A stretch of DNA of 64,000 nucleotides, taken from positions 62,001 to 126,000 of the forward strand of contig NZ_BMWE01000019.1 of NCBI RefSeq assembly GCF_014651075.1, in the 5' to 3' direction. Below are positions 1 to 64,000 of the stretch, piece after piece (within the stretch, counting starts at the first letter, position 1; the number at the start of each line of letters is the position of its first letter). This DNA comes from Streptomyces djakartensis (GTDB lineage: Bacteria; Actinomycetota; Actinomycetes; Streptomycetales; Streptomycetaceae). The notes under the pieces were generated by a model. It saw only the letters and a program-made list of their open reading frames with translations, searched no databases and had not been told where the DNA came from. A program made the position numbers and the translations under genes.

Positions 1-3000
1 GTCGAGGGCGACCGCGCGCACGCGGGCCAGCAGCGCGGTGAAGGCGGGGTCTCCGGACAGGTCGAGGCGCAGCGCGAGCGTGTTCACGAAGAAACCGAGC
101 AGGTGCTCGGCCCGTTCGGGGCGGTCCGAGATCGGGGTGCCGACGACGATGTCCGTCTGTCCGGTGACGCGGTGCAGCGTCGCCGCGTAGCCGGCGAGCA
201 GGGTCATGAACAGGGTGCCGCGGCTGTTCCTGCTCAACTCGCGTAAGCGGCTGGAGAGTTCCGGGTCCAGGGTGTGGAAGACCGCACGGCCGTTGGAGGT
301 CATCCGCGACGGGCGCGGCCGGTCGGTGGGCAGCGCCAGGACGGGCAGCTCGCCGCCCAGGATGCGGCGCCAGTACGCCAGGTCCTCCTCGGTCCCGCCG
401 CCGCTCGCGGACGCCGCCTGTTCGCGGGCGTGGTCGGCGTAGCTGAAGGTGAGGGCCGGGAGGCGGGGGGTGCCGCCCTCGCGTTCGGCCCGGTAGAGGG
501 CGGACAGGTCGCGGGCGAGGACGGTGGCGGAGGCCGCGTCGACGACGATGTGATGGAGGGAAAGGACGAGGACGTGCTCCGCGTCGGCGAGCCTGACCAG
601 CCGGGTGACGAACAGCGGGCCGTCCGCCAGGTCGAAGCGGCGTGCGCTCTCGGCCGACAGGACGTCGTGGAGAACGGTCCGTGGGTCGCCGGTGGCGTCC
701 ACGAGTTCGAAGTCGGGTTCGGCGGAGGCCCGCACCACCTGCCGGGGCTCGCCTCCCAGCTCCCGGAAGACCGTGCGCAGGCCCTCGTGCCTGGCGACGA
801 GGCCGCGCAGCGCCACCCGGAGCGCGGGCACGTCGAGGGGGCCGTCGAGACGTACCGCCTTGATCTCGTTGTAGGCGGTACGGCCCGGGAGCAGTCGCTC
901 CAGGAACCAGATCCGTTCCTGGCCCGGCGACAAGGGGGCGTCGGCGGGGGCGGGTCCGGCGGCCGAGGGTGCGGGGCCGGCCGGTGGGCGCTCCGGCGTC
1001 GTCGTCTCGGGTGCCGCGCCGGCAGCGGACGGATGCCGGTAGTGGCGGCGCAGGGCGTCCAGGTGTGAAAGGCCGGCGCGCAGTTCGTGCGCCGCGACCC
1101 CGAAGTCGACGAGCGCCACGATCTCGTCGGCTCCCGCCGCCGTCACCGCGTCCACCACCGGGCGGACGCTGTCCGCCGTGCCGATGAGGGCGCGCTGGTC
1201 GCAGTAGCGGCCGTAGGCGCGGCGGAACACCGTCTCCAGGTCGTCCTCGCTGAGCGCGGCCAGGTCGACGCTGTGCCCCAGGCTGTTGGTGACGCCGCTG
1301 AACAGGGACAGGGACGCGCGCATGTAGCGGGACAGCGGTTCGTACGCCTCCGTGCGCGCGGTGTCGCGGTCCGCGGCCAGGTAGGTGTGGAGCAGGACGG
1401 CCACCCGGCCGGTGTCCGGGTCCAGGCCGTGGCGGGCCCGGGTGCTCCGGTAGCGGGTGATGTTCTCCTGGAGCTGTTCGACGGTCTGGGTCATCAGGTT
1501 GGTGACGACACCCAGGTCGTGGCGGGCGGCCAGTTCGTACGAGGCGGGGTTGGCGACCACGGCGGTGTACAGGGGCGGGGCGTCCTGCACGGGCCGTGGG
1601 AAGAGCCGCAGGCCGGCCTCGCCGTCACCGGTGGTGCGGCGCACGGCGTCGCCGCGCCAGAACCTTCGTACCTCCTGCAGCTGCTCGTACATCAGCTCCT
1701 TGTGCCGGCCGAAGCGGTCGGGGAAGAAGGCGAAGTCCTTGGCGCTCCAGCCACTGGCGACGCCGATGCCGACCCGTCCGCCGGAGAGGTTGTCCACCAT
1801 CGACCACTCCTCGGCGACCCGGATCGGGTCGTGGAGGGGCAGGACGACGGAGCCGGCGTTGAGACGGATGCGCTCGGTCTCCCGGGACAGCGCGGCCGCG
1901 AGCACGGCCGGGTTGGGGAAGAGGCCGCCGAAGGAGTGGAAGTGGCGCTCCGGCATCCAGAGCGCGTGGAAGTCGTGCCGGTCCGCGAACCGGGCGACCT
2001 CCATGAGGAGTTCGTACTGGCCCTGGCGGGGGGCGGAGGTGTCCTGTGGGTAGTCGCCGAAGAAGTAGACGCTGAAGTCGGGTGTGCGCGGGGTGACTTC
2101 CTTCACGGCGTGCGTGCGCGGGGCGGATGCGGCCGCGGCGTTCCAGGCCATGGCGGCCACGGGGGTGGCGGCCGGTGGCTGCGGGCGCGGTGGGGCCGAG
2201 GCGGTGGATGCCGGTCGCGGAGGCGTGGACGGGGCCGGTGCCGGTGGCGCTGTAGTGGCCTCGGGCGGGGTCGGCCGCGGTGGCGCGGGCACGGTGGGTA
2301 CCGGCCTTCGTTGCGCTGTCCTCGGGGCCACCGGTGGCGTGCCCGGGAAGAAGCCCGCCGACCGCAGCTCGCGCAGCGAGTCCCGTACGGCGTCGGCGAT
2401 GAACTCGATGTCCGAGTCCGCGTGGGCGGTGGACAGGAAGAAGTTGCGCCACTCCCAGACGTGCACGCCGCGCAGCATCAGGTGGTGGTAGAGGAGCTCC
2501 ATGTCCGCGCGGTGCTCGAAGCGGAACTGCGAGCCGAAGTGGGTCATGCGCAGCGGGTACTCCTCGGCCTCGAAGAAGCCGTTGAGCGTGGCGGCCAGTT
2601 CGGCGGTGCGCGCGTTGAGGCGCTCCTGGAGGCGTGGGCTGTGTTCCCTGAGGTGGGTCAGTACGGCGCGTGCGGCGACCATCGACACCGGATGCTGGAT
2701 GTACGTGCCCCCGAAGAAGGTGGTGTCGGCGGGCGGATAGCTGTCGTCTCCGTACGACCAGTATCCGCCGTCGACCCCGTCCATGATGTCGGCGCGGCCG
2801 GCGATCGCGCCGATGGGGAAGCCACCGCCGAGCAGCTTGCCGTAGGTGGCGAGGTCGGGGGTGACGCCGTACAGCTCCTGCGCGCCGCGCGGCGCCGGAC
2901 GGAAGCCGGTCAGCATCTCGTCGAAGAGCAGCACGATGCCGTGACGGCGGGTCAGCTCCCGCAGTCGGCGGACGAACCCGGCCGGCTGGAGCGAGGGGTG

Positions 3001-3858
3001 CCGGCTCTGCACCGGCTCCACGACGACCGCGGCGATGTCGTCGGCGTGCCGGGCGATGGTCTCCAAGGCGGTGTCGCTGCCGTAGTCGAGGACCAGCAGA
3101 TCGGAGACGGCGGCCTGCGGTATGCCCCGGGAGACGGGCACGGTGGCGGTGCCGGCGCCGCTGCCGGAGGCCCGGCCGAGGACGTTGTCGGCGTGGCCGT
3201 GGTACGCGCCGAGGAAGGTGACGATCTTGTCGCGGCCGGTGGCGGCGCGGGCGAGGCGGATGGCCGCCGAGTTGGCCTCCGTACCGGAGTTGGCGAAGGC
3301 CACCCGTTCGAGTCCGGTGAGTTCGGCGAGGAGTTCCGCCGCCTCGCCGGTCTCGACGGTGCGGGGACCGAGCTGAATGCCGCGGGACAGGTGCTCACGC
3401 ACGGCCTCCGTGACGAAGTCCGGCTCGTGGCCGAAGAGAAGAACGCCGAAGCCCATGGTGATGTCGACGTACTCGTTGCCGTCGACGTCCTCCAGACGTG
3501 CCCCGCCGGCGCGGCGGCCCGCGATCGGGTACAGCATCTCCTTGGTGCCGCTGCGGAAGCCGACGACGGCACGGCTGTCGGCCAGGACGCGGCGGTAACG
3601 CTGGGCGATCCGCTTGGAGGTGGGCGTCCTGGCGGTGTACCGGCGGACGAGGTCGTCCAGGTGCTCCTGCTGGGAGCGCGGGGAGGCGTCCCGCACCATG
3701 CCGGAGGATCTCGCGACCGTCACCCGGGGCCCGTGGACCCGCGGCGGCGGGGCCGGAGCGGCGGCCCCGCCCATCTGCTCGGCGATGCGCTGCGACAGCT
3801 CGGTCATCGCCGCCAGGTCCTGGTCCAGTGCCGCGGATATACCGCTCAGCCCGGTCAC
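1..3858 (-). CDS. Hybrid NRPS/PKS tailoring protein: aminotransferase - luciferase-like monooxygenase - condensation domain (3' end off window)
   Basis: The GTG start overlaps the upstream PKS stop by 4 bases (GTGA), so the two are translationally coupled. In order, I see an N-terminal helical segment (about residues 1-30); a PLP aminotransferase of the glutamate-1-semialdehyde type (about 75-500) with a GTEANSAAIR motif, a DEMLTGFR motif and the Schiff-base lysine in YGKLLGGGFP (K341); a P/A-rich linker; a luciferase-like monooxygenase of the natural-product subgroup (about 590-930); and an NRPS condensation domain from about 970 with intact HHIVVDA (H1102-D1107). The frame is open to base 1, and adenylation and carrier domains are expected beyond. 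By family knowledge the aminotransferase converts a beta-keto thioester to a beta-amine and the monooxygenase probably hydroxylates the alpha carbon; the condensation domain would pass the product to an amino acid. The exact product is inference. Confidence 0.9.
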   Translation of the reverse strand, partial: MTGLSGISAALDQDLAAMTELSQRIAEQMGGAAAPAPPPRVHGPRVTVARSSGMVRDASPRSQQEHLDDLVRRYTARTPTSKRIAQRYRRVLADSRAVVGFRSGTKEMLYPIAGRRAGGARLEDVDGNEYVDITMGFGVLLFGHEPDFVTEAVREHLSRGIQLGPRTVETGEAAELLAELTGLERVAFANSGTEANSAAIRLARAATGRDKIVTFLGAYHGHADNVLGRASGSGAGTATVPVSRGIPQAAVSDLLVLDYGSDTALETIARHADDIAAVVVEPVQSRHPSLQPAGFVRRLRELTRRHGIVLLFDEMLTGFRPAPRGAQELYGVTPDLATYGKLLGGGFPIGAIAGRADIMDGVDGGYWSYGDDSYPPADTTFFGGTYIQHPVSMVAARAVLTHLREHSPRLQERLNARTAELAATLNGFFEAEEYPLRMTHFGSQFRFEHRADMELLYHHLMLRGVHVWEWRNFFLSTAHADSDIEFIADAVRDSLRELRSAGFFPGTPPVAPRTAQRRPVPTVPAPPRPTPPEATTAPPAPAPSTPPRPASTASAPPRPQPPAATPVAAMAWNAAAASAPRTHAVKEVTPRTPDFSVYFFGDYPQDTSAPRQGQYELLMEVARFADRHDFHALWMPERHFHSFGGLFPNPAVLAAALSRETERIRLNAGSVVLPLHDPIRVAEEWSMVDNLSGGRVGIGVASGWSAKDFAFFPDRFGRHKELMYEQLQEVRRFWRGDAVRRTTGDGEAGLRLFPRPVQDAPPLYTAVVANPASYELAARHDLGVVTNLMTQTVEQLQENITRYRSTRARHGLDPDTGRVAVLLHTYLAADRDTARTEAYEPLSRYMRASLSLFSGVTNSLGHSVDLAALSEDDLETVFRRAYGRYCDQRALIGTADSVRPVVDAVTAAGADEIVALVDFGVAAHELRAGLSHLDALRRHYRHPSAAGAAPETTTPERPPAGPAPSAAGPAPADAPLSPGQERIWFLERLLPGRTAYNEIKAVRLDGPLDVPALRVALRGLVARHEGLRTVFRELGGEPRQVVRASAEPDFELVDATGDPRTVLHDVLSAESARRFDLADGPLFVTRLVRLADAEHVLVLSLHHIVVDAASATVLARDLSALYRAEREGGTPRLPALTFSYADHAREQAASASGGGTEEDLAYWRRILGGELPVLALPTDRPRPSRMTSNGRAVFHTLDPELSSRLRELSRNSRGTLFMTLLAGYAATLHRVTGQTDIVVGTPISDRPERAEHLLGFFVNTLALRLDLSGDPAFTALLARVRAVALD

Positions 3859-6800
3859 TTGGCCGCCTTGCCGTTGAGCCGGTCCGTCACCGAGGCGGTC
3901 TGGAGGGCGAGCAGCTGGGAGAGCTGGGACATCATCTGCAGCTGTATCTGTGATATCTGGTGGATCTTGTCGGCGAGGCCCTCCAGCTCTTCACGGGTCG
4001 CGTACCGGGGAGCGGCTGCCGTGCCGGAGGGGGCGGGTTCCGCAGCCGGCGCCGCTGCGGCGGGCTGCGCCGGCTCGGACCGCCGCGCCGGGGACTCGGT
4101 GGGCGCCGTCCCGGTACCGCCCGGCATGTGGGCGACGATGAACTCCGCGAGCCGGCGCGGCGTTCCCGTCTCCTCGAACAGCTGCCGCATCGTCACCTTG
4201 ACCTGATGTCTCTGCTCCAGCTCGCGCAGTACACTGATCATCTGCAGCGAGTCGGCACCGAGGTCGAAGAAGGACGCGTCCGCGGCGATCTGCGACGGGT
4301 CCTCGCCGAGGTGCCGGGCGGTGGCTTCGACGATGCTGTGGAGTACGCGTGCGACCGCTGCCTCTTGCTGCACCACTTCTGTTCCCTTTCTCGCTGCTGT
4401 TCTCTTGCTCAGGGGCGTCAACCGGGGCCCCGTCCAGTGGTCCTTGTGCTGGAACCGGTATCCGGGCAGCGGGATGCGTCTGCCTCCGCTGCCGGCCAGG
4501 AGTGCCTCCCAGCCGACGTCCACTCCGGCACAGTGCAGTTCTGCGGCCGCGCCCCAGAGCGCGCCGAGCCCGGTGCCTCGGCGCAGGGACGGCAGTACCC
4601 GCACGTCGGGCAGCGCCCGGCGGGCCAGGCCGCTGAGGGTGGTGTGCGGTCCGATCTCGAGCAGCAGGCGGGGCCGCTGTGCGCCGACGCCGCGCAGCGC
4701 CTTGTCGAAACGGACGGGCTCGCGGGTGTGCCGCAGGAGGTGCTCCGAGTCCGGCCTCCAGCCGGGCGGGCGGGCCGATCCGTCCAGCGCGCTGACGAAC
4801 GGGACCCGCACGGGCCGGAACTCCACGTCGTCCAGGACCTTCCGGAACTCCTCCAGCATCGGTTCCATCAGCGCGGTGTGGAAGGCGCGGGTCACCGGCA
4901 GCCGTTGCCCCGGGGTGCCGCGTTCGTCCAGCAGCGCGCACGCCCGGTCGACGGCGGCGACGGGGCCGGCGAGGACCTGGGCGTGGTCCCCGTTGGTCAC
5001 GGCCGCCTCCAGTTGGTCGACCTCGGCCGTCAGGGCGAGTGCGGCCGCCCGGTCGAGCGCCACGGCCACCATCGCGCCCGGCGCGCAGCGCCGCCGCATC
5101 AGCCGGCCGCGTCGGGTGGTCAGCCGTACGCCGTCCTCGATCGACAGAGCTCCGGCCGCGTACAGCGCGGCGTATTCCCCGACGCTGTGCGCGGTCACGG
5201 CGTACGGTTCGGCGCCTGCGTCGCGCCACAGCCGGACGAGGGCGCATTGCAGGGCGAACAGCGCCGGCTGCGCGGTGTCCGTGTCGGGCGGCACCTCGCG
5301 TGGGCCGTCCGGCAGGTCATCCGCGCACAGCGCGGTGAGCAGTGAGTCACCGGTGAGGTCGCGGTGGAGCTGGTCGCAGGTGTCGAGGACCTCGCGGGCG
5401 GCTGGGAAACGCGCGTAGAGGGCGGCGGCCATGCCGGGGTACTGGCTGCCCTGTCCGGTGAACTGGAACGCCACACGCGGGGCGCCCTCCGCGGGCTTCG
5501 TCCCGGTGGTCGCCGCCGTTCCGGCTGTTCCGGCAAGCCAGGCATCGAGGGCGTCTGCGAGGGATCGGGGGGTGGAGCCGCGGACCGCGAGCCGGTGGCG
5601 GCCGTGGGCACGGCCGAGGGCGGCGGTGGTGACCAGGTCCGCCAGGTGCGGGGCTGGTGGCCTGCGTAACCGGTCGCTGAAGGCGCGGGCGTTGTCCGCG
5701 AGGGCCTGCGGGCTGCTGCCTGACACCAGCAGTACGTCCGGCGGGGAGAACGCGCCGGTCCTGGGCGCCGGTTCGGGCGCCTCTTCCAGGATCAGATGGA
5801 CGTTGGTGCCGCCGACGCCGAGTGAGGTGAGGCCCGCTCGGCGCGGTACGCCGCTCGCGGGCCAGGGCCGTGCGGTCCTGGGGATGTAGAAGGGGCTGTG
5901 GTCGAGGTCGATGAGCGGGTTGGGCTCGCTGAAGTTCGCCATCGGCGGGATCACCGCGTGGCGCAGCACCAGCAGGGCCTTGACGAGGCCGGCGAGGCCG
6001 GAGGCGGCGTCGAGATGGCCGATGTTGGCCTTAGTGGAGCCGAGGGCGCAGTAGCCGTCGCGGTCGGTGTCCTCGCGGTAGGCGCGGGCCGCGCCGTCGA
6101 ACTCGATCGGGTCGCCCTTGAGGGTGCCGGTGCCGTGGGTCTCCAGGTAGCCGATGGTGTCCGCGCCGACGCCCGCGCGCCGCAGCGCCTGGCGGATGGC
6201 CGCGCGCTGGCCCTCGGCGCTCGGGGCGGTGAACGCCTTCTTGCCAGCGCCGTCGTTGCTGATGCCCCAGCCCCGGACGACGCCGTGGACGGTGTCGCCG
6301 TCGGCGACGGCCCGGGCCAGCCGCTTCAGTACGACGGCCAGGACGCCCGTGCCTCCCACGGTGCCGTCGGCGCGGGCGTCGAAGGCCCTCAGCCGGCCGG
6401 ACCGGGACAGGATCGATCCCTTGACGTAACGGTAGCCCAGGATCTGCGGCACATGGACGGCGGTGGCGCCGACGAGGGCGATGTCGCAGTCACCCATGAG
6501 CAGCGACTGGGCGGCCGTCTGCACACCGACGAGAGAACTGGAGCAGCCGGTCTGGAGGTTGACGGCGGGTCCGGTCAGGCCCAGTCGGTAGGCGACCCGG
6601 GTGGCCGTGAAGTCGGCTTGGTTGCCGACCGTGATCTGCATGCCGGCCGTCCAGTCGGAGACCGTGTGGGCCGGGAACACGTTGTTGAGGAGGTAGTTCT
6701 GGAACGTGTACAGGTGATATCCGGTGCTGGCGTAGACGCCGACGCGGGTGCCGTCCCGTTCGTCCGGATAGCCGGCGTTCTCCAGGGCGTGCTGGGCGCA

Positions 6801-7097
6801 CTCCAGGAACATGCGGTGCTGCGGGTCCGTGAGCCGGGCCTCGCGGGCGCTCATCCCGAAGTGCTGGGCGTCGAAGCCGGCGATGTCGTCCAGCACTCCG
6901 GAAGCGCCGACGAAGTCCTCCGCGCCGTACTCCGCGGCGGGGACGCCGGCGGCGGCCAGCTCCTCGTCGGTGAAGCGGGTGACGCAGTCCGTGCCGTCCC
7001 GGACGATCCGCCAGAGTTCCTCGGGTGTGTCGGCGCCCGGCAGCCGGAAGGCCATTCCGATGACGGCCATCCGCGGGTCCAGATCGGTGGTGCTCAT
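3855..7097 (-). CDS. Type I polyketide synthase module, KS-AT-ACP
   Basis: Single-module modular PKS of 1080 residues. The ketosynthase (about 8-440) has the active-site Cys in TGCSSSL (C185; Gly replaces the usual Ala before it) and both histidines, ETHGTGT (H321) and KANIGH (H361). The acyltransferase (about 540-840) has GQGSQYPGM, AHSVGEY (S638) and RAFH (737-740), the malonyl-type signature. The ACP (about 905-990) carries the phosphopantetheine Ser in LGADSL (S950). There is no KR, DH or ER, so the beta-keto group is left for the next protein's aminotransferase. The last ~45 residues form a Gln/Leu-rich helix that looks like a docking element. No loading domain is present, so the starter acyl group must come from another protein. 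The gene contains one TTA codon (L477). It overlaps the exporter gene upstream (ATGA) and the hybrid gene downstream (GTGA). Confidence 0.95.
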   Translation of the reverse strand: MSTTDLDPRMAVIGMAFRLPGADTPEELWRIVRDGTDCVTRFTDEELAAAGVPAAEYGAEDFVGASGVLDDIAGFDAQHFGMSAREARLTDPQHRMFLECAQHALENAGYPDERDGTRVGVYASTGYHLYTFQNYLLNNVFPAHTVSDWTAGMQITVGNQADFTATRVAYRLGLTGPAVNLQTGCSSSLVGVQTAAQSLLMGDCDIALVGATAVHVPQILGYRYVKGSILSRSGRLRAFDARADGTVGGTGVLAVVLKRLARAVADGDTVHGVVRGWGISNDGAGKKAFTAPSAEGQRAAIRQALRRAGVGADTIGYLETHGTGTLKGDPIEFDGAARAYREDTDRDGYCALGSTKANIGHLDAASGLAGLVKALLVLRHAVIPPMANFSEPNPLIDLDHSPFYIPRTARPWPASGVPRRAGLTSLGVGGTNVHLILEEAPEPAPRTGAFSPPDVLLVSGSSPQALADNARAFSDRLRRPPAPHLADLVTTAALGRAHGRHRLAVRGSTPRSLADALDAWLAGTAGTAATTGTKPAEGAPRVAFQFTGQGSQYPGMAAALYARFPAAREVLDTCDQLHRDLTGDSLLTALCADDLPDGPREVPPDTDTAQPALFALQCALVRLWRDAGAEPYAVTAHSVGEYAALYAAGALSIEDGVRLTTRRGRLMRRRCAPGAMVAVALDRAAALALTAEVDQLEAAVTNGDHAQVLAGPVAAVDRACALLDERGTPGQRLPVTRAFHTALMEPMLEEFRKVLDDVEFRPVRVPFVSALDGSARPPGWRPDSEHLLRHTREPVRFDKALRGVGAQRPRLLLEIGPHTTLSGLARRALPDVRVLPSLRRGTGLGALWGAAAELHCAGVDVGWEALLAGSGGRRIPLPGYRFQHKDHWTGPRLTPLSKRTAARKGTEVVQQEAAVARVLHSIVEATARHLGEDPSQIAADASFFDLGADSLQMISVLRELEQRHQVKVTMRQLFEETGTPRRLAEFIVAHMPGGTGTAPTESPARRSEPAQPAAAAPAAEPAPSGTAAAPRYATREELEGLADKIHQISQIQLQMMSQLSQLLALQTASVTDRLNGKAAK

Positions 7098-8353
7098 CTG
7101 TCGTGCCCCTCCGTCACCGTGGGCTGGTCACGGCCTGCCGCATCCCCCGCTGGCGGGGTGGGTCCGCCCCGCCCGGCCAGCCACACCAGCAGGGCCGCGC
7201 ACAGGACGATCGCGAGGCCGTGGAAGGCGGCCACCACCTGCAGCGGGGAGAAGTTCTCCAGGAGCGCGCCGCTCACGAGCATGCCGAGGCCGAAGCCGGT
7301 GTTCTCGGCGGAGGCGGACAGCCCGAAGAGGCGGCCACGCTGGTCGTCGGGGGCGGTCTGCAGCCTCGACACGTAGACGATCTCGGTGAATCCGTCGGCG
7401 GCTCCGGCGACGAGCGCGGCGATGACGGCGGGCACGGTCGGCATCCCGCTGAAGACCATGATGAACCCGGCCGACATCACGCAGGCGCCGAGCGCGAAGG
7501 CCCGCTCCCCCGGTGTCCGCCCGGATTTCCCGGTGACCCGGCCGATCACCTGCTGGGCGACGATGTTGCCGATGGCCCAGGTGGCCCAGAACTGGCTGAT
7601 GAACGTGGCCGGGTGGTCGGGGTCCAGGCTGCTGGAGTAGATGGGCAGGGCGACGTTGTGGGACGAGGAACCCAGTCCGTCGACCGCCCGGATGGCGATC
7701 ATGGCCATCAGCAGCGGAGCGGTGCCCAGCAGCATCCGGACCGTCAGGCGCGCGGCGCCCGATGCCTTCGCTGAGTCACCGCCCGCGGCGTCCATGGCCG
7801 CCCGGGTGCGTACCGGCAGCAGGAACAGCACCGTCGCGGAGACCAGGAACGTCGCGGCGTCCAGGGCGAACGCGGCGGAGTAGCCGAGTTGCGCCACGAC
7901 CACGCCCGACGAGGCGAAGCCCGCGATCATGGCGAGCGAACGCCCCGTCACCAGCAGCCCGTTGGCCCGGACGCGGTGCTCCGCGCCGACGATCTCGGGG
8001 ATGCTGGTGCGCAGGGCCACCTGGGAGAGGGTCGAGCAGCCGCCCGTGACCACGGCCAGGACGTACAGCAGGCCGGGGCGCACGCCGTCGGGGGCGAGCA
8101 GCAGGGACAGCAGTGCCAGCGCCTGGCACAGGTCGGCGCCGACCATCAGGCGCTTGCGGTCGCAGACCGAGACGAGCCGCCCGCTCACCCAGCCCGACAC
8201 GACGCTGGTCGCCAGGCGTACGGCCATGAACAGGCCGGCGGCCAGCGCGCTGCCGGTGGCGTCGTAGACGAAGACGTTCAGCGCCACCATGTTCAGGTAA
8301 CTGCCGTACGCCGAGATGCCGTTGCCCAGGACGAGCAGACGGAAGTACCTCAT
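7094..8353 (-). CDS. MFS exporter of the polyketide/peptide cluster
   Basis: A 419-residue integral membrane protein with about 12 hydrophobic segments and the conserved basic loop after TM2 (SGRLVSVCDRKRLM). It resembles the actinobacterial MFS_3 multidrug/enterobactin-exporter-like group. A GGGAAGGTGC ribosome site precedes the ATG. Its stop overlaps the PKS start (ATGA), placing it first in the operon MFS, PKS, AMT-LLM-C, so the promoter should lie in 8354-8586. I infer export of the cluster product and/or self-protection; the substrate cannot be read from sequence. The 233-bp upstream gap shows no operator that I recognise. Confidence 0.88.
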   Translation of the reverse strand: MRYFRLLVLGNGISAYGSYLNMVALNVFVYDATGSALAAGLFMAVRLATSVVSGWVSGRLVSVCDRKRLMVGADLCQALALLSLLLAPDGVRPGLLYVLAVVTGGCSTLSQVALRTSIPEIVGAEHRVRANGLLVTGRSLAMIAGFASSGVVVAQLGYSAAFALDAATFLVSATVLFLLPVRTRAAMDAAGGDSAKASGAARLTVRMLLGTAPLLMAMIAIRAVDGLGSSSHNVALPIYSSSLDPDHPATFISQFWATWAIGNIVAQQVIGRVTGKSGRTPGERAFALGACVMSAGFIMVFSGMPTVPAVIAALVAGAADGFTEIVYVSRLQTAPDDQRGRLFGLSASAENTGFGLGMLVSGALLENFSPLQVVAAFHGLAIVLCAALLVWLAGRGGPTPPAGDAAGRDQPTVTEGHDR

Positions 8354-8586
8354 GCACCTTCCCTCGGGTCCGCACGAAGGGTGTGGCTATGGGGTCCGGG
8401 ATCGCCCTGTCGCCCCGTCGCGCGCGCCACGGGGAAGCGGCTGCGCAGGAACCATCCCCCCAATACGCCGCCGGACAGCGGCCATTGGTCCGCAACCCAA
8501 GCAGAACCGAACCGAAGCGTTCAAGACTCGGGGGTGGTCCAGACGACTTCCGGTCCGCATTTGGCGATTTCGGAGCGCCGCGGTCG

Positions 8587-11025
8587 TCAGTCCGCCGACA
8601 GGGCCTGTTCCGCCCAGATCGTCTTGCCGTGGTACGTGTGGCGGGTGCCCCATCGCTCGCACAGCTGGGCGACCAGCATGAGGCCGCGCCCTCCCTCGTC
8701 GTAGACGCGAGCGCGGCGCAGGTGCGGTGCCGTGCTGCTGGCGTCGGAGACTTCGCAGATGAGGTTGCGGTCGAGGATCAGGCGCAGCTGCAGGGGCGGC
8801 TCGCCGTACCGGATGGCGTTCGTGACCAGTTCGCTGATGACCAGCTCGGTGACGTACGCCGACTCCTCCAGACCCCACTCCTTGAGCTGCCGGTTCGCGC
8901 TGTCGCGGATCTCGGCCACCGCGGACGGTTCCGGCCGTACGTCCCAGGTGGCCACGTGGGCCGTGTCCAGGACGTGTGTGCGGGCCAGGAGCAGCGCCAC
9001 GTCGTCCGCGGGCCGGGCCGGGAGAACGTCCCGCAGGACGGTGTCGCAGGCGCTCTCCAGGGACGTGTCCGACCTGACCAGCGCCTGCAGCAGGAGGGCC
9101 ACGCCGTCGTCGATGTCGCGGCCCCGGGCCTCGATCAGGCCGTCGGTGTACAGCGCCAGCAGGCTGCCCTCGGGCAACTCGATCTCGGCCGCCTCGAACG
9201 GCAGGCCGCCGAGTCCCAGCGGGGGGCCGGCGGGCAGCTCGAGGACACGAGCCTCGCCGTCCGGGGTGAGCAGCACCGGCTCCGGATGGCCGGCGCGGGC
9301 CAGGGTGCAGCGCCGGGAGACCGGGTCGTACACGGCGTACAGGCAGGTGGTGCCGGTGTCGGGGGCGGCGCCGGGCGTGCCGTCGGTCTCCGCCGACAGC
9401 CGGTTGACCAGGTCGTCCAGATGTGTCAGCAGCTCGTCGGGAGGCAGGTCGACGTCGGCGAGGGTGCGTACGGCGGTCCGCAGCCGTCCCATGGCGGCGG
9501 AGGCCTGGATGCCGTGGCCGACGACGTCGCCGACGACCAGGGCCACGCGGGCGCCGGAGAGGGGGATGACGTCGAACCAGTCGCCGCCCACACCGACCTG
9601 CGCGCTGGCCGGCAGATAGCGGGAGGCGACTTCCACGGCGGGCTGCCGGGGCAGTCGCTGCGGCAGCAGGCTGCTCTGCAGGGTCAGCGCGGTGTCACGC
9701 TCACGGGTGTAGCGGCGGGCGTTGTCGATGCTCAGGGCGGCCCGGGCGGTGATCTCCTGGGCCAGCAGCAGATCGTCCTGCTCGAAGGGCTCGGGACGGC
9801 GGTGGCGGGAGAAGGTGGCCACGCCGAGAGTGATGCCGCGGGCGCTCATCGGCACCGCCAGCACCGAGTGGAAGCCGAAGCGCCGCACGCGTTCCGCCCG
9901 GTCAGGGGCCAGGTCCGCCCATCGGTCCACCCCGTCCGATGTGATCTGATGGATCAGTGGCTGTCCGGCGACCAGGCATTCGGCCGCGGGCGAGGTGCTC
10001 GGGTAGGTGGCGACCTCGCCCAACGGGACCACGGCCTCGGGGCAGCCCGGCAGCACCGACTGGTTGGCCACTCGCCGCAGCAGGACCGGGCTGGGGAGTG
10101 TCACGGCCCGCAGTTCCCGGTCGTCCTCGATGTCGGGAAGCAGATCCACCGTGACGAAGTCGGCAAGGTGCCCGGCGGCGACGTCGGCCATTTCCTGGGC
10201 GGTGCGGGCCAGGTCGAGGGTGGTGCCGATGCGGACGCCGGCCTCGGCGACCAGGGCGAGCCGCTGCCGGGCCTGGTGCTGTTCGGTCATGTCGTGCGCG
10301 GACAGCAGCACCCCGCGCACCACCCCGTGGTCGTCGTTCACCGGCGCCAGGGACACCGACCACACACTCTCGTGATCATGGCCGGCCAACTGCAGGGACG
10401 CCCTCAGGTGCTGCTGTTCGCCGCTGCTGAGGACCTTCAGCATCAGCTCTTCGGTGCGTTCGCCCTGCGGGTCGAGAATGAGCTCCGACACCCGCAGCCC
10501 CCGCATCTCCGCCTCGGAGAGTCCCATCACGCGTTCCATGTCGGCGTTTGCCCTGAGCAGCCGCAGCCGGGTGTCGTACAGGGCGGTGGTGCACGGCGAC
10601 TGGGTGAGCGACCAGCCGATCAGGACGTCCTCGTCGAACTCGGCACGGGTGCGTGCCACCGGTGAGACCAGCAACCACTCATGGGCGTCGCCGTCGGTTC
10701 TCCGGTTCCGCTCACGGCGGTGCGCCAGCAAGGTCACCGGGAGGACATGTCCGTCGCGGTGTCTCAGGGTCGCCGTACCGTTCCACCGCCGCATCCCGTC
10801 GAGGGATCGCAATTCGCGGGCGGGAGCTTCCCCGGCGAGCAGCACGGCCGCCGGGCGGCCGACGATCTCCGATGCCGGGTAGCCCACCAGACGGTGTGCG
10901 CCTTCGCTCCACCCGGTCACCGTGCCGCGCGCGTCCACGACGGCCCGGGCCGTGGCCGTGTCGTCGACGACCGGTACCGACTGCGGGCCCGTCCCGTCGT
11001 TTCCGGTCGTTCCTCGTCGCGGCAT
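8587..11025 (-). CDS. PAS-PAS-GAF-SpoIIE (PP2C) phosphatase with C-terminal HATPase domain
   Basis: Signalling protein of 812 residues. Two PAS-like segments (about 20-130 and 140-260) and a GAF domain (about 270-430) precede a SpoIIE-type PP2C phosphatase (GGDWFDV, GDVVGHG). The C-terminal GHKL ATPase has an N-box (ELVTNAIRYG), a G1 motif (CEVSD) and a G2-like DEGGRGLML. In Streptomyces such proteins act in partner-switching circuits, dephosphorylating anti-anti-sigma factors while the HATPase part resembles anti-sigma kinases. I chose the ATG at 11025 because AGGACG sits about 7 bases upstream; an earlier in-frame ATG at 11073 has no ribosome site. No membrane segment is visible, so it is probably cytosolic. 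It lies upstream of the exporter operon but reads in the same direction with a 233-bp gap, so it is probably separate. Confidence 0.9.
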   Translation of the reverse strand: MPRRGTTGNDGTGPQSVPVVDDTATARAVVDARGTVTGWSEGAHRLVGYPASEIVGRPAAVLLAGEAPARELRSLDGMRRWNGTATLRHRDGHVLPVTLLAHRRERNRRTDGDAHEWLLVSPVARTRAEFDEDVLIGWSLTQSPCTTALYDTRLRLLRANADMERVMGLSEAEMRGLRVSELILDPQGERTEELMLKVLSSGEQQHLRASLQLAGHDHESVWSVSLAPVNDDHGVVRGVLLSAHDMTEQHQARQRLALVAEAGVRIGTTLDLARTAQEMADVAAGHLADFVTVDLLPDIEDDRELRAVTLPSPVLLRRVANQSVLPGCPEAVVPLGEVATYPSTSPAAECLVAGQPLIHQITSDGVDRWADLAPDRAERVRRFGFHSVLAVPMSARGITLGVATFSRHRRPEPFEQDDLLLAQEITARAALSIDNARRYTRERDTALTLQSSLLPQRLPRQPAVEVASRYLPASAQVGVGGDWFDVIPLSGARVALVVGDVVGHGIQASAAMGRLRTAVRTLADVDLPPDELLTHLDDLVNRLSAETDGTPGAAPDTGTTCLYAVYDPVSRRCTLARAGHPEPVLLTPDGEARVLELPAGPPLGLGGLPFEAAEIELPEGSLLALYTDGLIEARGRDIDDGVALLLQALVRSDTSLESACDTVLRDVLPARPADDVALLLARTHVLDTAHVATWDVRPEPSAVAEIRDSANRQLKEWGLEESAYVTELVISELVTNAIRYGEPPLQLRLILDRNLICEVSDASSTAPHLRRARVYDEGGRGLMLVAQLCERWGTRHTYHGKTIWAEQALSAD

Positions 11026-11089
11026 CGCGCTCGTCCTGCCTGTAGCAAGCACGGGCCCGACGTGGCACACCATCGGACCGACATGGCAT

Positions 11090-11135
11090 GAACTTCAGTA
11101 TAATCATGAAAATTGGAATAAATATCCTCTTAGAC
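11090..11135 (-). promoter_or_regulatory. AT-rich island with consensus -10, candidate promoter of the PAS/SpoIIE gene
   Basis: About 45 bases of strikingly AT-rich sequence in a very GC-rich region. On the minus strand it holds a perfect TATACT (11097-11102) about 72 bases upstream of the ATG at 11025. The same bases contain TATAAT on the plus strand. No good TTGACA lies at the right spacing. It also coincides with the end of the YcnI-like gene. Confidence 0.45.
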
Positions 11136-11870
11136 GGTGCCGTCCCCGGACCGGCTCCGACGGCTGTTGAGCCACCAGGCGCCGACGCCGCCCAGGACGA
11201 GGACGACCGCGCCGATGCCCACGGGCACGGCTGTGGACATGCCGTCACCCTCGGCGTCCTTCGCCACCGGCTCCGCGGACGGCCGGTCGGCGCGCTCACT
11301 GGAGGCCGTTCCCGTGGACGGGGCTGGAGTCTTCGGCTTCTCCGTGGGGCCGGGGCTCACGAGTTCGGCGCCCGGTGCGGCGGCCTTCAGCTTCAGGCGC
11401 GGCGCGGGATGGCCGTGCCCGTGCCCGTCCCCCTCGGCTTCCTCCTCGAGCTGGATCCAGCGGTCGGTCCTGCCGTCGCTGTAGGTCTGCAGGGTCTTGA
11501 AGACCAGTTCCCTCGCGTCGGGCAGCTGCCGCACCGTCACGACGTGTTCGGCGTCCTCGCCCGCGGCCAGCTTCGGCCCGGACACCGTGTAACCACGGCC
11601 GGTCGGGGCGAACTTCCAGCCCTCGGGGCCTTTCTCGTACGTGACGTCCCGCGGGGTGATGCCCTTGGGCAGGACGACCTCCAGCTTGCTGATCCCGGCC
11701 GTGGAGGACTCCGACTCGGCGGAGAAGGTCAGCGCGACGTTCCGGTCGAGCGCCCGGGCGCCGTCCGCTTCCACCTCCGCGTGTGCCGCGGCCGGTCCCG
11801 CGGTGGCGACGGCGACCGCGAACGCGGCCGCGGAGAGGGCGACGGCCCTGGCGCAGGTCTTACGAGTCAT
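11130..11870 (-). CDS. YcnI-like secreted/membrane-anchored DUF1775 protein (copper-related)
   Basis: A 246-residue protein with a Sec signal peptide (about 1-30, cleaved near AAAHAEV so a His ends up at or next to the mature N-terminus), the YcnI/DUF1775 beta-sandwich (about 30-165), a His-rich GDGHGHGH stretch, a P/T-rich linker, and a C-terminal membrane anchor (AVPVGIGAVVLVLGGVGAWW) followed by basic residues. YcnI proteins bind copper through the N-terminal His and sit in copper-uptake operons, which fits the His-rich insert. The ATG at 11870 is chosen because AGGAGC lies 8 bases upstream. The next gene upstream on the strand is a His-containing membrane protein commonly paired with this family. 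Confidence 0.85.
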   Translation of the reverse strand: MTRKTCARAVALSAAAFAVAVATAGPAAAHAEVEADGARALDRNVALTFSAESESSTAGISKLEVVLPKGITPRDVTYEKGPEGWKFAPTGRGYTVSGPKLAAGEDAEHVVTVRQLPDARELVFKTLQTYSDGRTDRWIQLEEEAEGDGHGHGHPAPRLKLKAAAPGAELVSPGPTEKPKTPAPSTGTASSERADRPSAEPVAKDAEGDGMSTAVPVGIGAVVLVLGGVGAWWLNSRRSRSGDGTV

Positions 11871-12080
11871 GGAGAGCGCTCCTGTTTCTGTGACGTGCAC
11901 GCGTGTGCACTGGCATGGGGAAGCGGTCGGGCAGCGGCGGGCGCCGGCGTGGCAGACCGGCGGGCGGCGCGGCGGAACCGGTGAGGGGGTGAAGGTGAAG
12001 GGGTCGCGGCGGGGTGAACGCGTGCCGTGACGGACGGGTGTGCCGCGCCCGCTTGCGCGGCCCCGGGAAACCGGCTGCCG

Positions 12081-12743
12081 TCAGGTGACGGTCGTCCCGG
12101 CGGGCGGGGCCCGAGAGATGGTCGTGCGAGCCGGGAGAAGCCGCCGCGGCATACGGTCGGAGCGGCTCCGGGCGCGGACGCGCGGACGGTGCGGCGGTGT
12201 GGGCAGCCGGAGGAGCGGACGCAGCGGCGCCATGAGCCATCCGGGGAGCGCCCGCAGGACGCGGAACGCGGCGCGCTCACCGTGGGCGAGCCACAGGCCG
12301 CACAACAGCGCGGCCAGCAGATGCGCGGCGAGCATGCCGGTCGACGACATGCCGCCGGTGCCGTGGTCCACCGGGTGCGCGGCCACCGCGTGCCCCATCG
12401 GCCCGAGGGGGTGTACAGCAGCCGAACCGTGACTTCTCGTGTGGTCCATGACGAGCGCGCCGCCGCCGTCGGGCCCATCGGCGTGCCCGGCCGCCTGCGC
12501 CAGCGAGAACGCCGCGTGCAGCAGGGCCTGGGCGGCGACCGCGACGCATCCGACGAGGACCGGTCCGCGCTCCCGGCCGGCCAGCACCCAAGCCGTGCCG
12601 GCGGTCGCCACCGCTCCCGCGGCCATGGCCCACCGGGGCACCGCGGTCCCCGACATCATGACGTGGCCCAGGGAGGCGAGCAGCACGCAGACGGCCGCGA
12701 AGACAGCGGCTCTGAGCGCGCGAGAACACCACCCAGCGGTCAT
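12081..12743 (-). CDS. Integral membrane protein with His/Met-rich loop, YcnI partner
   Basis: A 220-residue protein with four to five hydrophobic segments (about 8-30, 36-52, 62-82, 130-150). The loop at about 85-128 is rich in His and Met (VMDHTRSHG, HPLGPMGHAVAAHPVDHGTGGM). The C-terminal tail is long and basic (Arg/Pro). It lies upstream of the YcnI-like gene on the same strand with a 210-bp gap. The metal-ligand-rich loop and the neighbour suggest copper handling, but this is inference and I cannot name the family. Confidence 0.75.
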   Translation of the reverse strand: MTAGWCSRALRAAVFAAVCVLLASLGHVMMSGTAVPRWAMAAGAVATAGTAWVLAGRERGPVLVGCVAVAAQALLHAAFSLAQAAGHADGPDGGGALVMDHTRSHGSAAVHPLGPMGHAVAAHPVDHGTGGMSSTGMLAAHLLAALLCGLWLAHGERAAFRVLRALPGWLMAPLRPLLRLPTPPHRPRVRARSRSDRMPRRLLPARTTISRAPPAGTTVT

Positions 12744-12895
12744 GGCGTCTCATCCTCGCAGTCCCGGGTCCCGCACGTCACCGGAAGGTACGGAACCGCC
12801 CCAGGTCTCCGACTCAATCCAGCGGCTGTGATCCACGACACAACCGCGCATGTGGCGCGGCCGCAGGCCAGGGCCGGTGCCGCCGCGTTCACGGC

Positions 12896-13075
12896 ATGCG
12901 CCTGGATCAGCGGACCCGGCCGAAACGGGTCCGCGCCCAGCAGGAACCCGGCGACGCTTGTGTCGCCGCGCGGCCGCGGGCGCTGCTCGCCCGGCCGGGG
13001 GTCCGCCGGCGCTGGGAGCTGACGACCGGCCGGCTGTTCATCGCCATCGGCTTCTCGATCGCCGCGGTCGCCTGA
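12896..13075 (+). CDS. Possible small protein with hydrophobic C-terminus
   Basis: A 59-codon frame beginning MRLDQRTRPKRV and ending TTGRLFIAIGFSIAAVA. About 90% of its third positions are G or C, as in real genes here, and the tail looks like a short membrane segment. I see no convincing ribosome site, and it could be the remnant of a longer membrane-protein gene. It occupies the otherwise empty space between the His-rich membrane protein and the cupin gene (12744-13100), where I see nothing else. Confidence 0.25.
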   Translation: MRLDQRTRPKRVRAQQEPGDACVAARPRALLARPGVRRRWELTTGRLFIAIGFSIAAVA

Positions 13076-13100
13076 CGCCGCTGACACCCGGCGGGCCCGG

Positions 13101-13499
13101 TCACCAGCCGGGCCTTGTCCCGATCTGCATGCCCGGGCGGCGCCGGTGGACGGTGACGTAGGACAGGCCGCCGCTGCCGGCGACCAGGCCTCGGGCGCTG
13201 CCGCGGGGCAGCCAGACCAGGCTGCCCGGGGCCAGCGGCTGCGGGTCCGCCGCACGGTCGAGGGCGCCGTCGCCGGCGACGACGAGCAGCAGCACGTCGA
13301 GGTCGGGCTCGGTGTGCGCGCCGATGCGCCCTCCGGGCGGGATGCGGACGAGGTTGGCATCGAGTTGCCGCCCCGGCTCGGCCAGCCGCCACAGGGCGCC
13401 GGCCGGAGCCGAGTCGGCGGCCATGAGCGATTCCGTGTCGCACAGCACACGCGGTTCGGGAGCGCCGTCCGCGCCGGGGGATGTCTCTGTCTCAGTCAT
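13101..13499 (-). CDS. Small cupin-fold protein
   Basis: A 132-residue single-domain protein with the cupin pattern: PPGGRIGAHTEPDLDVLLLVVAGDGAL (motif 1, with one His and acidic ligands) and a second motif around LAPGSLVWLPRGSARGLVAG. Motif 2 lacks the usual His, so metal binding may be weak or absent. These stand-alone cupins are often sensory or protective proteins of unknown substrate. The gene is monocistronic, and no function is assigned beyond the fold. Confidence 0.8.
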   Translation of the reverse strand: MTETETSPGADGAPEPRVLCDTESLMAADSAPAGALWRLAEPGRQLDANLVRIPPGGRIGAHTEPDLDVLLLVVAGDGALDRAADPQPLAPGSLVWLPRGSARGLVAGSGGLSYVTVHRRRPGMQIGTRPGW

Positions 13500-13608
13500 C
13501 GGTTGGCCACCATGCCACAGGTGCCGGTGTCACGTTTCTGTGGCTGGGGGTGGTCCTGGCCATTTCCTTCCTCGAGGGGGCCGCCGAGGCCGGGCGACCG
13601 CCCGGCTC

Positions 13609-14046
13609 TCAGCCCGGCTTCCGCTCGCCGTGGTGGCGCTGGGCGAGGCGGGCGAGGGCGACCGCGCCGAGCAGAAGACCGAAGTCACGCAACGCGATGT
13701 CGTAGAAGCCGGGGATGGTCAGCAGGTTGACGATGACGCCGGCCAGCCATCCGGCCACCAGCCAGCCCCCGAAGCGCGGGGCGAAGGCCACGGCGAGCCC
13801 CGCGAGAACCTCGACGACGCCCACGGCGTACATCGCCGCCTGGGCACTGCCCGGCACGACGTCGTCGATCCACGGCGCGAGGTAGGAGGGCCAGTCCACG
13901 AGCAGGTTGGCGAACTTGTCCAGCCCGACCAGGACCGGCGCCACGGTGAATCCGACGCGCAGGATGGCGAACGCCTGGTAGCCGGGGTCGGTGAACACGG
14001 CCCTGCGGGAGACGGCGGGGGGCGGGGTTGTGGTTGCGGACGACAT
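13609..14046 (-). CDS. DoxX-family membrane protein
   Basis: A 145-residue protein with four hydrophobic segments of the DoxX type (FAILRVGFTVAPVLVGLDKFANLL..., AMYAVGVVEVLAGLAVAF, GWLVAGWLAGVIVNLLTI, DFGLLLGAVALARLA). DoxX proteins are small inner-membrane proteins linked to redox or thiol stress. The ATG at 14046 has AAAGGTGG upstream. It is divergent from the SufR-like regulator, and the shared 26-bp inverted repeat (14060-14085) lies directly upstream, so control by that regulator is likely. Confidence 0.88.
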   Translation of the reverse strand: MSSATTTPPPAVSRRAVFTDPGYQAFAILRVGFTVAPVLVGLDKFANLLVDWPSYLAPWIDDVVPGSAQAAMYAVGVVEVLAGLAVAFAPRFGGWLVAGWLAGVIVNLLTIPGFYDIALRDFGLLLGAVALARLAQRHHGERKPG

Positions 14047-14059
14047 GACGCCCACCTTT

Positions 14060-14085
14060 CTATTGACAACTCTCACTGTCGATAG
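14060..14085. promoter_or_regulatory. Inverted-repeat operator between DoxX gene and SufR-like regulator
   Basis: CTATTGACA-N8-TGTCGATAG: 9-bp arms with one mismatch. It lies 14 bases upstream of the DoxX ATG and about 40 bases upstream of the -10 of the divergent regulator. It is the natural candidate binding site for that winged-helix regulator. Confidence 0.65.
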
Positions 14086-14123
14086 AAGCGCGGGCCCGGT
14101 CTTTAGTCAAGGGCCGTGGGTTT

Positions 14124-14129
14124 TACACT
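14124..14129 (+). promoter_or_regulatory. Candidate -10 element (TACACT) for leaderless regulator mRNA
   Basis: TACACT ends 7 bases before the GTG at 14137, the spacing at which transcription would start on the GTG itself. It argues against the in-frame GTG at 14116, which lies upstream of this -10. Confidence 0.4.
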
Positions 14130-14136
14130 GGTGTTC

Positions 14137-14877
14137 GTGGACCAGGAAGAAGGACCCGACCGCGACGTCTCCGCGGTCGCCGCTCTGGACGAGCCGACCC
14201 GCAGGCGGCTGTACGACCACGTCGTGCGCCAGCCGGGGCCCGTCAGTCGCGACGAGGCGGCCGGCGCCCTCGGGCTGGCACGTCGGACCGCGGCGTTCCA
14301 TCTGGACCGCCTGGCGGACGAGTCGCTCCTCGACGTCGTCTATGAGCGGCGCAGCGGCCGTACCGGTCCGGGAGCCGGCAGGCCGGCCAAGCTGTACAAG
14401 CGCTCGGCCAAGCAGGTCGCCGTCAGCCTGCCCGAGCGGCACTACGAGCTGGCCGGGCGGCTCCTCGCCCAGGCCGTGGAGGAATCGGAGGCCACCGGGG
14501 AACCGGTCCGGGCCGTGTTGCACAGCAAGGCCCACGAGCTCGGTGCCCAGCTCGCCGGCCGGAGCGACTCGGGCGTGCTCGACCTGCTGGAGCGGTACGG
14601 CTTCGAGCCGCGCTCGCAGGGTGACGCGATCGTGCTGGGCAACTGCCCCTTCCACACGCTCGCCCGCGCACACACCGAGACGGTCTGCGGCATGAACCTC
14701 CACCTGCTCCGCGGTGCCCTCGAGGGTCTCGGCCAGAACGGTCTCCAGGCCTGCCTGGCCCCGGGTCCCGGCTACTGCTGTGTGCGCTTGGAACCTGCCT
14801 CCGCGCCGGGCAACCCGTCCCGCTCGCCCGGCGTCTCTCCTGGCGAGCGGGACGGGTATACGCCTACGACCATGTGA
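14137..14877 (+). CDS. SufR/COG2345-type winged-helix regulator with C-terminal Cys cluster
   Basis: A 246-residue transcription factor. The N-terminal winged helix (about 8-90: TRRRLYDHVV, VSRDEAAGALGLARRTAAFHLDRL) resembles ArsR/SufR families. The C-terminal part has Cys residues spaced as in Fe-S-binding COG2345 proteins: GNCPFH, TVCGMN, QACLAP and YCCVRL. I infer a redox- or NO-sensitive Fe-S cluster that controls DNA binding. The GTG at 14137 is preferred because of the -10 at 14124-14129 (a leaderless message); the GTG at 14116 is an alternative. It is divergent from a DoxX gene, with a likely operator between them. The EF-hand gene follows 11 bases downstream. Confidence 0.85.
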   Translation: MDQEEGPDRDVSAVAALDEPTRRRLYDHVVRQPGPVSRDEAAGALGLARRTAAFHLDRLADESLLDVVYERRSGRTGPGAGRPAKLYKRSAKQVAVSLPERHYELAGRLLAQAVEESEATGEPVRAVLHSKAHELGAQLAGRSDSGVLDLLERYGFEPRSQGDAIVLGNCPFHTLARAHTETVCGMNLHLLRGALEGLGQNGLQACLAPGPGYCCVRLEPASAPGNPSRSPGVSPGERDGYTPTTM

Positions 14878-14888
14878 CGGGGACGACG

Positions 14889-15143
14889 ATGAGTGACAAG
14901 GCTCGCAGACTGTTCGAGGCGCTGGACCTCGACCACGACGGGGTGCTCACCCGGGAAGAGGTGATCGTCGCCCTGCGGACGAAGGGGCCGTCCCTGGCCG
15001 CCTCCGGCGTCGTGCCGTTCTGGGGAGTGCAGGACGTCGAAGCGTCCTCCGCGTTCTTCGACACCGCCGACCAGAACGGGGACGCGGTACTGACCCTGGA
15101 GGAGTTCAGCGCGGTGGTGGACCGCCGGTTCGGCTGGAGCTGA
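14889..15143 (+). CDS. Two-EF-hand calcium-binding protein
   Basis: An 84-residue acidic protein with two EF-hand loops: DLDHDGVLTREE (about residues 13-24) and DQNGDAVLTLEE (about 60-71). Each has acidic or Asn ligands at positions 1, 3 and 5 and Glu at 12. Small calmodulin-like proteins of this kind (calerythrin/CabC type) are common in Streptomyces and buffer or sense Ca2+. It starts 11 bases after the regulator stop, so it is probably co-transcribed. The ATG preceded by GGGGACG is chosen; an upstream GTG would overlap the regulator stop. Confidence 0.88.
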   Translation: MSDKARRLFEALDLDHDGVLTREEVIVALRTKGPSLAASGVVPFWGVQDVEASSAFFDTADQNGDAVLTLEEFSAVVDRRFGWS

Positions 15144-15444
15144 CCCGGAGGAGGCCCATGCCGCGGGCGTCCCGGGTCTGTCGGCTGCCGGATGACCCGC
15201 TGAAGGACAGGGGGTGCGGGCGAGTTGGAGGCCGTGGCCGATCAGGGGGAGTCCGCCGGGACCGTGCGGGTGGGGGCGTCGCGGGAGCGTTCATGGCCGG
15301 TTTTACTCCCTGTCAGGGCGACACACGGTCGACGCATGCCCACTGCGCGGATCAGGAATCCCGCCCTCCGATGATCAGTGCGTCACAGCCGGTTGACGGG
15401 ACCCGGGGCGGGTAGGAGGCCCGTCTCATGACCGGAGGTGGCGC
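15144..15444. other. Intergenic region, no gene seen
   Basis: About 300 bases between the EF-hand gene and the F420-type oxidoreductase. It holds no frame with convincing coding bias and no clear hairpin. Only the GGAGG ribosome site of the next gene is clear, at its 3' end. Confidence 0.5.
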
Positions 15445-16308
15445 ATGGACATCGGCATCGGCCTTCCCAACACCGTTCCCGGGACCGAGGGTTCGGTCCT
15501 CGTGGAGTGGGCCCGGCGGGCCGAGGAGGCGGGGTTCAGTACGCTCGGCACCATCGGGCGGCTGGTGTACCCGGGGTATGAGGAGCTGGTCGCGCTGAGT
15601 GCGGCGGCGGCGGTCACCAGCCGGATCCGGCTGACCACGAGTGTGCTGCTGGGACCGCTGTACGCGAACACCGCGCTGCTGGCGAAGCAGGCGGCCTCGA
15701 TCGACCGGCTGTCCGCGGGGCGGTTCGTGCTCGGTGTGGGGCTGGGCGGACGCGACGACGACTATGCCGCGAGCGGACTGCCCACCGAGGGCCGCGGGCG
15801 TCGGCTGGAGGAGCAGCTGACGGAGATGAAACGCGTCTGGTCGGGCGAGGAACGAGGCTATGCCGGGGCGATCGGGCCGACACCCGTGCGCGAGGGCGGT
15901 CCTGAACTCATCCTGGGAGGTGGAACCCCGGCCGGATTCCGGCGTGTGGCACGGCTGGCCGACGGCTGGATCATGGGCGGTGGCACGCCGGAGATGTTCG
16001 CGGAGGCCTCGGCCGGCGTCGATGCCGCGTGGAAGGAGGCGGGGCGGGCCGGAGCGCCGCGCAAGCTGGCGCTGGCCTATTTCGCGCTCGGCCCGGACGC
16101 CCGGGCGCACGCGGACGGTTACCTCCGGGACTACTACGGTTTCCTCGGTGACACGGCCGCGCAGATCGCGGCGGGTGCCGCGGTGAGCGCAAAGATGGTC
16201 GCGGCGTATGCCGACTCGTACGCCGCCGCCGGCTGTGACGAGCTCGTCTTCGTGCCCGCGGCGTCGGGGCTCGAGCAGGTGGGGCTGCTCGCCGAGGCGA
16301 CCGGCTGA
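15445..16308 (+). CDS. LLM-class (F420-dependent type) flavin oxidoreductase
   Basis: A 287-residue luciferase-like TIM-barrel protein: MDIGIGLPNTVPGTEG at the N-terminus, TSRIRLTTSVLLGPLYANTALLAKQAASIDRLSAGRFVLGVGLGGRDDDYAASG in the middle, and an LADGWIMGGGTPEMFAE segment near the C-terminus. In actinomycetes this subgroup usually uses F420H2, although FMN cannot be excluded. The substrate is unknown. GGAGGTGGCGC precedes the ATG. It is monocistronic and convergent with the secreted protease, with a strong hairpin between them. It is unrelated in detail to the natural-product monooxygenase domain encoded at 1-3858. Confidence 0.88.
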   Translation: MDIGIGLPNTVPGTEGSVLVEWARRAEEAGFSTLGTIGRLVYPGYEELVALSAAAAVTSRIRLTTSVLLGPLYANTALLAKQAASIDRLSAGRFVLGVGLGGRDDDYAASGLPTEGRGRRLEEQLTEMKRVWSGEERGYAGAIGPTPVREGGPELILGGGTPAGFRRVARLADGWIMGGGTPEMFAEASAGVDAAWKEAGRAGAPRKLALAYFALGPDARAHADGYLRDYYGFLGDTAAQIAAGAAVSAKMVAAYADSYAAAGCDELVFVPAASGLEQVGLLAEATG

Positions 16309-16377
16309 TCCGGCGACACGCGGTCATGCGGCGGTCAGGGAGGGGCCGGTTGGCCGTCGCCCGAGCGACCGGGAGCC

Positions 16378-16420
16378 GGGCCGGGCCCCTCCCCCACCGC
16401 TCCGGGGAGGGACCCGGCCC
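16378..16420. terminator. Hairpin between convergent genes
   Basis: 17-bp stem with one mismatch and a 9-base loop, between the oxidoreductase and the protease gene. Both arms are C/G-rich without a T-tract, as usual in Streptomyces. Confidence 0.65.
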
Positions 16421-16436
16421 CTGGCCGGCCGGTGGC

Positions 16437-17450
16437 TCAGGACGACTGCGCGCTCTGGTACAGGTTCTGCGCGTCCGCGCCGAAGTACGGGCCGTACATG
16501 GCGTTCGGCAGGAAGTTGTACTTGAAGCTGTTCACCGAGGACTGCAGGCCGGTCCCGGTCGCCTCGTCGAACCGGGTGAACCACGGGCCTCCGCTGGATC
16601 CGCCGGTCATGTCGCAGGTCAGACCGTGGTCGCTGGACAGCAGGAAGTCCCTGAAGGTGGTGCCGCTGCAGTAGATGAACTTCTCGCCGTCGTACGGGGC
16701 CGCGGCCGGGAAGCCGAAGGAGTACATGGCCTTGTTGTAGCCGGTGTTGAAGGCCAGCCCCTGCCCGCCGACGACATCGGTCAGCTTCTTGCCGTCCAGC
16801 GGGGCGACCACGGCCGCGCCGATGTCGTAGTTGATGTCCTCACTGGCCGTCCACTGCGGTGTGGAGAGGGTCCGGGACGCCGTCCAGGTGCCGTACGGCC
16901 GCTGCCCGTCGTGGTAGCCGGGGACGAACACCCAGTTGGTGTGCCAGGCCCCCTCCAGCTTCACGCAGTGGCCCGCGGTCATCACGGTGCTCTTGTTGGC
17001 GCTGGTGACGGCGTTGCCGGAACAGGAGGCGGTGCGCCCCTGGTAGGTGAAGAACACCCGTCCGGCGGTCCGGGACACCGCTCCGCCTCCGGACCAGGGG
17101 CCTCCGCCGTGGGGGAACGCCAGGGGGCCCACGGCGGAGGCGGGTGCGCCGGGTGCGCTGGGGGCCACGACGGTCTCCCTGCCCGTGCGGGGTGCCGACG
17201 TCCGCACGTCGGACCGGTCGACGGACAGGACGTCGAGCGGGGTGGCCTCGCGCATCCGCTGCGGGGTCCAGAAGGCGAGGGCGCGTTCCCGCGCCGAAGG
17301 TGTCACCGCGCCGGGCTCCGGCGCGGCGCCCGCCGGCGTGGCGGTGACTCCGGTCGCCAGCAGTGCGGCGATCCCCGCGAGGGCGCCGAGGACGGTGTGG
17401 CGAACGCGGGTCCCGCCGGAGGGGCGGAGCCTACGGGGTCTGCCTATCAC
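16437..17450 (-). CDS. Secreted trypsin-like serine protease (S1 fold)
   Basis: A 337-residue exported protease. A basic Sec signal ends near TPAGAA (about residue 43) and a pro-region runs to about 120. The catalytic triad is visible as TAGHC (H161), EDINYDIGAAVV (D209) and GGSSGGPW (S286). The overall pattern matches the Glu-endopeptidase/V8-like branch of S1 found in streptomycetes rather than streptogrisins. The GTG start is set by AGGAGA 5 bases upstream. It acts outside the cell on protein substrates; specificity is not readable here. Confidence 0.9.
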   Translation of the reverse strand: MIGRPRRLRPSGGTRVRHTVLGALAGIAALLATGVTATPAGAAPEPGAVTPSARERALAFWTPQRMREATPLDVLSVDRSDVRTSAPRTGRETVVAPSAPGAPASAVGPLAFPHGGGPWSGGGAVSRTAGRVFFTYQGRTASCSGNAVTSANKSTVMTAGHCVKLEGAWHTNWVFVPGYHDGQRPYGTWTASRTLSTPQWTASEDINYDIGAAVVAPLDGKKLTDVVGGQGLAFNTGYNKAMYSFGFPAAAPYDGEKFIYCSGTTFRDFLLSSDHGLTCDMTGGSSGGPWFTRFDEATGTGLQSSVNSFKYNFLPNAMYGPYFGADAQNLYQSAQSS

Positions 17451-17629
17451 GCGGTCTCCTTCTGCTGTGGGGGCCGGGTGGAGGGGTCATCCACCCGGTC
17501 AGGCAGGGGTGTCGCTGCGCGCAGTCAGAGGGCAGCGTGCCACCGGGAGACCGGTTTGGACAGGTGCATGTCATAAAGATGACTGAATCACCACGCGTTC
17601 CCCGCGCCGGGGACACGGCGGACACACGC

Positions 17630-17663
17630 GGACCCGGCCTCCACAGCGGTGGAGGCCGGGTCC
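17630..17663 (-). terminator. Strong hairpin downstream of the SRPBCC gene
   Basis: Perfect 15-bp stem with loop AGCG, just past the stop of the SRPBCC gene at 17686, on the minus strand. Confidence 0.75.
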
Positions 17664-17685
17664 GGAGAGCGGCGGCCGGAGGTGA

Positions 17686-18165
17686 TCAGAAGGTGGGGCC
17701 GCTGCCGCCGCCCGGCTGGATACGTCCGCGCCAGGCGCCGGATTCCGCTCCGCGCTCCTCGATGTACTGCTTGAAGCGCTTCATGTCGCCCTTGATGCGG
17801 CGGTCGATCGTGCCCATCATGTCCGCCACCTTCTCCACGGCTCCGCTGGGCTCGATGTCCATCACCAGTTCCACCCTCGTGTGGGTGTCGTCCACGCGCT
17901 CGAAGCGGACCGATCCCCTCTGATGGGTGTCCCCGCTGGTCGTACGCCAGGTGACCCGCTCGTCGGGCAGCTGGTCGACGATCTCGGTGTCGAACTCCCG
18001 CCGCACTCCGCCGATCTTGGTGGTCCAGTGGTTGTGGCGGTCGTCCAGCTGCCTGACCTCCTCGACGCCCTCCATGAAGTTCGGGAACTCCTCGAACTGG
18101 GTCCACTGGTTGTAGGCGGTGTGGACGGGGACGCCGACTTCCACGGTTTCCTTGACGGTGCTCAT
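17686..18165 (-). CDS. SRPBCC (polyketide cyclase/dehydrase-like) protein
   Basis: A 159-residue START/Bet v1-like protein: VHTAYNQWTQFEEFPNFMEGV at the N-terminus, a DFDP-like MDIEPSG motif, and a C-terminal helix ending in ESGAWRG. The family binds hydrophobic ligands in a cavity; in streptomycetes these stand-alone members are commonly stress-associated and have no known catalysis. The second of two nearby ATGs (18165) is used because GGAGG lies 7 bases upstream of it. A clear paralogue is at 42559-43008. Confidence 0.85.
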   Translation of the reverse strand: MSTVKETVEVGVPVHTAYNQWTQFEEFPNFMEGVEEVRQLDDRHNHWTTKIGGVRREFDTEIVDQLPDERVTWRTTSGDTHQRGSVRFERVDDTHTRVELVMDIEPSGAVEKVADMMGTIDRRIKGDMKRFKQYIEERGAESGAWRGRIQPGGGSGPTF

Positions 18166-18267
18166 CTGCATGCCTCCGTTTTCCTGCTCGACTGCTGGAG
18201 GCCCATCGGCCCGTGCGACGAGTACCCAAGATCTTCCGGTAGCCACACGGATTGCGCCGCTCTGGCG

Positions 18268-18555
18268 TCAGAACCGCGGTTGCTGCTGCGGCTGCCCGTG
18301 CGTCTGGGCGCCGTTCCCGCCCGTCCCCTGGGCCTGGAGCTGCTCCGCCTGTTCCCTGGTCACCTTCTGTTCCGCCCCGCAGAAGGTGCACTGGGTCAGG
18401 TACTTCGTCGAGATCGGGAACAGCGGCACGAAGAACAGCGTGAACTTCGTGACGCGCTTGCTGAGGGTGTGGGCGGCGGGGTTACCGCAGTGGCCGCACA
18501 CCAGCGTCAGTATCGCCAGCCGGTACAGGTAACCCTTGGTGCCGAAGATGATCAC
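18268..18555 (-). CDS. Zinc-ribbon domain protein
   Basis: A 95-residue protein with two CxxC pairs, CGHCGN (about 20-25) and CTFCGA (about 56-61), separated by a hydrophobic stretch (FTLFFVPLFPISTKYLTQ). This is the arrangement of small zinc-ribbon proteins of the zf-ribbon/zinc-ribbon_15 type. The tail is Gln-rich. The GTG start has GGAAGGA upstream. Function is unknown; it may be membrane-peripheral. Confidence 0.8.
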   Translation of the reverse strand: MIIFGTKGYLYRLAILTLVCGHCGNPAAHTLSKRVTKFTLFFVPLFPISTKYLTQCTFCGAEQKVTREQAEQLQAQGTGGNGAQTHGQPQQQPRF

Positions 18556-18612
18556 GTGACGGTCCTTCCCGGGTCGGATCTTCCTCCAGTGTCCCGTACA
18601 GCGGGAGCGCGC

Positions 18613-20253
18613 TCAGCCGGACAGTGCCGCCAGGACCACGGCCTTCGCCTCCTCCTGGACCCGGGCGAGGTGGTCGGGGCCGAGGAAGGACTCGGCGTAG
18701 ACCTTGTAGACGTCCTCGGTGCCCGAAGGGCGGGCCGCGAACCAGGCGTTGTCCGTGGTCACCTTGATGCCGCCGATGGCCGCGCCGTTCCCGGGGGCCT
18801 CGGTGAGCACCCCGGTGACCGGGTCGCCGGCCAGCGTGTCCGCGCTGACCTGCGCCGGGGACAGCCTGGCGAGCAGGGCCTTCTCCTCACGGGTCGCCGG
18901 GGCGTCGATGCGGGCGTACGCCGGCTGCCCGAAGCGGGCGGTCAGGCCAGCGTAGTGCTCCGAGGGTGTCTTGCCGGTGACCGCCGTGATCTCGGCGGCG
19001 AGCAGCGCCAGGATGATCCCGTCCTTGTCCGTGGTCCACACCGAGCCGTCCCGGCGCAGGAAGGACGCCCCGGCCGACTCCTCCCCGCCGAATCCGATGG
19101 TGCCCCCGGCCAGCCCGTCCACGAACCACTTGAACCCGACGGGCACCTCGACCAGCTCACGGCCCAGGTCGGCGGCGACCCTGTCGATCATGGCGGAGGA
19201 CACCAGCGTCTTGCCGACACCGGTGGCGGCCGGCCAGCCGTCGCGGTGGGCGTACAGGTAGGAGATGGCGACGGCGAGATAGTGGTTCGGGTTCATCAGA
19301 CCCGCGTCCGGTGTGACGATGCCGTGCCGGTCGGCGTCGGCGTCGTTTCCGGTGGCGATCCGGAAACGGTCGCGCTGCTCGATGAGCGAGGCCATCGCGT
19401 ACGGCGACGAGCAGTCCATCCGGATCTTGCCGTCCCAGTCCAGCGTCATGAACCGCCAGGTGGGGTCGGTGTGCGGATTGACCACCGTGAGGTCGAGGCC
19501 GTGCTGTTCGGCGATACGGCCCCAGTAGGCGACGGACGCCCCGCCCAGCGGATCCGCCCCGATGCGCACCCCGGCCGCGCGGATCGCGTCCAGGTCGAGC
19601 ACAGCGGGCAGGTCGGCGACGTAGGTGCCGAGGAAGTCGTAACGGCCGGTGGTGGGGGCGGCCAGGGCCCGGGCGTGAGGGATGCGCCGTACGTCCTTCA
19701 GGCCACCCCGGATGATCTCGTTCGCCCGGTCCTGGATCCAGGTGGTCGCGTCGGAGGCGGCGGGACCGCCGCTGGGCGGGTTGTACTTGAACCCGCCGTC
19801 CGCGGGCGGGTTGTGGGAGGGCGTGACGACGACACCGTCCGCGAGACCCGTGCCGCGGCCGCGGTTGTGGGTGAGGATGGCGTGCGAGACGGCCGGGGTC
19901 GGCGTGTAGCCGTCCGCGTCGTCGATCAGCACCGTCACCTCGTTGGCGGCGAACACCTCCAGCGCGGTGACCCGCGCGGGCTCCGACAGGGCGTGCGTGT
20001 CGGCGCCGAGGAACAGCGGCCCGTCGACTCCCCGCTCGGCCCGGTACTCGCAGATGGCCTGGCTGGTCGCGGCGATGTGGTCGTCGTTGAACGCGCCGGC
20101 CAGTGACGATCCACGGTGTCCGGAGGTCCCGAACGTCACGCGCTGCCCCGGATCCTCCGGGTCGGGGTGGAGCGCGTAGTACGCGGTGACCAGCCGAGCG
20201 ACGTCGACGAGATCTTCGGGACCGGCCGGACTGCCCGCTCGCTCGTGCTGCAT
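18613..20253 (-). CDS. pgm: Phosphoglucomutase (alpha-D-glucose phosphate-specific)
   Basis: A 546-residue cytosolic enzyme interconverting glucose-1-phosphate and glucose-6-phosphate, feeding glycogen, trehalose and cell-wall precursor synthesis. It has the family marks in order: TSGHRG (43-48), the phospho-Ser loop TPSHNP (S146), the Mg-binding DADADRHG (304-311) and GEESAGASF in domain 3. Length matches the usual ~546 residues. The ATG at 20253 follows GGAGGAGCGGGCC; an upstream in-frame extension to 20397 lacks a ribosome site and is rejected. It is monocistronic. Confidence 0.95.
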
Positions 20254-20489
20254 GGCCCGCTCCTCCACATGGGTCGATACTTCGCTTGCGGTCACATCCT
20301 TCCCCGTCACCCTGGTGGCGCGCGAGAGGGGCACGAAGGTGAGGGACGGATGTGGGCCACGCCACGCGAGAGACCGCACGACCGCGCCCTCGGGCACGAC
20401 GAGGCGGCGGGGCGGACCACCGGGAGGTCCGGTGGATGCGCCACGCCGCCTGACGGCCTCGTGGGCGGGTGCCCAGCGTCCCGCCGTCG

Positions 20490-20918
20490 TCAGATCCGCC
20501 CGCCGGTCATCCGGGTGAGCGGCCCGTACGTGTGGCGTTCCGCGCGGCGCCCCACCGCGTACGACGCGGCGCTCAGGGCGGTCAGGCCGACGCCGACGCC
20601 CGCGGCGACGAGCTTGCGGTGAGCGATGACCGTCCAGGCGGTCTTGGCGGTGGCCGCGACCTGGCCCGAGGCCGCGACGACCGCCTGGCGGCCCGCCTCC
20701 ACGCCCTTGGCCGCGGTCTGCACGGCCGCCGACGTCGTCTCGGCGGAGCGCTCGGCGCCGGACTTGACCGCTGACGCCGCGTCATCGGCCTTGCCCGCCG
20801 CGCGGTTCGCGGCCCGGGATGTCGACGCACTCGCCTTGTCCGCGGTGCGGCGAGCCTTGGACTGGGTCGCCTGGCTCGTGGCCGGCTTCTGATTCGTGCG
20901 CTTGTTCTCTTCCGTCAT
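20490..20918 (-). CDS. Ala/Lys-rich hypothetical protein with single membrane segment
   Basis: A 142-residue protein. The N-terminal two thirds is a hydrophilic Ala/Ser/Lys/Thr-rich helix, almost histone-H1- or LEA-like ([27 protein letters not shown]). One hydrophobic segment follows ([22 protein letters not shown]), then a short basic tail. I do not recognise the family. Low complexity makes homology hard to judge; it is probably an inner-membrane-anchored cytoplasmic protein. Convincing ribosome complementarity is weak. Confidence 0.65.
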
Positions 20919-21057
20919 GGACACCGACTTGCCTCTGACTCCGGCGGCAAACACATTCGGTCGCGCACCGTCCGGCCGGGCGGAGGCCTGAGCACGCCAC
21001 CGAGGGGGTAGGCGAGCCACAGGCAGGACGGCGTCAGGACACGTAGGAGGGTGCGTC

Positions 21058-21204
21058 ATGGCCGGCATTCTGAATCGCATCAAGCAGTTCGCCCGGAGCC
21101 CGCAGGGGCAGCGGGCCATCGCGGAGGCGCGACGGGCCGCCGCCGACCCTCGCAAGCGAGCCCAGGCGCAGCGCCTGCTGGGCAGGCTGCGCGGTCGCCA
21201 CTGA
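21058..21204 (+). CDS. Small basic helical protein
   Basis: A 48-residue gene with a good ribosome site (GTAGGAGG, 7 bases upstream). The protein starts MAGILNRIKQFARSPQGQR and ends LLGRLRGRH, rich in Arg, Ala and Gln. Short conserved proteins of this pattern (MAGxxxKIKxFxRSPQGxR) are frequent in streptomycete genomes; I know of no assigned role. It is divergent from the Ala-rich membrane protein gene. Confidence 0.75.
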   Translation: MAGILNRIKQFARSPQGQRAIAEARRAAADPRKRAQAQRLLGRLRGRH

Positions 21205-21326
21205 CCGTCCGCGGGCCCCGCCGCCGAAAGCTTGCGAGCCCAACTCCTCGAAGCGACAAGTGTGTTCATGCCCGACATGGGCACCTGGGTCGCACCACAC
21301 GGAAAGGCAGGAGAGGAGCTGGTTCG

Positions 21327-22211
21327 ATGGGCAGGGCAGGTTACGGCAGGAGGGTCTGTGCCTTAGGCGCCGCCGGTGTCCTGGCGGGAACATTGCTGGT
21401 CGGCTGCGGGGACGACGGGGACACGGGAGGCGGTGCTCGGGGCTCCACGGCGAAGACGGGTGCCGGGGCGCGGGAGCAGGGCACACAGGCGGTGCGCTCG
21501 GCCTACGCCAAGACCGCCGAGGAGGACACCGCCCGGGTGAAGCTGCGGGTGCAGACGTCGGCCGAGGGCGCCTCGCGATCCGCCGGCGGGCAGGGCGCGG
21601 TGGACCTGGACGACGGCGACAGCGTCATGACGCTCACGGTGCAGGGACAGCGGATCGAGCAGCGCGTCGTCGACCAGGTGCTGTACCAGAAGATGCCGAA
21701 GGGGCAGACGCCGGGCGGCAAGCCCTGGATCAAGATCGACTTGGGGAAGGTCGCGGCCCGGCAGGGCGTCGGCGACCGGTCCATGAGCGACCCGGCGCGG
21801 TCCGCGGCATACGCGAAGGCGATCACCGACAAGGACGTGACCGAGAAGGGCACGGACACGATCAACGGGGTGAAGACCACTCACTACCGCGTCCTTGTCG
21901 ATGTCGCGAAGCTGCCCGGTGGCGACACGCTGCGCCGGCAGACCGGTCCGAACCTGCCGATGGACGTGTGGCTGGACGACGAGGGCCGCATGCGCCGGCA
22001 GCAGATCGACATGACGCTCAAGGCCCAGCCGTCGGCGCAGCGTTCCTCCGCCGACGCCTCGTCGTCGCAGCGGGAGGCCACCGTGCGCACCGTCATGGAC
22101 TTCACCGACTTCGGCACCGAGGTGGAGGCGGACGCGCCCCCGGCCGGGCAGGTCACCGACATGACCGGCAAGGCCCTGGAACAGGGCGAGCAGGGCAAGG
22201 GGCGAAGCTGA
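21327..22211 (+). CDS. LppX/LprG-like lipoprotein with a TTA codon
   Basis: A 294-residue exported lipoprotein with lipobox LLVGC (C27) after a basic signal peptide. The mature domain (about 60-275) has the LolA/LppX-like alternating strand pattern (SVMTLTVQGQRIEQRVVDQVLYQKM, TTHYRVLVDVAKLPG, MDVWLDDEGRMRRQQIDM). Such proteins bind lipids or lipoglycans at the cell surface. Codon 13 is TTA (21363-21365), so translation should need the bldA tRNA and be delayed to late growth. The start has GAGAGGAG upstream. Upstream in-frame extensions are rejected because the signal peptide defines the N-terminus. Confidence 0.85.
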   Translation: MGRAGYGRRVCALGAAGVLAGTLLVGCGDDGDTGGGARGSTAKTGAGAREQGTQAVRSAYAKTAEEDTARVKLRVQTSAEGASRSAGGQGAVDLDDGDSVMTLTVQGQRIEQRVVDQVLYQKMPKGQTPGGKPWIKIDLGKVAARQGVGDRSMSDPARSAAYAKAITDKDVTEKGTDTINGVKTTHYRVLVDVAKLPGGDTLRRQTGPNLPMDVWLDDEGRMRRQQIDMTLKAQPSAQRSSADASSSQREATVRTVMDFTDFGTEVEADAPPAGQVTDMTGKALEQGEQGKGRS

Positions 22212-22274
22212 GCCGGAACTCCCGGGTGCGGCACTTGAACCCGCGCCTGTGTGCCGTCGGGCAAGATGGGGGCC

Positions 22275-22601
22275 ATGAGCGTAGTCAAGATCAATGTGCT
22301 GACCGTGCCCGCCGAGCAGCGGGAGACACTGGAGAAGCGGTTCGCCTCCCGCGCGCACACCGTGGAGAGCTCCGACGGGTTCGAGTGGTTCGAGCTCCTC
22401 CGTCCGGTGGAGGGCACCGACACCTACCTCGTCTACACGCGGTGGCGTGACGAGGAGTCGTTCAAGGCCTGGATGGAGGGGCCGATGAAGGCCGCCCACC
22501 AGGGCGGCGGCGAGGGAGGCGAGCGGCCCAGGCCCGCGGCGAGCGACTCGACCCTCTGGTCCTTCGAGGTCGTGCAGCAGGCGGGTCCGAAGGGCGCGTA
22601 G
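22275..22601 (+). CDS. MhuD-like heme-degrading monooxygenase
   Basis: A 108-residue ABM-fold protein that aligns closely, from memory, with mycobacterial MhuD (VVKIN, LEKRFA.RAH.VE, LLRPV.G, AW..GP..AAH). The three residues known to hold heme in MhuD are present at the same numbers: N7, W66 and H75. MhuD opens heme oxidatively and releases iron. A homodimeric cytosolic enzyme supplying iron from heme is the likely role. No heme-uptake genes are adjacent, so it appears to act alone. The ATG is at 22275, and a strong hairpin follows. Confidence 0.82.
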   Translation: MSVVKINVLTVPAEQRETLEKRFASRAHTVESSDGFEWFELLRPVEGTDTYLVYTRWRDEESFKAWMEGPMKAAHQGGGEGGERPRPAASDSTLWSFEVVQQAGPKGA

Positions 22602-22612
22602 GACGCCTGGTC

Positions 22613-22652
22613 GCGAGGTCCCCCGTGCCGCTCGTGCGCACGGGGACCTCGC
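22613..22652. terminator. Hairpin between convergent genes
   Basis: 15-bp stem with one bulged C and a 9-base loop, between the heme-degrading enzyme and the lipid kinase; it can serve both. Confidence 0.7.
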
Positions 22653-22676
22653 ACAGGAGAGTGGCCGGTCCCGCGC

Positions 22677-24029
22677 TCAGGGGCGCCAGGAGCGTGAGGG
22701 GGCGGCAGTGCGGCCGACCGCGGCCGCGAGTTTGCGGAGCCGGCGCCAGTCCAGGCGCGGTGGCGCCTCGGGGACTCCGGGGCGGTCGCGGGGCACCCGC
22801 ACCCGCAGGGCCCGGCGTGCGATGCGGCAGTGCACGGGAGCGGGCAGGGTGAGCGCCTCGCCGTCCAGACCGACGTGCAGCTGCGGTTCGTCGCCCTGTA
22901 CGAGGACGTGCTGCGCGGTCAGCACCGTCAGCCCCTCCGGGCTCGGGGACAGCAGGAGTTCGGCCGCCTCCACGGCGCTGTCCACACGGACGGCGAGCAC
23001 GCCCAGCTTCCCGGAGTCGAGCCGCTCGCGCCGCCCGAAGCCGAACGGGTCGTCCATGCGGTACGGGTTGTTGCTCACCAGGATGGCCTGCGGATCGGCG
23101 ACGGTGGTGCCGTCGGCCCGGGCCGTCAGACGCGGGCCGGCCTGCCGGGTGAGCAGCTCCGGCAGCCGCTCCAGCGCCGCGCCCACCTTGTCGTCGCGGT
23201 AGCCGGGGCTCTGGACGACCGCCCCGTACACGCCGAACGACGCGTTGTTGACGAAGGGACGGTCGTCGGCGAACCCGAGGTCCACGCGGAGTTCGACGCC
23301 GTCCGTGAGGGCGTCCAGGCAGGTGGACGGGTCGTCACGGTCCAGGCCCAGGTCCATGGCGAAGTGGTTGCGGGTGCCGGCCGAGATGACGAGGAACGGC
23401 AGGCCGTGTTCCGCCGCTACGGCGGCGACCAGAGCCTGTGTGCCGTCGCCTCCCGCGACGCCCAGCAGGTCGGCCCCCTCGGCCACGGCGGCCCTGGCCA
23501 GCTCGGTGACGTCCTGATGCCGGTCCGGGTCCAGCAGGACGACTCGGGCCCCCAGCGCCTCCGCCTTCTCCTTGAGGGCGAACTTCTCGACCTTGCCGCC
23601 GCCGGAGCGCGGATTCAGCAGCAGGAAGGGGCGCTGCGGCGGTGGTGTGCGGTACTCCCTGACCCGGGCCGGCCGCAGGCCCGTGCTGCGCAGTGCGTAG
23701 CGGCCGCTCCACACCGCGAGGCACCACAGCAACAGGGAGACGAAGACGACCCAGAGCAGATTGGCGATCGCGAACAGGGTGATGACGGCGACCGGGGTGA
23801 CGGCGGCCAGCGTCGCCGCCGCCACGCGTGCCGGTCCCCGGCGGGAAAGCACCCACCAGAGTGCGGCCGCGGTCAGGGCGAGGCCCGCGATGCCGGCCGT
23901 GAGCAGCAGGAGTCCTCTCAGGCCGCCGGAAACCAGTGGGAGCAACGCCGCCAGCGCCACCGCGGCCAGGGCTCCCCGGGCCGCCCATCTCTGCCGGCGG
24001 TGATAACGCTCGCTCATCGCCGCTGCCAT
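22677..24029 (-). CDS. Membrane-associated diacylglycerol/lipid kinase family protein
   Basis: A 450-residue protein. The N-terminal ~110 residues form three or four membrane segments. The rest is a diacylglycerol-kinase catalytic domain: FLLLNPRSGGGKVEK (phosphate loop, about 135-150), GVAGGDGTQALVA (GGDGT, catalytic), PFLVISAGTRNHFAMDLGLDRDD and a C-terminal regulatory sandwich. It probably phosphorylates a membrane lipid; the actual lipid (diacylglycerol, sphingoid or other) is not decidable. The start is set by CGGAGGACGAG before the ATG. Confidence 0.88.
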   Translation of the reverse strand: MAAAMSERYHRRQRWAARGALAAVALAALLPLVSGGLRGLLLLTAGIAGLALTAAALWWVLSRRGPARVAAATLAAVTPVAVITLFAIANLLWVVFVSLLLWCLAVWSGRYALRSTGLRPARVREYRTPPPQRPFLLLNPRSGGGKVEKFALKEKAEALGARVVLLDPDRHQDVTELARAAVAEGADLLGVAGGDGTQALVAAVAAEHGLPFLVISAGTRNHFAMDLGLDRDDPSTCLDALTDGVELRVDLGFADDRPFVNNASFGVYGAVVQSPGYRDDKVGAALERLPELLTRQAGPRLTARADGTTVADPQAILVSNNPYRMDDPFGFGRRERLDSGKLGVLAVRVDSAVEAAELLLSPSPEGLTVLTAQHVLVQGDEPQLHVGLDGEALTLPAPVHCRIARRALRVRVPRDRPGVPEAPPRLDWRRLRKLAAAVGRTAAPSRSWRP

Positions 24030-24309
24030 CTCGTCCTCCGCTCGAAGGCCGGCGCGGACGGCCCTCGGGGCCGCGCCCGGCCCATCAACATGGTGCCCGC
24101 CGACGGATCGGCTCGGCCACTGCCATCCCTGACGGCTCCCCCGTCGGCGGCACGTCGGACATGAAGACCCTCCGGGCGGAGCCACCGGTAGCGTACGTGG
24201 CCCTTCGCACGCGGTTCCGCGCACGGGGGCCCGCCTGGGGCGGGGAGGCGAGGTCCCGGCGGAGGTACGCAGTCACCGGCAGGCGGACGACCGGGACGGC
24301 GCGGCCGGT

Positions 24310-24337
24310 CCCGTCACCCGTCACCCGTCACCCGTCA
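24310..24337. repeat. Four tandem copies of a 7-bp unit (CCCGTCA)
   Basis: Four perfect head-to-tail heptamers within the 537-bp gap 24030-24566. The rest of that gap shows no gene with convincing coding bias. The repeat could be a slippage product or a factor-binding array. Confidence 0.7.
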
Positions 24338-24566
24338 CCGAGAGCGCGGCGGCCGTCGTCCCGGTCTCTCAGGAGGCAGGTGCTTTCCGTTGGATTTCGG
24401 CAGGAACCGGCCCAGCGGGGCGAATCAGTCCACGAGGGGCTTGACGGGGCGCACTGCGCTCGGCCTACTGGAAGGCGCAGCCGGCCGAGTCGGGGGGCCC
24501 GTCCGGCGTCGGCTCTTCCGGGCCGGACCACTCCGCCCTCCCCGCGACACGTAGGTCAGGGGGCCG

Positions 24567-24959
24567 ATGGTGCGGCGACGACGGGCAGTGGTGGCGGGCC
24601 TGGTGGCCTGCCTGCTGTCGCTGCCTCTCGTCGTCCTGGGGCTCGGGCACGTCGGGCGCGCGGCCGATGCCGCGGTCACGACGGCCGTCGGCCCGGGCGC
24701 GGTGGAGACGGCCGGGACGGCGAGTGCCGAGGCCGAGGGGGCCGGGGAGCCCTGTCCGTGCGAGAGGGATGCGTCGGTCCGCCAGCCGGTGGCACGCGCT
24801 CCGCGGGCCGCGGGAGCGTCCGGGGCGAGCGCCGTGGTGGCTGCCGCGCCCGGGGTGGACCGGGGCGGCGCGGGCACCGGCGCGGTGAGGAAGGGCGGGC
24901 GTACGGGGGCGGTCGCAGCCTCCCCGGACGCCGTCGAGTTGCAGACGTTCCGCTGCTGA
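24567..24959 (+). CDS. Putative exported hypothetical protein
   Basis: A 130-residue frame with a good Sec signal-like start (MVRRRRAVVAGLVACLLSLPLVVLGLGHVGRAADA). An Ala/Gly/Val-rich low-complexity body with a CPC motif follows, ending in a C-terminal Cys (QTFRC). It resembles no family I know. The ribosome site is weak. The three cysteines might allow disulphides after export. Confidence 0.5.
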   Translation: MVRRRRAVVAGLVACLLSLPLVVLGLGHVGRAADAAVTTAVGPGAVETAGTASAEAEGAGEPCPCERDASVRQPVARAPRAAGASGASAVVAAAPGVDRGGAGTGAVRKGGRTGAVAASPDAVELQTFRC

Positions 24960-25073
24960 GCGACGGCAGTACCGACAGGGGCCCGCACCGTGCGGCCCGA
25001 GTACTGCCCGGTGCCGTACGTGGTGATGTGCGGGCCCTCGTGTGTCCCCATGCCGATGACACAGGAGGCAGAG

Positions 25074-26159
25074 GTGCCTGGAAAGCGCGTTCTCGTTCTG
25101 CGGCCGGACGAACTCGGCCCGGACGACTGGAAGATGTGGCGGGCGTTACGGACGGAGTCCCGGGCCCCGTCGAATCCCTTCATGGATCCGGTGTTCACCA
25201 CGGCCGTCGGCCGGGTCCGGCCGGGAACCAGAGTGGCGGTGCTGCAGGAGGACGGCTCGCCGGTCGGGTACTTCCCGTACGAGAGGGGCCCTCTGGGGCG
25301 GGGCCGGGCCATCGGACTGGGGGTGTCCGACTGTCAGGGGGCCGTGTTACGGCCCGGGATACGGCTGGACGCCCGACGCCTGCTGCGGTCCTGCGCGCTG
25401 TCGTCCTGGGAGTTCGACAACCTCGAAGCCGGCCAGGGGGTGTTCGTGCCGCACGCGGCGGAGGAACTCCCCTCCCCCGTCGTCGACCTGGGCGAGGGAT
25501 TCGAGCGGTACAGGCAGCGGCTGCGCGCGCGGTCCGCGAGCTTCCTCAGACAGACCCTGGCCAGGGAGCGCAAGCTGGCCCGGCGGGCCGGCGAGGTGCG
25601 GTTCGTCCACGACGCCCGGGACCCGGACGCGCTGCGGGCGCTGATGGCGTGGAAGTCGGCCCAGTACCGGCGCACCGGCCGGCGGGACCGGTTCGCGCAG
25701 GAGTGGATCACCCGGTTGGTGGGACTGCTCGGGGAAGGCGAGGAGGCGGAGTGCCGTGGCGTGCTGTCCGTGCTGTACGCCGCGGACCGACCCGTGGCCG
25801 CGCACTTCGGGCTGCGCTCGCGCACCGTGCTGTCCTGGTGGTTCCCGGCGTACGACCGCGCGTACGCGAGGTACTCCCCCGGCCTCGTCCTTCAGCTGAG
25901 GATGCTGGAGGCCGCGGCCGCCGACGGGATCGAGACGGTGGACCTGGGGAGCGGTCCGGCCCGCTACAAGGACTCGTTCAAGACCCGTGACCTCCGGGTG
26001 TACGAGGGGTCCGTGGTGCGGCCGGTGCCGGGAGGGGCCGTGCACTGGCTGGGCCGGGAACCGGCACGGGCCGCCCGTGGCTTCGTACGCAACCGGCCCC
26101 GCCTGGCCGGCGCGGCGGCACGGGCACTGGAGGGTGTGGGGCGGCTGCGCGGCCGATGA
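25074..26159 (+). CDS. BioF2-like/CelD-type GNAT acyltransferase, two TTA codons
   Basis: A 361-residue protein of the acetyltransf_6 (CelD/BcsL, FemX-like) fold. The first GNAT half (about 5-165) includes NPFMDPVFTTAVGRVRPGTRVAVL. The second half includes YRQRLRARSASFLRQTLARERKLARR, LMAWKSAQYRRTGRRDRF and the conserved C-terminal GIETVDLGSGPARYKDSFKTRD. The family modifies surface polysaccharide or peptidoglycan-type acceptors; the substrate here is unknown. The GTG start at 25074 is chosen because AGGAGG lies 5 bases upstream. Two TTA codons (25146-25148 and 25347-25349) imply bldA dependence and late expression. Confidence 0.85.
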   Translation: MPGKRVLVLRPDELGPDDWKMWRALRTESRAPSNPFMDPVFTTAVGRVRPGTRVAVLQEDGSPVGYFPYERGPLGRGRAIGLGVSDCQGAVLRPGIRLDARRLLRSCALSSWEFDNLEAGQGVFVPHAAEELPSPVVDLGEGFERYRQRLRARSASFLRQTLARERKLARRAGEVRFVHDARDPDALRALMAWKSAQYRRTGRRDRFAQEWITRLVGLLGEGEEAECRGVLSVLYAADRPVAAHFGLRSRTVLSWWFPAYDRAYARYSPGLVLQLRMLEAAAADGIETVDLGSGPARYKDSFKTRDLRVYEGSVVRPVPGGAVHWLGREPARAARGFVRNRPRLAGAAARALEGVGRLRGR

Positions 26160-26388
26160 GTGCGACGCGGGCTCTGCGCCCAGCCTCTCGTGCCATGGCG
26201 CTGGTCCCGGGCCGGTGGTCGCCACACGGAACGGGAGCGTGCCGGCCGTACCGGGTGTTGGTCCGGTGCGGCGAGCGGGGTCCTGCTCGGAGAGCCTGCC
26301 GGGCGTCGCGGTGCGGGCTCGCGGACGCGGGGCGCCGCGCGGCGGAGGGCACGTTCGCAACGGGCGCGGACGGCGTCACTGTACGGAC

Positions 26389-26415
26389 ACCCCCGTGCGG
26401 GCCCCGCACGGGGGT
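26389..26415. terminator. Perfect hairpin between convergent genes
   Basis: ACCCCCGTGCGGG, one central C, then its exact complement: 13-bp arms. It lies between the acyltransferase (+) and the AMIN-like gene (-). The remaining bases of 26160-26612 show no gene. Confidence 0.8.
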
Positions 26416-26612
26416 GGGTGCTTCCTGCGCGCGCGGAGCCGCGAACTTTGGGGCGTGCCGGGCGTCGCCGGGCAGGCGGGACCTCGCGGACACCTCCTGG
26501 GGGGCGGCGGGTGCCCCGCGGCTCGTCGTCCGGGCGAGCGGGCGCGAGGGGGGGCTCTGCTCCTGGGCCGGACGGCGGTGCGCCCGGCTCCGGAGAGCCG
26601 GGCGCGCCCCGG

Positions 26613-27200
26613 TCAGCGGGTGGCGGTCCAGCTGTGGGCGACGTCCACGATGACGCGGCCGTCCAGTTGCAGGACCCGGAAGGGCAGCCGCGCGCGGACG
26701 CCGAGGCCGATCTGGGTCTCGCCCTCGAAGCTGCCGGCGTAGCGGGTGTCCCTGAACGTGCGGTAGCCGGTGAGGTCCACGCCCGGCAGCGGGCGCGCGA
26801 CCCGTCCGGGGTACGTGGGGGCGCCGGTCTCCGGGTCGTAGGCGGGTGCGTACACCCGTACCTCGAGGATGGCCCCGCCGGCCACGGGGATGTACTGGCC
26901 CGAGCCGTCCTGGTAGAGACGGTCGACGTACCGGACCGAGTAGCCGACGTCGCTGCCCCCGCCGGGCACGTCGATGACCATCCGGTCGAAGCAGTCGTGA
27001 CGGCCGGTCCTGACGTCCCGCACCGGCGAGATCGTGGCGCTGGTGTCGGTCTTGGCCAGGCTCCCCCAGCCGGTCGGGCACGCCGTGGCCGCTGTGGCGG
27101 CACGGGCGGCGGCCGGTGCCGCGCCGGCCGGGACCGCTGCCGCCCCCACCGTGGCGCCGACGATCGCGAGAGTCGCGCATGCTGTTCTGATTCGTACCAT
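26613..27200 (-). CDS. Secreted AMIN-like beta-sandwich protein
   Basis: A 195-residue exported protein: signal peptide to about residue 28 (PAGAAPAAA), then a single domain with a pair of cysteines (CPTGWG, HDCFDR). Motifs such as DCFDRMVIDVPG, VRYVDRLYQDGSGQYIPVAGGAILEVRV and TRYAGSFEGETQIGLGVRARLPFRVLQLDGRVIVDVAH are typical of actinobacterial AMIN-like (C-terminal AMIN_III) proteins. Such domains bind envelope polymers. The start ATG has GGGGGCGG upstream. It is divergent from a SpoIIE phosphatase gene. Confidence 0.8.
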   Translation of the reverse strand: MVRIRTACATLAIVGATVGAAAVPAGAAPAAARAATAATACPTGWGSLAKTDTSATISPVRDVRTGRHDCFDRMVIDVPGGGSDVGYSVRYVDRLYQDGSGQYIPVAGGAILEVRVYAPAYDPETGAPTYPGRVARPLPGVDLTGYRTFRDTRYAGSFEGETQIGLGVRARLPFRVLQLDGRVIVDVAHSWTATR

Positions 27201-27349
27201 TGCCGCCCCCGAGGCTCGTGTGCTGCTGGTATGAGGTGAGACGACCGCTGCCGCCGAAAGGTTGCGCCCGCCGCGCCGGAGTGCCGCCGATGGCACATCC
27301 TGGTGGGGAGCGATGGGTGTCCGGTGCGTCCGTACCGGGAGGACGCGAG

Positions 27350-29926
27350 ATGGATGAGCCAACCGCCGTGCCGGACGGGCCAAGGTCACCTGGCGGCCGG
27401 GGCCGGGGCGGTGGTGACGGCCGGTCCCGGACCGGGGACACCGGCCGGGTCGAGGATGCCCTGGCCGCTCCGCTGATCGAGGCGGTCCGGGCCCTGGAGG
27501 GCTACGGCGGACTGGTCTACCTGCGTTCCCGCGACCGGCGCTCGCTGGTGCTCGCGCTGGTGACCGGGGCGCCGCGGTCACTGCTCAGGTCCTGGTGGCG
27601 GGTGCCCGTGAGCGGTGCCCTGCCCATGGCGGAGGCCTACCGCCACGGCGAGAGCCTGTGGCTGCCGGACGAGCGGGCCACCATGGTCCGCTTCCCGCAC
27701 TTCACCGCCGGACTGCCGTACTCCTTCGGGTCGGCGCACCGGCCCGTCCGGATCGGCGGCGAGGCCGTAGGCGTTCTGGTCGTGCTGCGCTCCGCGGCCC
27801 GGTCTCCCATGGACGCGGAGGCCGTGGATCTCGCTCTGCGCCCCGCCGTACGGGACATGGAGCAGCGCCTCGGCCGTCTCGCCGCCGCCCGGTCCGCTCC
27901 GGGGAGCGCCGCCTACCGGATCGAGTACGACGACGAACCGGTCGGCGTGCGGCTGCCCACGCCCGCTTCCCACCCCGTGCGGGTCGGACTCATCGACTGG
28001 GACCTGGACAGCGACCGGTGCTCACCGGACGACGAGGCCCTCGTCCTCCTCGGCATCGACCGGGCGCACTTCAGCGGCCGGATCGCGGACATCGAGGCCC
28101 GCGTCAGCCCCGACGACCTGCATGAGCTGCGGGCCAGCCGGCAGGACGCGCTCACGCACGGCCGGGTCAGGTCCCGGCACTTCCGGATCCGGGACGAGTC
28201 CTCGGGTGGCCTGGAGACCGGCTACCGGCCCGTCGAACTGTGGGGGCATCTCGTGCGCGGCCAAGCCGGGTCCGCCCGGGTCCTGGTGGGCGCCCTGGTC
28301 GACGCGGTCGGCGGACTCACCGCCGCCGAGGCCACCGAGCGGCTGCCCGACGGGCTGTTCTCCCTGGACCAGGACGGCCGCCTGACGTACGCCAACCGCC
28401 GCTGCGAGGAACTGCTGGGCTCCGGCCGGGAGGAGCTCCTGGGCCGCCATCCCTGGGAGGCGATCACCTGGCTCGGGGATCCCTCCTACGAGGACCGCTA
28501 CCGGGCGGCGATGCTGTCGCAGGAGCAGGTGTCCTTCCTCGTGCGGCACCCTGACGCGCACTGGCTGGGCTTTGTGCTGTACCCGGACGTGCACGGGCTG
28601 ACGGGGCGTGTCTATCCCACCGTCGCGCCCTACGGGGACGAGACGGAGCGCGAAGCCGGGGCCGGAGCCGGTACGCCCCTGCCGGGGGCCGCGGCCGGGA
28701 CTGCGCCGCCCGGCCCGGTCGCCGCGGCGCGCGCCGGGGCGCTGTACCACGTGGTGCAGATGGCGAGCGTGCTGACCGAGGCGGTCACGGTGCGGGACGT
28801 GTGCCGGGCCGTGTCGGAGCAGCTGCTGCCCGCCTTCGGGGCGCGGGAACTCGCGCTGTACACGGTCCGCGAGGGCCGGATGTACCTGCTGTGGGAGTCG
28901 GGCTACCCGGAGGGCTTTCTCGACACGTTCGAGGGGGTCACGCTCGACACGCACCTGCCCGGCGTGCACGCGCTGACCACGCGGCTCCCCCTGTTCTTCG
29001 AGTCGCCCGAGGACCTCTCCGTCGCGTACCCGGGCATCAGGCTGGACCGTATGAACGCCTGGGCGTTCCTGCCGCTGATCGCCTCCGGACATCCCGTCGG
29101 CTCCTGCATCCTGGGCTGGGACACCCCGCACCACTTCACCGCCGACGAGCGCTCCGCCCTCACCGCGCTGAGCGGTCTGGCCGCCCAGGCCATGGAGCGG
29201 GCGCGGCTCTACGACTCGGAGTCCGCCGTCGCCCGCGGCCTGCAGGAGGGTCTGCTGCCGCACCGGCTGCCCGCCGTGGAGGGGCTGCGCACCACCGGCC
29301 GCTATCTGCCGGGCACGCAGGGCATGGCCATCGGCGGCGACTGGTACGACGTGATCACCACGGGTCGTGGAGTGGCGCTGATCATCGGGGACGTGGAGGG
29401 GCACAGTGTCGGTGCCGCCGCGGTGATGGGCCAGCTGCGCAGCGCCGTCCACGCCTTCGCCGCGAGCGAGCGGCCGCCGCAGGAAGTCATCACGCACACC
29501 AACCGGCTGCTGGCCGAGCTGGAGGCGGACGTCTTCGCCACCTGCTGCTACATCGAACTGGACCCGCGGACGGGACGTGCGCTGGCCGTGCGGGCCGGGC
29601 ATCCCCCGCCGCTGCTGCGCCACCCCGACGGGCATGCCGAGACGCTGGACCTCGCGGGCGGCGTCATGCTCGGGGTGGAGCCCGACGCGGTGTATCCCGT
29701 CACGGCGCTCACCCTGACCCCCGGCAGCGTGCTCGCCCTCTACACCGACGGGCTCGTCGAGCAGCCGGGCAGTGACATCGAGACGGGCATCGAGGAGGTC
29801 CGCCGCGTTCTGGCCGGGACTGAGGCGGACTCGGTGGAGCACCTCGCCGACCGGCTGGTGCTGACGGCACGGGGCGCCAGGGAACGGCCGGACGACGTGG
29901 CACTGCTGCTGACGGCGTATCGCTGA
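27350..29926 (+). CDS. GAF-PAS-GAF-SpoIIE (PP2C) phosphatase
   Basis: An 858-residue cytosolic regulator. Domains are: GAF-like (about 30-180), a linker with a PAS-fold segment, PAS (about 320-430: LPDGLFSLDQDGRLTYANRRCEELLG), GAF (about 470-620), and SpoIIE PP2C (about 630-850) with metal motifs GGDWYDV, GDVEGHS and a C-terminal RPDDVALLL. There is no HATPase domain, unlike the protein at 8587-11025. The upstream GGGAGGACGCGAG fixes the ATG. It is a paralogue of the protein encoded at 30704-32836: the PAS region shares HPWEAITWLGDPSYEDRYRA versus RPWQSLSWLDDPVYEDHYRT. The likely target is a phosphorylated anti-sigma-factor antagonist; none is encoded nearby. Confidence 0.9.
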   Translation: MDEPTAVPDGPRSPGGRGRGGGDGRSRTGDTGRVEDALAAPLIEAVRALEGYGGLVYLRSRDRRSLVLALVTGAPRSLLRSWWRVPVSGALPMAEAYRHGESLWLPDERATMVRFPHFTAGLPYSFGSAHRPVRIGGEAVGVLVVLRSAARSPMDAEAVDLALRPAVRDMEQRLGRLAAARSAPGSAAYRIEYDDEPVGVRLPTPASHPVRVGLIDWDLDSDRCSPDDEALVLLGIDRAHFSGRIADIEARVSPDDLHELRASRQDALTHGRVRSRHFRIRDESSGGLETGYRPVELWGHLVRGQAGSARVLVGALVDAVGGLTAAEATERLPDGLFSLDQDGRLTYANRRCEELLGSGREELLGRHPWEAITWLGDPSYEDRYRAAMLSQEQVSFLVRHPDAHWLGFVLYPDVHGLTGRVYPTVAPYGDETEREAGAGAGTPLPGAAAGTAPPGPVAAARAGALYHVVQMASVLTEAVTVRDVCRAVSEQLLPAFGARELALYTVREGRMYLLWESGYPEGFLDTFEGVTLDTHLPGVHALTTRLPLFFESPEDLSVAYPGIRLDRMNAWAFLPLIASGHPVGSCILGWDTPHHFTADERSALTALSGLAAQAMERARLYDSESAVARGLQEGLLPHRLPAVEGLRTTGRYLPGTQGMAIGGDWYDVITTGRGVALIIGDVEGHSVGAAAVMGQLRSAVHAFAASERPPQEVITHTNRLLAELEADVFATCCYIELDPRTGRALAVRAGHPPPLLRHPDGHAETLDLAGGVMLGVEPDAVYPVTALTLTPGSVLALYTDGLVEQPGSDIETGIEEVRRVLAGTEADSVEHLADRLVLTARGARERPDDVALLLTAYR

Positions 29927-30017
29927 GCGCCCGTGGGGCCGTCGGCCGGCCGCGCGGCGCCCGCTTCCACGCTGCGGGGGTACTGTTGACTGGCCGGAAT
30001 GAGCGAGGCGGTGGTCG

Positions 30018-30713
30018 GTGGTGGAGTGGCGGCAGTACGCCGAACAGATGGCGCTGCTCGCCCGGGACCTGCTGGCGCAGGATTCCGTGCAGGGGACGCT
30101 GGACGAGATCGCGGCGGCGGCGGTGAAGTTGATCGAGGGCTGTGAGGCCGCGGGCATCCTGGCCGTCTCCAAGGGCCGGGCCGTGACGCTGTCCGCGTGC
30201 GGGGACATGGTCGAGGAGTCCGACCGGCTGCAGGGCGAGCTGGGCGAGGGGCCGTGTTTTGACGCCGCCCGGCGCGTGGACGGTGAGCGGCTGTTCCGTA
30301 TCGCCGACATGACCATGCCGCAGCCGTCCTGGCCGCGGTTCAGCCAGAAGGCCCGCGAGCTGGGGATCGGCAGCATGACCGGCGTACTGCTCTACACCGA
30401 CCAGCAGGACTTCGGCGCGCTCAACCTCTACTCCCGCCGGCCGGGGGCGTTCGGCAGGGACATCGAGTCCGCGGGCTGGCTGCTCGCCTCCCACGCCGCC
30501 GTCGCGCTGTCCACGGCCCGCACCGTCGAGCAGCTCGAGCACGCCCTGGAGACCAGGCACGCCATCGGTGAGGCCATGGGCATCCTCATGGAGCGCCACG
30601 GGCTGAGCGAGGACGAGGCCTTCGCCGTGCTGCGGCGCCTCTCGCAGGAGCACAACATCAAGCTGCGCGATGTGGCGGGGCACGTGCGGGCGGACTCCTC
30701 TGCTCAGGACTGA
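30018..30713 (+). CDS. GAF-ANTAR transcription antiterminator
   Basis: A 231-residue protein. The N-terminal GAF domain (about 20-165) includes EGCEAAGILAVSKGRAVTLSA and FGALNLYSRRPGAF. The C-terminal ANTAR domain (about 175-225) includes AIGEAMGILMERHGLSEDEAFAVLRRLSQEHN. ANTAR domains bind tandem RNA hairpins and suppress termination, and GAF binds a small signal, so the protein is an RNA-binding regulator. The start is GTG (30018, or 30021). It sits between two paralogous SpoIIE phosphatases; its 3' end overlaps the stop of the convergent one by 10 bases. Confidence 0.9.
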   Translation: MVEWRQYAEQMALLARDLLAQDSVQGTLDEIAAAAVKLIEGCEAAGILAVSKGRAVTLSACGDMVEESDRLQGELGEGPCFDAARRVDGERLFRIADMTMPQPSWPRFSQKARELGIGSMTGVLLYTDQQDFGALNLYSRRPGAFGRDIESAGWLLASHAAVALSTARTVEQLEHALETRHAIGEAMGILMERHGLSEDEAFAVLRRLSQEHNIKLRDVAGHVRADSSAQD

Positions 30714-32836
30714 CCGTCCGGCCTGCGCGTGGCGCGCAGAAGGAGCACCGCGATGTCGTCGGTGTGCTGCCCGGTGGGTGTCCTGTGGCGGACGAGCCGG
30801 TCGATGAGCCGTTCCAGATCGTGTCCGTCGCCTGCGTCCAGCCGCCCGGCGAGGTCGGACGTGGCCCGCGTGGTGTCGGTGCCGGGGAGTTCGACCAGTC
30901 CGTCGGTGTACAGGGCGAGGGTGGTGCCGGGAAGCAGGGGCGCGGTGGTGACCGGGTAGTCCGCGCCGGCTTCGATGCCCAGCAGGGGGCCGGGCTCGGC
31001 GTCGAGGACACCGGCCGGGCGGCCGGCGTGGCGCAGGAGCGGGGGCACGTGTCCGGCGCTGGCGAAGGCCGCCTCCTGGCGTGCCAGATCGAGGTGGACG
31101 TAGAGGCAGGAGACGAGCAGCTCGGAGTCGAGGTCGCCCAGCAGCCGGTTGGTGCGGGCGAGGACCTGGCCGGGTGCGGCACCGGCGGTGGCGTGGGCGT
31201 GGATGGCGGTGCGGACCTGGCCCATCAGCGCGGCGGCGGCCATGCTGTGGCCCTCGACGTCGCCGATCAGGGCCGCCGCGGTGGTGTCGTCGAGGCGCAG
31301 AACGTCGAAGAAGTCGCCGCCGACCTCGAGACCGTGGCCGGCCGGCAGGTAGCGGGCCGCGACCTCCAGTCCGGGCAGGTGCGGCAGTGCCCGGGGCAGC
31401 AGGGCGCGTTGCAGTTCATGGACGAGACGGTGCTTGGCGTCGTAGAGCCGGGCGCGGTCGAGGGCCTGGGCGATCAGGCCGGACAGCGAGGTCAGGACCG
31501 CGCGCTCGTCGGCGGTGAACGTGTGCGGTCGGTCGTAGGACAGGATGCAGCAGCCGACCGGCCGGCCCGAGATGATCAGCGGCAGGAACGCCCAGGCCTG
31601 TTTACCGCTGATCTGGGGTGCCCGGGGGTAGGTGGCGGCCAGTTCGGCCGGGTCGGCGAAAAAGGCGGGCGAGCCGCTGGCGAGGACCTGGCCGGCGGGG
31701 GTGAGGTCGGTGTCCAGTGACAGGGCGTCGAGTCGGTCCATGGTGTGGGCCGGGTAGCCGTGGTGGCCGGTGATCTTCAGGCGGCCGGCGTCGGCGACGG
31801 AGAGCACCATGCCCTGGGCACGGAAGGCGGGCAGGATCTGGTGGGCGATCAGTGTCACGAGGTCGCGCACGGTCACCGCCTCGGTGAGCGCCGCGGCCAG
31901 GTGCACCAGTTGGTAGAGGCGACCCGTAGGTGAGGCGGCCACGGGCCGGGCGGGCGGTGGGACCGTGTCGCCGGGCGGCTCCGTCCTCGGGACGACGCGG
32001 ACGCTGATGCCGCTGGTGTCGGGGTACAGCTGGAAGGTCAGCCACTGGTCCGGCGGGCGCAGCGCGGTGAAGGACACGGGGGCGCGGCTGAGGACCGCCG
32101 TGCGGTAGTGGTCCTCGTAGACGGGGTCGTCCAGCCAGGACAGGGACTGCCAGGGCCGGGTCCCCAGCAGCCGGTCGGCGCGGCAGCCGAGCAGGTACGC
32201 CGCGGTGGTGCTGGCCATGATGATCCGGCCCTCCAGGTCCAGGGCCAGGGCACCCTCGGGGAGGCGTTCGAGGTAGTCGGCGGCTGCCAGGCCGGTCTGC
32301 ACCGGGTGGTGTGCGGAGTCGACGGGGACGATGCGCGGATGGTCGGGCAGGGTAGGCGGCCGGGTGGCGTCGTCGAGTATGCGGGCGGTGCGGCGGGCGC
32401 CGGAGGTGATGTGTCCCCGTTCGCGTGGCGTGACCTCGCGGGGACGCGCCGCGGGCCACATCAGCACGATGCCGCCCCAGCTCCGCCGTACACCGGTCAG
32501 CGGGACCGCGGCCAGGGCGAACGGGTAGGGCAGGACGGCGGCCGCCCGCGGGTAGCGGCGGGCCATCTCGTCCTGGCTGCCGATGCAGATCAGGGCGTCG
32601 TCGTGGATCGCGTCGGCGACCGGGACGGGCGCGGTGAGCGGCAGGCGCTGCCAGGGGGCGCTGAAAGCCACCGGCAGGCCGCACAGCGCCACCAGGCGCA
32701 GCACCGGCTCCGCCTCCTCGATCAGGTACAGGCCACCGATCGAGGCGCCGGTGCCGCGCACCATGTCGGCCAGGGCCACCCCCAGTGCGTCGTCCAGCGT
32801 TCCCGCGCCCCTGACTGGCTCGCTGCTCCCGGACAT
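30704..32836 (-). CDS. GAF-PAS-GAF-SpoIIE (PP2C) phosphatase, paralogue
   Basis: A 710-residue protein with the same architecture as the 27350-29926 product: N-terminal GAF (about 15-150), PAS (about 180-300), GAF (about 320-470) and SpoIIE PP2C (about 480-700) with GGDFFDV, GDVEGHS and HTDDIAVLLL. It has no HATPase domain and no membrane segments. The ATG at 32836 follows GGGAGGACAGT. The stop overlaps the convergent GAF-ANTAR gene by 10 bases, so collisional or antisense effects on their 3' ends are possible. Confidence 0.9.
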   Translation of the reverse strand: MSGSSEPVRGAGTLDDALGVALADMVRGTGASIGGLYLIEEAEPVLRLVALCGLPVAFSAPWQRLPLTAPVPVADAIHDDALICIGSQDEMARRYPRAAAVLPYPFALAAVPLTGVRRSWGGIVLMWPAARPREVTPRERGHITSGARRTARILDDATRPPTLPDHPRIVPVDSAHHPVQTGLAAADYLERLPEGALALDLEGRIIMASTTAAYLLGCRADRLLGTRPWQSLSWLDDPVYEDHYRTAVLSRAPVSFTALRPPDQWLTFQLYPDTSGISVRVVPRTEPPGDTVPPPARPVAASPTGRLYQLVHLAAALTEAVTVRDLVTLIAHQILPAFRAQGMVLSVADAGRLKITGHHGYPAHTMDRLDALSLDTDLTPAGQVLASGSPAFFADPAELAATYPRAPQISGKQAWAFLPLIISGRPVGCCILSYDRPHTFTADERAVLTSLSGLIAQALDRARLYDAKHRLVHELQRALLPRALPHLPGLEVAARYLPAGHGLEVGGDFFDVLRLDDTTAAALIGDVEGHSMAAAALMGQVRTAIHAHATAGAAPGQVLARTNRLLGDLDSELLVSCLYVHLDLARQEAAFASAGHVPPLLRHAGRPAGVLDAEPGPLLGIEAGADYPVTTAPLLPGTTLALYTDGLVELPGTDTTRATSDLAGRLDAGDGHDLERLIDRLVRHRTPTGQHTDDIAVLLLRATRRPDGQS

Positions 32837-32979
32837 ACTGTCCTCCCACTCATACCCGGACGCTACGCCCAGCCGGGCGCGGGGGCATGTCGTCGTGGGA
32901 CCTCGTGACGGGAGCGTGGGCGGTCGGGCGTGGCGCACTGGCAGAATCGAGGGCCTGACGTGCGAGCGGGAGGCTGGAC

Positions 32980-33870
32980 TTGCGGACGCTGACATCGCGG
33001 GATCCACTCGCCGTCGCCGTCACCGAGGCGATCCGGCGCGGCGATCTGCCCGGGCTCCGGAAGCTGCTCTGCGATCATCCGGGTCCAGTGACCTGAGTCG
33101 GAGATATTCGGGTAGTTCTCGCGAGCTGCCTGGCGTGCCGGAGGCCGGATTCCAGCAAGCCTGTCCGGACCTGGCAGTCGCACGGCATCCGGTTGACGGC
33201 CTCCGATCTGACGAGGAATCTCTGACTCAGGTCACTAGCGGCCGCGCGCATCACCGAGCAGGGTGAGGAAGGCGAGGGCACACGCAGTCTGCTGCACATC
33301 GCGACCGACTGGCCCGGTCACCTTCCCCGCGGGCCCGAGGTGGTGGCCGCACTCGTCGCCGCCGGGGCCGATCCCGACGCCCGCTTCGAGGGCGCGCACG
33401 AGGAAACTCCGCTGCACTGGGCCGCCAGCAACGACGACGTGCCCGTCCTGGACGCGCTCATCGCCGCCGGGGCCGGCATCGAGGCGCCCGGGGCGGTGAT
33501 CGCCGGCGGTACCCCGCTGGCCGACGCCCGCGCGTTCGGCCAGTGGCGCGCCGCGCACCGGCTGGTCGAGCACGGCGCCCGCACCACCCTCCAGGACGCC
33601 GCCACGCTGGGACTGCTCGACCGGGTCCGTTCATACGTCGAGACCGGCCCGCCCCCGTCACCGGACGAGATCACCTGGCCTTCTGGGGCGCCTGTCACGG
33701 TGGTCACCTGGCCACCGCGCAGTACCTCCACCGGCACGGCGCCGACGGACCGGTGCGGCTACGACGGCGGGACCCCGCTCGGTGTCGCACGCGCCCAGGA
33801 CGCCGCCGACGTGGTGCGGTGGCTGCGCGGCCTGGGCGCGCAGAGCGGGTCGCAGGACAGGACACGCCTC
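32980..33870 (+). pseudogene. Ankyrin-repeat protein, broken by insertion and frameshifts
   Basis: A TTG start with GGGAGG upstream opens LRTLTSRDPLAVAVTEAIRRGDLPGLRKLL, and the frame stops at TGA (33094-33096) inside a 150-bp insert. Removing 33087-33236 exactly rejoins the frame: ...CDHPG + P/AAARITEQGEEGEG..., continuing through ankyrin repeats (LVAAGADPDARFEGAHEETPLHWAA, LIAAGAGIE). Near 33670 the reading shifts to a second frame (AFWGACHGGHLATAQYLHRHGAD) and near 33750 back to the first (GYDGGTPLGVARAQDAADVVRWLRGLGA). At least three lesions are therefore needed to explain it, unless the two shifts are sequencing errors. No natural stop is evident after the last repeat. Confidence 0.8.
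33087..33236. mobile_element. 150-bp MITE-like element with 19-bp terminal inverted repeats
   Basis: The ends are AGTGACCTGAGTCGGAGAT and the inverse of AGTGACCTGAGTCAGAGAT (18/19 match). No transposase fits inside. It lies within the ankyrin gene, brings an in-frame stop, and its exact deletion restores the host reading frame. No clear target-site duplication is visible. It is probably mobilised in trans by an insertion sequence with matching ends elsewhere in the genome. Confidence 0.75.
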
Positions 33871-33895
33871 TCGGCCGGCGGTGGGACCGGCCGGC

Positions 33896-34078
33896 TCACA
33901 AGCAGTAGCGAACCATCCATTCGTCCTGGTTGTACGCGGTGCGGTCCGGGTCCGGGACGCTGGCCGGCCGCTCCTCGACCATGTCCTCCACGCGCACCGG
34001 CTCCGGCAGCGCCCCGAAGCGGGCCCGGCGTGCGGCGGCCTCCGCCTCACTCCCCTGCTGCACAGTCGCGTCCTCCAC
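33896..34078 (-). CDS. Small conserved hypothetical protein
   Basis: A 60-residue acidic protein starting at GTG (GAGAGGGGA upstream), with the body ARRARFGALPEPVRVEDMVEE and a conserved-looking tail TAYNQDEWMVRYCL. I have seen this C-terminal pattern in short streptomycete proteins, but no function is known to me. A much longer open frame continuing upstream on this strand is antisense to the chitosanase gene and is rejected. Confidence 0.7.
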   Translation of the reverse strand: MEDATVQQGSEAEAAARRARFGALPEPVRVEDMVEERPASVPDPDRTAYNQDEWMVRYCL

Positions 34079-34257
34079 GGCGATTCCCCTCTCCGGCCGG
34101 CCTCCTGATCGACCCTGCTCCGGTACAGGAGTTGACGTGCGAGACGGGCCCATGGTTCCCGTGCAGTCGCTCAGCCGGACGTCGTGCCGTGAGGCGGTGT
34201 TCGGCGGGGGCGGTGGGAGCAACTTCGCGCGCGGCTGTTCCCCTCCCGGGCCGCCAA

Positions 34258-34278
34258 TGATAGGAAACCTTCCTATCA
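34258..34278 (+). promoter_or_regulatory. Palindromic operator upstream of chitosanase gene (CsnR-box-like)
   Basis: TGATAGGAA-ACC-TTCCTATCA: a perfect 9-bp inverted repeat, 46 bases before the chitosanase start. It matches, from memory, the AGGAAA/TTTCCT-type palindromes described upstream of streptomycete chitosanase genes and bound by CsnR. Confidence 0.75.
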
Positions 34279-34324
34279 GTTCTGCACGGACAGCTCTTCC
34301 ACCCCCACCCTGCTTGGAGGATCC

Positions 34325-35146
34325 GTGGGAAACCCCTCGAGCCCAGCGGCTCGGCGCACCGTCCTGGCGTTGTTCGGTGCCGCCCTGGCCGCCACCCCGT
34401 TCCTGAGGCCGCCGCAGGCCACGGCCACCGTTCGGGCCGTGGGGCTCGACGACCCGGCGAAGAAGGAGATCGCCATGCGGCTCGTTTCGAGCGCGGAGAA
34501 CTCCTCGCTCGACTGGAAGGCGCAGTACCCGTACATCGAGGACATCGGCGACGGCCGCGGCTACACCGCCGGCATCATCGGGTTCTGCTCCGGGACCGGC
34601 GACATGCTCGACCTCGTCGAGCTCTACACCGACCGCAAGCCCGGGAACGTCCTCGCCGAGTACCTGCCGGCGCTGCGCCGGGTCGACGGTTCCGACTCGC
34701 ACGACGGGCTCGACCCCGGCTACCCCGGCGACTGGCGCAGGGCGGCGCGTGACGCCGGGTTCCGGCAGGCGCAGGACGACGAACGCGACCGGGTGTACTT
34801 CGATCCGGCGGTCCGGCAGGGGAAGGCCGACGGGCTGCGGGCGCTGGGGCAGTTCGCGTACTACGACGCCATCGTCATGCACGGCGACGGCAGCGACCCC
34901 TTGAGCTTCCGCAGCATCCGCAAGCGAGCGCTGCGCACGGCCAAGGCGCCGTCGCGGGGCGGTGACGAGGTGAGTTACCTGAACGCCTTCCTCGACGCGC
35001 GCGTGTGGGCCATGCGGCAGGAGGAGGCCCACCGGGACACGAGCAGGGTCGACACGGCGCAGCGCGTCTTCCTGCGCGAGCGCAACCTCGACCTCGATCC
35101 GCCGCTGGTCTGGAAGGTCTACGGCGACAGCTACCGCATCGACTGA
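34325..35146 (+). CDS. csn: Secreted GH46 chitosanase
   Basis: A 273-residue exported endo-chitosanase that cuts chitosan between glucosamine units. The signal peptide is twin-arginine-like (ARRTVLALFGAA) and cleavage is likely near residue 36. The catalytic Glu (E58, in SSAENSS) and Asp (D76, in EDIGDGRGY) have the same 18-residue spacing as E22/D40 of the Streptomyces N174 enzyme. Other GH46 marks are YTAGIIGFCSGTGD and FGQFAYYDAIVMHGDG-type sequence. GTG start with GGAGG upstream. The operator at 34258-34278 suggests induction by chito-oligosaccharides. Confidence 0.93.
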   Translation: MGNPSSPAARRTVLALFGAALAATPFLRPPQATATVRAVGLDDPAKKEIAMRLVSSAENSSLDWKAQYPYIEDIGDGRGYTAGIIGFCSGTGDMLDLVELYTDRKPGNVLAEYLPALRRVDGSDSHDGLDPGYPGDWRRAARDAGFRQAQDDERDRVYFDPAVRQGKADGLRALGQFAYYDAIVMHGDGSDPLSFRSIRKRALRTAKAPSRGGDEVSYLNAFLDARVWAMRQEEAHRDTSRVDTAQRVFLRERNLDLDPPLVWKVYGDSYRID

Positions 35147-35375
35147 CCGCCGCTCCACGCGGCCTTCTGCGAGCGGCGGGCGGCGCGTCAGCAGATCTGG
35201 GCGTGGCCCCCGGGCGGTGAGCCGCACGGTCGGCCACGCCCTGCCGGCTGACCGCCTTTCGGGGGAACGGCCCGGCCCGGAGGCGTGACGACGCCGTTTC
35301 CGGCAGGCCGGAGTGATCCCGCACGCATCTAATGGACGGCACCGAACGTCTCGGCCGGCACAGGAGGCCACGTCG

Positions 35376-37613
35376 ATGCCGCACACCCGCACCGGTGAGA
35401 AGGGCAAGGACCCCGCGCGTGCGGGCGTGCTGCGGCGGCTGGGCGAGTGGTGTGCGCACCACTTCCTGATCGTCATCATCGCCTGGCTGGTGGCGCTGGT
35501 GGCTCTGCAGGTCGTCAGCCGTGAATTCGGGGGGACGTACTCCGACAACTTCAGCCTGCCCCAGTCGCAGGCCCAGAAAGGCCTGGACGTACTCAAGGAG
35601 CACGACCCCCAGGCCGGCGGATACAGCAGCCAGATCGTGCTGCACGACGACCAGCAGCCCCTGACCGGGCTGAGCTCCCAGATGTCCACCACGGTCGCCG
35701 ACCTCGAGAAACTCCCGCACGTCCTGTCCGCCCAGAACCCGCTGTCCGCCCCGAGCTCGCCGAGTGGCCAGGCCCAGCAGAACGTGGGGCCGCTGTCGGA
35801 CGACAAGAAGACGGCCTACATCACCGTCCGTTTCGACGTGCAGCCCTCGACACTCGGCGACGACTACCTCCACGGGGTCGACACGGCCGTGCAGCCGCTG
35901 CGGTCGGCCGGCGCGCAGGTCGAATACGGCGGCCCGCTCGGCGAACTGGCCCGGCCGGCCGCCGACGACCGGGTGAGCGAGCTGATCGGTTTCGGTGTGG
36001 CCGTCATCGTGCTGCTGATCGGGTTCGGCAGCGTGATCGCGGCGGTCGTACCGCTGCTGAGCGCGCTGATCAGCGTTGTCGGTGGTCTCGCCATCCTCGG
36101 GCTGCTGGCGGCGGCCTTCACCTTCGCGACGGTCTCACCGACCCTGGCCACGATGATCGGCCTGGGTGTCGGGATCGACTACGCGCTGTTCATGATCACC
36201 CGGCATCGGCAGAACCTCATCGACGGCGCGGACCCGGTGCGGGCGGCCGGGCAGGCCGCGAGCTCCAGCGGCCATGCCGTGCTCGTCTCCGGCTGCACGG
36301 TGATCATCGCTCTTGCGGGCCTGTCCGCGTCCGGCGTCTCCTTCATCTCCCTGCTCGGTCTCGCGGCCGCGGTCACCGTCGTCTCGGCGGTCGCCGGCGC
36401 CCTCACCCTGGTGCCGGCCCTGCTCGGCCTCATCGGCCGGCACATCGACCGCTACCACGTGCGCCGTCCCGTCGCGGAGACCGAGGCCGAGGGGGGTGAG
36501 ACGTCGCAGGGCACCTGGCACCGGTACGCCCAGCGAGTGGAGCGCAGGCCGCTGTGGTTCCTGTCGGGGGGTGTCGCCGTGGTCGTCATCCTCGCGATCC
36601 CGTTGTTCTCCATGCAGCTCGGCCACATCGGTGACGGCGCCGACCCGGCCTCCTTCACCGACCGGCGGGCGTACGACCTGATGAGCGACGCCTTCGGGCC
36701 GGGCTCGAACGGCCCCCTCACGGTCGTCATCGATCAGACGGACGTACCGCAGTCGCAGCGCTCGGCCCTGGCCTCGAAGGCCCAGCAGACGCTCGACAAG
36801 GCCGAGGGCGCCGCCGTCGTCACCCCCCTGACGCCCACGCAGGACGGCGACGTCCTGATCGGCACGGTCTACTCGGCCAAGTCCCCGCAGAACGCCGCGA
36901 CCACGGACCTGTCCAACCGTCTCGTCGACGACACGCTGCCGGACGCCGTCCAGGGCACGGACGCCAAGGGGTACGTCACCGGTACGACGGCGACCCAGGT
37001 CGACTTCCGTGACATCGTCGCCTCCCAGCTGCCCGTGATCATCGCCGTCGTGGTGGGCCTGGCGTTCCTGATCATCCTGGCGGTGTTCCGGGGGCTTCTC
37101 GTCGCCGTCAAGGCCGCCGTCCTGAACGTGCTGTCGATCGCCGCCTCGTACGGCGTGGTGGTCGCGGTCTTCCAGTGGGGATGGGGCGGTCCCGCTCTCG
37201 GCGTCCACGGCAAGGTGCCCATCGAGAGCTACGTGCCGATGATGATGTTCGCCATCGTCTTCGGTCTCAGCATGGACTACGAGATCTTCCTGCTGTCGCG
37301 CGTCCATGAGGCCTGGCTGCGCACCGGGGACGCCAAGGGGGCCGTCGCGCACGCGCTGGAGATCACTGCCCGGGTCATCACCTGTGCCGCGCTGATCATG
37401 GTGAGTGTGTTCGCGGCTTTCATCGTCAGCGACAACATCGTGGTGAAGATGCTCGGGCTGGGGCTGGCCGTCAGCGTACTCATCGACGCCACCGTCGTTC
37501 GGCTGCTCATGGTGCCGGCGGTGATGACGCTGCTGGGGCGGCACGCCTGGTGGACGCCGCGCTGGCTGGACCGGGTGCTGCCCCACATCGACGCCGAGGG
37601 GGGACGGACGTAG
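35376..37613 (+). CDS. MMPL-family RND transporter
   Basis: A 745-residue polytopic membrane protein with two repeats, each with one TM, a large extracytoplasmic domain and five TMs. Visible marks are [18 protein letters not shown] in repeat 1 and [19 protein letters not shown] in repeat 2, the Asp-Tyr proton-relay pairs of MMPL proteins. MMPL transporters export lipids or hydrophobic compounds using the proton gradient. AGGAGG precedes the ATG. It is monocistronic, convergent with the DUF1996 gene, and the substrate is unknown. Confidence 0.92.
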
Positions 37614-37653
37614 CCCGGGGGCGGTTGCCGGCGCACCGGGTGGGAGCCGGAAC

Positions 37654-37683
37654 GGCGGCAGGGCCCGTGGGGGTCCTGCCGCC
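37654..37683. terminator. Hairpin between convergent genes
   Basis: 13-bp stem (one G-U pair) with loop GTGG, between the MMPL gene and the DUF1996 gene. Confidence 0.7.
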
Positions 37684-37706
37684 CCCGGGGCGAGGGTGAT
37701 GTGGTG

Positions 37707-39815
37707 TCAGCCGCGCCGGACGCGGCGAAGGACCGCGAAGCCCGCCAGTACCAGGACGGCGCCGGCCGCGGCCGGCCAGAGCTGGGCTCCGGTGTCGGCC
37801 AGGCCGCCGCTGCCGACCGCCTGGGGCTCGGTCCGGGGCGGGGCCGAGGGGGCCGGGGCGGAGCTGGTCGCCGTGCCGACTGCCTGCGACTGGCCGAGAC
37901 CGTCCGTGTCCTCGCCGGTCTCGTCCTTCGAGCCGCCCTCGTCACCCGGGGCCCCGGTCCCCGCCTCGGCCGTAACCGTCGCCAGCACGTCGGGGGCGTC
38001 GGTGCCGGGGGCCTCACCGTCCGGGTCCGGTTCGGGGGCCGGCTCGTTCGTGGCCGGCGGCCGGGCGGCCTCGCCCTTCCCGTCGTCGGAACCCTTCCCG
38101 TCTTCGGAGTCCTCCCCGTCACCGGGCTCGCCGCCGGCGTTTCCGCCCTGCTGGGCGTCCGGCGTGCGCGTGGGCTGCTCCTGCGGCTCCTCAGGGGCCT
38201 TCGTCGGCGTCTCCTGGGGGGCTTGGGGAGTGCTGGTGGGCTCCTGTGGCTCCTCCCCCGCGCCCGGCTCCTCGCCGGGCTCGGCTTCCGCGCCCGCTCC
38301 GCACGTCCGGCCCTCGTTGATGCAGTCGACCATCTCCCGCATCAGATCATCGTCGAAGACGTTGATGAAGTCGCCGTGGTCCGTGACCGGCTTGTGCAGC
38401 TGCTCCGGGAAGGAGTCCACCGCGAACAGCGGTGTCGTGCGGCCGCCGTCCTCAAGGCTCGGCGCGTCGACGTCGTAGACGATGCGCTGGACCAGCTGCG
38501 GAACGGGCCGGAAGCCGGACGGGCAGCCGCCGGCGGCGTCCGCGAACGCCATGTGCGTACGGTGGTTGGCGCTGTCGGTGTTGCGGCCGTCCCAGCAGCT
38601 CTGGAACTCGAAGGTGCGCACGACGTCGCTGCCCGGCGGGCACAGCGGGTACTTGTCCTTCAGCCGCCGGTCCTCGAAGCCCGTGCAGCTCCACGAGGCG
38701 TTGGCGTTGGCCGGGCCGTTGAGGAACGACTTGGCGTCGCCGGTGATGATGCGCAGCAGTCGCGGCATGGCGGTGACCTTGCCGCGCGGGTTCCCCTGGA
38801 AGGTCAGCGTGACCTGCTTGGGGGTGACGATCTCGCCGGCGTTGCCCTCGATGCCGCCGCCGGGCGAGTTGGCGTCCTGCTCCTGCGCACCGTTCTGCAG
38901 CCGCAGGACGGGCCAGTAGTAGGAGGACTTGTCGCCCTGGTCGGCGCAGCTGGTCTCGGCGTTCGCGAGGTCCTGGTCGGCGGCGAAGGCGTTGTTGGCC
39001 TGGTTGCCGATGTAGTCGTGGAAGTGGTGGGCGCCGTTGGTGACGCCCGGGGCGGCGATGATGTTGTCGGAGTTGAACAGGCCGTTGTCGTTGACGCCGC
39101 AGTCGGTGGCGAAGGAGCCGCGGGAGGCGTCCGCCGTCTGACGCGGGCGGGTGGCGTCCGGCTGGACGCTGGTGACGGGCGCGAAGTCGGCGGCGACCGG
39201 CCCGTTGCCCGCCTGGCCGCCGTTTCCGCTCTGGCCCTGGCCGCCCTCCTGGTCCTGGCCGCCGCCGTCCTGCTCCTGGCCGGGCTGCTCGCCGGCGGCG
39301 CCGTCCTGGCCTTCACCCTGCGCGGGAGCCTGGCTGCCGGAGTCCCGGACGGTGCAGGCGGCGAGGGCGCCGAGCCCCTCGGGGCGGTCCCCCACGCGCT
39401 CGATGGCGAGGGCGATGCGCTCGAGGGTCGCGGCCCGCTTCTCCTTCAGCGGGTTCATGATGGCGTCGTCGGCGAAACCCGCGTCCTGCCGCACCTGTTG
39501 GGCCGACTCGCTCAGCCGCTGGTAGGCGTTGGCCGTCTGCTCGTCCAGGAGAGCGAGTTCCTTGTCGACCTCCGGCCTCGCTGGGCCGGGAACCGAGGTC
39601 AGCTCGGTGCCGACGTCCGGACAGTCGATCGTGGCGCCCGCGGTCCGGACCCCCGTACCGGACCGCGTCTGGGCGGAGTCACCGCCCGAACCGCCGTCGG
39701 TGGCGGAGGCGTAGACGTTCGCCGCCATCAGGCCGCCCCCGCCCAGTATCAGCGCGCATGCGGCGAAGGTCGCGCGTCGTGGGCCTGCGGGGCGTCTTCG
39801 CGTCTTGCGTCCCAA
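37707..39815 (-). CDS. Cell-wall anchored DUF1996 protein with LAxTG sorting signal
   Basis: A 702-residue secreted protein. It has a signal peptide or N-terminal anchor (ATFAACALILGGGGLMAANVYA), a helical region (about 80-150), a Gly/Gln-rich spacer, and a DUF1996 domain (about 220-520) with VNDNGLFNSDNIIAAPGVTNGAHHFHDYIGN and NHRTHMAF. A long P/E/T linker follows, then the sorting signal LADTG, a hydrophobic segment and the basic tail RRVRRG. LAxTG is the sortase E recognition pentapeptide in Streptomyces, so the protein should be linked to peptidoglycan. The start is TTG, supported by AGGAGAG 6 bases upstream. The molecular function of DUF1996 is not established. Confidence 0.88.
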   Translation of the reverse strand: MGRKTRRRPAGPRRATFAACALILGGGGLMAANVYASATDGGSGGDSAQTRSGTGVRTAGATIDCPDVGTELTSVPGPARPEVDKELALLDEQTANAYQRLSESAQQVRQDAGFADDAIMNPLKEKRAATLERIALAIERVGDRPEGLGALAACTVRDSGSQAPAQGEGQDGAAGEQPGQEQDGGGQDQEGGQGQSGNGGQAGNGPVAADFAPVTSVQPDATRPRQTADASRGSFATDCGVNDNGLFNSDNIIAAPGVTNGAHHFHDYIGNQANNAFAADQDLANAETSCADQGDKSSYYWPVLRLQNGAQEQDANSPGGGIEGNAGEIVTPKQVTLTFQGNPRGKVTAMPRLLRIITGDAKSFLNGPANANASWSCTGFEDRRLKDKYPLCPPGSDVVRTFEFQSCWDGRNTDSANHRTHMAFADAAGGCPSGFRPVPQLVQRIVYDVDAPSLEDGGRTTPLFAVDSFPEQLHKPVTDHGDFINVFDDDLMREMVDCINEGRTCGAGAEAEPGEEPGAGEEPQEPTSTPQAPQETPTKAPEEPQEQPTRTPDAQQGGNAGGEPGDGEDSEDGKGSDDGKGEAARPPATNEPAPEPDPDGEAPGTDAPDVLATVTAEAGTGAPGDEGGSKDETGEDTDGLGQSQAVGTATSSAPAPSAPPRTEPQAVGSGGLADTGAQLWPAAAGAVLVLAGFAVLRRVRRG

Positions 39816-39980
39816 GGGTGCTCTCCTGCGCTTGGTGGCGTACCGGGCATGAAAATCCCCCGTCCCATACGTGCGGGAGGACCGGCGCGTTCAAGCGTCC
39901 CCGGAATTCTTCGGAAACTCTCAGGAAGCACCCGGCACGCGAACCCCGCCGGACGCGATCGCCCGGCGGGAAAGCGCAGG

Positions 39981-40667
39981 TCAGCGGAAGTTCACGTCAC
40001 TGCACAGGAAGTAGGTCTGGTCCATGTGCGAGGCCTGCCAGATCGTGTAGACGATGTGCCGGCCGCTCAGCCCCGAAGTGCTGACGGGGATCTGGTAGTT
40101 CTGGCTGGGCGCGTACCTGCCGGTGCGCGTCACGAGCCGCAGGTCGTTCCAGGTCAGCGGCTGGGTGGCGGGATTGAAGCCCTGCCGGGTGACGTAGACG
40201 AGGAAGTAGTCGGCGCCGTGGCTGGCCTGGTCGTACAGCTTCACGGTGAAGTTGCCGCCGCTGATGTCCGTGGTCTTCCACGCCCCGACCGCGTCCAGGG
40301 AGTTGTACCGGCCACCCTCGGTGCGTCCGCCGCTGCACAGCTGACCGTCGGGGACCACGGCCTGGAAGTTGCCGCCGGAGCCGTTGCGGTAGAGGCCGTT
40401 CCAGTTCCACATGGCGTTGGCGTCGGCCCGCCACGCCTGCCAGCACATGGGGTCCTGCTGAGCCATCGCGGGGTTCAGGTGGTCGCTGCCCCAGCGCTGC
40501 CAGCAGCCGTAGTTGCGGGAGGCCGGGTCGACGACGGAGCCGTGTGCGACAGCAGTGCCGCTCCACGGGATCAGGCTCAGCAGGGCGGCGACCAGCACGG
40601 TCAGGGCGAGCGTGAGACGCGACCGCGACCTGAGGCCGCGGCTAAGAACATGACCATGACAATTCAT
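39981..40667 (-). CDS. AA10 lytic polysaccharide monooxygenase
   Basis: A 228-residue secreted copper enzyme that oxidatively cleaves chitin or cellulose. The signal peptide ends at VAHGS, making H42 the mature N-terminal histidine of the copper histidine brace; the second brace histidine is probably H149 (QASHGADYFLVYV). Other AA10 features are SRNYGCW, PMCWQAW, NWNGLYRNGSGGN and the closing WQASHMDQTYFLCSDVNF. It has no carbohydrate-binding module. AGAGGTAGATC precedes the ATG. A CebR-like box 62 bases upstream implies induction by cello-oligosaccharides and suggests cellulose as the relevant substrate. Confidence 0.93.
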   Translation of the reverse strand: MNCHGHVLSRGLRSRSRLTLALTVLVAALLSLIPWSGTAVAHGSVVDPASRNYGCWQRWGSDHLNPAMAQQDPMCWQAWRADANAMWNWNGLYRNGSGGNFQAVVPDGQLCSGGRTEGGRYNSLDAVGAWKTTDISGGNFTVKLYDQASHGADYFLVYVTRQGFNPATQPLTWNDLRLVTRTGRYAPSQNYQIPVSTSGLSGRHIVYTIWQASHMDQTYFLCSDVNFR

Positions 40668-40728
40668 GATCTACCTCTTTCGGGTGTGGGGGTTGCCGGA
40701 GCTCTTCCGTGGGGAGTGCGAGAGCGCG

Positions 40729-40742
40729 TGGGAGCGCTCCCG
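40729..40742. promoter_or_regulatory. CebR-type operator
   Basis: TGGGAGCGCTCCCG matches 13 of 14 positions of the known CebR box TGGGAGCGCTCCCA. It lies 62 bases upstream of the LPMO start in the divergent gap with the YihY gene (40668-40936). CebR is a LacI-family repressor released by cellobiose/cellotriose. Confidence 0.8.
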
Positions 40743-40936
40743 CAGTGCACAGGCTGCGCCTGAAGAGGCGGGTCGGCAATGTGCGATTGCGCCAGTTCCG
40801 CTTCTCCTGGCGCAATCGATGCGGCAGCCTCGGGCCGTGCCCGGCCCGGGGGCTTCCCCCGCTCCTCGTCGAGAGAAGGCCCAGGTCGGCGCTACGAACC
40901 TGGCTTAAGGGCACCGGCGGGGGTTACCCGGTTCCC

Positions 40937-41995
40937 ATGGTGAAGCTGCATATTCCTGGACGAAAAGAACACCAAGCGACAGAGGCTCCGGGTTCGGAGC
41001 CCGCCGCGGCGGAGCCCGGGCCGACTCCCGAAGTGGAGCGGGCGGCGCCGGACACGCTGGGCGAGCTGCCGCGGAAGTCGTGGGGTGCGGTGCTGAAGGG
41101 GAGCCTGCGCGAGTTCAAGGACGACGAACTCACCGACCGGGCCGCCGCGCTGACGTACTACGGGGTGCTGGCGCTGTTCCCGGCACTGCTGGTGCTGGTG
41201 TCGCTGCTGGGCCTCACCGGCGAATCGGCCACGGACAAAGTGCTCGACAACCTCCGGCAGCTGACGCCCGGCTCGGCCCGCGACATCATCACCCGGGCCG
41301 TCGAGCAGTTGCAGGGCAACGCCGGCATCGGCTCCCTGATGGCCGTCGTCGGTCTCGTGCTTGCGGTGTGGTCGGCCTCCGGCTACGTGGCGGCGTTCAT
41401 CCGCTCCGCCAACGCCGTCTACGACATTCCCGAGGGCCGGCCGGTGTGGAAGCTGCTGCCGGTGCGGGTGGGTGTGACGGTCGTGCTGATGACGCTGGCG
41501 ACGATCAGCGCGCTGATCGTGGTCTTCACGGGCGGGCTGGCCCAGCAGGTCGGCACGGCGCTCGGGATCGGTGACACCGCGCTGACGGTGTGGTCGATCG
41601 CGAAATGGCCGGTCCTTGTCGTGCTGGTCACCATCATGATCGCGATCCTGTACTGGGCGACCCCGAACGCCAAGGTGAAGGGCTTCCGCTGGATCACGCC
41701 GGGCAGCGTGCTGGCCCTGTTGATCTGGCTGGTCGCGTCCGCGGGCTTCGCCGTCTACGTCGCCAACTTCGCCTCGTACAACAAGACCTACGGCACCATG
41801 GCCGGCGTCATCGTCTTCCTGGTGTGGCTGTGGATCACCAACCTCGCCATCCTGCTGGGCCTGGAGTTCGACGCGGAGACGGCACGGCAGCGGGCCATCG
41901 CCGGTGGGCATCCGCCCGAGGCCGAGCCGTACACCGAGCCCCGCGACACGCAGGCGTGGGACGAACAGGACCGGCGCCATATGGAGGACGGCTGA
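40937..41995 (+). CDS. YihY/virulence factor BrkB-family membrane protein
   Basis: A 352-residue integral membrane protein. An N-terminal cytosolic stretch (about 1-55) is followed by six membrane segments with the family pattern: DRAAALTYYGVLALFPALLVLVSLLG, SASGYVAAFIRSANAVYDIPEGRPVWKLLPVR, YWATPNAKVKGFRWITPGSVLALLIWL, NFASYNKTYGTMAGVIVFLVWLWITNLAILLGLEFDAE. The tail is acidic. Its function is not settled (it is not RNase BN). The ribosome site before the ATG is weak. Its stop lies 15 bases from that of the convergent flavodoxin gene. Confidence 0.88.
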   Translation: MVKLHIPGRKEHQATEAPGSEPAAAEPGPTPEVERAAPDTLGELPRKSWGAVLKGSLREFKDDELTDRAAALTYYGVLALFPALLVLVSLLGLTGESATDKVLDNLRQLTPGSARDIITRAVEQLQGNAGIGSLMAVVGLVLAVWSASGYVAAFIRSANAVYDIPEGRPVWKLLPVRVGVTVVLMTLATISALIVVFTGGLAQQVGTALGIGDTALTVWSIAKWPVLVVLVTIMIAILYWATPNAKVKGFRWITPGSVLALLIWLVASAGFAVYVANFASYNKTYGTMAGVIVFLVWLWITNLAILLGLEFDAETARQRAIAGGHPPEAEPYTEPRDTQAWDEQDRRHMEDG

Positions 41996-42010
41996 CCGCC
42001 CTCGCGGTTC

Positions 42011-42463
42011 TCACTCCATGAGTCCGGCGGCGACCGTCGCGCCCAGTTCCCAGCACCTCCCGACATCCCGCTTGTCCGGCTCGCCGGTCACCGTCACGGC
42101 CTCGGCGGTGCGGCGCCAGCCGAGACCCGTCGTGATCGCCTCGATGCCCCGCACCGCACCCGTGACGTCGTTCCCGCCGTGGACCCAGTAGCCGAAGGGC
42201 CGTCCGCGGGTCGCGTCCAGGCACGGGTAGTAGACCTGGTCGAAGAAGTGCTTGAGGGCACCCGACATGTATCCCAGGTTGGCGGGTGTGCCGAGGAGGT
42301 AGCCGTCGGCTGCGAGGACGTCGGAAGCGGTGGCGGACAGCGCGGGCACGCGTACGACCCGTACGTCCTCGATCGCGGGGTCGCTCGCACCCGAGAGGAC
42401 GGCTTCGAACATCGCCTGGCAGTTGGGTGAGGGAGTGTGATGAACGATCAGCAAGGTGGCCAC
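42011..42463 (-). CDS. Flavodoxin/NADPH-dependent FMN reductase-like protein
   Basis: A 150-residue flavodoxin-fold protein: LLIVHHTPSPNCQAMFEAVLSGA (FMN phosphate loop), VLAADGYLLGTPANLGYMSGALKHFFDQVYYPC and GYWVHGGNDVTGAVRGIEAITTGLGW (isoalloxazine loop), as in the WrbA/flavodoxin-like group. It is cytosolic and likely an electron carrier or quinone/flavin reductase. It is monocistronic. Confidence 0.85.
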   Translation of the reverse strand: MATLLIVHHTPSPNCQAMFEAVLSGASDPAIEDVRVVRVPALSATASDVLAADGYLLGTPANLGYMSGALKHFFDQVYYPCLDATRGRPFGYWVHGGNDVTGAVRGIEAITTGLGWRRTAEAVTVTGEPDKRDVGRCWELGATVAAGLME

Positions 42464-42558
42464 GTCGCCCGACCCTACAAGTCGCGAGGACCATGACTGA
42501 ACGGCGCGCGATCTGGTACCCGGCGGTTGCGTTCCGTACGAGAAGAGAGGTGACCGCC

Positions 42559-43008
42559 TTGTCCCAGGTAGAGGAATCCGTCGAAGTCCGCGTCCCGGTC
42601 CACACCGCGTACAACCAGTGGACGCAGTTCGAGTCGTTCCCCGAGTTCATGGACGGTGTCGAGCGCATCGAGCAGCGCACCGACACCCTGACGCACTGGG
42701 TGACGAAGGTCGGCGGCCAGCAGCGGGAGTTCGACGCGGAGATCACCGAGCAGATCCCCGATGAGCGGGTCGCCTGGACGACCGTGAGCGGCGAGGCCAG
42801 GCAGGCCGGTGTGGTGACCTTCCACCGCATCCAGGACGACACGACCAAGGTCATGCTCCAGATGGACTTCGACCCCAGTGGCGTGGCCGAGACGGTGGGC
42901 GACAAGCTCGGGTTCGTGAAGCGGCAGGTCTCCGGTGATCTGCAGCGGTTCAAGCGGTTCATGGAAGCCCGTGGGTCGGAGACGGGAGCCTGGCGCGGCG
43001 AGGTCTGA
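42559..43008 (+). CDS. SRPBCC protein, paralogue of 17686-18165 product
   Basis: A 149-residue START-like protein with VHTAYNQWTQFESFPEFMDGVERI, MDFDPSGVAE and RFMEARGSETGAWRG. It is strongly similar along its whole length to the 17686-18165 product. I chose the TTG at 42559 because AGAGAGG lies 8 bases upstream and the N-terminus then aligns with the paralogue; a GTG at 42550 is the alternative. The role is unknown, and a hydrophobic ligand is expected from the fold. Confidence 0.83.
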   Translation: MSQVEESVEVRVPVHTAYNQWTQFESFPEFMDGVERIEQRTDTLTHWVTKVGGQQREFDAEITEQIPDERVAWTTVSGEARQAGVVTFHRIQDDTTKVMLQMDFDPSGVAETVGDKLGFVKRQVSGDLQRFKRFMEARGSETGAWRGEV

Positions 43009-43021
43009 CCCGGCGGAAGCG

Positions 43022-43054
43022 GCGGCCGCCACCACGACTCGTGGTGGCGGCCGC
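43022..43054. terminator. Hairpin between convergent genes
   Basis: 14-bp perfect stem with loop GACTC, between the SRPBCC gene and the P-type ATPase gene. Confidence 0.75.
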
Positions 43055-43089
43055 TTCGTGTGGCTCGCCGGCCCGAAGGTGCGATGCCC

Positions 43090-46000
43090 CTACGCCACCA
43101 CCGGCTTGGCGATCCCGCTGTGCAGCAGCTCCCGGGCCTTCTCGCTCAGCTCGCCGAGGCGCAGGGCGACCTGCGCCGCCGTGTCGTACAGGCTGTGCAC
43201 CGCCTGCAGGCGTTCCAGGCGGGGGGCGAGGGCCGAGAGGGCGATGGCCAGGGCCACGCCCGCCCAGGCCACCGGGCCGAGCGGCGTGCAGCCGAAGAAG
43301 TGGCTGACGCCAGGGGTCTGGACGAGTGCGGCGAGCACGGCGGCCGAGCCGAGGGCGGTCGCCCACACCAGCAGGCTGCGGCGGCGGCCGGAGAGGGTCT
43401 GCACGAGTTGAGCCCCGACCACGCCGCACAGCGCCATGGTGGTGGAGCGGCGTTCCGTGCCGGGGGTGAGACGGCCGATGAGGTAGGCCGCGACGGCGCC
43501 GAAGCAGGTGGTGATGCCTCGTCGCCGGATCGAGCGCAGCAGGGGCGCGCCCAGGACGTCGAGGCCCATCGGGCCGGTCGCGGCGCGCTCGGCCGTCGAG
43601 GGGTCGTCGCTGGGGGTGACCGCCACCGCCATGGCCGGGAACATGTCGGTGAGCAGGTTGACGAGCAGCAGCTGACGCGTCGACAGGGGCGAGGCCCCGG
43701 CCAGCAGGGTGCCGAGGACACTGAAGCCGACTTCGCCGGCGTTGCCGCCGATGAGGATGCTCACCGCGTCGGCGACGCTGCGCCACAGGGCCCGGCCCTC
43801 GACGACCGCGTCCACCAGGACGGACAGGTCGCCGGTGGTGAGCACGAGGTCGGCGGCGTTGCGGGCCGCCGCGGAACCGCGGGCCTCGATGCCGACCCCG
43901 ACGTCGGCGGCGCGGATGGCGGCCGCGTCGTTGGCGCCGTCGCCGGCCATCGCCACGACCCGGCCGGCCTGCTGCAGGGCCTCCACCACGTGCAGCTTCT
44001 GCTCGGGCGCGACCCGGGCCACGACGCCCGCGCCCCGCAGGACCCGGACCCGTTCGCGGCGCTCCATGGCGACCAGTTCGTCGCCCGTGACGACTTCGGT
44101 CTCCTCCGGCCAGCCCAGTTGCAGGGCGATCGCGCGGGCGGTCTCCGGGTGGTCGCCGGTGAGCATGACGGGCAGGATGCCGGAGCGGCGCAGTTCCGCG
44201 AGGAGCGAGTGCGAGGTGTCGCGTGGGACGTCGGCGAGCGCGATCAGCCCGCTGAACTCCAGGTCGGCGAGGGGCGCGTCGAGTGCGTCGCCGACGTCGC
44301 CGGCCCGGCAGGGGCGGTGGGCGACGGCGAGGACCCGCAGGCCCAGTCCGGCCAGTTCGTGGGCGGTGTCGGTCGCGTGACCGGGCAGGTCCCGGCACGC
44401 GGGCAGGACTGTCTCCGGGGCGCCCTTGACGACGAGGACCTCTCCGAGGTCCGGGTCGCCGTCGCGGCCGAGCGCCGCCGCGTAGCCCCGGCGCGCCTCG
44501 AACGGCAGTTCGCCGGTCGGTGTCCAGCCCTCGTCCGGCGGGGCGACCTCGAGGACGGCCTCGTCGGTGGCGTGCGCGACGCGGCGGCCCTGTCCCGTCT
44601 CCTCCTGCGGGCAGGCGCGCGCGGCCAGGCGCACGATCGGTACGGCCTCTTCGCCGTCCACGTCCAGGACGGTGCCGTCAGCGGTGGCGACGCGGATCAG
44701 ACGCAGCTTGTTCTCGGTGAGGGTGCCGGTCTTGTCGAAGCAGACGGTGTCGACCCGCCCGAGCGCCTCCAGGGTGCGCGGGGTGCGCACCAGCACACCG
44801 CGCCGGGACAGCCGGCGGGCCGCCGCCATCTGCGCGACCGTCGCCACGAGCGGAAGCCCCTCCGGTACGGCGGCGACGGCCACCGCGACACCTCCGCTGA
44901 CAGCGCGTCGAATGGGGCTGCCGCGCAACAGGGAGAGCCCGGTCACGGCCGCGCCGCCCGTGAAGGTCACCGGCAGCGCCTTGCGGGTCAGCTCCTGAAG
45001 CCGGGCCTGTACGCCGGCGGGCGGCGGGGTGCGGGCGGCGAGCGTGACGGCCCGGCCGGCCTCGGTCCGGTCACCGGTGTCGACGACGAGCGCGGTGGCG
45101 TTCCCGGCCACGACGGTCGTGCCCTCGAACACCATGCACGCGCGTTGCGCCACCGGCGCGCCGGGGGTGGCGTCGAGGGCCTTGGTGACCGGCAGCGATT
45201 CGCCGGTGAGGGCCGACTCGTCGACTTCGAGCCCGTCGAGGTCGAGCAGACGCGCGTCGGCGGGTACGACGTCACCGGCGCCGAGGGTGATCTCGTCCCC
45301 GGGCCGGAGCCGGGCCGCGTCGACGGTGACCGTGCCGGTGCGGCCTTCCCTCCTGCGGGCCCTGGGCTGCTGCCGGGCGGCCAGCCGGGCCAGTGCCTGT
45401 TCGGCGCGCAGCCGTTGGAGTCCGCCGGTCACCGCGTTGAGGTCCATGGCGCCGACCACCAGCAGCGCGTCGACGAGCGAGCCGAGCAGCGCGGAGGCGA
45501 CGGCGCCCGTGGCCAGGACGGGGGTGAGCGGGTCGTCGAGTTCGCGGCGTACGGCGCCGGCCGCCTCCCAGGTCCAGCGGGCGGGGGTCATCACGGGGTG
45601 GCGGGCCAGGCGGGCCGTCTGCTGTCGCGTGCGGTCGGTGACCAGGGCGAGTCCGCGGGGCTCCTCCTCCCTGTCGGCCCGTGCCAGCCGGGCTTGGGCC
45701 TCGTGGGCCTCAAGGGCGTGCCAGGGGATGTGCAGCCGGGGCGGAGGCGGGGTGGCCCGCGCCACCCGGGTGGCTTCGAGCCAGCCGGCGAGCAGGGCGT
45801 TCGCGGCGGCGATATTGACGGGGGCGTGCCGGGTGAGATGCCACCGGCCGGCCCGGCCCGGGGCCTGTCCGCCGCGGGCGACCAGGAGCCCCGACAGGGC
45901 CGCGCCCGCGCGGGCCAGGGTCTGCGAGCGTCGTCCGACGCGCCGGGCCGCCGGGATCGCCGTCAGCAGCCGCCAGACGTCGGCGAGTCCCCCCGGGGCC

Positions 46001-47439
46001 AGCGCGTCGGCGCCCCACGGGACGGCCGCCCGCCCGTCGGTGAGGGCGACGGCGACGTCGCCGGCGGGCAGCCCGGCCGCGACGTGCCCTTCACCGGACT
46101 CGTTCAGCCGGGCGACGGTCACGACCACGCGCCCGTCGTCCTGGAGGCCTCGGACGACGTCCGCGAACGGTGTCCCGCTCGGGGCGACCTCGTCGGCGAG
46201 CCGGGTGATGTCCTTCAGGTCGGAGCCGCCCGCGATCACGACGTGCAGCCCCGCCCTGCGGGCGGCGTCGAGAACGGCCTCGGCGAAGGGGTCGACCGGG
46301 TCCTCGGGCAGGCCGTCGGAGGCGCTGCCGAAGTCGCCGTCGCTCCGGGGACGCCGGCTGCGCAGGGCGTCCGCGTGCAGGACGAGGGCGTCGGCGATCT
46401 CCAGCTGCCGCAGCCGCTCCGCGCTGCGCACGAGGATCCCGGAGTGGGCCAGGAAGGTGCCGAGGGTCGCGTTGAAGGCGGCGGGTCCGTAACGGGCCGC
46501 CTTCGGGGATCCGGCCAGGACCGCTTCGGCCGCTTCCCTCGCGTCGTGCGTGACGAGGAGGGTGGCGGCGGCACCGGCGATGCTGCCGGTGCTCGCATGG
46601 GACGCGTACTCCTGGGCGGGTGTCACCCGCAGCGGCGGCCGGGTGCCGGCCGGGCACGGCAGGCTGGTGCGCCGTTCGAGGCAGATGTCGTCGTGCAGCG
46701 CCTCGAAGGCCGCGGCCCTGGACACCGCCGCGGTCAGCTGGACGCCGCGCAGTACGCCGTCGAGCACGAGGGCCAGCGGGGTCTGGCCGACTCCGTGCGC
46801 GGCTGCGTTGCCGGCGGCGAGCACCAGTTCCATACCGGAGCTGCCGAACCGTTGCCTCAGGAGGGCGCGGAAGCGGGGGTTCTCACGCAGCAGCGAGACG
46901 GTGGCGGTCACGATGCGTGAGGTGGGCGGCAGGCGCAGGGACCGGCCGGCCAGGGCACCGGCCGCGCCCGCGGCGTCCAGCAGGATCCCCGCCGCGGAGA
47001 CGCGTACCTCGCCGGGGTCGCCGGGGTGTGAGACCTCCGGGGCCGGTGGGTGGGAGCCCTCGGTCAGGCCGAGGCGGGCGGCGAGCTCGATGGCCCGTTC
47101 GGTGACCCGGTCGGTGGCGGCCTCCTCGACCGCGGTGACCACCAGGCGGGACAGTCCCTCGTCCCAGTAGGCCAAGAACACGTCCGGGTGCTCGAGCAGT
47201 TCCCCGGCCAGCTTGCGGGCGGGGGCGCCCGTGTCGCCGTCGGAGCGCCGCAGCGCGACGTGGACGCGCTGCCCGGCCTTCCAGTGCTGTCCGCCGGTCA
47301 GGGCGTTGCGTGCGACGTTGCGGACGCGGCGCGTGGTGTCGTAGGCCGACGTCACTCCCTGGGCGGTGCTGCGGGCGGCGCCTGCGGCCGCCCCGGCCAC
47401 GGCCCCGACGAGCGGGGCGACGTCGAAGCGTGTGAGCAT
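43090..47439 (-). CDS. ctpI: Giant P-type ATPase, CtpI-like
   Basis: A 1449-residue cation-transporting ATPase. An N-terminal extension of ~500 residues with little recognisable domain content precedes the P-type core: the actuator with TGES (in SALTGESLPV), a PEGLP motif in M4 (AAVPEGLPLVATV), the phosphorylation motif DKTGTLTENK (about residue 900), and the hinge GDGANDAAAIRAADVGVGI, then a C-terminal membrane bundle (SVLGTLLAGASPLSTRQLLLVNLLTDMFPAMAVAV). Length and architecture match mycobacterial CtpI (about 1600 residues). M4 PEGLP, rather than CPC, argues against a heavy-metal P1B pump; an alkali or alkaline-earth ion is more likely, but the ion is unproven. The downstream half reads into the convergent hairpin. 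Confidence 0.9.
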   Translation of the reverse strand: MLTRFDVAPLVGAVAGAAAGAARSTAQGVTSAYDTTRRVRNVARNALTGGQHWKAGQRVHVALRRSDGDTGAPARKLAGELLEHPDVFLAYWDEGLSRLVVTAVEEAATDRVTERAIELAARLGLTEGSHPPAPEVSHPGDPGEVRVSAAGILLDAAGAAGALAGRSLRLPPTSRIVTATVSLLRENPRFRALLRQRFGSSGMELVLAAGNAAAHGVGQTPLALVLDGVLRGVQLTAAVSRAAAFEALHDDICLERRTSLPCPAGTRPPLRVTPAQEYASHASTGSIAGAAATLLVTHDAREAAEAVLAGSPKAARYGPAAFNATLGTFLAHSGILVRSAERLRQLEIADALVLHADALRSRRPRSDGDFGSASDGLPEDPVDPFAEAVLDAARRAGLHVVIAGGSDLKDITRLADEVAPSGTPFADVVRGLQDDGRVVVTVARLNESGEGHVAAGLPAGDVAVALTDGRAAVPWGADALAPGGLADVWRLLTAIPAARRVGRRSQTLARAGAALSGLLVARGGQAPGRAGRWHLTRHAPVNIAAANALLAGWLEATRVARATPPPPRLHIPWHALEAHEAQARLARADREEEPRGLALVTDRTRQQTARLARHPVMTPARWTWEAAGAVRRELDDPLTPVLATGAVASALLGSLVDALLVVGAMDLNAVTGGLQRLRAEQALARLAARQQPRARRREGRTGTVTVDAARLRPGDEITLGAGDVVPADARLLDLDGLEVDESALTGESLPVTKALDATPGAPVAQRACMVFEGTTVVAGNATALVVDTGDRTEAGRAVTLAARTPPPAGVQARLQELTRKALPVTFTGGAAVTGLSLLRGSPIRRAVSGGVAVAVAAVPEGLPLVATVAQMAAARRLSRRGVLVRTPRTLEALGRVDTVCFDKTGTLTENKLRLIRVATADGTVLDVDGEEAVPIVRLAARACPQEETGQGRRVAHATDEAVLEVAPPDEGWTPTGELPFEARRGYAAALGRDGDPDLGEVLVVKGAPETVLPACRDLPGHATDTAHELAGLGLRVLAVAHRPCRAGDVGDALDAPLADLEFSGLIALADVPRDTSHSLLAELRRSGILPVMLTGDHPETARAIALQLGWPEETEVVTGDELVAMERRERVRVLRGAGVVARVAPEQKLHVVEALQQAGRVVAMAGDGANDAAAIRAADVGVGIEARGSAAARNAADLVLTTGDLSVLVDAVVEGRALWRSVADAVSILIGGNAGEVGFSVLGTLLAGASPLSTRQLLLVNLLTDMFPAMAVAVTPSDDPSTAERAATGPMGLDVLGAPLLRSIRRRGITTCFGAVAAYLIGRLTPGTERRSTTMALCGVVGAQLVQTLSGRRRSLLVWATALGSAAVLAALVQTPGVSHFFGCTPLGPVAWAGVALAIALSALAPRLERLQAVHSLYDTAAQVALRLGELSEKARELLHSGIAKPVVA

Positions 47440-47455
47440 CTGCTGGTGTCCCGAC

Positions 47456-48037
47456 TCAGCTCGTGGGGCGAGTGTCGTGTCCGTGCCGGTGGCCCTGCTC
47501 CCGGTCCGGTTCTTCGTCGTGCGGGTCGTGGTGGGTGGTGGCCTCGGCGACCTGTTTCAGCGCGGAGGCGGTGGCGGTGTCGCCCACTTTGGCGGGCTGC
47601 TCGTGCACGTGCTGCTCCGGCCGGTCGTGCCGGTAGTGCGACGAGGCGAGCTTGTCGCCGGGGCCGTACGAGGTGTCCGGCTCGTCCCGGGTGTCCGTCA
47701 CACCGGCCCCGGAGAGGCGTTCGCCGGCCCGCTCGGCCTGCGCGGCGCCGTCTGCTGCCGCGCCGTCGGGCCCGTGCCCGGGCCGCGGACGGGTCAGCCA
47801 GGCCACGGCCGCGCCGGTCAGTGCCACCGGCCACTCCACCACGCCGGCCACGCCGAGCACCCCGGCACCGGCGTACACGGCCACCCGCCGGCCGCGCGGT
47901 GACACCGCGCCGATCCGGTCCAGTGCGCCACCGGCCACCTTGCCCACCTGCTCCGCACCCGGCACATGCCTCAGCCCCGAGGCGACGGCCCGCAACGGCT
48001 GCGGAAGATCGGGCGAACGTGATGTCTCCTGGTTCAT
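47456..48037 (-). CDS. Hypothetical protein with His-rich tail, ATPase partner
   Basis: A 193-residue protein. The N-terminal part is amphipathic (LRAVASGLRHVPGAEQVGKVAGGALDRI), followed by one or two hydrophobic segments (AVYAGAGVLGVAGVVEWPVALTGAAVAWL) and a hydrophilic C-terminus dense in His and Asp (HYRHDRPEQHVHEQ, TTHHDPHDEE, GHRHGHDTRP). It lies 16 bases upstream of the P-type ATPase start on the same strand, so the two form an operon. I infer a membrane-anchored accessory that may bind metal for the pump; no family is recognised. GGAGGTCGAC precedes the ATG. Confidence 0.75.
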   Translation of the reverse strand: MNQETSRSPDLPQPLRAVASGLRHVPGAEQVGKVAGGALDRIGAVSPRGRRVAVYAGAGVLGVAGVVEWPVALTGAAVAWLTRPRPGHGPDGAAADGAAQAERAGERLSGAGVTDTRDEPDTSYGPGDKLASSHYRHDRPEQHVHEQPAKVGDTATASALKQVAEATTHHDPHDEEPDREQGHRHGHDTRPTS

Positions 48038-48254
48038 GTCGACCTCCACGAGCGCGCTGTCCAGCGGCCTTCAACCGGTTTCCCAGCTTTTCTTCCCATA
48101 TTCCGCTTTTCGGCGACCGGCCGCTTGCCGTGTCCGGAGACGGGGAGGGTGACAGCCTGCCGTGTCGGTCCGGGAGCGCCGGGTACTCAGAGCGGGCACG
48201 CAGGCCGTCAAGGGTCCGGGCAGCGCGGTGTCCGGTCCGGCGAATGGAGGGGTC

Positions 48255-48932
48255 ATGACGCAGAACGGTGATGACGCGACGCTCGTCCGGCGACCGGGGA
48301 TCCCGGACCTCCGGATGGACCCGGACGCTACCGAGGTCGCGCCACCACAGGACCCGCAGGCCGGGGAACCGCCACAGGAGCTGCCCCTGGACCGCAACCA
48401 GGCGCTGCTGGAGGCGGCCAAGCAGGTCGGTGCCCTGCTGAAACGGAAAGGGCACCTCTTCGCGCTGGCAGGGAGCGTCGCCGCCTACGCGCACGGCGGC
48501 GAGAAGAACCTCCAGCACGACGTCGACTTCGCCATCCGCCCCGAGGACGCGGACGCGGTGGCGGCCACTCTGCGTGAGGCCGGGCTGACGGTCTACACCC
48601 CGCCGGAGGACTGGCTGATCAAGGCCACGTGTTTCGGCCAGCCGGTCGACATCATCTTCGAGCTGGCGCACCAGCCGGTCGGCGCGGACATGCTCCGGCG
48701 GGCGGAGGAGGTGTCGGTCGACTCGGTGCGCATGCCCGTCCTGGCGCCGACCGACCTCCTGTGGAGCCTGCTCGCCGCCTTCTCCGAGCACCACTGCGAC
48801 TTCGGCGCGGCCCTGCCCATCGCGCGTGCGCTGCGCGAGAAGGTCGACTGGGAGCGGGTGCGGCGCGAGTGCGGGGACGCCCCGATGCCCGCCGCCTTCT
48901 TCTTCCTCCTGGAGCGCCTGAACGTCATCTGA
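48255..48932 (+). CDS. Nucleotidyltransferase-superfamily protein
   Basis: A 225-residue protein. A ~50-residue Pro/Glu-rich leader precedes a nucleotidyltransferase-like domain (FALAGSVAAYAHGGEKNLQHDVDFAIRPEDADAVAATL), with the G-S and D-x-D features of polbeta-type transferases. A helical part (APTDLLWSLLAAFSEHHCDFGAALPIARAL) follows. It resembles stand-alone NTases that are not toxin-antitoxin MNTs; the substrate is unknown. It is first gene of a likely operon with the BON and metallophosphoesterase genes (17 bp and -4 bp spacing). GGAGG precedes the ATG. Confidence 0.78.
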   Translation: MTQNGDDATLVRRPGIPDLRMDPDATEVAPPQDPQAGEPPQELPLDRNQALLEAAKQVGALLKRKGHLFALAGSVAAYAHGGEKNLQHDVDFAIRPEDADAVAATLREAGLTVYTPPEDWLIKATCFGQPVDIIFELAHQPVGADMLRRAEEVSVDSVRMPVLAPTDLLWSLLAAFSEHHCDFGAALPIARALREKVDWERVRRECGDAPMPAAFFFLLERLNVI

Positions 48933-48948
48933 AGCGGAGGGAACACCC

Positions 48949-49236
48949 ATGACCACCCACGGACCGGAGCAGGCGGGCGGCGGGGAGCCGGCGCAGAACC
49001 TGGACTACCGGATCGCCCACCTGCAGGACCGCCTCGCCTCCGGCGAGCTCGGCGAACTGGGCGTGCGGGCCGAGGCCCGCGGCCAGACGGTGCTGCTCAC
49101 CGGCACCGTGCCCTCGGCGCCCTGCCGCGACGAGATTCTGCGCACCGTCCACGAGGAGCTCGCCGGGATCCCGGTGCACAGCGACCTCGTGGTCACGGAG
49201 GCGTCCTCCCCCGACCACGCGGAGGAACTCGCATGA
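48949..49236 (+). CDS. BON-domain protein
   Basis: A 95-residue protein with a single BON domain (NLDYRIAHLQDRLASGELGELGVRAEARGQTVLLTGTVPSAPCRDEILRTVHEELAGIPVHSDLVV). BON domains bind phospholipid membranes or ligands. It has no signal peptide, so it is cytosolic. The stop overlaps the start of the next gene (ATGA). GGAGGGAAC precedes the ATG. Confidence 0.85.
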   Translation: MTTHGPEQAGGGEPAQNLDYRIAHLQDRLASGELGELGVRAEARGQTVLLTGTVPSAPCRDEILRTVHEELAGIPVHSDLVVTEASSPDHAEELA

Positions 49237-49997
49237 TCCGCATCGCAGCCGTCGGAGACATCCACATGGGGCCCGAGAGTCAGGGCGTGCTCCGCCCTGC
49301 CTTCGAGACCCTGCCCGAGTGCGCCGACCTTCTGCTGCTGGCGGGTGACCTCACCCGGCACGGCACGCCGGAGGAGATGCGGGTGGTGGCCCGGGAGGTC
49401 CGGGACCTCGGCGTCCCGGTGGTCGCCGTCCTGGGCAACCACGACCATCACGACGACAGGCCCGACGAGGTCTCGGCCATCCTCCGGGACGCGGGCGCCC
49501 ATGTCCTGGAGGGGCAGGGAACAGTCGTGGAGAGCGGCGGGTCCCGGATCGGCGTGGCCGGCACCAAGGGGTTCGGCGGCGGCTTCGTCGGCCGCTGCGC
49601 CGGGGAGTTCGGCGAGCCGGTCATGAAGGAGTTCGTCAGGTACTCGCGCCGGCGCGCCGACGCCCTGCGGGCGGCTCTGCAGGAGTTGGGCGAGGAGGGC
49701 TGCGACGCGCGGATCGCCCTGACCCACTACTCCCCCGTCCCGGACACGCTGGCCGGCGAGCCGCTGGAGATCTATCCCTTCCTGGGCAGTTACCTGCTGG
49801 CCGAGGCGATCGACACGGCCGGCGCCGACCTCGCGGTGCACGGGCACGCGCACGCCGGCACGGAGCACGGCATGACGAGCGGCGGCGTACGGGTGCGCAA
49901 CGTCGCTCAGCCGGTCATCGGGCGGGCCTTCCACGTCTACCACCTGCCGACCCGTGACCACGCGGCCACCGGAGTCGCCGCACAGGCCGCCCGCTGA
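49233..49997 (+). CDS. Calcineurin-like metallophosphoesterase
   Basis: A 254-residue cytosolic hydrolase with all metal motifs in order: GDIHMG (D9, H11), LAGDLT, LGNHDHH, LTHYSP and VHGHAHAG. It is translationally coupled to the BON gene by ATGA overlap and is last in the operon, before a hairpin. The substrate is unknown; phosphomonoesters, nucleotides or a second messenger are possible. Confidence 0.9.
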   Translation: MIRIAAVGDIHMGPESQGVLRPAFETLPECADLLLLAGDLTRHGTPEEMRVVAREVRDLGVPVVAVLGNHDHHDDRPDEVSAILRDAGAHVLEGQGTVVESGGSRIGVAGTKGFGGGFVGRCAGEFGEPVMKEFVRYSRRRADALRAALQELGEEGCDARIALTHYSPVPDTLAGEPLEIYPFLGSYLLAEAIDTAGADLAVHGHAHAGTEHGMTSGGVRVRNVAQPVIGRAFHVYHLPTRDHAATGVAAQAAR

Positions 49998-50017
49998 CCG
50001 ACGCCCCTCTCCCATTG

Positions 50018-50041
50018 CGCCGCCGGCCGACGCCGGCGGCG
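50018..50041 (+). terminator. Hairpin after the metallophosphoesterase operon
   Basis: 10-bp perfect stem, loop CGAC, followed by TTCT; 20 bases after the stop codon. Confidence 0.65.
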
Positions 50042-50497
50042 TTCTCCGTGTGTGGCGGCGGGTGCCGCCGACCCGTCCGCTCGCCTCGGCATGCGTGCTC
50101 CGCGCTTTGCAGGTCCGCCAGGTCCGTCGCGTCCGCCCGGGGCGGGGCGGGCCCGGACGAGGGGCGTCAGATGGCGCTGACGGGCCGTCGGAGAGCACTG
50201 TCCGAGCACACCTTCCCCTGCACGACGACGTACCGCGCGCGGCGGCGCCGCACATCGCCCGCCGTCGTTTCCCGGCGGTCAGCGCTTGCGGCGGTACGAC
50301 GTCCGGGTCCTTCGTCAGGGAGGCGGGCTCGCCAGGCCTGAAGCCCGCCTGACCCGGCCGGCGTCCGCAGTACTGCACTTGGCGTCCTTCCCCGCGCCCA
50401 AGCGCGAAACGGGGCAGCGCTGGACATCACTCCGGGCCGTTCCGGCAAGGCCTATGGGTTCACGAGCCTTTCACCGTGACCGAAGGAGACACAACGC
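50042..50497. other. Intergenic region before secreted protease, no gene seen
   Basis: About 450 bases with no frame of convincing coding bias and no obvious inverted repeat. The last bases carry GAAGGAGA, the ribosome site of the protease gene. The promoter of that gene is expected here. Confidence 0.45.
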
Positions 50498-51862
50498 ATG
50501 GTCCACAGACATGCCGGGGCCGGCCGCCGGGTGGCCCTGACCGTGCTCGGCGCGCTCGTCGCCGGGATCCCCTCCGCCGTGGCGGCCGAGCCCGCGCCGC
50601 CCGCGGGCCCCCTGCCGTCGGCCGCCCAGACCCTCGGCGCCGACCGGCCGTCGGCTCCGGTGCTGCGCGCCATGGAACGCGACCTCGGGCTGACCCCGGC
50701 TCAGGCGTCACGGCGGCTGGTCAACGAGGCGGAGGCGGGTGCCCGGGCGGGGCGGCTGCGCAACGCCCTGGGCGGCAGGTTCGCGGGGGCCTGGCTGCGC
50801 GGCACGATGTCGCAGGAACTCGTCGTCGCGACCACCCACCCGACGGACGTGCCCGCCATCAGCGCCCAGGGGGCCAAGGCGGTCGTAGTGAAGAGGACGC
50901 TCCATGACCTCCGGGCCGCGAAGCGGAAACTGGACACGGCGGCGGTCGGCCTCAACACCCGCGACACGCCCCTGTGGTACGTCGACGTCCCGGCGAACCG
51001 GGTCGCGGTGGAGGCCGGGAGCAAGGCCGCGGCCGCCGCGTTCGTCAAGGCCGCGGGCCTGGACGCCAAGAGCGTGGGTGTCAGGGTGACGGCGACGCGG
51101 CCGCGTCTGCTGGCGGACATCACCGGCGGCGACGCCTACTACATCAACGGCACCGCCCGCTGCTCCGTCGGTTTCTCCGTCACCAGGGGCACACAGCAGG
51201 GTTTCGCCTCGGCGGGCCACTGCGGCAGGACGGGTGCCAGGACGACCGGGTACGACGACACGGCGCAGGGCAGGTTCCAGGCGTCCACGTTCCCCGGCAA
51301 GGACATGTCGTGGGTGGCCGTCAACGACCAGTGGACGGCCACCGCGAACGTGCGGGGCGAGGGCGGTCAGAACGTGCGGATCGCCGGCTCGGTGCAGGCG
51401 CTGGTCGGCGCCGCGGTCTGCCGCTCCGGCTCCACCACCGGGTGGCACTGCGGCCGGATCGAGCAGCACGACACGAGCGTCAGCTACCCCGAGGGCAGGG
51501 TGAACGGGCTGACCCGGACGACCGTGTGCGCCGAGCCGGGCGACTCCGGCGGGCCCTATGTCGCGGGCGTCCAGGCGCAGGGCGTCCTATCCGGCGGTAC
51601 CGGCGACTGCGTCCGCGGGGGCAGCACGTTCTACCAGCCGGTCAACCCGCTGCTCGGCGACTTCGGCCTCACCCTGAAAACCACGGCCGCCGAAGCCGCG
51701 GCCCCGCAGGACGACGTGGCGCGGACGTGGACCGCCGGCCGTGTCTACGAGGCCGGTGCCGTGGTGAGCCACGCCGGTGCGCGCTACCAGTGCCTGCAGA
51801 CCCACCAGGCGCAGGGTGCCTGGGCACCCGCCCGCACTCCGGCGCTGTGGCAGCGGGTGTGA
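50498..51862 (+). CDS. Streptogrisin C-like secreted protease with chitin-binding C-terminus
   Basis: A 454-residue exported protease: signal peptide (about 1-29), alpha-lytic-protease-type propeptide (about 45-200, APVLRAMERDLGLTPAQASRRL), mature S1E protease (about 207-390) beginning DITGGDAYY with triad H241 (SAGHC), D269 (GKDMSW) and S350 (PGDSGGP), a short linker, and a C-terminal CBM5/12-type chitin-binding domain (about 410-454, WTAGRVYEAGAVVSHAGARYQCLQTHQAQGAWAP). This is the streptogrisin C architecture. It likely digests protein bound to chitinous material. Confidence 0.93.
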   Translation: MVHRHAGAGRRVALTVLGALVAGIPSAVAAEPAPPAGPLPSAAQTLGADRPSAPVLRAMERDLGLTPAQASRRLVNEAEAGARAGRLRNALGGRFAGAWLRGTMSQELVVATTHPTDVPAISAQGAKAVVVKRTLHDLRAAKRKLDTAAVGLNTRDTPLWYVDVPANRVAVEAGSKAAAAAFVKAAGLDAKSVGVRVTATRPRLLADITGGDAYYINGTARCSVGFSVTRGTQQGFASAGHCGRTGARTTGYDDTAQGRFQASTFPGKDMSWVAVNDQWTATANVRGEGGQNVRIAGSVQALVGAAVCRSGSTTGWHCGRIEQHDTSVSYPEGRVNGLTRTTVCAEPGDSGGPYVAGVQAQGVLSGGTGDCVRGGSTFYQPVNPLLGDFGLTLKTTAAEAAAPQDDVARTWTAGRVYEAGAVVSHAGARYQCLQTHQAQGAWAPARTPALWQRV

Positions 51863-51883
51863 CGAGGTATCAGCTCCCGCGGC

Positions 51884-53347
51884 TCAGCTCCGGGCCACGA
51901 CCCGCAGCGTCCGGACGGAGGAGTCTGCCGCGTCGGGGATGAGGACGCCGTGCTCGGCCCCGCTGCGCAGGTAGTCCAGGACCTCGTCGGTGATGACCTC
52001 GCCGGGCGCCACCACGGGCACGCCCGGCGGGTAGGGGCTGATCGTCTCCGCGGCGATCCGTCCGGCGGCCCGCTCGGCGGGCACGTGCTCGACCGGGGCG
52101 AAGAACGCCGCGCGGGGCAGCATCGCCTGCTCCAGTTCCAGCGCCGAGGGTTCGGGGAGCCGGACCGGGGGGCGCCGTTCGACGTATTCGGCGTGCTCGA
52201 CGAGCGAACGCAGGGCGTCGATCAGGATCTCCTCGGTCTCGTCGTCGTCCGCGTGGGTGATGGAGGCGCTGATGCGGCAGCTGTCCGAGCCGCCCACGTC
52301 CACGTGCCGGTAGGTGCGCAGCCACTCCGCGGCCTGCATACCGCTCATGCCGAGCTTGCGTACGTCGATGACGAGCTTGAGCGGGTCGAGGTCGGCGGTG
52401 AGCCCCTCCTCCACGACCTCGCGCCCCATGGTGCGCAGGCCCGGCATCTCGGCCACCGCCTCCCGGACGCGTCCGGCGCGGCGGATGGCCCCCTCCAGCA
52501 GCTCCTGGCCCTGTTCCACCATCTGCCGGCGCCAGCCGTCGAGCGTGGCGAACACGAGAGAGGAAGCACTGGTGGTGCCGAGCAGGTCCTCGCGCTGCGC
52601 GAGGACCTCGGGCGACACGCGGTCGTACTGCAGGTGGAAGACGGAACTCTGCTCCACGGCCCCGCCCATCTTGTGCACGCTGGTCACCACCAGGTCCGCC
52701 TCGGCGTCCATGCCCCAGGCGGGCAGGGCGGGGTGGAACGGCAGATGGGCGCCCCAGGCCTCGTCGACGATGACGGGCACGTCGAACTCGTGGCACACCC
52801 GGGCCACTCCCCCGACGTCCGCGCAGGATCCCCAGTCGGTGGGGGTGATGAGCAGCATGCCCTTGGCGTCCGGGTGCTCCCGGAGCCGTCGCCGGACGTC
52901 CTCCGGCTCGGGCGGGTGGGCCAGATGCCGTTCGGCGTCGAACTTCGGGTGCACCCAGATCGGTTCGACACCGTTGACGACGACGGCGGCGATGACGGAC
53001 TTGTGGGCGTTGCGCGACAGCAGGAGTTTCTCGCCCGGCCCGGCCACGGCCAGCATGGCGGTCTTCACGGACAGGGAGCTGCCGCAGGTCGAGAAGAACG
53101 CGTGCTCGGCGCCGACCGCGTCCGCCATGAGCTCCTGCGCCTGGCTCAGGACCCCCTGCGACTGGCGGCGGTCGTCCAGTCCGTTGAGGGAGAGCACGTC
53201 GGAGCGGAACACGTCCAGTCCGACGATCTCGGCGACCCGGGGGTCCACTCCCCTGCCCTGCTTGTGGCCCGGCGGGCCGTAGGCGATGTCGCCCCGGCGC
53301 CGGAAGGCCTCGAGCGCCTCAAGCACGGGCACGCGCGAGTGGTCCAT
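51884..53347 (-). CDS. Orn/Lys/Arg-type PLP decarboxylase
   Basis: A 487-residue fold-type I PLP enzyme of the Orn/Lys/Arg decarboxylase major domain. N-terminus with PPGHKQGRGVDP (substrate loop), STCGSSLSVKTAMLAV, Asp-195 in VIVDEAWGAH, the Schiff-base lysine in TSVHKMGG (K226), and a C-terminal domain ending PGVPVVAPGEVITDEVLDYL. The family makes cadaverine, putrescine or agmatine; length is that of the compact actinobacterial/Gram-positive (SpeA-like) group. The ATG follows GGGAGG. It is divergent from an M20 amidohydrolase gene. Confidence 0.9.
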   Translation of the reverse strand: MDHSRVPVLEALEAFRRRGDIAYGPPGHKQGRGVDPRVAEIVGLDVFRSDVLSLNGLDDRRQSQGVLSQAQELMADAVGAEHAFFSTCGSSLSVKTAMLAVAGPGEKLLLSRNAHKSVIAAVVVNGVEPIWVHPKFDAERHLAHPPEPEDVRRRLREHPDAKGMLLITPTDWGSCADVGGVARVCHEFDVPVIVDEAWGAHLPFHPALPAWGMDAEADLVVTSVHKMGGAVEQSSVFHLQYDRVSPEVLAQREDLLGTTSASSLVFATLDGWRRQMVEQGQELLEGAIRRAGRVREAVAEMPGLRTMGREVVEEGLTADLDPLKLVIDVRKLGMSGMQAAEWLRTYRHVDVGGSDSCRISASITHADDDETEEILIDALRSLVEHAEYVERRPPVRLPEPSALELEQAMLPRAAFFAPVEHVPAERAAGRIAAETISPYPPGVPVVAPGEVITDEVLDYLRSGAEHGVLIPDAADSSVRTLRVVARS

Positions 53348-53606
53348 GGTTTCCTCCCAGGTCCGGCCCGCCCGGCCGGCACCGCGTCGTCCGCGCTGTC
53401 GTGGCCCGGCGGGTACAGACCGTGTTGCACGACTGCACCGCTCGAAACGCCGCCGCGCATCGCGGCACCGTCGCGGTGCGGCCCGCGATCCGGTGCGGAG
53501 TGGGCCTGGTAGGGGCGCGTTGCGGCCCGGAGACGCGGCGCGTGTCGCCGCGGCGTGCGGTGAAACCCGGGTGCGGACACACCGCTGCCGACGCCGGGGA
53601 GGCCCC

Positions 53607-54788
53607 GTGGACCGCATGCGCGAGGACGCGTACCGAGCCGTTCGGGAGGAGGTGGCGGTCCGGGCGGACGCGCTGTGGAACGTGGCCCTGCGTCTGCACG
53701 CCGACCCCGAGTACGGCTTCGCCGAACACCGGGCGGCGGCCCTGCTGTCGGGCGAGCTGGAGCGCGCCGGTTTCGCCGTGCAGCGCGGCGTGGCCGGGAT
53801 GCCCACCGCGTTCACGGCGCGCTCGGGCCGGGGCCGGCCCGCGGTGGCGCTGCTGATGGAGTACGACGCCCTGCCCGGCCTCGGCCACGCGTGCGGCCAC
53901 AACCTCATCGCGGCGGCCGGCCTGGGAGCCGCTCTGGCGGTGGGTGCCGCGCAGGCGTCCGGCGGGTCGGTGCTGGCCGTGGGCACTCCCGCCGAGGAGG
54001 GCGGAGGCGGCAAGGCCCTGGAGGTGGAGGCCGGGGTGTTCGACGACGTGGACGCGGCGCTGATGTTCCACCCCGGCGTGCACAGCTGGGCCCGGGCGCC
54101 GCTGACCGCGCAGGTGCAGTACCGGGTGGCCTTCCACGGCCGGGCGGCGCACCCCACGGGGAATCCGACGGAGGGCATCGACGCGCTGGCGGCGCTCGTG
54201 GAGCTGTTCAACGTGCTGGGCGTGGTGGGGCGGCGGCTGCCGGACGGCTCGCACGTGCAGGGCATCGTCACGCACGGCGGCACCGCCACGAACATCGTCC
54301 CGGAGTACGCCGAGGGCCTGTTCGGCCTGCGCGCGGCCACGACGGGGGCGCTGCGGGAGCTGGCGGGCCGGCTGCGGGAGTGCGCCGAGGGTGTGGCCCG
54401 GGCCACGGGCACCACCGCCGAGGTGGAACGTGCCACCGTGCGCTACGAGCACTTCCAGGACAGCGAGGTGCTGTCCGAACGGTTCGCCGCCCACCTGGCC
54501 CGGGCCGGCATCACGCTGTCACCGCCGGCGCCGGGGGTGTACCTGGGGTCCTCCGACATCGGGAACGTCAGTACGCGGGTCCCGGCCATTCACCCGTTCG
54601 TGGCGATCATGGACGAGGACGGTTCCGACCACACCCCGGAATTCGCCGAGGCCGCCGCGTCCGGCCGGGCCCGGGAGGTGCTGATCGCCGTGACGGAGGC
54701 CCTCGCGTGCACCGCCGTCGACGTACTGCGGTCGGGCGAACTGCGCGGGGAGGCGTGGGCGCGGCACCGGGCGGCGCGAGGAGGGTGA
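53607..54788 (+). CDS. M20-family amidohydrolase/peptidase
   Basis: A 393-residue zinc hydrolase of the M20D (AbgB/amidohydrolase) group: ALLMEYDALPGLGHACGHNL (metal ligands), GTPAEEGGGGKALEVEAGVFDDVDAALMFHPG, a dimerisation domain with FHGRAAHPTGNPTEGIDALAALVELFN, and a closing DEDGSDHTPEFAEAA. It cleaves an acyl-amino acid or aminobenzoyl-type amide bond; the substrate is unknown. The GTG start follows GGGGAGG at 4 bases; the ATG three codons later is an alternative. The DoxX-like gene follows downstream. Confidence 0.88.
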   Translation: MDRMREDAYRAVREEVAVRADALWNVALRLHADPEYGFAEHRAAALLSGELERAGFAVQRGVAGMPTAFTARSGRGRPAVALLMEYDALPGLGHACGHNLIAAAGLGAALAVGAAQASGGSVLAVGTPAEEGGGGKALEVEAGVFDDVDAALMFHPGVHSWARAPLTAQVQYRVAFHGRAAHPTGNPTEGIDALAALVELFNVLGVVGRRLPDGSHVQGIVTHGGTATNIVPEYAEGLFGLRAATTGALRELAGRLRECAEGVARATGTTAEVERATVRYEHFQDSEVLSERFAAHLARAGITLSPPAPGVYLGSSDIGNVSTRVPAIHPFVAIMDEDGSDHTPEFAEAAASGRAREVLIAVTEALACTAVDVLRSGELRGEAWARHRAARGG

Positions 54789-54851
54789 GTGCGTGTGCCC
54801 CTGGCGGGGAACCCGGCGAACGCCGTACCACCGACACCCCTGGAGAGGGCC

Positions 54852-55385
54852 ATGAGTCTGATGCGCTTGCTCGGTCGCCCCATGCTGGCCTCGATGTTCC
54901 TCACGGGCGGCCTGAGTTCCGTCCGGGAGCCGGAGCAGGTGGCCCCGATCGCGGAGCCTGTCGTCCAGCCCGTCACGGAGCGGGTCCCGGCGTTGCCCGA
55001 CCGCACCGAGCAGGTCGTTCGCCTGAGCGGCGCGGTGCAGGTGGCGGCCGGGCTGATGCTGGCCACCGGGCGCATGCCCCGTCCGGCCGCGCTGGCCATC
55101 GCGGCGACCCTGGTGCCCACGACGCTGGCCGCGCACCGCTTCTGGGAGGTGGAGGATCCCTCGGAGCGTGCCGAACAGCGCATCCACTTCTTCAAGAACA
55201 TGTCCATGCTCGGCGGACTTCTGATCGCCGCCGACGACACCGGTGCCCGCCCCTCGCTGCTGTGGCGCGGCACCCACGCCGCCCGCGGTCTGCGGCGTGA
55301 CGCGGGGCTGGTGCGCCGTTCCGTCCGTGCCACCGCACGCCCGGCCGCGGTCGCCGGGCGGGTGCGGGCCAAGCTGCCCGCCTGA
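54852..55385 (+). CDS. DoxX-like membrane protein
   Basis: A 177-residue protein with MSLMRLLGRPMLASMFLTGGLSSVREPE at the N-terminus, then DoxX-like hydrophobic segments (VVRLSGAVQVAAGLMLATG, AALAIAATLVPTTLAAHRFWEVED, FFKNMSMLGGLLIAADD) and a basic Arg/Ala-rich tail. GGAGAGG lies just upstream of the ATG. It belongs to the actinobacterial DoxX family and is a distant relative of the product at 13609-14046. It starts 63 bases after the M20 gene. Confidence 0.85.
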   Translation: MSLMRLLGRPMLASMFLTGGLSSVREPEQVAPIAEPVVQPVTERVPALPDRTEQVVRLSGAVQVAAGLMLATGRMPRPAALAIAATLVPTTLAAHRFWEVEDPSERAEQRIHFFKNMSMLGGLLIAADDTGARPSLLWRGTHAARGLRRDAGLVRRSVRATARPAAVAGRVRAKLPA

Positions 55386-55463
55386 TCCGTCCGGGTGAGG
55401 CGGGTCCTGCCCGGCGTTAGCTCCCGGAGCCCCGGGGAACCCCGTGGGCTGGAGGTGAAGGAC

Positions 55464-56027
55464 ATGGGACACGGAGGGAACGTCATCGACGAGCTGGTGA
55501 CCGATCACCGCGAAGTCGAGGAGATGTTCGGCAAGATCGAGGCGCTGCCGCCGGGGCACAAGGACCGCAAGCTGTACGCGGACCAGGTCACGATCGAGCT
55601 GGTGCGGCACTCGGTGGCCGAGGAGGCCTACCTCTACCCGGCCGTGCGCAAGCACGTGGCGGGCGGGGACGAGCTCGCCGACCAGGAGCTGCAGGACCAC
55701 GCCACGGCCGAGCGGATCATGAAGGATCTGGAGGGCTGCGACCCGGGTGACGCCGACTTCGACCGGCTGGTCGGCATGCTGATGAGCGAGATCCGCTCGC
55801 ACATCGCGGACGAGGAGGAGAACCTCTTCCCGGCGCTGCGGCAGGCCTGTCCCGCGGACGCGCTCGACGAGCTGGGCGAGAAGGTGCGGAGCGCGAAGAA
55901 GACCGCCCCGACCCGGCCCCATCCGGCGGCCCCGGACAAGCCTCCGGCGAACAAGCTGCTGGCTCCGGGCACCGGAATGGTCGACCGGCTCCGGGACGCG
56001 CTGACCGGCCGCGGGAAATCCGGGTGA
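55464..56027 (+). CDS. Hemerythrin-domain protein
   Basis: A 187-residue cytosolic protein with a hemerythrin HHE fold: VIDELVTDHREVEEMF, ELVRHSVAEEAYLYPAV, LQDHATAERIMKDL and IRSHIADEEENLFPALRQ supply the His/Glu ligands of a di-iron centre. A Lys/Pro-rich tail follows. Such proteins bind O2 or NO, or hold iron. GGAGG precedes the ATG. It lies 78 bases after the DoxX-like gene and is followed by a very strong hairpin. Confidence 0.9.
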   Translation: MGHGGNVIDELVTDHREVEEMFGKIEALPPGHKDRKLYADQVTIELVRHSVAEEAYLYPAVRKHVAGGDELADQELQDHATAERIMKDLEGCDPGDADFDRLVGMLMSEIRSHIADEEENLFPALRQACPADALDELGEKVRSAKKTAPTRPHPAAPDKPPANKLLAPGTGMVDRLRDALTGRGKSG

Positions 56028-56041
56028 CGCGGTCGCAGCCG

Positions 56042-56087
56042 CACGAGGGAGGGGCCCGTCGCCTGAGCGACGGGCCCCTCCCTCGTG
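56042..56087 (+). terminator. Very strong hairpin after hemerythrin gene
   Basis: Perfect 21-bp stem with loop CTGA, beginning 15 bases after the stop codon. Confidence 0.85.
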
Positions 56088-56121
56088 GTGTGTGCCGCAT
56101 CCCTCGTGGTGTGTCCCGCAT
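56080..56121. repeat. Tandem 21-bp duplication overlapping the terminator
   Basis: Two adjacent 21-bp units starting CCCTCGTGGTGTGT and differing at a single base (G/C); the first unit shares its left part with the right arm of the hairpin. Confidence 0.8.
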
Positions 56122-56352
56122 CACCGGGACAGGGCCGGGCACGGCCCGTGATCGTCAACTGTGATCAACCACACTGGCTTCGCCAAATCCTTTGCTTCCG
56201 GGCGCGTTTGAGTAGTGCGCAGGCGGCGGGCGAGCCGCGGGCGGCGCCGACTCGGGGCGTGCCTCTGCCACGATGGTCGGCGCCTGTCCCGGCGAGGGGA
56301 GCCACCGCGCAGCGCAGCCGGTGCTTCCCGTTCCCCTCGTCCTCCCTCTCCT

Positions 56353-56376
56353 GAGTCCTCGGACTCGACGACGAGT
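56353..56376. promoter_or_regulatory. Nested palindromes just upstream of MFS gene
   Basis: GAGTCC-TC-GGACTC overlaps ACTCG-N4-CGAGT, the last 8 bases before the GTG start. They could be an operator or a 5' hairpin. The rest of the gap 56122-56384 shows nothing clear. Confidence 0.35.
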
Positions 56377-56384
56377 AACGCACT

Positions 56385-57698
56385 GTGTCTTCCTCCTTGC
56401 CCTCCCCTGCCCAGCCCACCTCCCGCTCGCCCTGGCGGTCGCTGAGGTACCGCAGCATGCGCTGGTGGTCCGCCGCGAACTTCGTGTCGAACGCCGGCAC
56501 GTGGATGCAGCTCACGGTGCAGAACCTGCTGGTCCTGCAGATCACCGGGTCCGCCGCCGCGACCGGGCTGTCCATGTCCGTGCAGGCGGCCCCCGCCCTG
56601 CTGATGAGCGTCCTGGGCGGCGCGGCCGTCGACCGGTGGCCCCGGAAGCTGACGGCGGCCGTGAGCCAGGCGCTGCTCGGCGCGATCGCGTTCACGACGG
56701 CCGTCCTCGTGGCACTGGACCAGCTCGACATGACCTCCTTGATGGTGCTGGCCGCCCTCACGGGTGTCGTCGCGACCGTCGACAATCCGGCGTGCGCGCT
56801 GCTGGGCAACGACCTCGTCCCGCCGGAGGACGTGCCCTCGGCCATCGGGGTCGGGGCGCTGGTGCACCAGGCGGGGCGGCTCGTGGGGGCGGCTCTGGCC
56901 GGCGTGGCCGTCGGGTTCCTCGGCACGTCCGCCGCGTACTTCGCGAACGGGCTGTCGTTCCTGTTCGTGGCCTCGGTCATCCCGTTTCTGCGCCCGGCGG
57001 CCGGAGCGGTCCGGCAGGCCGCCCCGGACGCGAAGGACACCGGTTCCGGCATGACCGTGCGCGAGGGCCTGGCATTCTTCGCGCGCCGCCCCCGTCTGAT
57101 GGCGCTGGCCGGGGTGACCGGGCTCAGCGCGGTGTTCGGCCGCAACTACCAGCTCACCCTGGCGGTGCTGGTCACCGGGCCGCTCGCGGGCGGGGCGGGT
57201 TCGTTCGGCACGGTGTCGACGGTGCTCGCCGCCGGCGGCATCCTCGGCGCGGTTCTCGGCGCCCGGCTGCGCCGGCCGTCCGTGCGGCTCGTGGGGGCGC
57301 TCGCGGCGGCCGGGGCGCTGCTGCAGGTGGTGGCGGGGCTGTCGCCGTCGCTGGCGGTGCTGATCGTGCTGGTGCTGCCGATGGCCGTGGTCGAGTCGGT
57401 CTCCGACACCGCCGGTACGGCCGTCCTGCAGACCGATCCGCCCGCGCACCTGCGGGGCCGGGTGCTGGGTGTGTGGGGCAGCGTCGGCACCGTGTGGAGT
57501 CTGGGCGGCCCGCCCGCCCTCGGCCTGCTCATGGAGCTGGCCGGGGCCCGCGGTGCCCTCGTCACCGGTGGCCTGCTGATCGCCGGTGCGATCGGCGCGG
57601 GCCACCTGCTCCGGCAGCGCCGGACCGCGACCACGGTGGTGCTCCGCACGGGGGAGGGCGACGTGGCGGGGCAGCGCGACCTGAGCACGGCTGCCTGA
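56385..57698 (+). CDS. MFS exporter
   Basis: A 437-residue membrane protein with about 12 hydrophobic segments. It has the enterobactin/multidrug exporter-like pattern: FVSNAGTWMQLTVQNLLVLQITGSAAATGLSMSVQAAPALLMSVLGGAAVDRWPRKL in the N-terminal half and DPPAHLRGRVLGVWGSVGTVWSLGGPP in the second half. It is a different subfamily from the exporter at 7094. GTG start, no strong ribosome site. The substrate is unknown. Confidence 0.87.
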   Translation: MSSSLPSPAQPTSRSPWRSLRYRSMRWWSAANFVSNAGTWMQLTVQNLLVLQITGSAAATGLSMSVQAAPALLMSVLGGAAVDRWPRKLTAAVSQALLGAIAFTTAVLVALDQLDMTSLMVLAALTGVVATVDNPACALLGNDLVPPEDVPSAIGVGALVHQAGRLVGAALAGVAVGFLGTSAAYFANGLSFLFVASVIPFLRPAAGAVRQAAPDAKDTGSGMTVREGLAFFARRPRLMALAGVTGLSAVFGRNYQLTLAVLVTGPLAGGAGSFGTVSTVLAAGGILGAVLGARLRRPSVRLVGALAAAGALLQVVAGLSPSLAVLIVLVLPMAVVESVSDTAGTAVLQTDPPAHLRGRVLGVWGSVGTVWSLGGPPALGLLMELAGARGALVTGGLLIAGAIGAGHLLRQRRTATTVVLRTGEGDVAGQRDLSTAA

Positions 57699-57705
57699 GA
57701 AGACC

Positions 57706-57888
57706 TCACGAGCCCGGCGCTCTGAAGGTCACCGCGGCCGCCCGCGCCGCCCCGCGGGTCGGCACGGGCGTGGAGCGGTCGTCGAGGTACGGCGGGACCA
57801 CGGCCTGGCCGCCCCCGGAGCGCACGGCCTCCGCTTCGGGCGCGCCGCACGGATCTCCGGTGGCCCGGTAGGGCACGGGGACCAGCAT
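57706..57888 (-). CDS. Possible small hypothetical protein
   Basis: A 60-codon frame starting MLVPVPYRATGDPCGAPEAEAV and ending VTFRAPGS. Third positions are G/C-rich, but the ribosome site is weak and I recognise no family. It is convergent with the MFS gene, separated by 7 bases. Confidence 0.3.
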   Translation of the reverse strand: MLVPVPYRATGDPCGAPEAEAVRSGGGQAVVPPYLDDRSTPVPTRGAARAAAVTFRAPGS

Positions 57889-58062
57889 CGTGGTGCCTGA
57901 CCCGGCCGGGTCAGCACGACCCCCGGTCACCGGGGTGAGGGAGACGCCCGCGGCGCGCCGGCGTTCCGCGAGACCTCTCCCCCGCTCGGACGGGCGGTGC
58001 TGGGACCGCGCCTCCTTCGGCCTGCGGGCGTCGGTGGCCGCCGGGGGGTCGGGCCGGGTGGG

Positions 58063-59340
58063 TCAGCCTGCGCTCGTCGCGGCGGGCTCGGCGTCGAGGA
58101 CCTCGCAGTAGACGGCCTCGGTCGCCTCGGCGACCCGGCCCCAGCCGTACCGGCTCAGGACCCGGCGGCGACCGGCCGCCCCGCAGGCCGCTCGGAGCGC
58201 CGGGTCGGCGAGCAGACCGGCGACGGCGCGGGCCAGGGCCTCCGGGTCGCCGGGCGGCACCAGCCGCCCGGTGCCCGGATCGGCCACGGTGTCGAGCTGT
58301 CCGCCGATCGCGCTGGCCACGACGGGCACGCCGCAGGCCATGGCCTCCAGCGGGACGATGCCGAAGGGTTCGTGGTCGGCGGGGCACACCACCACGTCGG
58401 CGGAGCGCAGCAGCGCAGGCACCTCCTCGCCGGGCACGGCGCCGGTGAAGCGGACCCGGTCGGCGACGCCGGTGTCCCGGGCGACGCCGCGCAGGCGGCG
58501 CACCTCCGGGTCGGCGTCGAGCCGGTCCGCGGGCGGTCCGCCGGCCACGACGAGCTCGGTGCCGGGCAGCCGGGCCAGCGCCTGGACGGCCACCGCGGCG
58601 CCCTTGCACGGCACCAGCCGGCCCAGCTGGATCAGCCGGTGCGGGTAGGGTCCGCGCGGCGTTGCCGGGCCGTTCGGGGTGAAGCGGCCGGGGTCGACGC
58701 CGCAGGGCACGATCGCGACCCGGTGCGGGGGTATGCCCATGCGGGCCAGTTCGGCGGCCTCGTCGCGGCAGGTGGCGACGACGCGCTCGCAGCCCAGCCC
58801 GACCTCGATCTCGGCGGGGATCCGCTCCGGCGGGCTGGTGTCGGCGAGGCGCTGGTGCCGTCGCTTGACCGTGCCGAGGGCGTGGTAAGTGTGCAGCAGG
58901 GGCAGTCCGTGTGCCCGGGTGGCGCGCAGCGCGGCCAGGCCGGACATCCAGTAGTGCGAGTGCACCACGTCCGGTGCCCTGGTGCGCCAGCGGCGTGCCA
59001 GGTGGCTGCCGAACTCGCTTATGAGCGGCAGCAGGGCGTCCTCGGGAAGCGGCTCGGCCGGCCCGGCGGGGACGTGGTGCACCTCGACGCCGTCGCGGAG
59101 TTCCACCCGGCGGGGCAGGTCGGGTGCGTCGCGGCGGGTGTAGACGGTGACGCGGTGCCCCCGGTCGGCGAGTGCGCCGGCGAGGCAGGCGACGTGGACG
59201 CTCTGCCCTGCGGCGTCGGCCCCGGCCGGCTCGGCGAGCGGGCTCGCGTGCTCCGAGACGAGCGCGATCGCGAGGACACCCGGATCGAGGGGGGCTCCCG
59301 TGAACGGTGCTGTGCGCACGGAGCCGCGGGACGGGGTCAT
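58063..59340 (-). CDS. GT4-type glycosyltransferase (operon gene 6)
   Basis: A 425-residue GT-B enzyme: N-terminal GVLAIALVSEHASPLAEPAGADAAGQSVHVACLAGALADRGHRVTVY and C-terminal RLIQLGRLVPCKGAAVAVQALARLP, EPFGIVPLEAMACGVPVVASAIGGQLDTV (the E-x7-E nucleotide-sugar motif of GT4). The stop is followed by no further gene in the operon. The start overlaps the preceding gene stop (ATGA). It transfers a sugar to a surface glycan; donor unknown. Confidence 0.9.
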   Translation of the reverse strand: MTPSRGSVRTAPFTGAPLDPGVLAIALVSEHASPLAEPAGADAAGQSVHVACLAGALADRGHRVTVYTRRDAPDLPRRVELRDGVEVHHVPAGPAEPLPEDALLPLISEFGSHLARRWRTRAPDVVHSHYWMSGLAALRATRAHGLPLLHTYHALGTVKRRHQRLADTSPPERIPAEIEVGLGCERVVATCRDEAAELARMGIPPHRVAIVPCGVDPGRFTPNGPATPRGPYPHRLIQLGRLVPCKGAAVAVQALARLPGTELVVAGGPPADRLDADPEVRRLRGVARDTGVADRVRFTGAVPGEEVPALLRSADVVVCPADHEPFGIVPLEAMACGVPVVASAIGGQLDTVADPGTGRLVPPGDPEALARAVAGLLADPALRAACGAAGRRRVLSRYGWGRVAEATEAVYCEVLDAEPAATSAG

Positions 59341-60302
59341 GAGCACGCCTCCGTGATCAGGCGCTCCCAGTCGGCCAGGAAGCGCTTGAGCCCATATCGT
59401 TCGAGGGCCGCCTGCCGGGCCCGGGCTCCGGCCTGGGCCGCGGCCTCGGGTTCGTGGAGGTAGCGGCGGGCGGTGCGGGCCAGGACGTCGGGGCGGGTGG
59501 AGAGGGTGCCCGCGCCGGGCGGCACCGCCTCGACCGCCTCGGTGGTCGCGAGTGCCAGGACGGGCAGGCCGAGGTGCATCGCCTCCACCAGGGACAGCCC
59601 GAGGGAGGTCCAGCGCACCGGGTGCAGGTACATGCGGCGTTCGGCCATGGCCGTGTGCAGTTCGCCCTGGGGCAGGTCGGCGGTGCGGCAGCGGTCCGCC
59701 GGCAGGCCGAGGCGCCCGGCCAGGTTCTCGGTGCCCATGCCGAACACGTCGAGCGGCACCGCCTCGGCCAGGGCGGGCAGCAGGTCCGTACCGGTGTGGC
59801 GGGCGCGCCGCAGGGGTTCGTCGACGACGACGGCGGCACGGGCGAGCCGGCCGGTGTAGCGGTGGCCGGGGTCGACGATGCCGTGCTCGACGACCGCGGT
59901 GCGGGTGGTGCCGCAGTCCCAGAACAGCCGGTTGAAGTGTGTGACGTGCACCACCGTCAGATCGGCCCGGTCGGCGCAGGGGTGGCGCGTGTCCGGCACG
60001 TCGCCGTCGGGCGCGTTGTGCTCCACGTAGAGCGCGGGCACGTCCCGGCCGGGGCGGCGCCCGCCGAGCCAGAGACCGGCCAGTTCCAGCTCGTGCGGGC
60101 GTTGCAGGAGGACCAGGTCGACGGGTGTGTCGCGGAGTTCCTCCCGAGCGACCTCGCGCACCGAGGCCGGCCAGGAGAAGGCGCGGGCCCGGCCCAGGCC
60201 GTCCGGGCCGCGGTCCGGGGTCACGGGGACGAGGTAGGTGTGCGGGCCCTGGACGAACGCGGTCGTCCAGGGGCCGTGTACGTGCCACAGCAGGATGTTC
60301 AT
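59337..60302 (-). CDS. GT4-like glycosyltransferase (operon gene 5)
   Basis: A 321-residue glycosyltransferase starting MNILLWHVHGPWTTAFVQGPHTYLVPV, with LYVEHNAPDG, VVEHGIVDPGHRYTG and RWTSLGLSLVEAMHLGLPVLALATTEAVEAV (E-x7-E-type motif). Shorter than the usual GT4. It overlaps both neighbours by 4 bases, so it is translationally coupled. Confidence 0.88.
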   Translation of the reverse strand: MNILLWHVHGPWTTAFVQGPHTYLVPVTPDRGPDGLGRARAFSWPASVREVAREELRDTPVDLVLLQRPHELELAGLWLGGRRPGRDVPALYVEHNAPDGDVPDTRHPCADRADLTVVHVTHFNRLFWDCGTTRTAVVEHGIVDPGHRYTGRLARAAVVVDEPLRRARHTGTDLLPALAEAVPLDVFGMGTENLAGRLGLPADRCRTADLPQGELHTAMAERRMYLHPVRWTSLGLSLVEAMHLGLPVLALATTEAVEAVPPGAGTLSTRPDVLARTARRYLHEPEAAAQAGARARQAALERYGLKRFLADWERLITEACS

Positions 60303-61372
60303 ACGGCCGCTCCTCGCTCCGTCTGTTCTCCCTGGTCCGCGGGGTCGCCCGTGAGGGCGGCCACGGCGGCGAGCACCTCGGCGTCGCCGATGCCGTCGAG
60401 GCAGGGGTGGCCCCGCACGGGGCAGTGCCGGGCCCGCGTGCCCGCGCACGCGGCGTGCCGGTCCCCGAGCAGGACGTGCGGCACGCCGTACGGGGCCCAC
60501 AGTTCGGCGGGGACGACCGGCGCGAAGAGGCTGACGACGGGGGTGCCGACGGCGGCGGCGAGGTGGGCCGGTCCGGTGTTCCCGGCCACGACGACGCGTG
60601 CCCCGGCGAGGACTCCGGCCAGTTGCGGCAGATCGGTGGCCCCGCCGAGGTCCAGTGCGTGCCGGCCGGCGACGCGCGCGGTCAGCTCCCGCTCGGCGCC
60701 GCCTCCGGTGACGACGACCCGGTGGCCCTCGGCGGTCAGTGCCGCCACGGCCCGCGCGGCCCGCCCGGGAGTCCAGGCGCGCGCGGGCACGGCGGCGCCC
60801 GGGTGGACGACGACATACGGTCCTGGCCCGGTGAGGCCGATGGTGCGGGGCGGGGGTGCGACGCGCGGGGCGCCGTCGTCACCGGGCGGCAGCGCGAAAC
60901 CCGCGGCCCGGGCCAGGTCGAGGGCGGCCAGGACCTCGTGGCGGTACGGCGCCCTGCGGTGCCGCAGGTCGAGGAGCGCGCCCGGGTAGTCCTCACTGTC
61001 GGCGGCGATCCGTCCGATCCCGGCCAGCCTCAGCAGCAGCGCGGCCGGCAGCGGGCTCTGGTGGTACGACACGAGCACGAGCGCCCGGTCGAAGCGGCCC
61101 GCGGTGAGCGTCTCCACGACGCGCCGGGCGGCCGCCCGTGTGACCGGCGGCGGTTCCAGCCCGGCCCAGGGGGCGTCATAGATCAGCACGTCGTCCACGC
61201 CGGGCAGCATCCGACCCGCCGCCGCGCCCTGCGGTCCGCAGAGCAGCACGGTGCGGGACGACCCGGCCGCGACGGCCCGGACGGCGGGCCCGGCCAGCAG
61301 CACGTCCCCGGCGCTGTCGAGGCGGACGACGAGCGTGCGGGGCAGCTCCCCGCGGGAACGGAGAAGGCTCAT
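60299..61372 (-). CDS. GT9 (heptosyltransferase-type) glycosyltransferase (operon gene 4)
   Basis: A 357-residue protein with GT9/heptosyltransferase features: TLVVRLDSAGDVLLAGPAVRAVAAG near the N-terminus, YVVVHPGAAVPARAWTPGRAARAVAAL and the closing AGARVVVAGNTGPAHLAAAVGTPVVSLFAPVVPAELWAPYG (the nucleotide-sugar site of ADP-heptose-using enzymes). It suggests a heptose-containing glycan. It overlaps the bridging ORF by ATGA at its start and the next gene at its end. Confidence 0.9.
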   Translation of the reverse strand: MSLLRSRGELPRTLVVRLDSAGDVLLAGPAVRAVAAGSSRTVLLCGPQGAAAGRMLPGVDDVLIYDAPWAGLEPPPVTRAAARRVVETLTAGRFDRALVLVSYHQSPLPAALLLRLAGIGRIAADSEDYPGALLDLRHRRAPYRHEVLAALDLARAAGFALPPGDDGAPRVAPPPRTIGLTGPGPYVVVHPGAAVPARAWTPGRAARAVAALTAEGHRVVVTGGGAERELTARVAGRHALDLGGATDLPQLAGVLAGARVVVAGNTGPAHLAAAVGTPVVSLFAPVVPAELWAPYGVPHVLLGDRHAACAGTRARHCPVRGHPCLDGIGDAEVLAAVAALTGDPADQGEQTERGAAV

Positions 61373-61434
61373 CGCGGCTCTCCCGTCAGCTCCGAAGCCG
61401 TCTTGCTCGCGAGCGTCATGTTCGCGACCGTCAT
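61369..61434 (-). CDS. 21-codon bridging ORF
   Basis: Starts with ATG inside the GT2 stop (ATGA) and ends with a TGA inside the GT9 start (ATGA), so ribosomes could move through it between the two genes. The peptide starts MTVANMTLASK and is not recognisable. Without it the two glycosyltransferase genes would be separated by 58 bases with no ribosome site. Confidence 0.4.
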   Translation of the reverse strand: MTVANMTLASKTASELTGEPR

Positions 61435-62504
61435 GACCGCAGCCGTTCCCTTACCGCCGGGCGCGGCGGGGGCGCCGGTTCGGCGGTGGCGAACGGGGCG
61501 TGCGGCCGGGCCGTGCGGTGGGCCAGTCGGCCGCGCAGCCAGTGCCAGGTCGCGGCCGGTGGGACGAATGCGCTGGTCAGGGCCATGGTGAGCACCTCGT
61601 CGCGGGTGCGCGGGCCGGGCAGGATCCGGGCGAGGGCGAGTTCGGCCGTGCCCGCCAGCCACGCGGTGGCGCAGGCCCACGCGGGGCGGTGCCGGCCCAG
61701 CAGGGCGCAGCCCAGCGCCGTCACTCCCGCCCCGGTCACCGCGAGGTGCGCGGGCAGGCGCCCACGGGGTGCCCCGGCCCGGCGCCACCAGTGGCGGCCG
61801 TGCAGCCGGGTCATCAGCACGTCGTCGGCGTTGCCCGCCTGGAGGCGGACGGAGATCCAGCGCCCGGCCGGCCGTACGGGGTGAGTGGTGGTGCGCCGGC
61901 CTTCGGTGAGCGTCCAGCCGGCGTCGATCATGCGCAGGGCGAGGTCGGCGTCCTCACGGAAGGCCCGCCGGAAGCGCTCGTCGAAGCCGCCGACGGCGGC
62001 CAGCGCGGCCCGGCGGCAGGCCATGTCCGCGGTGATCCAGCGGGCGGTGGCGAGTCCGGCCGTGTTGCGTTCCCAGTCCGTGGGACGGCGGTCGGCGGGC
62101 AGGGGCACCTCGATCCGGGCGGCGATCCCGGCGGTCCGGTCGGCCGCCGCGGCCAGGTCCAGGGTCAGGTCGTCGCCCCATGTGGGGCCGGGTACGACGT
62201 CGTCGTCGAGGAAGACGATCCACTGCACGTCACCGGCGGCCCGCCAGCCGAGGTTGCGTGCGGCGGCGGGTCCGCGCGCCCCGCCGGGCACGACGATGGT
62301 GCGCGAGCGCAGGGACGGCGGTACGTCGGCGGTGAGGGGCGGGCGCCCGGGGTCCGGCCGGTCGTCGACGAGAACCACCCGGACCGGCCCCGGACCGGCC
62401 GCCTCGGCCAGGGCGTGCAGGCAGGCGCGCAGGCTGGGCCGGCCGAGCGTCGGGACCACGACGGCGTACTCGGCGTCCCGTGCCAGGGCGTCGGGCTCGG
62501 TCAT
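61431..62504 (-). CDS. GT2 glycosyltransferase (operon gene 2)
   Basis: A 357-residue GT-A family 2 enzyme: AVVVPTLGRPSLRACLHALAEA, VLVDDRPDP, the DxD-type WIVFLDDDVVPGP, GGFDERFRRAFREDADLALRMIDAGWTL (ED acceptor motif). The C-terminal third has hydrophobic segments (VTALGCALLGRHRPAWACATAWLAGTAELALARIL), suggesting membrane association. Its ATG overlaps the carbamoyltransferase stop. Confidence 0.9.
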   Translation of the reverse strand: MTEPDALARDAEYAVVVPTLGRPSLRACLHALAEAAGPGPVRVVLVDDRPDPGRPPLTADVPPSLRSRTIVVPGGARGPAAARNLGWRAAGDVQWIVFLDDDVVPGPTWGDDLTLDLAAAADRTAGIAARIEVPLPADRRPTDWERNTAGLATARWITADMACRRAALAAVGGFDERFRRAFREDADLALRMIDAGWTLTEGRRTTTHPVRPAGRWISVRLQAGNADDVLMTRLHGRHWWRRAGAPRGRLPAHLAVTGAGVTALGCALLGRHRPAWACATAWLAGTAELALARILPGPRTRDEVLTMALTSAFVPPAATWHWLRGRLAHRTARPHAPFATAEPAPPPRPAVRERLRS

Positions 62505-64000
62505 CGGGGGCCTCCGGCGTCGTCGGAACGGAATGCGGAACGCAAGTCGGAGCAGGATTCGGAAAGCGATCCGGAACGCCCGTCGGTGCGGAAGAGGTCG
62601 GCGCGCCGGATCGCGAACGGTCCGATGGCCAGCAGGTCGACGGGCGCGGAGCCGAAGCACTCCAGGGCGTCGCGCGGGTCGTCGACCATGGGCCGGCCGG
62701 CGGTGTTGAGGCTGGTGTTGACGACCACGGGCAGTCCCGTGAGCCGCTCGAACGCGCCCAGCATGCGGGCCACCAGCGGCTCGCGAGCCGGGTCGACGGT
62801 CTGGATCCGGGCGGTGCCGTCGACGTGCACCACGGCCGGGACGCGGTCCCGCCACTGAGGGGCGACGTCGTGCACGAACAGCATGTACGGGCTGGGCAGC
62901 GGACCGTCGAAGATCTCGGCGGCGCGGTCGGCGAGGACCATGGGGGCGACGGGCCGGAACTGCTCGCGGCCCTTGACGTCGTTGAGCCGCTCCAGGTTGC
63001 CCGCGTGCCCGGGGTGGGCCAGCAGGGAGCGGTGGCCGAGTGCCCGTGGGCCGTACTCGGAGCGGCCCTGGAACCAGGCGACGATCGCGTTGCCGGCCAG
63101 GGCGCGGGCCACGGTCGTGGCGATGTCCGGTGGCCGCTCGAAGGGTACGGCCGCGGTCTTCAGCCAGGCTCCGAGTTCCGCGTCGGACCAGTCCCGGCCG
63201 AGGTCGGCGCCGGGCATGGGCTTCGGCTGGTCGCCCTCGGCGGCGGACAGCAGCAGGGCGCCGCCCAGGGCGGTACCGGCGTCACCGGCGGCGGGCTGCA
63301 CCCACACCTGGGAGAACGGGCCCTCGCGCGCGACCCGGGAGTTGGCGACGCAGTTGAGGGCGACGCCACCGGCGAGGGTGAGCACCGTGTCGTGGGTGCG
63401 GCCGTGCAGCCAGCGGACCAGGTCGAGGAGGGTCTCCTCCAGCACGGCCTGGGCGCTCGCGGCGACGTCGGCGTGGTCCTGGGTCCACGGCTCGTCCGGC
63501 CCGCGCGGCGGGCACAGTTCCTGCCAGGGCACCGCGGTGGCGTGGAAGCCGCCGTCACCGGTGGGGTACACGTGGCGGCGCAGTTCGGCCAGCATGCGCG
63601 GGGTGCCGTGGGAGGCGAGGGCCATCACCTTGAACTCGTCGGAGGAGCGCAGGAAGCCGAGGTGTGCGGTGAGGTCCTCGTAGACCAGGCCGAGCGAGTG
63701 CGGCAGTTCCTGCGCGCGCAGCGCCTCCAGCCGGTCTCCCGCGCGGCGTGCGGCCAGGTGGGAGGCGCGTTCGCCGCGGCCGTCCAGGACCAGCACGGAG
63801 GAGTTGCCCGCGTCCGGTGCGGCGAAGGCGGCGGAGGCCGCGTGGGCCATGTGGTGCGGCACGAAGCGGACGACGCCGGGATCGAGGCCGGGCAGGGCCG
63901 TCCGCAGGAAGCCGGGTGCCTCGCGGGCGTAGGTGAGGCGCAGGTGGTCCCACGGGTCGTCGAGTCCCATGTCCCTGGCGGGCAGGGCCAGCGCCGGGTC
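62501..64000 (-). CDS. Carbamoyltransferase, NodU/CmcH family (5' end off window)
   Basis: The C-terminal ~500 residues are visible; the start lies beyond base 64000. Kae1-like N-terminal part with RFVPHHMAHAASAAF (metal-binding His residues), SSVLVLDGRGERAS, LAGGVALNCVANSR, and the C-terminal domain with GRSEYGPRALGHRSLLAHP and RPVAPMVL. The family transfers carbamoyl from carbamoyl phosphate to a hydroxyl of a sugar or antibiotic. In this operon with several glycosyltransferases, a carbamoylated surface sugar is the likely product. The extreme C-terminus is low-complexity and encoded by degenerate GGAA-rich repeats (62521-62580). Confidence 0.9.
   Translation of the reverse strand, partial: DPALALPARDMGLDDPWDHLRLTYAREAPGFLRTALPGLDPGVVRFVPHHMAHAASAAFAAPDAGNSSVLVLDGRGERASHLAARRAGDRLEALRAQELPHSLGLVYEDLTAHLGFLRSSDEFKVMALASHGTPRMLAELRRHVYPTGDGGFHATAVPWQELCPPRGPDEPWTQDHADVAASAQAVLEETLLDLVRWLHGRTHDTVLTLAGGVALNCVANSRVAREGPFSQVWVQPAAGDAGTALGGALLLSAAEGDQPKPMPGADLGRDWSDAELGAWLKTAAVPFERPPDIATTVARALAGNAIVAWFQGRSEYGPRALGHRSLLAHPGHAGNLERLNDVKGREQFRPVAPMVLADRAAEIFDGPLPSPYMLFVHDVAPQWRDRVPAVVHVDGTARIQTVDPAREPLVARMLGAFERLTGLPVVVNTSLNTAGRPMVDDPRDALECFGSAPVDLLAIGPFAIRRADLFRTDGRSGSLSESCSDLRSAFRSDDAGGPR

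Follow-up and report, generated by a model that had tools for sequence, protein, structure and literature searches.

A three-gene operon of Streptomyces djakartensis with a candidate route to short alpha-hydroxy-beta-amino-acyl peptides

Introduction

Bestatin, amastatin and the microginins bind zinc through 2-hydroxy-3-amino acid warheads, and bestatin and amastatin are made by Streptomyces. The same chemistry, with phenylacetyl- or isovaleryl-CoA and malonyl as building blocks, would build the structures of bestatin, amastatin and phebestin. Microginin synthetase contains a monooxygenase. In mycosubtilin synthetase, the aminotransferase (AMT) of MycA stands after a KS-AT-ACP module, and the product is a lipopeptide with a beta-amino fatty acid, loaded by a fatty acyl-AMP ligase (FAAL) and not known to involve a luciferase-like monooxygenase (LLM).

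In excerpts of PMC4219810, PuwE of puwainaphycin combines a single PKS module with an aminotransferase, a monooxygenase and a single NRPS module. Besides PuwE, the synthetase includes a separate FAAL and ACP, one additional PKS module, more NRPS modules and a thioesterase, according to the same source. The microginin (mic) system, as far as the available part of PMC12250027 describes it, combines malonyl extension by KS-AT-ACP, an AMT, an N-terminal 2-hydroxy-3-amino acid (Ahda) and a linear peptide, with octanoate loaded by micA/micB and two to six NRPS modules. The 3-amino-2-hydroxy motif of floridanemamide and tychonamide is likewise tied to an aminotransferase-monooxygenase pair in the accessible portion of PMC13252402. 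In the literature that we found on AMT-LLM systems, the acyl group is loaded by a FAAL or comes from an alpha-keto-acid starter. We found in the literature no gene cluster for bestatin, amastatin or phebestin, PMC12472026 listing the gene clusters of one strain with sparse detail in the part available, and no description of a minimal AMT-LLM assembly-line family.

Results

The window analysed here is a stretch of 64,000 nucleotides of S. djakartensis contig NZ_BMWE01000019.1. Reading of the host contig showed a translationally coupled operon of three genes, about 12 kb in size and reaching from 8353 to about 3.6 kb beyond the left edge of the window, for an MFS exporter, a KS-AT-ACP protein and a hybrid AMT-LLM-C-A-PCP-C protein. 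Both gene junctions are 4 bp overlaps, ATGA for the MFS stop and PKS start and GTGA for the PKS stop and hybrid start. The features are as follows.

7094..8353, minus strand: MFS exporter, first gene of the operon, 419 aa (PF07690, 112.8 bits)
3855..7097, minus strand: PKS protein KS-AT-ACP, 1080 aa, without reductive domain (domain profiles)
5775..7073, minus strand: KS domain with TGCSSS Cys, HGTG and NIGH motifs (profile, motif reading)
4503..5474, minus strand: AT domain with AHSVG and RAFH motifs (profile, motif reading)
4137..4334, minus strand: ACP domain (PF00550, 56.4 bits)
1..3858, minus strand: hybrid AMT-LLM-C-A-PCP-C, residues 1-1286 of 2475, GTG start (ORF and contig)
L015:1431-8858, minus strand: remainder of the hybrid, on the same contig beyond the left edge of the window (contig reading)
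2359..3576, minus strand: class-III (GSA-type) aminotransferase domain with YGKLLGGG (6kfm match, MycA identity)
1048..2076, minus strand: luciferase-like monooxygenase domain, MupA/Atu3671 family (TIGR04020, 429 bits)
1..939, minus strand: first condensation (C) domain with HHIVVDA, cut by the window edge (profile, motif)
8354..8586, no strand: intergenic stretch 5' of the MFS gene (ORF map and sequence)
8587-11073: SpoIIE-type gene beyond the intergenic stretch (ORF map)

The sequence-only reading had described a KS-AT-ACP protein free of reductive domains and a following protein with an AMT, an LLM and a C domain in that order, and the domain profiles agreed on both points (Aminotran_3, 184.7 bits; Bac_luciferase, 169 bits; Condensation). 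It had also taken this arrangement for that of cyanobacterial microginin synthetase, and the PKS module-AMT-LLM-C-A-PCP order is that of PuwE (PMC4219810, excerpts), which supports the reading. A KS-AT-ACP protein without reductive domains is the form seen in the AMT-LLM class of PuwE and microginin type, the likeness to microginin being one of architecture. From its three motifs we take the KS to be of the elongating type, and RAFH presumably marks a malonyl-like AT. The AT of the window has AHSVG while GHSxG is present in every other locus where the motif was read, and this copy could be weakened. In motif reading, an unmatched pattern or a cut domain gave no reading and was never counted as a motif loss.

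The best PDB match of the AMT was the mycosubtilin AMT (6kfm, 441 bits), and identity to the AMT of MycA, of the iturin family, was 49.9%. This domain is a class-III AMT of the MycA type, located between the ACP and the LLM, and we assume the Lys of YGKLLGGG to be its PLP lysine. Whereas the AMT of iturin and mycosubtilin synthetases works without a monooxygenase in a FAAL-loaded line, here an LLM is present and the unit has no FAAL.

The score of the LLM against TIGR04020 exceeded the cut-off of 244 bits by so much that the domain assignment is far beyond chance. Among the 22 matches to this profile in the host genome, the LLM of the hybrid, which lies between the AMT and a C domain, was alone above the cut-off. 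Its best PDB match was cyanobacterial PuwE (6ket, 345.7 bits), with 46.8% identity. An LLM in a stray clade with lost residues would have told against the earlier proposal, but this objection fails because the LLM lies inside the natural-product LLM tree (36 of 83 loci, rows of our own choice, rooted on the PuwE side) and 67 positions are invariant across 84 sequences, PuwE included. Five luciferase-like paralogues from the same genome were left out of the tree, as their very long branches distorted the root. Around the window, 17 Streptomyces-type rows formed one branch (support 100/98), and the AMT-bearing rows among the same 36 loci did not form one clade (three changes). Since the AMT is closest in the PDB to that of mycosubtilin and the LLM is above the MupA/Atu3671 cut-off and closest to PuwE, the best reading of the pair would be that it makes a 2-hydroxy-3-amino-acyl unit.

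The LLM occurs with an AMP-ligase and without an AMT in 15 of the 80 best-scoring loci, so the LLM-AMT partnership is not constant and the LLM reaction is not set by homology alone. Chain-shortening oxidations are credited to the calyculin and mandelalide LLMs in the available part of PMC8739492. Insertion of oxygen into a C-C bond, or action elsewhere, in place of alpha-hydroxylation would yield either a rearranged chain or a beta-amino acid lacking the hydroxyl group. We consider this outcome very unlikely given PuwE, the closest solved relative, which has the same neighbours and is tied to a 3-amino-2-hydroxy product in partial sources.

The contig past the left edge of the window showed that the full hybrid, of 2475 aa, has one NRPS module and that the line ends in a terminal C domain without a thioesterase. 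The A domain, the PCP and the terminal C (HHSACDG) all lie outside the window. The A-domain code is DALILGVVLK, on a mapping to GrsA numbering and a meaning of codes that are both our assumption, and it hints at a substrate that is probably a branched aliphatic amino acid. A single code was shared by 26 of the 73 loci that could be read, and the other family members had codes close to it. Where the sequence-only reading had placed the rest of the NRPS and the starter supply beyond the window, A-PCP-C was found there but further A domains and a loading enzyme were absent from the unit and its examined flanks. A leftward cluster with more adenylation domains was rejected, as a GH64 beta-1,3-glucanase gene (L013:15065-16324) follows directly after A-PCP-C; this gene is common to 10 of 52 loci and is for that reason not part of the unit. 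Unlike the puwainaphycin and microginin synthetases proper, with FAAL and ACP loading and several NRPS modules, the Streptomyces unit consists of two proteins with one NRPS module and a terminal C, without a loader.

The terminal C has an intact HHxxxDG motif and is last in the line, as are releasing terminal C domains of the VibH/glidonin type. In excerpts of PMC10587159, the addition of free putrescine to glidonins by the terminal C, which joins the peptide to the free amine, is shown, although the glidonin C sits in a module with further domains; the Streptomyces unit may use an acceptor in the same way. Cyclisation or hydrolysis by terminal C domains is also possible according to the available part of PMC11546977, in which fungal terminal C domains cyclise with a terminal amine. 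By such cyclisation, the 3-amino group would attack the aminoacyl thioester to give a seven-membered cyclic dipeptide (1,4-diazepane-2,5-dione) with no outside acceptor, and this would account for the lack in the unit of a gene for an amine or a second amino acid. The fold search of an AlphaFold2 model of the domain (ma7fe51ed1a19, pLDDT 92.3) placed the C-terminal domain HtmB2-CT among the close folds, which may fit cyclisation, while the closest folds were ordinary elongation-type C domains, which argue against it. This search could not tell acceptor-using types from cyclising or hydrolysing ones, and X-domain and cyclising families were neither shown nor excluded by it. The terminal C is a stand-alone protein in some relatives, and in the one checked (L069) it carries a TubC-type docking domain, as in enzymes that bring another partner. 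Taken with the folds, this makes cyclisation unlikely in our judgement, and release onto an outside acceptor is the reading that we prefer.

The three-gene form was found in 31 of the 80 best-scoring loci and in 17 of 121 sampled Streptomyces genomes, or roughly one in seven, and any family member in 26 of the 121, or about one in five. S. viridochromogenes DSM 40736 carries a copy of the operon. S. olivoreticuli, considered for a link to bestatin, does not appear among the 80 best-scoring loci. A related hybrid without the A domain was present in seven of these genomes, so the assembly line is not fixed. For seven domains compared across 39 loci, pairwise distances correlated with r of 0.92-0.97, which indicates that the domains travelled together.

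The unit is conserved without a loading enzyme or a thioesterase. No starter-loading enzyme was found in the operon or the examined flanks, and AMP-ligases and additional A domains were absent from the flanks of the 31 complete loci (median 3.7 kb upstream and 5.5 kb downstream; at least 3 kb upstream in 29/31 and at least 5 kb downstream in 29/31), where the sole match of the domain queries outside the unit was a stray weak LLM in L047. Comparison of the flanks of 52 loci, including some truncated by contig ends, showed no gene family in more than 10 of the 52 (ORFs of at least 90 aa, E 1e-20, families in at least six loci, upstream flank of L047 left out). S. chartreusis has exactly these three genes in common with the window, its MFS protein being 87% identical, and no neighbour common in place within about 15 kb. 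At L077 (Streptacidiphilus), a gene with a transketolase domain, resembling branched-chain keto-acid dehydrogenase E1-beta, lies about 1.1 kb downstream; as one locus among many, it was given no weight. Some of the gene calls are rough.

A lipopeptide-type or larger product would require a separate acyl-AMP ligase to load a fatty acid onto the KS, and a terminal C that hands the chain to another NRPS. Sister clusters do have an AMP-ligase (18 of the 80 best-scoring loci), NRPSs are encoded on other contigs of the host genome, and one AMP-ligase relative is found elsewhere in that genome. However, that relative is weak, distant (29% identical to the sister ligase) and the sole one, and the flanks of the 31 complete loci and the differing neighbours in S. 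chartreusis also speak against a larger product, which we regard as quite improbable.

Discussion

We propose that the three genes probably form a self-contained unit for a short alpha-hydroxy-beta-amino-acyl peptide, primed from CoA or ACP and released by the terminal C. The KS would draw a short acyl group from primary metabolism, where it would be bound to CoA or ACP, and condense it with malonyl on the ACP. On the ACP-bound beta-ketoacyl chain, by analogy with close homologues, the LLM would hydroxylate C-2 and the AMT would aminate C-3 to give a 3-amino-2-hydroxy-acyl thioester, which the first C domain would couple to the one substrate of the A domain, perhaps a branched aliphatic amino acid. 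The terminal C would then release the dipeptidyl chain to a free acceptor, either an amine or an amino acid, and the MFS protein would export the product. The starter, amino acid, acceptor and bioactivity of this product are thus predictions. As neither a ligase nor an alpha-keto-acid starter belongs to the unit, CoA priming is argued from absence, with most flanks only a few kb long.

A more tentative suggestion, which we hold to be rather doubtful, is that the acyl-CoA-primed, terminal-C-released three-gene form is the missing type of route to bestatin-like aminopeptidase inhibitors, its products being small linear 2-hydroxy-3-amino-acyl dipeptidyl amides or tripeptides and its LLM acting first, on the beta-ketoacyl chain, with the AMT second. 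The microginins carry a 2-hydroxy-3-amino acid unit in the excerpts of PMC12250027. A conserved cassette of this size, carried by a considerable fraction of Streptomyces, is a minimal system for KS priming without a loading enzyme and for the order of LLM and AMT, and because cloning of the whole cassette is feasible, the chemistry and the products are directly testable.

The operon promoter should lie in 8354..8586, unless the operon is cotranscribed with the SpoIIE-type gene. Two TTA codons are present in the operon, at PKS codon 477 and hybrid codon 1205.

Architecture of the operon

The three genes form an operon on the minus strand, which runs past the left edge of the window and was completed from the host contig. 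The genes overlap by 4 bp at both junctions.

Genes of the operon (window positions)
8353-7094, minus strand: gene 1, MFS exporter
7097-3855, minus strand: gene 2, KS-AT-ACP protein, 1080 aa
3858 to 3.57 kb beyond the window, minus strand: gene 3, AMT-LLM-C-A-PCP-C hybrid, 2475 aa

The Pfam domains of the hybrid were, in order, Aminotran_3 (the aminotransferase, AMT), Bac_luciferase (the luciferase-like monooxygenase, LLM), Condensation, AMP-binding, PP-binding and Condensation, and this reading reported no thioesterase or reductase domain. It bore out the order proposed in the sequence-only reading, in which a KS-AT-ACP protein without a reductive domain precedes AMT-LLM-C. The rest of the NRPS, which that reading placed outside the window, does continue leftward as A-PCP-C, but it has only one A domain and no thioesterase, and the examined flanks hold no loading enzyme.

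A PAS-GAF-SpoIIE-HATPase regulator gene (8587-11073) lies upstream in the same direction, and S. chartreusis has a relative of it (53.5%) approximately 12 kb beyond its copy of the unit. The gene next after the hybrid, again in the same direction, encodes a GH64 beta-1,3-glucanase (L013:15065-16324, on the host contig); this family, present at 10 of 52 loci including that of the window, is a marker of one genomic setting among the several in which the unit occurs. TTA codons, a pointer to bldA control, were present in 21 of the 33 other complete loci, and the one at KS-relative codon 468 is common to eight of the 33 and, as far as the numbering shows, to the window copy.

Distribution of the three-gene unit

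Comparison with S. chartreusis showed 87, 78 and 79% identity for the three genes and no neighbour shared in place within approximately 15 kb on either side. No flanking ORF family occurred in more than 10 of the 52 loci (ORFs of at least 90 aa, E 1e-20; some loci are cut by contig ends), and neither an AMP-ligase nor a further A domain was present in the examined flanks of 31 complete loci (median flank length 3.7 kb on the upstream and 5.5 kb on the downstream side). Across 39 loci, the correlations between pairwise distances for the seven domains (KS, AT, AMT, LLM, C, A, terminal C) were 0.92-0.97.

Scanning named genomes gave 202 confirmed loci, the best 80 of which were analysed. The MFS / KS-AT-ACP / AMT-LLM-C-A-PCP-C form accounted for 31 of these 80 (including L063, cut at both contig ends), and eight had AMT-LLM and KS, no AMP-ligase, and a last C that is not in the frame of the hybrid; among these eight, the separate C of L036 is due to frameshifts in the draft, and L106 has the KS in frame with AMT and no AT match. 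AMT-LLM was cut or otherwise arranged in 17, an AMP-ligase occurred with both AMT and LLM in three and with LLM without AMT in 15 (L078, L079, L087, L090, L091, L093-L098, L101, L103, L104, L107), and six had other or cut arrangements. The AMT-less sister line may make alpha-hydroxy-beta-keto acyl peptides. An S. aurantiacus plasmid (L019:2079-19478) encodes an AMP-ligase-ACP-KS-AT-ACP-LLM-C-A-PCP-C protein without AMT, near MFS genes and a set of phosphonate genes (PEP mutase, phosphonopyruvate decarboxylase, split transketolase and class-IV aminotransferase); this cluster may be a phosphonate-containing relative.

Within the genus of the window, TIGR04020 matched 92 of 246 sampled genomes at E <= 1e-60, and the AMT model matched 27 of 121 at 631 bits or more. 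Compared by eye and counting the window's own genome, the LLM directly followed the AMT in 26 of these 27, the remaining match lying at a contig end. When the DNA around the 26 matches other than the window's was read for architecture, 17 of the 121 genomes (16 plus the window's) proved to have the three-gene form, the terminal C being part of the hybrid, counting L114, split into several frames, and L128, cut at contig ends. L129 has its terminal C in another frame, L130 is cut after the AMT, and L138 keeps the three-gene order with no AT match. The other seven genomes (L131-L137) carry a related AMT-LLM-C-PCP-C hybrid with no A-domain match; six of the seven have such a match elsewhere in the surrounding DNA that was read, and this separate A domain may act in trans. 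Compared with what the window alone could show, the cluster is smaller and more self-contained, and it is far more widespread. The literature searched contained no description of this actinobacterial three-gene unit.

Relatives of the LLM and AMT domains

The LLM scored 429 bits against TIGR04020 (MupA/Atu3671 family; cut-off 244) and was the only one of 22 matches in the window's genome above the cut-off. Its best solved relative was PuwE of puwainaphycin synthesis (6ket; 345.7 bits, against 111 bits for the second best), with 46.8% identity across 344 positions, and an alignment of 84 LLM sequences including PuwE had 67 invariant positions. The nearest 40 LLM loci (L028-L067) are filed under Streptomyces (39) and Streptosporangium (one), which points to a Streptomyces host for the window. 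The AMT was closest among solved structures to that of mycosubtilin synthase (6kfm; 441 bits, 49.9% identity). The predicted 2-hydroxy-3-amino-acyl unit is well supported by this homology of the LLM to PuwE and of the AMT to mycosubtilin synthase.

Microginin synthetase, to which the order had been likened, has an LLM. The AMT is 54.2% identical to that of a Planktothrix FAAL/PKS/NRPS cluster. That P. agardhii plasmid stretch (L018:1-29341) carries FAAL, ACP and KS-AT-ACP-AMT-C-A-PCP, no LLM being seen, and adjoins DISARM defence genes. The accessible part of a microginin review (PMC12250027) lists FAAL, ACP, KS, AT, ACP2 and AMT and lacks the word 'monooxygenase'.

In 15 of the best 80 loci, an LLM of this family stands behind KS-AT-ACP without an AMT. 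These loci suggest a beta-ketoacyl chain, in which C-2 is the reactive position, as a possible substrate of the LLM, and hydroxylation may therefore come before amination. The strongest matches to TIGR04020 within the genus (L108-L111) fall on the PuwE side of the LLM tree and are flanked on both sides by partial A-domain matches, the LLM apparently being inserted in an adenylation domain.

Starter and amino acid

By the usual meaning of the motifs, the KS keeps the cysteine of its active site, and the AT appears to be specific for malonyl. At the nucleophile elbow, the window's AT (4503-5474) reads AHSVG, and every other locus with the motif read has GHSxG. Sister clusters have an AMP-ligase ahead of the KS, whereas the three-gene unit has none. 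Since no such ligase occurs in the unit or its examined flanks, and the window's genome yielded just one relative of the sister ligase, at 29% identity, the KS would be primed from CoA or ACP pools. An isobutyryl-, isovaleryl- or phenylacetyl-CoA starter would give amastatin- or bestatin-type units, and the evidence favours none of the three.

The ten-residue A-domain code was DALILGVVLK in 26 of the 73 loci read, with minor variants across the remaining three-gene family. We take this code to resemble those for branched aliphatic residues, and the best solved relative of the A domain by sequence is that of LgrA; a branched aliphatic substrate is tentatively suggested.

Release by the terminal C domain

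The terminal C keeps the motif HHSACDG. Its AlphaFold2 model (mean pLDDT 92.3) best matched elongation-type C domains, namely a PCP-C didomain (Z 42.9, rmsd 2.5, 418 aligned) and LgrA (Z 42.1, rmsd 2.3, 405 aligned); the matches also included HtmB2-CT, CmnI and SgcC5. The terminal C is a separate protein in several relatives, and in L069, the one relative checked by Pfam, this protein has an N-terminal TubC docking domain; it is therefore a unit acting after the PCP.

According to the portion available of one report, the terminal C of the glidonins joins free putrescine (PMC10587159), and we propose the same type of release here, in which the terminal C would pass the chain to an acceptor that is either a free amine or an amino acid. 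Cyclisation, like hydrolysis, is described for terminal C domains in the part available of another source (PMC11546977), and we rank it below the proposed transfer. Flavoprotein recruitment is described in an excerpt of a third (PMC8149447) for a shortened terminal C without the catalytic histidine; the terminal C here is neither shortened nor without this histidine. A Streptacidiphilus locus has a thioesterase-family gene (L074:14285-15076) between the hybrid and a stand-alone terminal C.
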